Assembly: GCA_016781845.1 (NCBI GenBank)
Contig: JADDPP010000473.1
Coordinates: 1-37,356, forward strand
Source: Rubrobacter sp.
Lineage (GTDB): Bacteria > Chloroflexota > Chloroflexia > Thermobaculales > Thermobaculaceae
Length of the DNA stretch: 37,356 nucleotides
Reading direction: 5' to 3'
The translations under genes and the position numbers were made by a program. Below, piece after piece: positions 1 to 37,356 of this stretch. Under the pieces are notes generated by a model, which saw nothing but the letters and a program-made list of their open reading frames with translations, ran no database searches and was not told the DNA's origin. The first letter of the stretch is position 1. The number at the start of each line of letters is the position of its first letter.

Positions 1-23
1 CGCCACATAGCAGATGCGTGCGT

Positions 24-87
24 GGCGATGGCGGAGCCGTTACACAGACGTTGTGTGCAACGTCTGTGTAACGGCTCCGCCATCGCC
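24..87. repeat. Perfect 30-bp inverted repeat (hairpin, 4-nt loop TGTG)
   Basis: GGCGATGGCGGAGCCGTTACACAGACGTTG (24-53) / TGTG / CAACGTCTGTGTAACGGCTCCGCCATCGCC (58-87), exact reverse complements. Confidence 0.9.
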
Positions 88-137
88 CCCCGTCGCAGCT
101 ATTTTGACAACGCCCAGCCCCAACTTCTCAACCCTCC

Positions 138-166
138 TTGACACACTTTCCCCACCCTGTTAGAGT
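138..166 (+). promoter_or_regulatory. Putative sigma70-type promoter of the ABC exporter leader
   Basis: TTGACA (138-143), 17-nt spacer, TAGAGT (161-166), upstream of leader ORF, hairpin and ABC genes. Confidence 0.5.
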
Positions 167-205
167 AAGGCCACGTCGAGGTACGCATTGAAGGAGGCAG
201 GCGGA

Positions 206-277
206 ATGACAAGCACGACACTGCCGGCACACGAGGATCCAAGGGGATCCCTGAAGGAGTGCGCCCCCTTCACGTAG
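206..277 (+). CDS. Putative 23-aa leader peptide MTSTTLPAHEDPRGSLKECAPFT
   Basis: ATG preceded by strong RBS GAAGGAGG (190-197); stop at 275-277; followed by terminator-like hairpin and then the ABC exporter genes. Too short for the supplied ORF track. Confidence 0.5.
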   Translation: MTSTTLPAHEDPRGSLKECAPFT

Positions 278-299
278 GTTCGACGACAAGCTGACCTGC

Positions 300-340
300 A
301 AGGCCGTGGACGTACCCGTCGCTTCCACGGCCTTTCTGTC
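300..340 (+). terminator. Intrinsic terminator-like hairpin in the ABC exporter leader (candidate attenuator)
   Basis: AAGGCCGTGGA (300-310) / TCCACGGCCTT (324-334), 11-bp perfect stem followed by TCTGTC. Confidence 0.55.
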
Positions 341-438
341 ACTCCGGCGGTAAGCCGCGTCAGTGTTCTCGAAGGGGCGGTGGAACATACGAAGCCATCG
401 CCCTCTCTTGCTGCCCACCCAACCTTCACGCCGCCGTA

Positions 439-2214
439 GTGGGGAAAGATCGAGAACAGATGAGGATACCGCTAAGATCGTACTGGGTCCTGCTCGCCCG
501 CTACCTGCGCCCACAGCGGCTGCGAGTCGTGCTCCTCGCCGTGGTGCTGTTTGGAAGCATCGGCGTACAGCTCGTGAACCCGCAGATCATTGGTTACTTC
601 ATAGACACCGCGGAGCAGGGCGGAACGCAACAGGCGCTGCTTCTGGCGGCGACGCTCTTCATCGTAATGGCGTTTACGCAGCAGCTGCTCGCAGTTGGGG
701 CGACGTACCTCGGAGAGAGCGTGGGCTGGAACGCGACAAACCGCCTGCGCACCGATCTCGCCGCACACTGCCTGCGGCTCGACCTGAGCTTCCACAAGGC
801 GCGCACTCCCGGCGAGCTCATCGAGCGCATTGACGGGGATGTCACACTGCTCTCCAACTTCTTCTCCCGGTTTGTGATAGACGTGTTCGGCAACGCCGTG
901 CTGCTCGCGGGAGTGCTCGTGCTCCTGTTGTTCGAGGACTGGCGCGTGGGGCTATGCCTCGCCGCGTTCGCGCTGGTAGCCCTGCTGCTGCTCACCCGGC
1001 TGCGCCACCTCGCCGTGCCGATCTGGGCGGCGGACCGCGAGGCCAATGCTGGCTTCTTCGGCTTTCTGGGGGAGCGGCTGGCGGGCACGGAGGATATCCG
1101 GTCGAGTGGGGCCACGGGGTACACCATGCGCCGCTTCTATGAGCACCTGCGCGGATGGGCGCCCCTGCAGCGAAAGGCAGGACTCGCGGGATCGAGCATG
1201 TGGGTCGCCACCATCGCAGTGTTCGCCGTGGGCGATGCGGTCGCGTTCGGCCTCGGCGCGTATCTGTTTACCAGGGGCGCGATAACGCTGGGAACAGCGT
1301 ACACCATCTTCTACTACACGGCGTTGCTCGGGCGCCCCATCGAGCAGATCCGCAGCCAACTGCAGGATCTCCAGCAAGCGGACGCAAGCATCGGGCGGGT
1401 CCGCGAGCTACTCGCCATCCAGTCGAGGGTGCAGGACGGTCCGGGCGCTGCGCTGCCGCCGGGTGCGCTCTCGGTGGAGTTCGACCTGGTAACCTTCGGC
1501 TACGAAGAAGAGGATGAGCCCGTACTACGCGATGTGTCCTTCCGGATCGAGCCCGGCGCGGTGCTCGGACTACTCGGACACACCGGCAGCGGTAAGACCA
1601 CCATAGCCCGCCTGCTCTTTCGACTCTACGATCCACAGGAGGGCGAGGTACGCATTGGCGGCGTGCCCGTGAAGGAGCCACGCCTGCGCGACCTCCGAAG
1701 GCGCGTCGGGATGGTGACGCAGGACGTGCAGCTCTTCCAGGCAAGCGTCCGCGACAACCTGACGTTCTTCAACCGGGAAGTCCCTGATGGTCGGATACTG
1801 CGCGTGCTCGACGAGCTCGGCCTCGGGCCGTGGCTTCGCTCCCTGCCCACCGGCCTTGACACCGAGCTCGCCTCGGGCGGAGGTCTCTCGGCCGGGGAAT
1901 CGCAGCTTCTCGCGTTCGCTCGGCTGTTTCTGCTGGACCCCGGCCTCGTGATACTCGACGAAGCATCGTCGCGGCTGGACCCCGCCACGGAGCAGTTGCT
2001 TGAACGGGCGATGGACAGGCTGCTCCAGGGACGTACCGGCATCATAATCGCCCACCGCCTCGCCACCGTCGAGCGCGCGGACGAGGTGATGGTCATGGAG
2101 GGGGGCCGTGTCGTCGAGCACGGCCCGAGGGCGCAACTCGCGCTCGCCCCCGACTCCCGCTTCGCCGCCCTGCTGCGTACGGGGTTGGAAGTCGCAGCGA
2201 GGGCGGAGGGATGA
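439..2214 (+). CDS. ABC exporter half-transporter, TMD-NBD, subunit 1 (consensus catalytic Glu; non-canonical LSAGE signature)
   Basis: N-terminal TM segments; Walker A GHTGSGKTT; signature LSAGESQ; Walker B LVILDEAS; H-loop AHR. Confidence 0.95.
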   Translation: MGKDREQMRIPLRSYWVLLARYLRPQRLRVVLLAVVLFGSIGVQLVNPQIIGYFIDTAEQGGTQQALLLAATLFIVMAFTQQLLAVGATYLGESVGWNATNRLRTDLAAHCLRLDLSFHKARTPGELIERIDGDVTLLSNFFSRFVIDVFGNAVLLAGVLVLLLFEDWRVGLCLAAFALVALLLLTRLRHLAVPIWAADREANAGFFGFLGERLAGTEDIRSSGATGYTMRRFYEHLRGWAPLQRKAGLAGSSMWVATIAVFAVGDAVAFGLGAYLFTRGAITLGTAYTIFYYTALLGRPIEQIRSQLQDLQQADASIGRVRELLAIQSRVQDGPGAALPPGALSVEFDLVTFGYEEEDEPVLRDVSFRIEPGAVLGLLGHTGSGKTTIARLLFRLYDPQEGEVRIGGVPVKEPRLRDLRRRVGMVTQDVQLFQASVRDNLTFFNREVPDGRILRVLDELGLGPWLRSLPTGLDTELASGGGLSAGESQLLAFARLFLLDPGLVILDEASSRLDPATEQLLERAMDRLLQGRTGIIIAHRLATVERADEVMVMEGGRVVEHGPRAQLALAPDSRFAALLRTGLEVAARAEG

Positions 2215-2272
2215 GGGCCAAGTATAGCCTACTCATCCCCCGGCCCTTCTCACTCACACCAGAGGTCCTCCC

Positions 2273-4051
2273 TTGAAGACCTGGCAGTATATGCTTCGGA
2301 TGGCTCTTTACCGGCGCAAGCTGTACGGGCTGAACATCGGGCTGTGGAGCCTCATACACATGTCGCCTCTCGTGCCGGGGTTGCTCGCCCGCGAGTTCTT
2401 CAACACTCTGGAGGCGCAGGGACGGCTCGGATGGGGCGTGGGTTCGCTGATCGTGCTCGTGCTGATGACAGCGCTGGCGCGCATCGTCCTCGTCATGAGC
2501 GGTATGGTGGCCGACCTCGTCTACAGGTTCGATATGAGCGGGCTGCTGCGGCGCAACCTGCTGGAGCGCGTGCTGCAGCAGCCTGGCGCTCGGTCGCTGC
2601 CCGATGCGCCGGGAGAGGTGCTCAACCGGTTTCGCGACGACGCCGAGCACGCCGAGAACGCCGTGGACTGGGTGCTCGACACGATAGGCACGTTGCTGTT
2701 CGCCGCCGCCGCCCTCGCAGTGCTGCTGAGCGTGGATGCACGCATCACTCTGCTGGTGTTCGTGCCGCTCGTTGGGGTGGTGGGTATCGCGTACGCGGTG
2801 CGTTCGCGGGCGCAGCGGTACCGGCTGGCGAGCCGGGAGGCGACGGGGCGCGCCTCCGGTGCGATAGGTGAGATGTTCGGTTCGGTGCAGGCGGTCCAGG
2901 TGGCGGGCGCGGAGGACCACGTCGTCGAGCACCTGCGCCGACTCAACGATGCCCGGCGCTCCGTGATGCTGCGCGACAGCATGCTGCGGCAGGTGCTGGA
3001 GGCGGTATTCGGAAACACAGTGACGCTCGGCACGGGACTAATCCTGTTACTCGCCGCTCAGAGCATGCGTCGGGGCGACTTCTCCGTGGGCGACCTCGCG
3101 CTCTTCGTGTACTACCTGGGCTTCGTCACAGACTTCACCGCGTTCTTCGGCGTCTTCCTCGCACACTACCAGCAGACTGGAGTCTCGTTCGCCCGAATGG
3201 TTGAACTCCTCCAGGGAGCGAAGCCGGAGACGCTCGTGGCGCACAACCCGCTGCACCTTCACGGCCCTTTGCCCGAGTCAGTTCATCCACGGAAGACTCC
3301 CACCGACCGCCTCGAGCGGCTGGAGGTGCGGGGTCTGACGTATCGCCACCCGGAGTCAGGCCGGGGAATAGTGGACGTGGACCTGTGCCTGGAGCGTGGC
3401 TCCCTCACGGTAGTCACCGGGCGCATCGGTGCAGGCAAGACAACGCTGCTGCGCACGCTGCTCGGTCTATTGCCGAAGGATGCCGGAGAGATTCGGTGGA
3501 ATGGGGAACTGGTGGAAGACCCAGCAACGTTCTTCGTCCCGCCGCGCTCCGCGTACACGGCGCAGATCCCGATGCTCTTTAGCGCGCCGCTCCGAGAGAA
3601 TATCCTGCTCGGACTGCCAGAGGAGGAGGCTGACCTGGCAGGCGCAGTACGCTCGGCGGCGCTGGAGCGCGACATTGACAGCATGGAGCACGGGCTGGAC
3701 ACCGTGGTGGGCACGCGCGGCGTAAAGCTCTCCGGCGGGCAGATACAGCGCACCGCCGCCGCGAGGATGTTCGTGCGCGACGCGGAGCTGCTGGTGTTCG
3801 ACGACCTCTCGAGCGCCCTGGACGTGGAGACGGAGCGGGTGCTTTGGGAGCGCGTGTTCGCCCGGCGGGAGCTAACGTGTCTTGTGGTGTCGCACCGCCG
3901 CGCCGTCCTGCGCCGTGCGGACCACATCGTCGTGCTTCGGGACGGCAGGGTGGACGCCGAGGGTAGGCTTGAAGAGCTGCTGGAGAGCTCGGAGGAGATG
4001 CGCCGCCTCTGGCAGCAAGCTGACGCCGGCGCGCCGACCTCGCAAAACTAA
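2273..4051 (+). CDS. ABC exporter half-transporter, TMD-NBD, subunit 2 (Walker-B Glu replaced by Asp; canonical LSGGQ)
   Basis: Walker [10 protein letters not shown]; signature LSGGQIQR; Walker [14 protein letters not shown]-loop SHR. Directly downstream of subunit 1, same strand. Confidence 0.95.
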
Positions 4052-4061
4052 AATCGGTCAG

Positions 4062-4565
4062 CTATGCTCCGAGTAGGTGGGTGTGGCGGAGGCGGCCGCG
4101 GTACACCGGTCGCCAGTCCTCCTCGTGCTCACCAGCCCACCACAGCGAGCGGTCGCGCAGCCGGGCGAGTGCCTGCTCGGTCGTCTCAGGAACGGGCGGC
4201 AGGTCGAGAGCGTCACGCAGGCGAGGGGCCAGCTCCTCGAACATGTACGTCTTGTTGACGACCTGCACGGCCTTCTCGCGCCAGCGCGCGGCGAACACCC
4301 ACGGCTCCAGGCTGAAAAGCACGAGTGGTATGCGGGCGGTGACCGGGTCGGACTCGAGCAGCTCCGCGAAGCTGTTGCCGTTCATCTCCGGCAACGTCCA
4401 CGAAAGCAGGATGACGTCCGGTGTGTGCTGCCTGGCAAGTTGCAGCGCGTCGTGCGCGTTGGTGGCCCACAGCAGCCTGTACGGCTCGTTACGCAAGAGC
4501 GCCACGGCCATCCTCACCGAGTCCGGGTCGTCCTCGACAATGAGCACTCGCTTCGTCGCCTGCAT
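4062..4565 (-). CDS. Atypical (phosphoacceptor-less) response-regulator receiver domain protein
   Basis: MQATKRVLIVEDDPDSVRMAVALLRNEPY...PDVILLSWTLPEMNG...VVNKTYMFEEL: receiver fold with acidic pocket and Lys, but Ser where the phosphoacceptor Asp is expected. Start chosen at the MQATKR Met (supplied ORF extends to 4664). Confidence 0.8.
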   Translation of the reverse strand: MQATKRVLIVEDDPDSVRMAVALLRNEPYRLLWATNAHDALQLARQHTPDVILLSWTLPEMNGNSFAELLESDPVTARIPLVLFSLEPWVFAARWREKAVQVVNKTYMFEELAPRLRDALDLPPVPETTEQALARLRDRSLWWAGEHEEDWRPVYRGRLRHTHLLGA

Positions 4566-4877
4566 CCTTGTATCCTTTCCGCTCGCTCGACCTTTCCTGG
4601 CTTCCGAGCGCTCATAGTAACGCAGTAACCGTACCAACGCCCCTGTAAGAGGCTCGTCGTTCACAATTGTTTACGGTCGGCCTCCAGGCGGTGTGCCCCC
4701 AGCATATATCGTGATGTTCCGAACGTCTGTAAAATACTTCACAGCGCAGGGACTCAGGCAGACGCGCGGGTCACCGGGGCGAGCACTGCATCAGCTATAG
4801 TTGTCCCGGAACAGGGAGCGGGACCGCCGCTCGGTCCGCTAGAAACAGCAGTGAACTTCGGTTACGGAAAGGAAGCT

Positions 4878-5378
4878 ATGTTTTTCGCTGTCGCGTACAT
4901 CCTCACGATTCTCGCCGCCAACTGGGCCATCTCCACCTTCGGGGCCGTGCCAGTCGGCTTCGGGCTCGCGGCCCCGGCCGGGGTCTATTTCGCCGGCCTG
5001 GCGTTCACGTTTCGGGATCTCACACAGGAGCGGCTCGGCCGGGGCTGGACGGTGGGAGCGATAGTCGCGGGCGCTGCGCTCTCGGCGTTCATCTCGCCCC
5101 AGTTCGCGCTCGCAAGCGGCGGGGCATTCCTGTTCTCCGAGTTGGCGGACTTCGCGGTGTACACACCCCTCCGCCAACGGCACTGGCTCGGGGCGGTGGC
5201 TGCCTCGAACCTTGTGGGCCTCGTAACGGACTCCGTCCTCTTCCTCATGCTCGCGTTCGGATCGCTGGAGTTTCTGCCGGGGCAGGTCGTCGGCAAGGCG
5301 TGGATGACGCTGCTCGCAGTCGTGGTCCTGACGGTCTGGAGACGTGGGCGCGTCGCGCAGCCGCAGCCAACCTCCTAG
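4878..5378 (+). CDS. VUT family (DUF165/YhhQ-like) putative queuosine precursor transporter
   Basis: Protein MFFAVAYILTILAANWAISTFG... with family-like segments FRDLTQERLG and FSELADFAVYTPLR; RBS GGAAAGGA before ATG 4878 (supplied ORF starts at GTG 4851). Confidence 0.8.
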   Translation: MFFAVAYILTILAANWAISTFGAVPVGFGLAAPAGVYFAGLAFTFRDLTQERLGRGWTVGAIVAGAALSAFISPQFALASGGAFLFSELADFAVYTPLRQRHWLGAVAASNLVGLVTDSVLFLMLAFGSLEFLPGQVVGKAWMTLLAVVVLTVWRRGRVAQPQPTS

Positions 5379-5384
5379 GCACGG

Positions 5385-5512
5385 CTAGATACTATCGCGG
5401 AGAGAAGGAGACGCCCAGGGTGGCAGGTCTGGAGCAGGCTTCCTTCGGTGTCACGCCAACAGAAGCCGACGTGGAGCACGTATCTCGATATCCCTCTGCG
5501 GTAGTATCCTAG
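5385..5512. repeat. MITE-like segment with imperfect terminal inverted repeats
   Basis: CTAGATACTATCGC (5385-5398) versus reverse complement of GCGGTAGTATCCTAG (5498-5512): 13 matches, one mismatch, one gap. Confidence 0.4.
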
Positions 5513-5513
5513 T

Positions 5514-5900
5514 CTATCCCTGATCCCTCTGTCCGATGCGGGAGCGGCTGTCTATAGAGATGCCACCGCGTGGCTTCTGTATCACGGTCACTTCCACCCA
5601 TCGGGGCCTTACCTGCTCCTGCACGTCCGTGGCTATGATGTCCGCGAGCTTCTCACAGAAGTGCCCTTCCTCCCTGAAGCTCCACAGGTACAGCTTCAGG
5701 CTCTTCGACTCTATGCACAGCTCATCCGGCCCGTACTCTATCCGCACGGTGTACCAATCCGGCTGCCCGGTGACCGGGCACAGGCTCGTTACCTCATCCG
5801 TCTGCATCGAAACGTAGTACGTGTGCTCTGGCCTGGGGAATGTGTCCAGCTTCTTGACAGGCTCCCGAACCTGCGCGCCCAGAACTACCATCTTCTCCAA
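5514..5900 (-). CDS. queF: NADPH-dependent 7-cyano-7-deazaguanine (preQ0) reductase QueF
   Basis: EVTSLCPVTGQPDWYTVRIEYGPDELCIESKSLKLYLWSFREEGHFCEKL matches QueF, including active-site Cys and the ESKSLK motif. Confidence 0.95.
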   Translation of the reverse strand: MEKMVVLGAQVREPVKKLDTFPRPEHTYYVSMQTDEVTSLCPVTGQPDWYTVRIEYGPDELCIESKSLKLYLWSFREEGHFCEKLADIIATDVQEQVRPRWVEVTVIQKPRGGISIDSRSRIGQRDQG

Positions 5901-6028
5901 CTCTCTATCTCCTGGTTCAGCAACGTTTCAGACCACTACAGTATAACGTTATGTAGCGCCGGCGCGATGCCGCACGTTCCACTATACTTCGGTCAGGCTC
6001 AACAGGAAGGTTCGGAGGTAGCCGCGAG

Positions 6029-7078
6029 ATGATGACATCGTTGCCCACAAAACAGGTCGGACGAACGGACATCCACGTTCCCGTGCTCGGGCTGGGCGGG
6101 GCGCCGCTGGCTGGCCTGTACGAGCCGGTGGCCGAGGGGCAGGCCCTCCAGACCGTTCATTTCTGCCTCTCGCACGGTATAAACTTCTTCGATACTGCGC
6201 CTTTCTACAGCGCGGGTCTGAGCGAGCGGCGCATCGGGAAGGCACTTGCGGACGTACCGCGCGACAGCTACGTGCTAAGCACGTAAGCATAAGTATGGAA
6301 CGCTTTTCCCGGTAGAAGCCTATGAACCGCGTCACCTTCCGTCTACCAGAAGGATGCCCTACTTATTAACAGGTGCTTAGCTACGAAGGTCGGGCGAATC
6401 GTCGAGCCGGACGGCAGCGTCCACTTCAACTTCAGCCGCGACGGGGTGCTGCGCAGCTTCGAGGAGAGCCTGCAGCGCCTCGGCTTGGAGCGGGTGGACA
6501 TCCTGCACATCCACGACCCCGACGAATACTACCGCGAGGCTCTCGACGTAGTGTTCCCTGTGCTGGCCGACCTGCGTCGGCAGGGTGTCATCAGAGCCGT
6601 GGGCGCGGGCATGAACCAATGGGGGATGCTGGCCGACTTCGCCCGCAACGCCGACTTCGATTGCTTCCTGCTCGCGGGCCGTTACACCCTGCTCGAGCAA
6701 GGAGCCCTCGACGAGCTGCTGCCGCTGTGCGAGGAGAAGGACATAGGCGTCTTCCTGGGTGGGGTGTTCAACAGCGGCATCCTTGCCACGGGCGCCTCGC
6801 CCGGCGCGAAGTACAACTATGCGGACGCGCCGCCGGAGGTGCTGGAGAAGGTGAGCCGAATCGAGGCAGTATGCGCCCGTCATGACGTGCCGCTTCACGT
6901 GGCGGCGCTGCAGTTTCCGCTCGCTCACCCGGCCATCAGCTCGCTCGTCGTGGGCGCGCGGTCCACTGAGGAGATGCAGGCGAACATGGCGGCGCTGTGG
7001 ACGGCGATACCCGAGGACCTTTGGGAGGAGCTTCGGGCGGAGGGGCTGCTGCACGAGGAGGCGCCCGTCCCCCTGTAG
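6029..7078 (+). pseudogene. Aldo/keto reductase gene, interrupted (5' part 6029-6286; 3' part resumes at about 6383-7078)
   Basis: 5' part MTSLPTKQVGRTDIHVPVLGLGGAPLAGL...INFFDTAPFYSAGLSERRIGKALADVPRDSYVLST then TAA; 3' part ..KVGRIVEPDGSVHFNFSRDGVLRSFEESLQRLGLERVDILHIHDPDEYY... in the same phase. Whether it is a true pseudogene or is decoded by bypass is unknown. Confidence 0.8.
6274..6381. repeat. Hairpin-forming insert inside the aldo/keto reductase gene
   Basis: GCTAAGCAC (6274-6282)/GTGCTTAGC (6373-6381) 9 bp; ATAAGTA (6289-6295)/TACTTAT (6360-6366) 7 bp; GGTAGA (6311-6316)/TCTACC (6342-6347) 6 bp. Confidence 0.8.
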
Positions 7079-7214
7079 CTGTCGCCACGCCCAGCCATCC
7101 CTGCATTGCTCCAAGCACTTTGCAAGCAGTGAAGGAAGAGTCTAGAATACGCCGGGTGCGCGTACGCACTCTGAGCCGACAGCGTCGCACGTCGGCCAGA
7201 AAGGAGAGAACAGG

Positions 7215-7346
7215 ATGGCGAACAACGATACGAGCGGCGGATCGGGAACTACGGTCGTCCCGCAACAGCAAAGCCCTGTGATGCCACCGCCCAAAAAGAA
7301 GAAGGCGAAGAAGACCACCAGGAAGACGACCGGGAAGCCAAGGTAG
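7215..7346 (+). CDS. Small basic Lys/Pro/Thr-rich protein, 43 aa
   Basis: MANNDTSGGSGTTVVPQQQSPVMPPPKKKKAKKTTRKTTGKPR; RBS AAAGGAGAG upstream; not in supplied track (too short). Confidence 0.55.
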   Translation: MANNDTSGGSGTTVVPQQQSPVMPPPKKKKAKKTTRKTTGKPR

Positions 7347-7521
7347 CTGCATCCTGGGTAGCTGAGGCCCGCTAGGTTCGTCCGTCATGCTTCGCCGCCT
7401 CACGAACGCTTGCGATGCGCTCCGGCGGTTGCGGTCCAGCTTACGTCTTATGGTCCCCCTGCGCTTGTTGTCCGGACGGGACGCGAGCACAGGGGTTCTT
7501 CTTTTCTTCAAGGAGCAGGGC

Positions 7522-9159
7522 ATGCAGGATCTGAGCTTCGACTTCAAGCGGCCTCAGTTCGAGTTCAACGGCCTGCGGTTCGGCGTGCAGGTCTTCACGT
7601 TCGAGAACGTGTACGGCCTCGATGCGGACAAGTGCGCCGTCACGGATGAGGAGAACGCCCTCACGGTATCCTGCGACGGACTCGTCTGGGCGGGCGGGCA
7701 GGAGTCTGCCGAGGGCAACGTGTCGGTGCGCGCGGTGGTGGGGGAGCGGAGCACCACCTTCGAGATCGAGGCGAGTTGCGCCAGGACGATAAGGTGCGTC
7801 AAGCTCTTCCTCCAGGGAATCTCGGACGGCGAGATCATCAACCTGAGGGAGACGAAGAGCCAGCAGATACCGCCCCAGGGTCTGGTGCTCACGTACCCAA
7901 GCGGCTGGCGTGGGCTGTACACCCCGCTGGTTGTCCTCGGCACCCGAGGCGGAGAACTGCTCTACCTGCGCTCGCTCGACCCGAGAGTCAGGGAGAAGAG
8001 GTTTGCGTTCATCCGCCGCGATGACGGCAACCTCGACATCGAGCTGATATTCGAGGAGTCTGCTACCCGGATGGGCAGCACGGTCTCCGTTCCGGTGTGG
8101 GAGATAGGTGCGTGCGACACGCTGGAAGAAGCGCTCGGACGCCAGACGGACGCGGTACAGCGCGACCACGCCCTGGTTCCGTGGGAACAGAGGGAGGATG
8201 TGCCGGACTGGGCGAGGAAGATCTCGCTCGTCGCCGCTATCCACTGTCAGCACATGACGGGTTACGTGTTCAACGACTACACCAAGGCGCTGCGAACCAT
8301 CGAGTGGCTTGCCGCGCGCATCGAGCCAGAGAGGCTGATGGCCTACCTGCCCGGCTGGGAGGGCCGGTACTACTGGCAGTACGGCGATTACCGGCCCGAC
8401 CCACGTATGGGCGGTGAGGAAGGGTTTGCGCGCCTGATAGAGGGAGCGCGGGACGTGGGTGTCCGGGTCATGCCTATGTTTGGCATCAACGTCGTGAACC
8501 GGGGAATGGAGAACTTCGAGCAGTGGGGCGCGCCTGCAATCTCCCTGACCGCTGGAGGTATCAGCGGAGGCGCGACGGTTGACTGGGACTCCGGCAGGCA
8601 CCACGACCACGGGTGGGGCGCCCTGCTGAACCCCGGCGCGCCAACGTGGCAGAACAGGCTCGTGGGGCAGATAGCAGCGCTGATAGACAGGTACGGCTTC
8701 GATGGCGTGTTCCTCGACATCTCGGCGGTCTGGATGAACGACCCGAAGTACGACACTTACCAGGGTGTGATGGAGATGGTCCAGCGAATCAGGGAGGGCC
8801 GCCCGGAGGTGCTGGTTGGAGGGGAAGGCTGGTACGACGCGGTCGGCGCGGCGACGCCACTGATGCAGTCGGGGCACAGCGACGGCGTGATGCACTGGCA
8901 CGACGAGCCATACCCGGAGCTCTTCGACAGGTACAACAGGAGCTTTGGCCACCTCTGCCTCGGAGACCCCGGCAGGGGCAGCACCGGCGTTCACGAGTTG
9001 GGGTACAACGCCGAAAGGCGGGCGCCGGTGCGCAAGGGCAATATACCAACTGTCACCATAGTGGACGACACGCTCGAGAAGGCGCCGGATAAAGTGGAGG
9101 AGATCATCGAGGACGCAAAGGAGTATGCCGCTCGGTTCCTCCGCGGCTATGCTCCCTGA
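7522..9159 (+). CDS. Putative TIM-barrel glycoside-hydrolase-like protein
   Basis: RBS AAGGAG (7510-7515) before ATG 7522; barrel-like segments ERLMAYLPGWEGRYYWQYGDYRPDPRMGG, VRVMPMFGINVVN, YGFDGVFLDISAVWMNDP, EVLVGGEGW; N-terminal beta-rich region. Confidence 0.65.
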   Translation: MQDLSFDFKRPQFEFNGLRFGVQVFTFENVYGLDADKCAVTDEENALTVSCDGLVWAGGQESAEGNVSVRAVVGERSTTFEIEASCARTIRCVKLFLQGISDGEIINLRETKSQQIPPQGLVLTYPSGWRGLYTPLVVLGTRGGELLYLRSLDPRVREKRFAFIRRDDGNLDIELIFEESATRMGSTVSVPVWEIGACDTLEEALGRQTDAVQRDHALVPWEQREDVPDWARKISLVAAIHCQHMTGYVFNDYTKALRTIEWLAARIEPERLMAYLPGWEGRYYWQYGDYRPDPRMGGEEGFARLIEGARDVGVRVMPMFGINVVNRGMENFEQWGAPAISLTAGGISGGATVDWDSGRHHDHGWGALLNPGAPTWQNRLVGQIAALIDRYGFDGVFLDISAVWMNDPKYDTYQGVMEMVQRIREGRPEVLVGGEGWYDAVGAATPLMQSGHSDGVMHWHDEPYPELFDRYNRSFGHLCLGDPGRGSTGVHELGYNAERRAPVRKGNIPTVTIVDDTLEKAPDKVEEIIEDAKEYAARFLRGYAP

Positions 9160-9213
9160 GCGATACCACATGTCGGCGCGGCGCTGGAGCCCTGGGCGCG
9201 CCGCGCCATATTT

Positions 9214-10362
9214 CTACCACTCCGTCACCGAGCCGTCCGGGTTGCGCCATAGAGGGGTGTGCCACTGGTGGCCCGTGGCCGCAGCCTCCCGCACCTTTGC
9301 CTCGTCAATCTCGATGCCCAGCCCCGGACCGGTCATCAGGTCCACGTACCCATCCTTATAGTTGAAGCATTCCGGGTCGGCCAGGTAATCAAGCAGCTGC
9401 GAGCCCTCGTGGTAATGGATGCCGGTGCTCTGCTCCTGAATCAGCGCGTTCGGGGTGGAGAAGTCTAGCTGCAGCGACGCGGCGAGCGCGATTGGGCCGA
9501 GCGGGCAGTGGGGCGCGACCGCAACATCGTACGCCTCCGCCATCGCGGCGATCTTGCGCGCCTCCCAGATCCCTCCCGTATGGCTCAGGTCCGGCTGAAC
9601 GATGTCCACGCCGCCCCTCGCCAGCAGATCCTTGAAGCCCCAGCGGGTGTACATCCGCTCGCCGGTAGCGATGGGGATCGTAGTTGCCCTCGCCAGGTCC
9701 AGAAGCGCCTCGTTGTTCTCAGGCAAGACCGGCTCCTCCACGAACAATGGCTTCAGCGGCTCCAGCTCCTTCAGCAACACCTTTGCCATCCCCTTGTGTA
9801 CCCGCCCGTGAAAGTCTATCCCGATCCCAACCTCATACCCGACAGCCTCCCTCGCCGCCGCGACAAGCTCCGCCGCGCGCAGCACCTTGGAGGCCGAGTC
9901 CACCCACTCCATCCGTTCCACGGGCGTCATCTTCAGCGCCGTGTATCCGCTCGCTACAAGCGACCGCGCGGATGCCGCGATATCCTCCGGTGTGTCGCCG
10001 CCCAGCCATGCATACACGCGCATCCTGTCGCGGACTGGACCGCCCAGCAGGTCGTATATGGGCACGCCGAACCGCTTCCCCTTGATGTCCCACAACGCCT
10101 GCTCGATGCCCGACATCGCGCTCGTGAGAACAGGACCTCCCCGATAGAAGCCTCCCCGGTAAAGCACCTGCCACAGGTCCTCGATGCGGGATGCGTCCTT
10201 GCCGATGAGGTACTCACTCATCTCCTCCACTGCGGTCCGCACGGTATCAGCCCTGCCTTCGACGATAGGCTCCCCCCACCCAACGAGGCCATCATCCGTG
10301 CTCACCCGCAGAAAGAGCCAGCGGGGCGGTACCTTGAACAACTCCATCGTTCTGATCTGCAA
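9214..10362 (-). CDS. Mandelate racemase/muconate lactonizing enzyme family; galactonate dehydratase-like
   Basis: Enolase-superfamily architecture with IGIDFHGRVHKGMAK, LFVEEPVLPEN, IATGERMYTRWGF, DIVQPDLSHTGGI, VAPHCPLGPI, typical of DgoD-type enzymes. Confidence 0.85.
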   Translation of the reverse strand: MQIRTMELFKVPPRWLFLRVSTDDGLVGWGEPIVEGRADTVRTAVEEMSEYLIGKDASRIEDLWQVLYRGGFYRGGPVLTSAMSGIEQALWDIKGKRFGVPIYDLLGGPVRDRMRVYAWLGGDTPEDIAASARSLVASGYTALKMTPVERMEWVDSASKVLRAAELVAAAREAVGYEVGIGIDFHGRVHKGMAKVLLKELEPLKPLFVEEPVLPENNEALLDLARATTIPIATGERMYTRWGFKDLLARGGVDIVQPDLSHTGGIWEARKIAAMAEAYDVAVAPHCPLGPIALAASLQLDFSTPNALIQEQSTGIHYHEGSQLLDYLADPECFNYKDGYVDLMTGPGLGIEIDEAKVREAAATGHQWHTPLWRNPDGSVTEW

Positions 10363-10497
10363 CGGGACCTCCTCCTAAACAGTAGACCTTGTCGTCGCTC
10401 CACTCCCAGTCGCGAGGAGACGGGCACGAGCCGTGCCGACGTGCAGTGCCCCCTTGAAGCCTTGGTGCCCGCCACGGCAACCTGATATAAAGCAGCC

Positions 10498-11550
10498 ATG
10501 AGCGAGCCTCACGCGAGCCCTGTACTGGCCGGGAAGCACCTGGACATCGAGCAGCCCGGCGCCCTCGTAGCGTATCTGCGACGGACCGGGCGCATAGGCG
10601 CACGTGAGCAGCCGGCCGTCCGCGTGCTCAGCGGCGGCGTCTCCAACCGTGTAGTACTGCTGGAGCGTCCGTCCGGGGAATCATGGGTGCTCAAGCAGGC
10701 TCTCGCAAAGCTGCGCGTGCGCGTGGACTGGTACAGCAGCCCGGAGCGAATCCACCACGAGGCGCTGGGGCTGCGCTGGCTGGAGCGGCTCGCGCCCCAG
10801 GGGACGATAACGCCGCTAGTCTTCGAGGACCACGAGCATCACCTGCTGGCGATGCACGCCGTTCCCGAGCCGCACGACAACTGGAAAACACTCCTGCTCG
10901 CCGGTCATCTGAGCCGCGACCACGTGACGCAGGCGGCGCAGCTGCTCGGAGAGATACACCGCCGGGCCTGGGAGCGGCGAGGCGAGCTGCTGCCCATCTT
11001 CGAGGACCGCTCGTACTTCGAGTCGCTCCGGCTGGAGCCGTACTACGGTTACGCTGCCGAACAGGCCCCCGCTGCCGCCGCCTTCATCGAGTCGCTCATC
11101 GCAGAGACGCGCGACTGCCGCCTCACCCTGGTACACGGCGACTACAGCCCGAAGAACGTGCTGGTCCACGAAGGAAGGCTGGTGCTCCTCGACCACGAGG
11201 TGATCCACTGGGGCGATCCCGCCTTCGACATCGGCTTCTTCCTGACGCACCTGCTCAGCAAGGCACACCACCTGCCCGCGCACCGCGAGGCATTCGCGGA
11301 CGCTGCCGGTCTCTTCTGGCGGGTGTACCTCGAGGCTGCAGGGAGGGTCGAGTGGGCCGCGGAGCTGGAGCCACGGGCTGCCCGTCACACCCTGGGCTGC
11401 CTGCTGGCTCGTGTCGCCGGCCGCTCCCAGCTGGAGTACCTGAGCGAGGCCGAGCGGACTCGCCAGCGGGAAGGCGTGCTGGCGCTTATGCTAGGAGCCG
11501 CGCCGGTGCGGGTCTCCGAGCTGATCCACACCTTCGTCGAGAGGTTATAG
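10498..11550 (+). CDS. APH-fold phosphotransferase, resembling methylthioribose kinase-type proteins
   Basis: SGGVSNRVVLLE, WVLKQALAKLRVRVDWYSSPERIHHEA, catalytic loop LVHGDYSPKNVLV, LLDHEVIHWGDPAFDIGFFLTH. Confidence 0.8.
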   Translation: MSEPHASPVLAGKHLDIEQPGALVAYLRRTGRIGAREQPAVRVLSGGVSNRVVLLERPSGESWVLKQALAKLRVRVDWYSSPERIHHEALGLRWLERLAPQGTITPLVFEDHEHHLLAMHAVPEPHDNWKTLLLAGHLSRDHVTQAAQLLGEIHRRAWERRGELLPIFEDRSYFESLRLEPYYGYAAEQAPAAAAFIESLIAETRDCRLTLVHGDYSPKNVLVHEGRLVLLDHEVIHWGDPAFDIGFFLTHLLSKAHHLPAHREAFADAAGLFWRVYLEAAGRVEWAAELEPRAARHTLGCLLARVAGRSQLEYLSEAERTRQREGVLALMLGAAPVRVSELIHTFVERL

Positions 11551-11554
11551 AAGG

Positions 11555-12832
11555 GTGCCCACCATAGCTCGCCTCTCAAGCCTGGAGATCCTCGACAGCC
11601 GGGGTCGGCCGACGGTGAGGGCGACGTGTGAGCTAGTGGGCGGCGCCAAGGGCACAGCCTCGGCGCCCTCGGGCGCGTCCACCGGCTCCGCGGAAGCGCT
11701 GGAGCTGCGGGACGGGGACCATGCTCGCTACCGTGGCCTGGGCTGCAGGAAGGCTGTAGCGAAGATCGAGGGCGAGTTGAACTCCGCACTGGCGGACCGG
11801 TCGTTCGACTCCCAGCAGCACCTTGACTGGGCGATGATCGAGCTGGACGGCACGCCGAACAAGAGCCGCCTCGGCGCTAACGCACTGCTCGCGGTATCTC
11901 TCGCTTTCGCCAGGGCCACGGCCGTCGAGCGTGGGGTGCCGCTCTACCGCCACCTCGCGGGAATGATCGGCAGCGAGCCCCGCGCGTTGCCCCGCCCAAC
12001 CATCAACCTGTTCAGCGGCGGCAAGCACGCGGGTGGTCAGGTCTCCATACAGGACGTGCTCGTGGCGCCCATCTCGGCACGCACGATGGACGAGGCGCTC
12101 GCCATGACGTTCGAGGTGTACCAGGCCGCCGCCGAGCTCGCGCACCGTAAGTACGGGGCCCGCGCGCTGACCGCGGACGAGGGGGGGCTGGCTCCGCCGT
12201 TTCCGAGCGCCGAGGCGATGCTCCACGACGCCGTGGAGTCAATACGGCTTGCTCGGCTGGAGCCCGGAACGGACATCGCGCTCGCCGTAGATGTCGCCTC
12301 CAGCCACTTCTACGAGGACGGTCGCTATCGCCTCGACGGACGGTCGCTCGACGGCGCCGCGATGGTGGATCATCTGCTCGGCTGGCTTGAGCGATACCCG
12401 ATAATCAGCATCGAAGACGGACTCGCCGAGGAGGACTGGGAGCACTGGGTGCGGCTCCGCGCTCGCATTCAGGGGAGGGCGCTCGTCCTCGGGGACGACC
12501 TGCTGTGTACGAATCCCGCGCGGATCAGGCGAGCCACGGAGATGGGCGCCGCTGACGCGCTGCTGCTCAAGGTGAACCAGATCGGTACGCTCACCGAGGC
12601 GGGTGAGGCGTGCGCGCTGGCCCAATCCGCAGGCTGGAGCGTCACAGTCAGCGCCCGCAGCGGCGAGACGGAAGACGACTGGCTGGCGGACCTCGCGGTG
12701 GGCTGGTCGGGAGACCAGATAAAGGTCGGCTCTATCACTCAGAGCGAGCGGCTCGCCAAGTACAACCGGCTGCTCGAGATCGAGGCTCAGACCGGCTTGC
12801 CACTGGCGGCATGGCCCGGAAGGGGCCGCTAG
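11555..12832 (+). CDS. Enolase (phosphopyruvate hydratase) family protein, divergent
   Basis: SLEILDSRGRPTV, SGASTGSAEALELRDGD, ADEGGLAPP, DVASSHFYED, IEDGLAEEDW, GDDLLCTN, LLKVNQIGT, IKVGS. SARSGETED replaces canonical SHRSGETED; IQD replaces IQE. Confidence 0.9.
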   Translation: MPTIARLSSLEILDSRGRPTVRATCELVGGAKGTASAPSGASTGSAEALELRDGDHARYRGLGCRKAVAKIEGELNSALADRSFDSQQHLDWAMIELDGTPNKSRLGANALLAVSLAFARATAVERGVPLYRHLAGMIGSEPRALPRPTINLFSGGKHAGGQVSIQDVLVAPISARTMDEALAMTFEVYQAAAELAHRKYGARALTADEGGLAPPFPSAEAMLHDAVESIRLARLEPGTDIALAVDVASSHFYEDGRYRLDGRSLDGAAMVDHLLGWLERYPIISIEDGLAEEDWEHWVRLRARIQGRALVLGDDLLCTNPARIRRATEMGAADALLLKVNQIGTLTEAGEACALAQSAGWSVTVSARSGETEDDWLADLAVGWSGDQIKVGSITQSERLAKYNRLLEIEAQTGLPLAAWPGRGR

Positions 12833-12923
12833 TATCCTGGACGACCCCTTGCCGCCCTCCCCACGGCGCGGCCCACCCCGGACGTTCAATCATCCGGCGT
12901 GCCAACCCGCGGGATTCCCTCCA

Positions 12924-14420
12924 TCACCACTCGGCCTCCCGCTGGGGCAATGGGTCCGCCGTTAGCGCGATGCGGTCGAGCAGCCGCTCCAGGAACCGCA
13001 CGCGGACTGTTCGATACGCCGGGTCATTCCAGAGATTCGTCGTCTCGCTCGGATCGCGTTCCAGGTCGTATAGCTCCCCAGTATCCAGACCGTGGAACGC
13101 CACGAACTTATGCGAGGCGGTGCGCAGCATGGTGGCGTATGGGGAAGGGTTCGAGTGCCACGGCATCGCGTTCAGGTACTCGCAGTACACATCGTCGCGG
13201 TGGGAGTCCAGCGAGGCTTGCCCCGTCAGCCGGGGCCACAAGGACTGGCCCTGCATACCGGCGGGCACGGGCAGCTCCGCCGCCTCAAGCAGAGTCGGGG
13301 CCACGTCTATGAGCTCGACAAGCGCCTCGCTACTCCGACCTCCCTCGATCACGCCCGGCCACGAGAGGATGAGGGGGACGCGCACGGTCTGCTCGTAGAA
13401 GTACGGTCCCTTGAGATACATCCCGTGGTCTCCGAGCATCTCCCCGTGATCCGACATGAAGACCACCAGCGTATCTTCGAGCTGTCCGGTATCCTCCAGG
13501 CACCTCATGATGCGGCTGACTTGGTCGTCAATCAAATCCACCATCGCCCAGTAGGCCGCCCGGAGCAGGCGGTGGTCGCGGTCGGTCATCTTCGTATACG
13601 GATACAACCCGAGCGTGTTGTACGCCCTCTGGTGGTCTATGCTCTGAAAGACGGGCTTCTCCTCCAGCTCGCCCTCGACGTACCTCGGCAACGGGAGGTC
13701 GTCCAGGCGGTCGAGGTAGCGCTGCAGATACTCCTTCGGGGGATCGAAGGGGTGATGTGGGTCGAAGAAGTTGACCGAGAAGAGCCACGGACGGCCGTAG
13801 GTGGTGGCGGTGGTGATGAACTTGATGGCCTTTTGGGCGCACCAGGTGGACTGGTGATACCTGGCATCAACGCCCGTGTACACGTAGCGGCTGCCCTCGA
13901 CCAGCCGCCGCTGATACACTACGCCTTGCTCCTCCAACCATCGGGTGTATTCGTTCGTCGGCCAGTCCGCGGTGGGGTGGTGTGACCAGTGAAACTCCTC
14001 GTAGCCGTGGTCACGGTGCCGCTCGCCCTCCGGGCTGACAGTAGGGTGGCAGGCGGAGACGTGCAGCTTGCCCGCCAGCCCTGTAAAGTAGTCGGCGTTG
14101 AAAAGCAGGTGACCGGCGAGGCCCGACTTGTAGCGGCCCTGCCCCAGCAGCCTAGTGACGAGCACCTCGTCCTCGGGCAGGGTCTGCCCATTCTGGCGGC
14201 AGCGGTTCGTGCGCGGGTAGCGCCCCGTGAGGAAACTCGCTCTGCTCGGCGTGCAGACGGGACTCTGGATGTAGCAGCGGTCGAAGCGCACGCCCGAGCC
14301 AGCGAGACGATCCAGGTTCGGCGTGTGTACGAACTGGTTGCCGTAGCATCCGAGCGTGTCCAGCCGCTGCTGGTCGGTGCAGATCCACAGGATGTTAGGT
14401 TGGCGTCGGGTTCGGCTCAT
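12924..14420 (-). CDS. Type I sulfatase
   Basis: MSRTRRQPNILWICTDQQRLDTLGCYGN; formylglycine motif CTPSRASFLTGRYP; VVFMSDHGEMLGDHGMYLKG. Start taken at ATG 14420 (supplied ORF extends to 14555). Confidence 0.92.
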   Translation of the reverse strand: MSRTRRQPNILWICTDQQRLDTLGCYGNQFVHTPNLDRLAGSGVRFDRCYIQSPVCTPSRASFLTGRYPRTNRCRQNGQTLPEDEVLVTRLLGQGRYKSGLAGHLLFNADYFTGLAGKLHVSACHPTVSPEGERHRDHGYEEFHWSHHPTADWPTNEYTRWLEEQGVVYQRRLVEGSRYVYTGVDARYHQSTWCAQKAIKFITTATTYGRPWLFSVNFFDPHHPFDPPKEYLQRYLDRLDDLPLPRYVEGELEEKPVFQSIDHQRAYNTLGLYPYTKMTDRDHRLLRAAYWAMVDLIDDQVSRIMRCLEDTGQLEDTLVVFMSDHGEMLGDHGMYLKGPYFYEQTVRVPLILSWPGVIEGGRSSEALVELIDVAPTLLEAAELPVPAGMQGQSLWPRLTGQASLDSHRDDVYCEYLNAMPWHSNPSPYATMLRTASHKFVAFHGLDTGELYDLERDPSETTNLWNDPAYRTVRVRFLERLLDRIALTADPLPQREAEW

Positions 14421-14653
14421 GCTACTCCAGGTACTTTCCAGACCCTTGTTGGGCTCCTTCGGACGTCGCAGGCGCGGGGACAGATGCCGGGGGATGCGGG
14501 AGGCATCTCGCCGCGATGAGAGATGCTGACCAATTATACCCCTCGACTTCGCCATGTCCGGCGTGATGTAAACGTATCATTGGGCATCAGCCCGGCTTGT
14601 TCCCAACGGATGTACGGGGACTCTCACGCGGCAGAGAAAGGGTAACGTGTGCT

Positions 14654-15841
14654 ATGAACAGACAGGCGCTGGCGGGGATACAGGTCGTGGACCTGACGCG
14701 GGTGATGAGCGGTCCGTACTGCACTATGATGCTCGGCGACATGGGGGCGGACGTGCTGAAGGTAGAGCAGCCAGGCAGGGGCGATGACACGCGCCACTGG
14801 CGCCCGCCCACCGTCGGGAACGAGAGCGCGTACTACCTCAGCGTGAACCGCAACAAGCGCAGCATCACGCTCGACCTGAAGAGCGAGGCCGGACGAGAGG
14901 TGGCGCTGCGCATGATCGAGCGCGCGGACATCGTCGTGGAGAACTTCAGCCCCGGCACAGCGGACCGGCTGGGACTCGGGTACGCGGCGGCGCGGGAGCG
15001 CAGGCCCAACGTGGTGTACTGCTCCATCTCCGGCTTCGGGCAGGAGGGTCCTGCAAGGGACCGCACCGCGTACGACCTGATAGTGCAGGGGATGGGCGGG
15101 CTGATGAGCGTCACCGGTCCGGCAACCGGCGAGCCGTACCGCCTCGGCGTGCCCATCGCCGACATCGCGTGCGGGATGTTCGCCGCGTTCGCCATCGTGA
15201 GCGCGCTGTTCCACCGAGAGCGGACGGGCGAGGGGCAGTATATAGACGCCTCGATGCTCGGAGGGCAACTCGCGCTGCTGACCTACCAGGCGCAGATGTA
15301 CTGGGCCACCGGGGAGACGCCCGTGAGCACCGGCAACGCGCACGCGATTATCGCGCCGTACCAGACGTTCCCCACGCGCGACGGCCACCTCAACCTCGCC
15401 ATCGGCAACGACGCTATCTGGCGGCGCTTCTGCGAGGCGATAGAGCTGCCGGAGCTGCTGGACCGGCGTTACGAGACGAACGAGCGGAGGCTCGCGGAGC
15501 TACCCGAGATCAGGGAGCACATCGAGCGCGCGTTCGCGTCCCACGACACCGATGAGCTGGTAGCTCGCCTCGACGCGGCGGGTGTTCCCTGCGGCCCTAT
15601 CCTCTCAGTCGCCGAAGCGCTCTCACAACCACAGGCCGGGCATCTCGGCCTGCACCGCCGCGTCGAGCACCCCACGCTCGGCGCTCTCGACCAGTCGGGC
15701 TTCCCCTACCTGCTCCATGCAACCCCCTGCGAGATACGCTGCCCCCCGCCAACGCTGGGCCAGCACACTGAGGAGATACTCACGGAGCTGGGCTACAGCG
15801 CGGAAGATGTAGCGGCCCTGCGCTCGGCGGGGGCGGTTTGA
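14654..15841 (+). CDS. CaiB/BaiF family (family III) CoA-transferase
   Basis: LAGIQVVDLTRVMSGPYCTMMLGDMGADVLKVEQPGRGDDTRHW, NKRSITLDLKSEAGR, VENFSPG, YCSISGFGQEGP, YDLIVQGMGGLMSVTG. Confidence 0.95.
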   Translation: MNRQALAGIQVVDLTRVMSGPYCTMMLGDMGADVLKVEQPGRGDDTRHWRPPTVGNESAYYLSVNRNKRSITLDLKSEAGREVALRMIERADIVVENFSPGTADRLGLGYAAARERRPNVVYCSISGFGQEGPARDRTAYDLIVQGMGGLMSVTGPATGEPYRLGVPIADIACGMFAAFAIVSALFHRERTGEGQYIDASMLGGQLALLTYQAQMYWATGETPVSTGNAHAIIAPYQTFPTRDGHLNLAIGNDAIWRRFCEAIELPELLDRRYETNERRLAELPEIREHIERAFASHDTDELVARLDAAGVPCGPILSVAEALSQPQAGHLGLHRRVEHPTLGALDQSGFPYLLHATPCEIRCPPPTLGQHTEEILTELGYSAEDVAALRSAGAV

Positions 15842-15864
15842 CCTGGTTGGATAGGCACGGGTAG

Positions 15865-15993
15865 GTGGTGGAGAGGACGCTGGCGTGGCTCGCCGAGTAC
15901 CGGAGGCTGACGATCCGCCGCGAGCGCCGCGCGAACCTCCACCTGGCGTTCCTCCACCTGTGGTGTGCCCTCATCTGCCTACATTACTTATGA
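15865..15993 (+). pseudogene. IS5-family-like transposase C-terminal remnant
   Basis: VVERTLAWLAEYRRLTIRRERRANLHLAFLHLWCALICLHYL*, the typical C-terminus of IS5-type DDE transposases; in-frame stop TAG immediately upstream (15862-15864). Confidence 0.75.
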
Positions 15994-16054
15994 CCGGGCT
16001 CCCGCGGGGCCTCAGCACGGCTCAGTCAGCTTCCGAAGTCCGGGGGCTCCGATG

Positions 16055-16603
16055 CTACGCCTCTCGTGGAAGTAGGAGCTCCATCTGGTTGCGCCGGGCA
16101 CTGGCCATGAGCTTGTCCATGTCGGGCGGTGCGGCGGGAGCCATTGGGGTGGTGCTGTCCGTCACCTGCTCGCCCACTTCCTTGAATAATCGCTCCAGGG
16201 GCCCTGGCGGTGTGAGTAGCACCAACGCCCGAGCCGGACCCTCTCCCACGTTCTGAAGAGTGTGTACCGTGCCTCTGGGGATGTGCATGAAGGAGCCGGG
16301 ACCAGCGGTGATCGTCTCCTCCCCACAGAGGAACTCGTACTGGCCTTCGAGGACGTAGAACGCTTCGTCCTGAGTATGGTGGATATGAGGAGGCGGACCG
16401 CTGTGCGGCTGATCTATGCTCTCCAGAAGGGTGTAGGGGCCTGCCTCTGCCCTCTTCTTGAAGACGATGAGCTGGCTCAGCACTCGCAGCGCCGGACCCT
16501 GGCCTGCCGGCACGTACGCAACCTGTCCGCTCTGTTGTTCGACACTGCCCTCCTGGCCCTTGCTTCGTGTGCTGTCCTTCATCACGGCGTCTCCTTCTAT
16601 CAT
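16055..16603 (-). CDS. Cupin domain protein
   Basis: GPPPHIHHTQDEAFYVLEGQYEFLCGEETITAGPGSFMHIPRGTVHTLQNVGEGPARALVLLTPPG: both cupin motifs. Confidence 0.9.
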   Translation of the reverse strand: MIEGDAVMKDSTRSKGQEGSVEQQSGQVAYVPAGQGPALRVLSQLIVFKKRAEAGPYTLLESIDQPHSGPPPHIHHTQDEAFYVLEGQYEFLCGEETITAGPGSFMHIPRGTVHTLQNVGEGPARALVLLTPPGPLERLFKEVGEQVTDSTTPMAPAAPPDMDKLMASARRNQMELLLPREA

Positions 16604-16689
16604 TGGCTCGGACCCTCAACGGTAATAGTACGGACCTGGACTATTTGGTCACATAATATATTGGAAGGATGGTCTGTCAAGAGCTAGAA

Positions 16690-16986
16690 GCTCCGGTTCC
16701 AGTAGAATCTGGATGCGAGACGATGAAGTCCTGGGGGCTGGAAGCGTTTATGGTGCGCTCCTGGCAAGCCACCGACCAGCTACTGTGGATGCTGGCTATA
16801 GCTTATGCACTCACAGTGCTGGCATTGTACAGCGCCGCCCTGTGCGCCTTGCGTACGCAGGCGAAGCGACTGCTCGAATTCGAGGGCACGCTGGGCAGGA
16901 GGCTCACACCAGGCAACCTTGCCGAAGCCATCAGGCTCGACTATGGCCGCCACCGACGCGCCTGGACTTCAGCTTGGCTGACCTGA
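16690..16986 (+). pseudogene. Probable DDE transposase 3' remnant
   Basis: VPVESGCETMKSWGLEAFMVRSWQATDQLLWMLAIAYALTVLAL resembles the 'E..f..mKs.lGle.f.vRsw.a...ll.l...AYal' C-terminal region of IS4-type transposases; no upstream catalytic region in frame. Confidence 0.45.
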
Positions 16987-17058
16987 GTTTGTTTGGAACT
17001 GGAGTGGCTTGTGCCGTCGGGACCAGAAAAAACGAGTGATAATGCGGGGTGTCATTAG

Positions 17059-18252
17059 ATGAGCCTTCCAGACGCCGTCATCCGACGGGTGACGAGGCTG
17101 TTGCGGGAGTACGCTGGGACACACGTCAACATATCACGCATCCAGCCAGTCACTGAGGGCTGGTCCGCTCAGTTCGGCGCGTGGCCCTGGGTAACAAGAT
17201 GTACTATCGAGGGCGGTACCGGCGCGGTGCCGGCTTCAGTCATCGTCAAGATGCGGCGTCCGGAGTTCCACGTGCGTAGTGAGCCAGAGCGACTCCACAA
17301 CGAGCGGGCGGCCCTGGAGTTCTTGACATTGGTTGGGAGTGCGGTCGGGCCGCGTCTTCTCGCCGCCGACGACGAGGCCGGGATTCTCGTGATGGAGGAC
17401 TTGGGCACAGGCCCAGCCCTGGAGGATCTACTACTGGGTAGCGATTCTGCCGCAGCGGAGCACGGTTTCGTGGCGTTTGCTGGTACTCTGGGTCGGATGC
17501 ATGCAACCACCGCTGGCCATGCTGCGGAGTACTACCAGTTGAGGAGCAGACTTGGACCGCTTGATCCCGCATTCGAGCGTACCTGCATCCTCGGCAACGA
17601 CATCGAGGGCTCGTGGCGCCAGGTGCGGGAGATCGTCGCCGACCGTCCCTACTTACCACCCACCAGTGCCGTCTGTTCGGATGTTGATGAGCTACTTCGA
17701 GTACTGTCTGAGCCTGGCCCGTACCTCGCCTTCTCAAACGGAGACACATGCCCAGCTAACTGCCGCATGTCAGAGGGCGGAGTTCGGTTCATTGACTTTG
17801 AGGAAGCCTCCTTTCGCCATGCACTGCTCGACGCTGCCGCCCTGCGATTCCCGTTTCCGGCTTGCCCGTGTTGGTCACGTCTGCCCGAGGACGTCAGCCT
17901 ACGAGCGGAAACTGCCTACAGAAACGAGATGGCTCGCTCCTGCCCTGATGTACTTGACGACGCCAGTTACGCGCATGGTCTGACCGTGGCGTGCGCTGCC
18001 TGGACGATTGTGCGCGCAGTGCGGTTGCCCAAGCTGGAGAAGACTGATGAGCCCCACCCGATGGGCTTCTCACGCCGGGGGCAGCTCCTCGACATCATTG
18101 GCACTGCTGTCAGCTGCTCGCAGCAATCGAGCAGCCTGCACTCCTTAGCCTGCTGGCTCTCAGATGTGAGTGATGCCCTGAGAGAGCGCTGGCCACATAT
18201 CACGTCAACTCAGCCGCTCTACCCGGCCTTTCAGCCGCGCAACTCCTCATAG
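17059..18252 (+). CDS. APH-fold phosphotransferase family protein
   Basis: VIVKMRRPEFHVRSEPERLHNERAALEFL, ILVMEDLG, SNGDTCPANCRMSEGGVRFIDFEEASFRHALLDAAALRFPF. Confidence 0.7.
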   Translation: MSLPDAVIRRVTRLLREYAGTHVNISRIQPVTEGWSAQFGAWPWVTRCTIEGGTGAVPASVIVKMRRPEFHVRSEPERLHNERAALEFLTLVGSAVGPRLLAADDEAGILVMEDLGTGPALEDLLLGSDSAAAEHGFVAFAGTLGRMHATTAGHAAEYYQLRSRLGPLDPAFERTCILGNDIEGSWRQVREIVADRPYLPPTSAVCSDVDELLRVLSEPGPYLAFSNGDTCPANCRMSEGGVRFIDFEEASFRHALLDAAALRFPFPACPCWSRLPEDVSLRAETAYRNEMARSCPDVLDDASYAHGLTVACAAWTIVRAVRLPKLEKTDEPHPMGFSRRGQLLDIIGTAVSCSQQSSSLHSLACWLSDVSDALRERWPHITSTQPLYPAFQPRNSS

Positions 18253-18639
18253 TTTCGAAGCGCCGACTGTTGGAGATCTGGCCTGCGTTCTGCGGCATCA
18301 ACGAGCGTCCCGAGGAGAGGCGCTCGCTACTTGTTACAGCGTAGGGCAGGAGCTCGCAGCACCTGATTTTAGCGAGGCGCAGCGAGCCGTACACATCCAA
18401 GGGTCATCCGCGAGTCGGGCGGCGATCAGCAGAATCTTCCCCCCATCCTCCGAGGTCACGGACCCTGGTGACGCGACTCACGGCCGAACCGCGTCGAGCG
18501 CTCGGAAACTCCGCCATCGGACGGCGGTTCGACCGGTGGCGCGGTCGGGGCGATGTCAAGGTTGGCAGGGTAGCTCTGCTCCTCCCACTTCCGGCAACTG
18601 TATGGCGGTTATATCAGCATATGGAGCAGGACAACGACT

Positions 18640-18751
18640 GTAGAGACGTAGCACGCAACGTCTGCACAACGCCTCTGCAGCAACTTTCGAGTGACCCCGG
18701 ACGGCGAAGATAACCGAGAGGTCGAGGAGACGTAGCGTGCAACGTCTCTAC
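18640..18751. repeat. MITE-like element, 112 nt, 24-nt terminal inverted repeats
   Basis: GTAGAGACGTAGCACGCAACGTCT (18640-18663) versus reverse complement of AGACGTAGCGTGCAACGTCTCTAC (18728-18751): 22/24 identical. Confidence 0.75.
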
Positions 18752-18821
18752 GGGTGTACGGTGCGCTGAGAGCGACTTTGAAATCGCCCTGGTGGCGCGG
18801 TGGTTTGCATCGGAACCGACC

Positions 18822-18840
18822 CTCCGATACCATATCGGAG
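18822..18840. repeat. Short perfect hairpin CTCCGATA-CCA-TATCGGAG
   Basis: 8-bp stem, 3-nt loop. Confidence 0.6.
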
Positions 18841-19277
18841 TGCCGGTAGGGCGAATCCAGTCCGCGGACAGATGCCTTCCTACTTCCGATTCCAGGTTGC
18901 AGCTCGCGGACCTCGTTTCGGCCCGCACAATGCGGAGTGCGGGCGATCATCAAAAGGAGGGGGCGTGCCGCCTCATGCGCGACCGCCCTACCCGAACCTG
19001 GGATATTACAAGAAGCACCCTAAGGCGCTCCTCCGCGCCACCCGCAGCGGGCGATGTGATCCGCGTCGCCTCCATCGCAGCCGGTGAGGTGGACGACCGC
19101 TTGCCTCCGTCAGGGGTTCGAATCGCACCGTCGTGATCATTGATGACCTCGCGCAAGCCCCCACCGCGGCAGCCTGAGGTCGCGTTGCTCGATTCGGAAG
19201 GCAGCTTCGTGCGGGTCCGGGAGCTGGCGGGCTAGCGAGCGCACCGGATACCGCTTCCGGCTTATGGGGGGCATATC

Positions 19278-20573
19278 ATGGCACTGAATCGTGCTCGCGC
19301 GCTACACGGCGCGGCGCTCGCGCACCGGGCGTGGTTCGCGCTCGGCGCGCGGCACTCCGGCGGCGACATCTACCGCGAGAGCGGCATCTGGTGGACGCTA
19401 CCCGCGTCCGGCGCGCTGACCGCGACGCTGGCGTTCCCGTGGCTACGTCCGGGCGCCGGTGGGGCCGCGCTCGACGCGATCCTACGCGGCATCCGCGCTC
19501 AGGGAAGGGTGCGCGGTGCCTCGTGCTGGACGCTTCGCCCGGAGCATCGGACCGAGCTCGGTGTGCTACTCGTCGCGCGTGGGTTCGAGGTCGGCTGGCA
19601 GGCGCACTGGATGGCGCGCGACCTGAGCGCGCCCTATGCCCTGCGCCGGACGCCCACCGGTCTGGAGATCGCGCAGGTGGAGGACGTCCGCACCTGGGAT
19701 CATCGGGAGGATGCGCATCCGGACGGCCCGGAATGGCGGCGTACCGCGCGCGTCAACCAGGAACTGGTCGCGTTGCGGCCGCAACAGGTCTGGGAGTTCG
19801 GTGCGTTCCTCGACGGGGAGGCGGTCGGCGGTACCACTCTGTTCGTCCCGCCCGAGTTGCCCGGCGTGGCGCTGCTCAACGACGTCGGGGTTGCGCCCGA
19901 GCAGCGTCGGCGTGGAATCGGCTCTGCAATCACAGATGTGGCGTGCTCCCATGCTCGCGCGCTCGGCTGTCGTATGGTGGTGCTCAACGCAACGCCCGAC
20001 GGAGAGCGGCTGTACCCGCACGTCGGGTTCGTATCGCTCAGCCGCGGGCAGACGTGGTGGATGCACCGCCCAGCGCTGGAGACGCCGCCCACCCCGGATC
20101 AGGTGCGATTCACGGAAGCGCTGGCCAGGGGTGACCTCCCAGCACTCGAGAGCCTTCCCGACGACCCTGACTTGGACGCTCCGCTCCCCTCGGGCTCAAC
20201 GCCATTACAGGTCGCCGCGACGTTTGGGCAATCGGACGCTGCGGGCTGGCTGCTCGACCGAGGCGCGCGCTTCGACGTTCTGGCTGGGTGGGACCTCGGC
20301 TGGCGCGAGCGCGTAGCGGAGCAGTTGCGGCGCTCGACTGAAGGTATCAGTGCGGTCGCGCCACGCAGCGGCGCGACACTCCTCCACGAGGCCGTGCTCC
20401 GCAACGATCTCGCACTACTCCGCACCCTGCTAGCCGCGGGCGCAGACCCGACGGTCCAGGATTCGACCCACCACGCTACCCCACTCGGCTGGGCGCGCTT
20501 CATGGGGCGGGCGGACCTCGTGGAGTTGCTGGAGCGCGCCGAATGGGACCACCGACGGGACGAGCGCGAATAG
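19278..20573 (+). CDS. GNAT N-acetyltransferase fused to C-terminal ankyrin repeats
   Basis: GNAT: GVALLNDVGVAPEQRRRGIGSAITDVACSHARALGCRMVVLNATPDGERLYPHVGFV. Ankyrin: GSTPLQVAATFGQSDAAGWLLDRGARFD... GATLLHEAVLRNDLALLRTLLAAGADPTVQDSTHHATPLGWARFMGRADLVELLERA. Confidence 0.85.
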   Translation: MALNRARALHGAALAHRAWFALGARHSGGDIYRESGIWWTLPASGALTATLAFPWLRPGAGGAALDAILRGIRAQGRVRGASCWTLRPEHRTELGVLLVARGFEVGWQAHWMARDLSAPYALRRTPTGLEIAQVEDVRTWDHREDAHPDGPEWRRTARVNQELVALRPQQVWEFGAFLDGEAVGGTTLFVPPELPGVALLNDVGVAPEQRRRGIGSAITDVACSHARALGCRMVVLNATPDGERLYPHVGFVSLSRGQTWWMHRPALETPPTPDQVRFTEALARGDLPALESLPDDPDLDAPLPSGSTPLQVAATFGQSDAAGWLLDRGARFDVLAGWDLGWRERVAEQLRRSTEGISAVAPRSGATLLHEAVLRNDLALLRTLLAAGADPTVQDSTHHATPLGWARFMGRADLVELLERAEWDHRRDERE

Positions 20574-20846
20574 CGCGCGGCGATGGCGAACAGCGTCGTG
20601 GGGCCGCCGTGCAGCGCTCCGACGACGGAGAGGACCTCCAGGATGGGTACCGCAGCAGGGCCAGAACGTCGAGCCCCCGCTTGAGGGATTAGCTTGGAGG
20701 TGAGCGCCACAAGTGACCGGAGTAGAGCGTCCACCCCTGGCGGGGAAGCCAGCGGGAGTCGGATTCGCACGTAGTTCTCGTATGCCACTGGATGCCATCG
20801 TGCGGCAGCTATCGCGGACTGGAGACAACGACGCGGGGATCAACCG

Positions 20847-21731
20847 GTGATCGTCGTGCCCGAAGCGTTCGCCCTCGAGCGGATACGGAAGAGTGGCGAT
20901 GCGGGGCGCCGCTGGATCACCGCCCTGCCCGGTCTCGTCGAACGGCTATGCGAGCGGTGGGAAGTCGGGCTGATCGAGGGCGATCCGCTCTACGGAGACC
21001 TGGCTCTGGTCGCCTTGGGCCAGCGCGGCGGAGAGCCATGCGTGCTGAAAGTCTCCTGGCAGGAGCACTCGACGCTTGAGGAGGCAGTGGCGCTGCGCGC
21101 CTGGAACGGTCGCGGTGCTGTACGCCTCCTGGAGGCCAGCCCCGACGACGGCGCGTTGCTCCTGGAGACGCTCGACCCCGTGCGGTCGCTCAAAGACATT
21201 GACCTTCTCCCCGCCGCCGAGGTAGCCGGCGCGCTCATCCGCCGGCTCGCGGTCCCGGCTCCTCCGGGGCTTCCACTGTTGGCGGACCTCGCCGAACAGG
21301 TGGCCGTCGTCGTGCCCCGTCGCCAGGCGGCGATGGGCAACCCGCTCCCACGCCGATGGATTGATCTCGCCGTCGGTCTCGCCCGCGACCTCGCCGCCGC
21401 CGCAGGCGCAGCCCTCGTCCACGCGGACCTGCACTACGGCAACGTCCTGGCTGGCACGAGAGAACCGTGGGTCGCCGTTGATCCGAGGGCGATCACCGGC
21501 GACCCGGAGCGCTCCGTCCCCGAGCTGATGTGGTGGAGACTCGACGAGGCCGACCGGGCGGCCGACATGCGGAACGTACTCGATGCCCTCGTTGCCGCCG
21601 GTGACCTCGACCCGGACAAGGCGAAGGCGTGGACCATCGTCCGTGCCGTGGACTACTGGCTATGGGGTCTTGGCGCCGGCCTCACCGAAGATCCTCTTCG
21701 CTGCCGGCGGCTACTCGAAACCCTGGCCTAG
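20847..21731 (+). CDS. Aminoglycoside/hydroxyurea resistance kinase family (streptomycin 6-kinase-like)
   Basis: LCERWEVGLIEGDPLYGDLALVALGQRGGEPCVLKVSW, LLETLDPVRSL, ALVHADLHYGNVLAGTREPWVAVDPRAITGDPERSVPELMWWR. Confidence 0.85.
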   Translation: MIVVPEAFALERIRKSGDAGRRWITALPGLVERLCERWEVGLIEGDPLYGDLALVALGQRGGEPCVLKVSWQEHSTLEEAVALRAWNGRGAVRLLEASPDDGALLLETLDPVRSLKDIDLLPAAEVAGALIRRLAVPAPPGLPLLADLAEQVAVVVPRRQAAMGNPLPRRWIDLAVGLARDLAAAAGAALVHADLHYGNVLAGTREPWVAVDPRAITGDPERSVPELMWWRLDEADRAADMRNVLDALVAAGDLDPDKAKAWTIVRAVDYWLWGLGAGLTEDPLRCRRLLETLA

Positions 21732-21900
21732 CCGGGACCCGAGCACTGGACGGATCAGCGGCTCGGCTGCTCCGGTAGAGGTGACATCGAGCGTGAACAG
21801 GACGCCCACACCTATGGGGAAGAATCACAGCGATGTTGATAGAGCCTGACGCTAGCCCTCCTCAGCGTCCGGTGTGGAGATAGGTTGCGCCAGAGAAGTC

Positions 21901-22908
21901 TCAATCGTCCCGTCCTGCTCTCCAAAGCCCTACCAGGGCGAAAGTGGCTGCGGCGCCAGCGAGGCCGAGCCAACTCCTGTGCGTGGTAGCCCACAAGTGG
22001 GGACTGAAGGAGTACGACCGGCTGTCGTACGGCCCGTGCGCCCCATGATCGCCCGGCACCGGCTCCCACAGATTGCTCGGGCGGTCGGGGGCAACCGGCT
22101 CCTGGGTCTGTTGCGACTTATACCCCGTCTTGCCCAGATACCAGTCCCCGAAGCCCGGTGCGATCTTGTTCCCCACGACTGTGATCGCCGCAGGCGTGCC
22201 CACGTACAACTCTCTCCGCCTGTGATGCGCCGCCCAGTACACCGCCCGCGCCGCCACCTCTGGTTGGTAGATGGGTGGGAAGGGCTGCGTCTTGTTGGGC
22301 AGCCGCGTCTTGACCCACTCGAACTGCGGCGTGTTCACTGAGGGCATCTGCACCATCGTGATGTGTACGTTGCTTCCGTCGTGTATCAACTCCGTGCGCA
22401 CGGACTCAGTAAAGCCCTGGATCGCGTGCTTCGCTCCGCAGTACGCAGACTGTAGGGGGATTCCTCTGTAGGCCAGCGCCGAACCTACTTGCACGATCGT
22501 ACCCCGGTCGCGCTGCAGCATCCGCCTGAGCGCGGACATCGTACCGTACACGTACCCAAGGTACGTCACCTCCGTCACCCGCCGGAACTCGTCGGGCGTC
22601 ATCTCTTTGAGGGGGGAGAAGACAGATACCATTGCATCGTTCACCCAGATATCAATCGGCCCGAACTCTTCTTCGACCGCCCTGGCTGCTGCCTCCACCT
22701 GGTCAGGGTCGGACACCTCCGTAGGGCACACGAGCCCCTTGCCTCCAAGAGCTTCGACATCCTTGCGCGCTCCCTCCAGTCCGTCGCGTCCGCGGGCCAG
22801 CAGCCCGATGTGCGCTCCGTGCCTTGCGAACTCTTGAGCAATCGCCCGCCCTATCCCGGCCGAGGCTCCCGTCACTACGACTACCTCCGGCCTCCGCTGC
22901 TGACCCAT
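21901..22908 (-). CDS. SDR family oxidoreductase with C-terminal TM segment
   Basis: VVVVTGASAGIGRAIAQEFARHGA, VNDAMVSVFSP, IVQVGSALAYRGIPLQSAYCGAKHAIQGFTES; C-terminal hydrophobic WLGLAGAAATFALVGLW. Start taken at MGQQRRPE (22908). Confidence 0.9.
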   Translation of the reverse strand: MGQQRRPEVVVVTGASAGIGRAIAQEFARHGAHIGLLARGRDGLEGARKDVEALGGKGLVCPTEVSDPDQVEAAARAVEEEFGPIDIWVNDAMVSVFSPLKEMTPDEFRRVTEVTYLGYVYGTMSALRRMLQRDRGTIVQVGSALAYRGIPLQSAYCGAKHAIQGFTESVRTELIHDGSNVHITMVQMPSVNTPQFEWVKTRLPNKTQPFPPIYQPEVAARAVYWAAHHRRRELYVGTPAAITVVGNKIAPGFGDWYLGKTGYKSQQTQEPVAPDRPSNLWEPVPGDHGAHGPYDSRSYSFSPHLWATTHRSWLGLAGAAATFALVGLWRAGRDD

Positions 22909-23312
22909 CTTCCACCTCCTGGATCTCCGAATATGCCTGGCTTCCTGGTTAGGTACTCCGCTGAGCATATAATGAGCCCTGCGCCTGGTCTTCCTCCTCG
23001 CCATCCCCACCCCGATAGCACCGTCAGCCCGTCAAACTCGCGCAGGAGCCGCCGGCACGCTCACCCCCCGATCGGGGTCTCGCGCGTCAAGCGGGCTTGA
23101 GCGTGCGCTCGTCGCGGCCGGATACGACGAGGGTAGGTCGCCCTCCAGCGAGAAGGCGACCGTCGAGTCGGCGAGCATCGGCCAGTAGCCGGATAGCATC
23201 GGGGCGTTATAGGGCACAGACGACGGCGTCCAGCCTCTCTCGGCGTATCTCCGCCCGGCCTCGGTGCATGCCCTCCTCGTCTCGCGATCCTTCGCCTCAC
23301 CCCGGCTAAGCT

Positions 23313-23807
23313 CTAGGCGGCCGCCCGCCTGCCCCTGGTCATCAGGCAGGCTGCGAGTCCGATGGCGTACATAACGTGGGCCACCGCGAAGATCCACTCG
23401 GGCATGCCGCGGTCGAACGTCGGGGCAATGACGGGTAATACCATGAAATCCGCTATCACCCATAGCAGCAGGCTCAACGCGATTGCCCTCACCATCACCT
23501 GGCCTGGGAGGTAACGCCCCAACCATACCATCACTGCCCCAAACGTCATGCTCAGCACCATGTGGATCACCATTCCCACCAGCACCGGCATCATCTCAAA
23601 CCCCCGACTCGCGACCGCCTCCGGCCCCATCAGCAGGGTCGCTATGAGCTTGAGCGGCATCCAGAAGCCCAAGCCGACCAGCCAGAACAGCATCATGGTG
23701 AGCAGGCCTATCAGAACGCCGCCGATCATGCCCCCGATGAGTCCGTCGAGCAGATCGTACTCGTGTTCCTTGCGCCTTACTCGGATCGCATAATCTCTCG
23801 TCGCCAT
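23313..23807 (-). CDS. Hypothetical integral membrane protein, 164 aa
   Basis: Four hydrophobic segments (GGMIGGVLIGLLTMMLFWLVGLGFW, MVIHMVLSMTFGAVMVWL, AIALSLLLWVIADFMVLPVI, IFAVAHVMYAIGLAACLM); RBS GGGAGGATGAAGG. Confidence 0.75.
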   Translation of the reverse strand: MATRDYAIRVRRKEHEYDLLDGLIGGMIGGVLIGLLTMMLFWLVGLGFWMPLKLIATLLMGPEAVASRGFEMMPVLVGMVIHMVLSMTFGAVMVWLGRYLPGQVMVRAIALSLLLWVIADFMVLPVIAPTFDRGMPEWIFAVAHVMYAIGLAACLMTRGRRAAA

Positions 23808-23967
23808 CCTTCATCCTCCCTTCTGTGCGCCGCGATATCACCCGCTCGGACGGAAGCGTCCCAGGTCAAGATAGTCCCCGTGCCAGGCCTCGCGCGGAGT
23901 GAGGTCAGGTAAGGCAGATCCTTCTCCGGTGATCCTGGGCCTTTCCAGTCAGAGCCTACATGGCCCA

Positions 23968-24007
23968 GGTGAACGTGCCGGTAAACGGCGGGAACAATTC
24001 GGTGAAC
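23968..24007 (-). promoter_or_regulatory. GTTCACC-type direct-repeat operator (PHO-box-like)
   Basis: Plus strand: GGTGAAC (ends 23974), GGTAAAC (23986), GGGAAC (23995), GGTGAAC (24007); spacing 12/9/12. Minus strand reads GTTCACC-GTTCCC-GTTTACC-GTTCACC upstream of the 23807 gene. Confidence 0.55.
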
Positions 24008-24064
24008 ATTCCACAGGTGCTCACGCCACGCGTCGGGACGTGCCCAGTCAAACTCCTCCGCCTA

Positions 24065-24502
24065 TCACCGCCTCCGGACCCGATCCAGGCGCCAGTCCAC
24101 TAGCCGAGCCCCGACCGCTCCACCCGCCGTGCCCAGCATTACGTCAACGGCTGTATCCAGTGGCGGGGTGGGGAAGTCGATTCCGGGGAACAGGCGCACG
24201 AGCAAGACTTCGAACAACTCCCAGGCGATCGCCCCGATCAGACCCAGCATAGCGCCGGTAAGGAGCGCCCGCGTCGTCGAGCTGAAGAACTCGTCGCGAC
24301 CGCCCGAGCGGTAAATCAGGGTGCTTGCGATGGCCACGAGCGTGAGCGGCGTCACGAAGTGAACGATCTCGTCGTACGGAGGGATGCGGCTGAAGAGGTT
24401 GAGCATCCAACCCGCCGCGTTGAGGATGGCTACTGCGAGGAGCAACAGCACCAGTACCAACATCCAGTCATGAACCGACCGCCTACCGCCGTAAGCACGC
24501 AT
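24065..24502 (-). CDS. Hypothetical integral membrane protein
   Basis: MRAYGGRRSVHDWMLVLVLLLLAVAILNAAGWMLNLFSRIPPYDEIVHFVTPLTLVAIAS...GLIGAIAWELFEVLL...DTAVDVMLGTAGGAVGARL. Confidence 0.75.
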   Translation of the reverse strand: MRAYGGRRSVHDWMLVLVLLLLAVAILNAAGWMLNLFSRIPPYDEIVHFVTPLTLVAIASTLIYRSGGRDEFFSSTTRALLTGAMLGLIGAIAWELFEVLLVRLFPGIDFPTPPLDTAVDVMLGTAGGAVGARLVDWRLDRVRRR

Positions 24503-24608
24503 CTCTATCTCCTTCTCAGGGTATTCCCACACACCATATCCGCCTCCACAGGCCAGAACCCCGGGCCGCAAGCTACTCGCCTGACCGGCCTCCCACAGCG
24601 GTCCCGTG

Positions 24609-26060
24609 TCACTGACCATTGGCCTGCCCGGATGACTGTTTCGCAGACTGTGTGCGAGTGGAGCGGGAGTTGAGCTTGCCTATGGTGCTGGCCAACTGCT
24701 CCCGCGCCTCCCGGACAGCACCGGCGGCATCGGGGCGGCCCGCCGATGTGAGCGCGCGGATGAGCCCCCCAAGCGCCCGGTCAAGCTCCGCGCTCAGCGG
24801 CTCATCACCGAGCGTCGGAAGCAGCCGCAGTATATGCTCCTCCGCCCGGTCCTGCTGCTCGGACGGCAGGCGCTCGAACATGATGGCGAAGGTCTGCATG
24901 ACCTCCGTGAAGTTCTGGTGCTGCATTGACTCGCTGGAGACTATGGCCATAGATGAGAGCGCCTCCATCAGGGTCTGGGCAACATTGTCTGTGTACACTA
25001 CCGGAGCCGCCTGCCCGTCGTGCCGCCCAGCGTCCGGATCGCTCGACCAGCGAGCGAGCAGGTCGCGCAGCCTGAGGATCACGATGCGCGCGGCGGCAGG
25101 GTTGTGCTTAGAGGTCGAGCCCGTCGTCCAGCCGATGTTGAGAAGCTGCTCGATCCCGTACGTGGGGTCGCGCTCTATGTCGCGCTCTCGCTCCAGCACC
25201 ACCGCCTGCCGCACTGCCGTCTCGAGTCGCGAGAGCACCCCCTCGTCCCGTGCCCTGACCTCCGCGATCGTGTCCCCGAACGCTACGTAAGCGCCGATGG
25301 AGGGATGCAGCACTATCGCGGTCTCCTCGCCCGCGGCGCGCGCTGCCGACGAGAGGGCGTCCAGCCGTATATCCGTCACGAAGCCGTCCTCTCGTGCCCT
25401 CACCACCCGGCCAGCGCCACTCACGAGGTGAGGAGAGCGGCGGGTCCGGCAGAGGAGCTCAAGCTGCCACTCCCGTGCCTTCACCGTGTGATTGTGGATC
25501 GCCTCCGTGATGAGAGAGGGCTGCACCTGGTTGATGGTGGCATAAACCAGCACCACGAGAATATAAAGCGCCGCGATGCTGAGGATCAGCCCGAAGGTTG
25601 CGCCTAGGACGGGATTGAAACCTGGCCCGACGGCCGAGAGCAACAGCAGCAGGTACAAAGAGAGCCCCACGAAGAATCCGAAGTACACCTGGTTCAGCCT
25701 TCGCCGGAGGAACTGCTCGATCACCTGAGAGGTGAAGAGTCCCGCGGCCTGCTGTACCGCCAGCGGCAGGATCGAGAAACTGATGGAGGTCACGGTGATG
25801 ATGCTGCCAGTGAGGACCCTGAGCACGTCGCTGGTCGCGTCCGGGCTCTTGAAGACGAACCGGGCCAGGAAAAACCGCAGCGAGGAGAGCCACGGTGTCG
25901 AGAGCATGTTTACAGCGTAGGTGGCCCCCGCCAAGAGCAGGAACAGGCCAATGACGGCCGTCGGGACGGCGAGGAAGTCCGAGAAGGCACGCCGGACCTG
26001 ACGCCCGCGTGCGCTCAGCCCCCTCGTCTTGTATGCGTCGCTCACGTTCAGAGCGCTCAT
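24609..26060 (-). CDS. DUF2254 family membrane protein
   Basis: SPDATSDVLRVLTGSIITVTSISFSILPLAVQQAAGLFTSQVIEQFLRRRLNQVYFGFFVGLSLYLLLLLSAVG, QPSLITEAIHNHTVKAREW, typical of DUF2254. Confidence 0.85.
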   Translation of the reverse strand: MSALNVSDAYKTRGLSARGRQVRRAFSDFLAVPTAVIGLFLLLAGATYAVNMLSTPWLSSLRFFLARFVFKSPDATSDVLRVLTGSIITVTSISFSILPLAVQQAAGLFTSQVIEQFLRRRLNQVYFGFFVGLSLYLLLLLSAVGPGFNPVLGATFGLILSIAALYILVVLVYATINQVQPSLITEAIHNHTVKAREWQLELLCRTRRSPHLVSGAGRVVRAREDGFVTDIRLDALSSAARAAGEETAIVLHPSIGAYVAFGDTIAEVRARDEGVLSRLETAVRQAVVLERERDIERDPTYGIEQLLNIGWTTGSTSKHNPAAARIVILRLRDLLARWSSDPDAGRHDGQAAPVVYTDNVAQTLMEALSSMAIVSSESMQHQNFTEVMQTFAIMFERLPSEQQDRAEEHILRLLPTLGDEPLSAELDRALGGLIRALTSAGRPDAAGAVREAREQLASTIGKLNSRSTRTQSAKQSSGQANGQ

Positions 26061-26152
26061 CGCTTCCTCCCCTCCTGCCCATCACACGGACGGCGCCATT
26101 CGCGCCACGCTGCCGCACCTGCCGCCTCGGTAGCACTCGACCGGCGGCAGAT

Positions 26153-26185
26153 TGCCGGGGCGTCCCACGGTGGGACGCCCCGGCA
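26153..26185 (-). terminator. Strong GC hairpin downstream of the 26208-26876 gene
   Basis: TGCCGGGGCGTCCCA (26153-26167) CGG TGGGACGCCCCGGCA (26171-26185), 15-bp perfect stem; no U-tract. Confidence 0.5.
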
Positions 26186-26207
26186 TAAGCTATGGGACCT
26201 GGTTCCC

Positions 26208-26876
26208 TTACCCTGTCTGTGTCTGTACGTGGTCGTCGTCAGGGCGAGCGGCGTTGCCGACGAGTCCACCGAGCGCTGCAGCACCAGCAGCAAGCAGCGT
26301 AGATATCGCTGCCCACCAGGCTGCATCCCTCACCGCCTCCGCATACCGCGCAGGGTCTATGTTCGGTATGTCCTGAGGACCGAACGGCCCCGATGCCGTC
26401 AGGAACTGGTTAGCCACCTGACCGATCGCTCCAAACAGGTTCCCCAGCCCGAACACCGAGAACAGCAGTATCAGCCCCAACCCCAGCGCAGCCACCAGAA
26501 AGCCGTTGAGCAGCCCTGCAGCCTTGCTGTGCGGCAGCGCGCTCGATCCTGCTACGAAGCCTCCAGCAAAGAACGCTATCAGCGCTACTATCGCCGTCAT
26601 CCAGGGACCACCACCGGTGCCTGGGCTGTCCACGCCCTCCACGTTGAAGTCCACCGTCAGCAGCCCCAGCCCGTACATCACCAGTTCAAGCGTCAGGAAG
26701 GTGAAGAGCGCTGTGAGCAGCCCTGCCCATATCGGTCCCCACCGTACCCTGTCCCGTGGCGTGGTTATCTGTGTCGTCTGCTGCACGACGTCCGCTTCCG
26801 CTTCCGGCCGTACAGGAATCACCTCCCGCCCGCGATCCGCCTGTACCGGCCCTGCAGGTCGAGTATCTCTTTCCAT
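26208..26876 (-). CDS. Hypothetical membrane protein, 222 aa (YrzE/TIGR04086-like organisation)
   Basis: RVRWGPIWAGLLTALFTFLTLELVMYGLGLL, TAIVALIAFFAGGFVAGSSALPHSKAAGLLNGFLVAALGLGLILLF, AAISTLLAAGAAALGGLVGNAARPD. Confidence 0.75.
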   Translation of the reverse strand: MERDTRPAGPVQADRGREVIPVRPEAEADVVQQTTQITTPRDRVRWGPIWAGLLTALFTFLTLELVMYGLGLLTVDFNVEGVDSPGTGGGPWMTAIVALIAFFAGGFVAGSSALPHSKAAGLLNGFLVAALGLGLILLFSVFGLGNLFGAIGQVANQFLTASGPFGPQDIPNIDPARYAEAVRDAAWWAAISTLLAAGAAALGGLVGNAARPDDDHVQTQTG

Positions 26877-27106
26877 GCTTGCGTCTCTCCTTCTTAGTGG
26901 GACCTAATTCCCTCAGTAGGGCCTTCGCACCGGCGAGTCGCGCCGGATGCCGCCTTCCACGACTCGCTGGCGCCTGGCCTGCCTTACCTGACCGGCTGAA
27001 TCTGCTTGGCGCAGAGCTTCAAGCCCGTCCATTTCATCCTCTGCCCTGATCGGCAAGCTACATCTCGTGGCCGTCTACCACCCCCCTCCTCATATACTCG
27101 GCTCAA

Positions 27107-27135
27107 CCCGCCCCGCTCTGAGGGCGGGGCGCTTC
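27107..27135. repeat. GC-rich terminal-hairpin-like palindrome, possible IS200/IS605-type remnant
   Basis: CCCGCCCCGCTCTGAGGGCGGGGCGCTTCC: CGCCCC (27109-27114) / GGGGCG (27126-27131) followed by CTTCC. Confidence 0.3.
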
Positions 27136-27223
27136 CGGTCGGGTAATGATCGCTCGCTACGGGCGCCCGTCAGCGCGGTCGCCCGCTACTGATTCGAGCG
27201 TAGCGGTCAGGGGTCAATGCCAC

Positions 27224-27279
27224 GGTGAATGTAGGGGGACAATCGTGTGAACGTGGGTGAACAGGAGTAAATGGGGGAC
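27224..27279 (-). promoter_or_regulatory. Array of five to six GTTCACC-like direct repeats at 10-12-nt spacing
   Basis: Plus strand: GGTGAAT, GGGGGAC, GTGTGAAC, GGTGAAC, GGAGTAAA, GGGGGAC ending at about 27230, 27240, 27252, 27262, 27271, 27279. Confidence 0.5.
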
Positions 27280-27466
27280 AGGTAGCTACTCCCCGGAACT
27301 CTCCAGCGCAAGCGTCGTGTGCCCGCTGGCGGTGCTCTGCCTTCTCAAGGCATAGCAGGCTGCTACGCGCGGCCCCCGAATGAATGGGGCAGGAGACAAA
27401 GCGAGGCTAGTGGGTACGCTGGGGCTGTCCCCGCCTGGGTGGGACGTGGGCGAGGCAGGTCGGCTA

Positions 27467-28159
27467 TTAAGGCAGGACGAGTCGGTAGCCGACGCCCCAT
27501 TCCGTCTGGATGTAGCGCGGACGCTCGGCGTCGTCGCCCAGTTTCTGGCGCAGGCGGCGGACGAACACCTTCAGATAGCTGGGATCCCCCACATACTCCG
27601 GACCCCACACCCTCTCGAGCAGGTACTGGTGCGGCAGCGCACTGCCAGCGTGGCGCACTAGCTCCTCGAGCAGCCTGTACTCCGTGGAGGTCAGTTTCAC
27701 CGCCTCGCCTCGCAACCGCACCTCCCGTGTGCCCGCGTCAAGCGTCAGGTCCCCGACGGTGTACTGGCGACCACCCGTGGGCAGCGCGCCGCCCGCCCTT
27801 CGCAACAGGGCTTTCAGACGCGCCAGCAGCTCCAGGTGATCAAATGGCTTCGTGAGGTAGTCGTCTGCGCCGAGTTCCAGCGCCCGCACCTTATCGGCGG
27901 TGGAGTCGTGGACCGTCAGCATGAGGATCGGGACGCTCGAGGTCTCGCGGATTCGCCTGCATACCTCGAAGCCATCAGGCGGTGGCATTGATACATCCAG
28001 TACCACCAGGTCGGGCTTCTGCTCATCGAACTGCCTGAGCGCTTCCTGACCGCTTGTGGCGACGGTCACCTCACTATCGGGCCACGTCAGCCGCACGCCG
28101 AACGCCACCACTTCCGCGACGTCACGCGCATCCTCGGCGACAAGCAGCTTCATGGTCAT
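27467..28159 (-). CDS. OmpR/PhoB-family response regulator
   Basis: KLLVAEDARDVAEVV, DLVVLDVSMPPPDGFE, LTVHDS, YLTKPFDHLELLARLKALLRR, wHTH LTSTEYRLLEELVRHAGSALPHQYLLERVWG...YLKVFVRRLRQKLGDD. Confidence 0.96.
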   Translation of the reverse strand: MTMKLLVAEDARDVAEVVAFGVRLTWPDSEVTVATSGQEALRQFDEQKPDLVVLDVSMPPPDGFEVCRRIRETSSVPILMLTVHDSTADKVRALELGADDYLTKPFDHLELLARLKALLRRAGGALPTGGRQYTVGDLTLDAGTREVRLRGEAVKLTSTEYRLLEELVRHAGSALPHQYLLERVWGPEYVGDPSYLKVFVRRLRQKLGDDAERPRYIQTEWGVGYRLVLP

Positions 28160-29472
28160 AGCTCCCTCCGATTCTGACCGCTCGGGAGGGCGACTCGGAA
28201 CTCCGTGCCCCGCCCCTCCACGACGTCCACCCAGATCCGTCCGCCGTGTAGTTCTACTATGCCCCTCGTCAGCGCGAGTCCCAGCCCCGTGGCATCCTCG
28301 ATGGGATCAGGATGGTGAGAGTGTTCGAGGCTGGCATCGCCGTCCCCAGCCGCAATCGCGGGGCCGTCGTCACTCACCGACAGCACTACCTCGTCGCCCG
28401 TGGTCCTACCGCTTACGCGGATAAGAGCGCCGATGGGCGCGTGCTTGTTGGCGTTCGCCAGCAAGTTCGTTACCACGTGCTCCAGCTTGCGGCGGTCGCC
28501 CTCGACCGGGAGCGGCTCGGGCATGTCCGCCTCCACCGTCTGCCCCTTCTCATGGACCAGATGGAGGACTCCCGGCAAGGCCTCCGCGACAACGTCCCGC
28601 AGGTCCAGCTGCCAGCGCACGAGGCTTAGTGTACCCGCCTCAGCCTCGTTGTAGGCGAGCAGCTCATCAATGAAGGAACGGAGGCGCTCCGTATTCCGTC
28701 TCGCGTTCGTCAGCAGCAAGCGCTGCTCGGCTCCCAACTCCTTACCGGCGCTCATCTCAAGGAGCCCGAGCCCGGCGCGCAGGGCCGTCAGCGGCGTGCG
28801 GAGCTCGTGGGAGACTGACAGGATGAACCGGCGACGTAGCCTGTCCATCTCCAGCATCCTCTCCCTGGCGTGCTCTGCTACCTGTGCCCCCTGCTGCTGC
28901 TCCGCCCACCGCCGCATCAGGATGTTCGTACCGACGCCGACGAGCGCGAGCACCACTAACCGACTAGCCAACTCCCGAAGTTGCCGATCGGTCGCGGACC
29001 ACAAGGGGAGGGTCGGCGCTATCATTGCCACGACGAACACCACCGCGGCGGTGTACAACAGACTTCCCCGCAGGGACATACTCGCCGAGGCGTAGATGAG
29101 GCCGAGGTAGAAGATCACGAAGAGCGGGCCGCCCGGATCCGCGTCGAAGTAGTAGAGCACTGCGGCGGCGGGCAGGTCGAGGACGGGCACCCAGGCGATG
29201 GAGCGAAACCTCGCAACGAGCCTGCGCAGTAACTCGACGAGCAGATTGTACCCTGCAAATACGAGAATATATACCCATACCGGATGTCCTGTGCGACCAT
29301 AGACCGGCCAGGTGAGAGTGATGACGAGCATCGCGCCCAGCACGGCCCACCGCAGCATCGAGAGTTCGCGGCCCTGGCGGCTGAGTTGGCTGCTGTTGGG
29401 TCTCTCGGCCACGTCATCCTCCGCCTGTGAGCGGCGTGGACGCGCCTTGCGTGAGTTGTCCCGCCCCCCCAC
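28156..29472 (-). CDS. Membrane sensor histidine kinase, partner of the downstream response regulator
   Basis: N-terminal TM segments; SVSHELRTPLTALRAGLGLLE; N-box NLLANANKHAP; SVSDDGPAI; GLGLALTRGIVELHGG. Overlaps the RR start by 4 nt (ATGA). Confidence 0.95.
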   Translation of the reverse strand: MGGRDNSRKARPRRSQAEDDVAERPNSSQLSRQGRELSMLRWAVLGAMLVITLTWPVYGRTGHPVWVYILVFAGYNLLVELLRRLVARFRSIAWVPVLDLPAAAVLYYFDADPGGPLFVIFYLGLIYASASMSLRGSLLYTAAVVFVVAMIAPTLPLWSATDRQLRELASRLVVLALVGVGTNILMRRWAEQQQGAQVAEHARERMLEMDRLRRRFILSVSHELRTPLTALRAGLGLLEMSAGKELGAEQRLLLTNARRNTERLRSFIDELLAYNEAEAGTLSLVRWQLDLRDVVAEALPGVLHLVHEKGQTVEADMPEPLPVEGDRRKLEHVVTNLLANANKHAPIGALIRVSGRTTGDEVVLSVSDDGPAIAAGDGDASLEHSHHPDPIEDATGLGLALTRGIVELHGGRIWVDVVEGRGTEFRVALPSGQNRREL

Positions 29473-29545
29473 CGCTCCTCCGGCCCTCTAACTGGGGCTC
29501 TCATCGTCGAGTGTAGCTTCCGGAGGTCGCAACGCCGGTTGCAGA

Positions 29546-29584
29546 TGGGAACAATCTCGTCAATATCGGTAGTCACTGGTGAAC
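29546..29584 (-). promoter_or_regulatory. GTTCACC-type direct-repeat operator upstream of the HK-RR operon
   Basis: Plus strand: GGGAAC (ends 29552), CGTCAAT (29564), GGTAGTC (29574), GGTGAAC (29584); spacing 12/10/10; lies 74-112 nt upstream of HK start 29472. Confidence 0.5.
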
Positions 29585-29641
29585 GAACCGCACCAGGGCG
29601 TCTACCACAACGCTGTGGAGGGGACCGCTGCGCTCTAGCCG

Positions 29642-32600
29642 TCACTCGCAGGGCAAGGCCGCGGAAGGGATTGCCTCTTCAACTCCAGAGGCACTAGCAC
29701 CAGGCAGTTGGATGTGGAACTTTGCTCCTTCTCCCGGCTCGCTCTCGGCCCACATCCGGCCACCGTGCAACTCTACAATCTCCCGTGCTATGGCGAGTCC
29801 GAGCCCGGACCCACCATGCGCTGGTCCCACATGGTGGAAACGCTGGAAGATAGTCTCGATGTCTTCCGGGGCAATACCGTCGCCATCGTCACTGACGGAG
29901 AGCACCACCTTTCCGTCGGCAACATGCCCTGAGACAATGATGCGCGTTCCCGGACGGGTATGTTGGTGAGCGTTCGCGAGCACGTTCACCATCACCTGTC
30001 CCAGTCGCCAGGGATCGGCATTGGAGGGCAGCGCGTGGGGCAGGTCTTTCTCCAGCCACTGCCCCTTCTCACGGATGAGCGGAAGCACCACGGACATCGC
30101 GTCGGTCACGACCGAACGCAGATCAAGTGGCCGACAGTCCAGCTTGAGAGTACCCGCCTCGAGCTGATTGTACGTGAGCAGATCATCAATAAGCAGACGC
30201 AGACGCTCGACGTTCCTGCGAACGTTCGCGACCAACTGCCGCTCGTTCTCTAGTAAGCGTTCCCCCGCACTCATGTCGAGCATGCCGAGCCCGGCGCCCG
30301 CCGCGGTGAGAGGAGTACGCAGGTCGTGGGAGATAGAAGAGATGAACCTCGCCCGCAACCGATCGAGCTCCTCCAGACGCTGCGCCTCCTCACGCTCCAG
30401 CGATAGCTCCTCCTCGAACGCCTCTCGCTCGAGGGCGGTGGCGATCACGTTCGCGATGGCTTGCAGGAAATATACATCGTCGGCGGTGAACGACCGCCGG
30501 CTGGTCGTGTGGGCTCCGAGAACGCCGAAGGGCCGCTCGTGGCCAGGGATGGGAACGCTTATCCCGCTTACCACCCCGTGTTCGTGCAAGAGCGGTGGCC
30601 CCGCGAAGCGCAGCTCCGCCCGCAGGTCATCCACGACCACCGGCCCCCCTGTGGCGAGAGTGTAGCCCGCCTGCGAGTCCGAGCCGCGGCCTACGGTAGC
30701 TCGCCCTACATACCCTTCCTTCCAGCCCACGCCCGCCCGCAACAACAAGGCATCACCCTCGGGCAGCAACTCGAGCACCTTGCAGTACTCAATGCGGAGG
30801 GTACGGGCAACAATGACGACGGCCTCATCCATCAGCGCCGACAGGTCGCGCGAGGCAAGCGCGCGTCTGCCCAGTTCCGCCACCGCGGCCTGCTGTCGCG
30901 CCCTCGCTTCCAGGGCCTCATCTGCCGCCTTGCGACTGGTGATGTCGCGAATGTAGCCCGTGAACATCAACGTTCCGTCCCAGGGGATGCGGGTAATGGC
31001 CAGTTCGACAGGGAACTCGCTACCGTCCGAGCGCATCCCGGCCATCTCGATTCGGCGATCCAGCACCGGGCCCTCCCCCGTCGCCAGGTAGCGTGCGAGG
31101 CCCTGTCGGTGCTCGTCGCGCCACCGCGGAGGCACGATGAGCGCCGCCATCTCCTCACCGAGTGCCTCGTCAACGGTGTACCCGAACATCCTCTCCGCCG
31201 CCGGGTTCCACTCGACGACCTTCCCTTCGCGGTCCATCGTGACGATCGCGTCGAGCGCGGACGCGAGCACCGAGCCCTTGAGCGCCTCGGACCGGCGAAG
31301 TTCCTCCTCGGCCCGCGTCCTCTCCATGAACTGGCCGAGCTGGCCGCCGAGGGAGGCGGCGATGTCCAGCACCTCCGGGTCGGGCTCGCGGGATTCGCAA
31401 CTCAGGTATTCCATGACCGCAACCACCCGCCCGCCGAGCTGGATGGGAAGGCCGAAACCGGAGCGAAGCCCAGCGAAGGACGCTAACCGGAGACGCGGGA
31501 AGTTGGGCTCGGCAGAGGTGTCGGTAATCCACCTCGGCCCTCCGCTGACCCAGGCGCTGCCGGGCAAGCCCTCGCCCGGCCGGAAGCTCACCGTCCTGCT
31601 CTCCGCGATCAAATCGGTGAGGTCCACCGACGAGGAATGCCACGCCTCCACGCAGCGCAGCACTTCATGATCCACCGTCCAGAGCGCGCCGTAGTCCCAG
31701 TCCAGCCCCTCTCCCATTGCCTGCAGAACCCTCGGCGCCGCGTCGCCCAGGTTCGGAGACTCAGAGAGCACTCGACTCACCGTGTATTGCGCGACCAGGC
31801 GTCGCTCCGCGCGCTTGCGCTCTGTAACATCGAGCGCGAGGCCGACGCACCCTACCACCCGGTCGCGGGCATCTCTCAGGGGCCGCACCCGTGCCTCGAA
31901 AACCCGTCCCCGGACCTCCAGATCATACCCGGTCCCCTCGCCCCGAAGCGCGCGCTTATGGGCCTCCAGCACATCAGAGGCAGATGGGGTCAGCTCGTAT
32001 AGCGTCTTCCCAACGTAACGGCTCGAGTCCACACCGAGTTGAGCGAGGATGCTGCCAGAGACGGACACTATTCGCATGTCCCTGTCGGTAATCCACAGGT
32101 GAGCGGGCATCTGCTCGGTGATGAGGCGCAGTTGCCCCTCGCTCGCTCGGAGCTCCTCCTCGGCGCGCTTGCGCTCGGTGATGTCCGTGACATTGATGAT
32201 TCTGTAGAGGACGTTATCGGAGCCGTCCGTAACGGCAGTCACATCCACCTGCACGGGAAAGACGGTGCCGTCCTTGCGGACATGCTCGGACTCGTACGTG
32301 TAGTGTCCCTTCTCGCGGGCGAGGCGCGTATTCTCTGCCACTTCCACATGGCGAGCCAGCGGCAACACGTCGGTTATCGGCCTGCCTGTGAGTTCCTCCA
32401 CGGTGTACCCGTGCATCCTGGCGAAGGCCGGATTCATCATGGCGAGCGTCGAGCCGTCGCCGCTGCTTATGACCAGTCCCGTCTCGGTGTGCTCGAAGAT
32501 GTCTGCCCACTTGCGCAGGACCTGTTCAGTGCGCTTCCGTTCCCTGATATCACGGAAGGCGACTACCGCACCTACTGTCTGGCCGCCCTGCAGAATCGGC

Positions 32601-33271
32601 GCCGAGGAGTAAGACACAGGGAGCAAGGCACCGTCTTTGCAGGTAAACACGTCGTCGTCACTGCGGTAGGTGACGCCGTTGCGCAGTACCTGCAGCCCGG
32701 AGCATTCTTCTCGAGGATAGGGCGTGCCGTCTGCTCGCTGGTAGTGAGTCACGTCGTGCATGACCTTGCCGAGTAGCTCTGCCTGCGTCCACCCCAGCAT
32801 CTGCTCCGCGGCCGGATTCATGAAGGTCACGCGTCCCTCCGTATCAAGCGCATAGACTCCCTCGGCGATGCTGTCGTCAATGGCCCTTCGGAAATCGCGC
32901 TCGCGCCGCAGCCGTTGCTCGGATGCGCCGAGGCTGGCGCGCAGCCAGCCGGTAGTCAGCGCCACAGTCGCCGACGTGGCCGTCAGTATGAGCACACGCA
33001 GCACGTCCTCCCGCGTGTACTCGAACGCCTGTCCGGGGATGGAAAAGTAGTAGAGGCCGTACAAGGAGACCAGGGCAGCGCTGACCAGGCCCGAGCGCAG
33101 CCCGCCGATGAAGGCCACGTAGGCGACGACGGCAAGCAGGGCGGTCAGGCTTGGAGTTCTGAGGAAGGTACGGGCAAGCAGCTCGAACACGGCGATCAAG
33201 CCAACGGTAAGGGGCAGGCCCCTCAGCACCGCGTAACCGAGCGGTCTCCACGTATGTGACACTGCTCGCAT
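29642..33271 (-). CDS. Multi-domain sensor histidine kinase: N-terminal TM region, four PAS, two GAF, HisKA, HATPase (1209 aa)
   Basis: TM region SLTALLAVVAYVAFIGGLRSGLVSAALVSLYGLYYF; PAS segments (DSIAEGVYALDTEGRVTFMNPAAEQMLGW; HTETGLVISSGDGSTLAMMNPAFARMHGY; QMPAHLWITDRDMRIVSVSG; DAIVTMDREGKVVEWNPAAERMFGY); GAFs; SSISHDLRTPLTAAGAGLGMLD; NVLANAHQHTRPG; SGLGLAIAREIVELHGG. Confidence 0.95.
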   Translation of the reverse strand: MRAVSHTWRPLGYAVLRGLPLTVGLIAVFELLARTFLRTPSLTALLAVVAYVAFIGGLRSGLVSAALVSLYGLYYFSIPGQAFEYTREDVLRVLILTATSATVALTTGWLRASLGASEQRLRRERDFRRAIDDSIAEGVYALDTEGRVTFMNPAAEQMLGWTQAELLGKVMHDVTHYQRADGTPYPREECSGLQVLRNGVTYRSDDDVFTCKDGALLPVSYSSAPILQGGQTVGAVVAFRDIRERKRTEQVLRKWADIFEHTETGLVISSGDGSTLAMMNPAFARMHGYTVEELTGRPITDVLPLARHVEVAENTRLAREKGHYTYESEHVRKDGTVFPVQVDVTAVTDGSDNVLYRIINVTDITERKRAEEELRASEGQLRLITEQMPAHLWITDRDMRIVSVSGSILAQLGVDSSRYVGKTLYELTPSASDVLEAHKRALRGEGTGYDLEVRGRVFEARVRPLRDARDRVVGCVGLALDVTERKRAERRLVAQYTVSRVLSESPNLGDAAPRVLQAMGEGLDWDYGALWTVDHEVLRCVEAWHSSSVDLTDLIAESRTVSFRPGEGLPGSAWVSGGPRWITDTSAEPNFPRLRLASFAGLRSGFGLPIQLGGRVVAVMEYLSCESREPDPEVLDIAASLGGQLGQFMERTRAEEELRRSEALKGSVLASALDAIVTMDREGKVVEWNPAAERMFGYTVDEALGEEMAALIVPPRWRDEHRQGLARYLATGEGPVLDRRIEMAGMRSDGSEFPVELAITRIPWDGTLMFTGYIRDITSRKAADEALEARARQQAAVAELGRRALASRDLSALMDEAVVIVARTLRIEYCKVLELLPEGDALLLRAGVGWKEGYVGRATVGRGSDSQAGYTLATGGPVVVDDLRAELRFAGPPLLHEHGVVSGISVPIPGHERPFGVLGAHTTSRRSFTADDVYFLQAIANVIATALEREAFEEELSLEREEAQRLEELDRLRARFISSISHDLRTPLTAAGAGLGMLDMSAGERLLENERQLVANVRRNVERLRLLIDDLLTYNQLEAGTLKLDCRPLDLRSVVTDAMSVVLPLIREKGQWLEKDLPHALPSNADPWRLGQVMVNVLANAHQHTRPGTRIIVSGHVADGKVVLSVSDDGDGIAPEDIETIFQRFHHVGPAHGGSGLGLAIAREIVELHGGRMWAESEPGEGAKFHIQLPGASASGVEEAIPSAALPCE

Positions 33272-33636
33272 TGCTCAGCCCCTGGCCTCACTCCTCCGCG
33301 GCACAGTGATTACCCGTCCACCGACGGAGGCCACAGAATATACCATAATACCACGAACCCGGCGCCCGGGACTGATGGGCCATGGAACAGGGCGATTTCA
33401 TATGCAGAAAGCCCCTGTCGCCCGCTCTCGGGACTCACGCCGCCAGGAGTCTCGGCCCTTCAAGCTTCACCAACCTGACGCGATGGCATCCGGCAGGCAA
33501 TGCAGCTGTCTCCCCGTACCGTCCAGCCGTCAGCTTTCATCCTGGTGACGCCCTCCATCGTGTCACAGGGCATCCGCACAGTATTGAGTCTTCCATAGCT
33601 CTGCGCCTGTACGTGTGCTAGCCTGTCAACCGGCAG

Positions 33637-33747
33637 TCACGGTCGCTGTCCGGCGAGGAGCGCGATCATAATTGCGAGCACTCCGTACGGGCTGATGATT
33701 GTCACCAGTAAGATTATCCAGATCAGTGTCAATAACAGGACATCCAT
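33637..33747 (-). CDS. Small single-pass membrane protein, 36 aa
   Basis: MDVLLLTLIWIILLVTIISPYGVLAIMIALLAGQRP; RBS GGGAGG upstream of ATG 33747. Confidence 0.55.
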   Translation of the reverse strand: MDVLLLTLIWIILLVTIISPYGVLAIMIALLAGQRP

Positions 33748-33833
33748 GTCGCGTACCTCCCTCAGCTCTACCTGCCAGCCGAGGCCGGCTGCGCACTGTC
33801 CCGCTCTCTTCATGTCCAGGTATATCCACCAGC

Positions 33834-33883
33834 GGTGAAAGTGCGGGTGAAGAGGGGTGCCGGTCGCGTGAAGGTTGGTGAAC
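33834..33883 (-). promoter_or_regulatory. GTTCACC-type direct-repeat operator upstream of the 36-aa membrane ORF
   Basis: Plus strand: GGTGAAA (ends 33840), GGTGAAG (33852), CGTGAAG (33873), GGTGAAC (33883); 87-136 nt upstream of 33747. Confidence 0.5.
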
Positions 33884-33901
33884 AATTCAGAACGACTGGC
33901 G

Positions 33902-33918
33902 CCGAGGTTTCACCTCGG
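33902..33918. repeat. Short hairpin CCGAGG-TTTCA-CCTCGG
   Basis: 6-bp perfect stem with 5-nt loop. Confidence 0.5.
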
Positions 33919-34390
33919 ACCCTGGGCCGCAGCCGCGTTCATGCTTGTTCACCTTCGTACATGGAACGCCCCTGCGTATACACCGGGGCATTCACGTCCA
34001 CCCGATACGCTAACTCGTAGTGGATGTGAGATGCCGGTCACGGGGAGGGCTGAGAGAGGCGCAAGACTTCCAGGACACGAGCGTTGGCGCTCTTTCGCGC
34101 CGATCACAGACGCTTATTCATAGAGCGCGGCAGCCGCCCACCCATGCCTGGTAGTGCTTCGCGTCCTGGCAAAACTCTGGAGGCGACGGGCAGATCAGTC
34201 CACGGTTGGACGACGAAAGCGGAGCGGTCAACTCAAAGATGCTCAAGTACGAGAGAGAGATATAGGAACTGGTAGCGAGCCTGGAGGCACGGGAGCGGTC
34301 GCTGACTGTCCAGGCACGGCGCCCTTCATCGGTAGCGAGCCCGTCCCTGGCCCGGCCCCGTCATCGCCTCCTGCTCCGGGCGGCGCCGGG

Positions 34391-34582
34391 AGGCACAGGT
34401 ATCATCCTGGGTGTCCTTGTGATAATGGCCGCCGCGGCGCTTCCGAGCGGGGTGAGAGTGCTCCTGGTGTTGCTCGGTGCTATCGTGATCGCCGCCGGCA
34501 TCATGCGCCTCGTCCTCTGGTGGTCTACAGAAGAGCCGCACGATGTAGGTACGACAGCTGACCCGAGCCGACGCAAGTGGTG
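34391..34582 (+). CDS. Possible small membrane protein (start not determinable)
   Basis: Open frame ...GGTGIILGVLVIMAAAALPSGVRVLLVLLGAIVIAAGIMRLVLWWSTEEPHDVGTTADPSRRKW*: two hydrophobic stretches and a polar tail; no convincing start codon. Confidence 0.35.
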
Positions 34583-34628
34583 AGAACGCGATGACAGGCC
34601 GTGGGTACTACCGCATTAGCGGACACCA

Positions 34629-34768
34629 GGAGTGATACGGAATCGGGGAGAGTAGCCACTCATACTGTCATTCCGAGCTTGCGAGGAGTCCGTAACCCAG
34701 GAGCACGGATTCTCAGCGAAGCGAAGAACGACAAACCTGCAGCCTTCACCCGGAACCCGTATCACTCC
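34629..34768. repeat. MITE/REP-like nested palindromic element, 140 nt
   Basis: Perfect 12-bp terminal inverted repeats GGAGTGATACGG (34629-34640) / CCGTATCACTCC (34757-34768); inner imperfect palindrome TGTCATTCCGAGC (34666-34678) ... CGAAGAACGACA (34722-34733). Confidence 0.75.
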
Positions 34769-35334
34769 CCCGGTGAGTAGGGGGTGCCGCCTGGGAAGCG
34801 CCCGGTGGTCCCTTCCCCACACTTGGGGAGAGAGCCCGCCGACGAACGCGATGTGTTCCTGGACCCACTTCCTGGCTCACGAACGGAGAGGGCAATGATG
34901 ACGGGACCGCCGTCGTACCGCTCGAGGCTGGCGTCCGGGCCCTCCGCAAACTCCTCACTCCAGAACCGGCACACCGTGCCCCTCACCTCTACCGCTTCAC
35001 CGACCGGCGGCTCAGCAAGTACCCGCTCGGGGAGTACGACGAGCACCTTCGGCTCCGGCCTGCCCAGGATGTTACCCTGCAGCACGAATGTACGTGGATT
35101 GATGACTTGTCCAACCTCCCCGCGGACCGTGACCGACCGCTCGTAGAACTCGTCCGGGTTCTCGGCGATGTCCACCACCCTTACGCTGAGTGCGTCGTCA
35201 CCGGGTTCCTCGTCGGGTTCCCGGTCGAGGAATATGGAGGAAAGGGAAATCAGGAGCAGCACTAGCGCGGCCATCCCGAGCGTCGCCACCCATCCGGGCG
35301 GGCCAGACCTGTTCACCATGCCCCTTGCCTCCAT
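34762..35334 (-). CDS. Hypothetical membrane-anchored protein (possible OB-fold-like extracytoplasmic domain)
   Basis: TM segment WVATLGMAALVLLLISLSSIFL, then VVDIAENPDEFYERSVTVRGEVGQVINPRTFVLQGN...VLVVLPERVLAEPPVGEAVEVRGTVCRFW; stop codon lies in the MITE-like TIR. Confidence 0.65.
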   Translation of the reverse strand: MEARGMVNRSGPPGWVATLGMAALVLLLISLSSIFLDREPDEEPGDDALSVRVVDIAENPDEFYERSVTVRGEVGQVINPRTFVLQGNILGRPEPKVLVVLPERVLAEPPVGEAVEVRGTVCRFWSEEFAEGPDASLERYDGGPVIIALSVREPGSGSRNTSRSSAGSLPKCGEGTTGRFPGGTPYSPGE

Positions 35335-35522
35335 ACTCGCAATGCCGCGCCATCTCGTCCGCTAGTCAGAAGAGGCGTGTTGGAAGTTCCCGCGTGCAAT
35401 CGGGGCGGGGCAGGCACGCCGTCGGGAAGCACGAAGGACGGGGGACGCTTCGGCCCTGTCCCCATCAGTACCCCCAGGGTTGTCCCACCCCTCTCGGTGG
35501 CCTGTGAAGGCGAGTCGCGAAC

Positions 35523-36284
35523 CTACCCCGCGAGACCTTGATTCCTGGCCTCATCCCTGGCCGCGCCCTGCGCACGCTGGAGTACCTGCTGAGCCTTTTT
35601 CTGCGCATCCCCGGCCTTCTGCTGGGCCTGCTGGGCAAGGCTATCACGGGTCTCCCCCATCACCTCGTTCTCCTCATCGGTCTCGGGAATAGCCAGTCCG
35701 ACCGCCGCTCCGATCCCGGCCGCTATGGCGCCCATCGCGAGGGGATTCTCACTTAGTGCCCTCTGAAAGCTCCTCGTCGCGCGCCGGGCCTGGTGCTGGG
35801 CTTGCTGGCTCAGATGGCTGGCTTGCTGCTGAGTCTCACCTGCAACCCGTTCCGCCTGCGCCTGGGCCTGATCCGTCGCCTGACGCACTTTGCCTTTGGC
35901 GTGCTGCATAGTCTGGCTGCCGGACGCACTGCTCGCATCTTGCGATGAGCTCTGCTGCCTGCTGCTCATGACAAGCCAGCCGAGCCCGATACCCGTGAGC
36001 GCCACCGGCACAGGGTTCTGCTTGATAGTCTGCATCACAGTCGTTTTCGCTCCTTGGGCTTTCTCCATCGCCGCATCCCGCGCCCTATCCGTTGCCTCCG
36101 ATGCAACCTCCCGCACCCTGTCCCTGGCCTCCTCCTTGAGGTTCTGCGGAGACAGCCTCTCCTGGATGGCGTCAATCGTCTCGCTCATGTCCGCACGGGT
36201 CTGCTCGATCTCGATCCGCGTCTCCACCACCTCAGCTGGAGCGTCCACGGCCTCCTGTCTTATCTCGTCTGCTCTTTGGCCCAT
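35523..36284 (-). CDS. DUF3618 domain-containing protein
   Basis: ETRIEIEQTRADMSETIDAIQERLSPQNLKEEARDRVREVASEATDRARDAAM..., TM NPVPVALTGIGLGWLVMS, Gln/Ala-rich C-terminal region. Confidence 0.85.
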   Translation of the reverse strand: MGQRADEIRQEAVDAPAEVVETRIEIEQTRADMSETIDAIQERLSPQNLKEEARDRVREVASEATDRARDAAMEKAQGAKTTVMQTIKQNPVPVALTGIGLGWLVMSSRQQSSSQDASSASGSQTMQHAKGKVRQATDQAQAQAERVAGETQQQASHLSQQAQHQARRATRSFQRALSENPLAMGAIAAGIGAAVGLAIPETDEENEVMGETRDSLAQQAQQKAGDAQKKAQQVLQRAQGAARDEARNQGLAG

Positions 36285-36655
36285 TCCTTATCCTCCTTCA
36301 GAGTCTCGATCGTGTGCTGCGGCGCCAGCGGTGTCTGCTTGAGGTCCTTGAGCCCCCTCCGCACCAGGAAGTAACCGATTGCGGCTACGATGATTCCAAT
36401 GAGGAGCGCCGAGAACCACATCGCGATGAAGTCGAGCTGGCCGAGCAGCAGTACCAGCCCGGCCAGGATAGCCAGCATTCCCGCGTAGAGCACGGCGGCG
36501 CCCGCGGCCAGATACCCCACGTCCTTGCCGACCTCGGACGCCTTGTGACTCAACTCAGCCTTGGCGAGCTGTACCTCCTGGCGTACGAGGGTTGAGGTCT
36601 CACTCGAGAGCTCAGCGAACAGTTCCCCCAGTGATCGTTCGTCTCTAGCCATCAT
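36260..36655 (-). CDS. Phage-holin-like (DUF1469/PF07332-type) membrane protein
   Basis: SLGELFAELSSETSTLVRQEVQLAKAELSHKASEVGKDVGYLAAGAAVLYAGMLAILAGLVLLLGQLDFIAMWFSALLIGIIVAAIGYFLVRRGLKDLK; overlaps neighbours. Confidence 0.85.
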   Translation of the reverse strand: MMARDERSLGELFAELSSETSTLVRQEVQLAKAELSHKASEVGKDVGYLAAGAAVLYAGMLAILAGLVLLLGQLDFIAMWFSALLIGIIVAAIGYFLVRRGLKDLKQTPLAPQHTIETLKEDKEWAKEQTR

Positions 36656-37200
36656 CCTTCCCCAGCCTGCCTTGTGCGAATCCCCGTGCCTCCCTGGCTC
36701 GCGCTCGCACTTGTCCCCGCGACCGTACGGGTCCCTCCGCTGTCTCCGCCAGACCCTCCGTCCTGAGCAGAGCTCTTGAGAAAACGGGCGGCGAGCAGGC
36801 CCGCGGTGAAGGCCCCACCCAGGAAGATCGCTGGTCGCTGTCGGGCGAAGCGCTCTGCATCGTGTAGCAGTTGATCTGGGTTCCTGTCGTGCAGATACCC
36901 GGACACCCGACTAAGCTGGTCCGAGGCTCTGTCTGCGTACTGGCCGATAGTACCCTGGCCCTGTTCGCGGAGCTGCTGGCCGCTCTGGTGCAGCACTTGC
37001 GCGACGCTGTCCAGTTGCCTGCTCATCCGATCCTTCTGTGTCCCCACCTGCGACTTCGCCTGCCCCCAGGCCTGCTCTCCCAGGCGGCTGGCCTGGTATC
37101 GTGCCTTCTGTGCGACCTGCTGTCCCTGCTGCCTGGCCTGCTCGGTCATCTGGCCGGTCGTACCGCCGCTTCCTGACTGGCTCGTAGAGTCATGTGTCAT
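36652..37200 (-). CDS. Gln-rich helical protein with C-terminal TM segment, co-operonic with DUF3618/holin-like genes
   Basis: MTHDSTSQSGSGGTTGQMTEQARQQGQQVAQKARYQASRLGEQAWGQAKSQVG...RQRPAIFLGGAFTAGLLAARFLKS; start taken at ATG 37200. Confidence 0.65.
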   Translation of the reverse strand: MTHDSTSQSGSGGTTGQMTEQARQQGQQVAQKARYQASRLGEQAWGQAKSQVGTQKDRMSRQLDSVAQVLHQSGQQLREQGQGTIGQYADRASDQLSRVSGYLHDRNPDQLLHDAERFARQRPAIFLGGAFTAGLLAARFLKSSAQDGGSGGDSGGTRTVAGTSASASQGGTGIRTRQAGEG

Positions 37201-37356
37201 AGTTTTCTTCCCCTGTCGGATACATGTGTCACTCGCTGCTACAGGAGAGGCGAGCCACGATGAAGATTCATTCTCTTCGACTGGTGTTTCCCTCGACCTG
37301 TACGTCGCCCTGTTCCTCAGGGTCATGTCAAAGTCGTGGTCCATCGCGTAAACTCC

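Follow-up and report, generated by a model that had tools for sequence, protein, structure and literature searches.

A 100-nt TA-targeting MITE as the probable source of an in-frame, stop-containing insert in an aldo/keto reductase gene

How does an aldo/keto reductase gene come to carry, just before the codon of its catalytic lysine, a stop-containing insert after which the gene resumes in the same frame? The gene (6029-7078, + strand) lies in a window of 37,356 nt, which is one contig (C69) of a 3.58-Mb, 502-contig MAG, and is interrupted near 6276-6380. Its 5′ part (MMTSLP...RDSYVL, 6029-6277, + strand) is an open frame whose last codon is the CTA of a CTAG target, while its 3′ part ((L)ATKVGRIVEP...APVPL, 6380-7078, + strand) is intact to the stop, the first host codons 3′ of the insert being A-T-K-V-G-R with K as the catalytic residue. 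PF00248 was matched in both halves by profile search (profile positions 2-67 with E 1.3e-13 for the 5′ part), and the 3′ part is 78% identical over 230 aa to its ortholog in a related genome, G001. The first-pass annotation had correctly calculated that removal of 102 nt restores one reductase frame, and reading of the sequence agreed with it on the in-frame TAA, TAA and TGA. It had explained the insert as a palindromic MITE that had destroyed the gene, as a bypass-like element or as one excised from RNA; our analysis retained the first of these and went against the other two, which that annotation had favoured.

The limits of the insert were set by alignment with uninterrupted orthologs, a check which that annotation had itself proposed. 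The uninterrupted reductase ortholog of G001 (C65) reads TAC GTG CTG GCG ACG AAG GTC (YVL-A-TKV), and once the 102 nt are taken out, the window has TAC GTG CTA GCT ACG AAG GTC, with an identical peptide. G001 has CTGG at the position where we infer the CTAG target of the window, a point against our reading; it gives an empty site for the window at the protein level. A related locus was found in the same genome, where a copy of the element (C115; L033:2411-2516) interrupts a methyltransferase gene in frame, immediately ahead of SAM motif I (LELGCGPG). The methyltransferase ortholog of G005, 83% identical, has an empty site, GCCAGCTT-CTAG-AGCTTGGC, and G001 reads GCCAGCTT-CTA[...]TAG-AGCTGGG at the same point. 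An empty CTAG in one genome against CTA-[100 nt]-TAG in the other means that TA was duplicated.

The element thus delimited in the window is 100 nt long, AGCACGTAAGCATAAGTATGG ... CTACTTATTAACAGGTGCT (6278-6377, + strand), and is flanked by the left TA of the target duplication (6276-6277, + strand, in C-TA-(G)) and by the right one (6378-6379, + strand, in (C)-TA-G), limits common to all four aligned full-length copies. The boundaries first drawn were therefore shifted: AGC-ACG before the stop is element sequence, which leaves the second ACG as the sole host codon of the pair, as seen from both the copy alignment and the uninterrupted orthologs. That the reading frame survives is due to the total of 100 + 2 being divisible by three, a length common to the four aligned copies.

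Six-frame reading revealed stops in all frames of the 100-nt, multi-copy element and no transposase gene. The left terminal inverted repeat (6278-6298, + strand) consists of two blocks, AGCAC - 6 nt - ATAAGTA.GG, common to other copies, and the right one (6357-6377, - strand) was recovered by inverted-repeat search. The palindrome reported at first is real, with 32-nt arms (6274-6305/6350-6381) that are 72% complementary and an outer 9 bp that is perfect, and alignment showed the terminal inverted repeats to be retained in the other full-length copies. Between the repeats lies a central core (6301-6334, + strand) which is near-invariant, the four copies agreeing in 33 of its 34 columns, while the ends of the copies drift to 76% overall identity. 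The centre is here better conserved than the ends, the reverse of most MITEs and in that a point against the MITE reading. The reverse strand of the core reads TPFIGFYREKR.

A search of the insert for further copies, also proposed in the first-pass annotation, was productive both in the same genome and in relatives. Two other genomes of the family carry full-length copies: G001 C115 (96% identical), G006 C79 (81%) and G006 C312 (76%). Together with the window they give four copies of 106 nt each, from C-TA to TA-G, without indels, and in all four the similarity ends outside the limits C-TA-AGCA ... TGCT-TA-G. A fifth full-length family member, also of 106 nt, has a different centre (G001 C111). 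When the core pattern was scanned across 158 genomes of the class and GTDB contigs, it was found only in the own genome, G001 and G006; a scan of IMG/VR for the core and a plasmid search gave none. Loose matches in G008 and G034 were short chance similarities devoid of the element ends and were discarded. In other Chloroflexota, G247 (four), G368 (two) and G216 (one) hold elements of 99-115 nt whose ends read CTAAGC[AG]-N8-WAAGT; they were recognised by pattern only, their centres differ and some lie at contig edges. Together with the G001 C111 member they suggest a wider MITE group with two-block ends.

Within the MAG itself, the left end, CTAAGCACGTAA..., recurs at least seven more times, always at a contig end: BLAST of the insert against the genome detected C486 (48 of 48 nt identical), C354, C25, C347 and C157, and C8 and C195 also carry CTAAGCACGTAA. 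Their position at contig edges is explained by repeats breaking the assembly. The genome has 34 CTAAGCAC sites, and 13 of them fall within 60 nt of a contig end against 1.7% expected, the 13 edge sites taking in four that belong to another type of element, one end of eight bases at C432 and a doubtful site at C63; this clustering is more than chance. At C354 (4779-4804) the same 26-nt end is followed by a different interior (GGCATGGTTC), showing that another element with these ends is present in the genome. Separately, a second repeat with related ends, CTAAGCACATGACAAGAAATAAGTCATTGAAATCAAGCGGCTTGCTG, was observed at four contig ends (C15, C39, C175 and C436), also after C-TA; it may be another MITE or else an autonomous IS.

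The insert is thus short, repeated, devoid of a transposase gene and bounded by terminal inverted repeats and a TA target duplication, the defining features of a MITE. We identify it, with a probability of about 0.95, as a 100-nt TA-targeting MITE, probably of IS630/Tc1-mariner type, in the CTAG of the reductase gene, with a net gain of 102 nt. Its repeat nature, its exact ends, the TA duplication at the CTAG of the related locus, the fixed length of four copies and the uninterrupted orthologs were all established here. The transposase type is suggested by the target (TA in CTAG) and by the end structure: an IS630/Tc1-mariner-type enzyme, supplied in trans, would have inserted the MITE into the TA of CTAG, duplicating TA and leaving the reductase gene 102 nt longer.

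The same kind of MITE could instead be mobilised by another CTAG/TA-targeting transposase family, for example by an IS5-type DDE enzyme, which we regard as unlikely since IS5-type elements usually duplicate 3-4 bases. What speaks for such an enzyme is that terminal repeats scanned at the DDE_3 (IS630-type) genes of seven family genomes yielded no autonomous IS with matching ends: the DDE_3 loci of the family had other terminal repeats or none detected. The MAG, for its part, is fragmented and breaks at these repeats, so that its contigs may lack an autonomous copy; such a partner would carry CTAAGCACGTAAGCATAAGTATGGCA ends (CTAAGCA-N8-WAAGT type). Against another enzyme family stands the exact two-base TA duplication, a hallmark of IS630/Tc1-mariner elements (PMC2170065). 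ISY100 inserts into TA and duplicates it (PMC2170065), and IS630 is described as preferring TA in CTAG (Tenzen and Ohtsubo 1991, as cited in PMC2170065).

The most striking feature of the locus was the pair of in-frame ACG codons, the first directly followed by a stop. This had raised the possibility of programmed translational bypassing, in which the ribosome would take off from ACG 6281-6283 before the TAA, skip the hairpin and land on ACG 6383-6385; the protein predicted in this way would match the ancestral one except for a single A-to-S change. The two codons proved to be a coincidence between the end of the element and a host Thr codon. S-T-stop is supplied by the element, which in this phase always starts (C)TA-AGC-ACG-TAA, so the first ACG lies within it, and the ACG in front of K belongs to the host, whose protein has Thr at this position. 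In the G001 methyltransferase copy the codons before resumption are AAC AGG TGC TTA, followed by GAG, with no ACG among them; matched codons are thus not a property of the element.

The hairpin gave no better support to bypassing. Its fold was not unusual (z-score -1.37, 20 of 200 shuffles folding as well), and the inner 6-bp stem drawn in the first-pass annotation was absent from the consensus fold of the four copies. What recurs in that fold is chiefly the pairing of the terminal repeats, including one base pair in which both partners have changed. The hairpin consists of the two terminal inverted repeats. The same z-score counts against excision from the mRNA as a small intron or self-excising RNA, a reading which could draw on the precise restoration of the frame upon removal and on the strongly conserved centre. 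An Rfam scan of the window matched no known catalytic RNA, the 100-nt element has no self-splicing intron core, 102 nt is too short for a group I or II intron, and the CTAG target duplication at the DNA level points to DNA transposition. We consider RNA excision the least probable of all readings, bypassing being scarcely less improbable.

Bypassing could still appeal to the second mid-gene copy, 96% identical and placed, like that of the window, in the sense orientation and in frame in a conserved gene (just before SAM motif I in G001). CTAG can lie in either of two codon phases in a gene and the element can face either way, so that the sharing of both by this second copy is about a one-in-four event for CTAG insertion in a gene. 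Moreover, several copies sit at stop codons or outside genes, which also argues against bypassing. Three (G006 C79, G006 C312 and the own C354, the last at the end of a tRNA/rRNA uracil-5 methyltransferase-like gene) lie exactly on a TAG stop codon, converted to TAA, and the remaining ones, e.g. C486, are outside long coding frames or not placeable. In its third phase CTAG would hold a stop codon, so that insertion there should be harmless, and CTAG-targeted insertion followed by loss of most harmful copies would explain the mix of sites. We see hardly any likelihood that the element is tolerated in genes through ribosome skipping or RNA processing, with the reductase and the G001 methyltransferase still expressed.

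Compared with the G001 reductase, dN/dS of the interrupted gene was 0.29 for the left part and 0.18 for the right part, values which reflect past constraint only: on this measure the reductase was constrained before the insertion, and activity after it lies outside the reach of dN/dS. The insertion is probably recent, as both gene parts are still open and a 96% identical copy exists in another genus. The gene itself is probably now a recent pseudogene with a truncated, inactive predicted product, because only the two codons AGC and ACG separate the last codon of the gene from a TAA, and the part with the catalytic Lys would not be made.

A striking lead for ribosomal bypassing has proved false, and the case illustrates how a TA-targeting MITE of fixed length automatically preserves the reading frame of the gene that it breaks. 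The results also outline a MITE group in the Thermobaculum lineage, and perhaps in other Chloroflexota, with two-block ends (CTAAGCA-N8-WAAGT), copies on TAG stops and, in one subfamily, a core of unusual conservation. A literature search on bacterial and Chloroflexi IS630 MITEs found no description of this element in open-access papers.

Comparison with known systems places the element among TA-targeting repeats. It resembles the bypass inserts of T4 gene 60 and of Magnusiomyces mitochondria in that a stop closely follows the last codon of the gene, which continues in frame beyond a gap (PMC5009743). In contrast to these, it has no matched take-off and landing codons of its own and no evident nascent-peptide or stem-loop signal; its host is an ordinary bacterium, and its insertions also occur outside genes. 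With IS630 and ISY100 it shares the TA target duplication and, with IS630, the preference for CTAG (PMC2170065, with its reference to Tenzen and Ohtsubo 1991), whereas it lacks a transposase gene and has only ends of ~20 nt and a short core. The Correia/NEMIS elements of Neisseria are similarly short, with terminal inverted repeats, TA at the termini and some copies in genes (PMC2229807), but their sequence and ends are different, and the 107-bp Correia form has gene-fusing open frames where our element has none.

The closest known analogue is RUP, the repeat unit of pneumococcus, a 107-bp element with terminal inverted repeats, TA insertion and stops in six frames, mobilised by IS630-Spn1 (PMC2229807); it is like our element in size and in each of the other three features. 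The partner IS of RUP was proposed from matching ends (PMC2229807), while no partner was found for the present element in the seven family genomes. RUP has further been described as intergenic and also inside IS elements (PMC2229807), whereas two of the five full-length family copies described here lie mid-gene in ordinary genes and three sites fall on stop codons.
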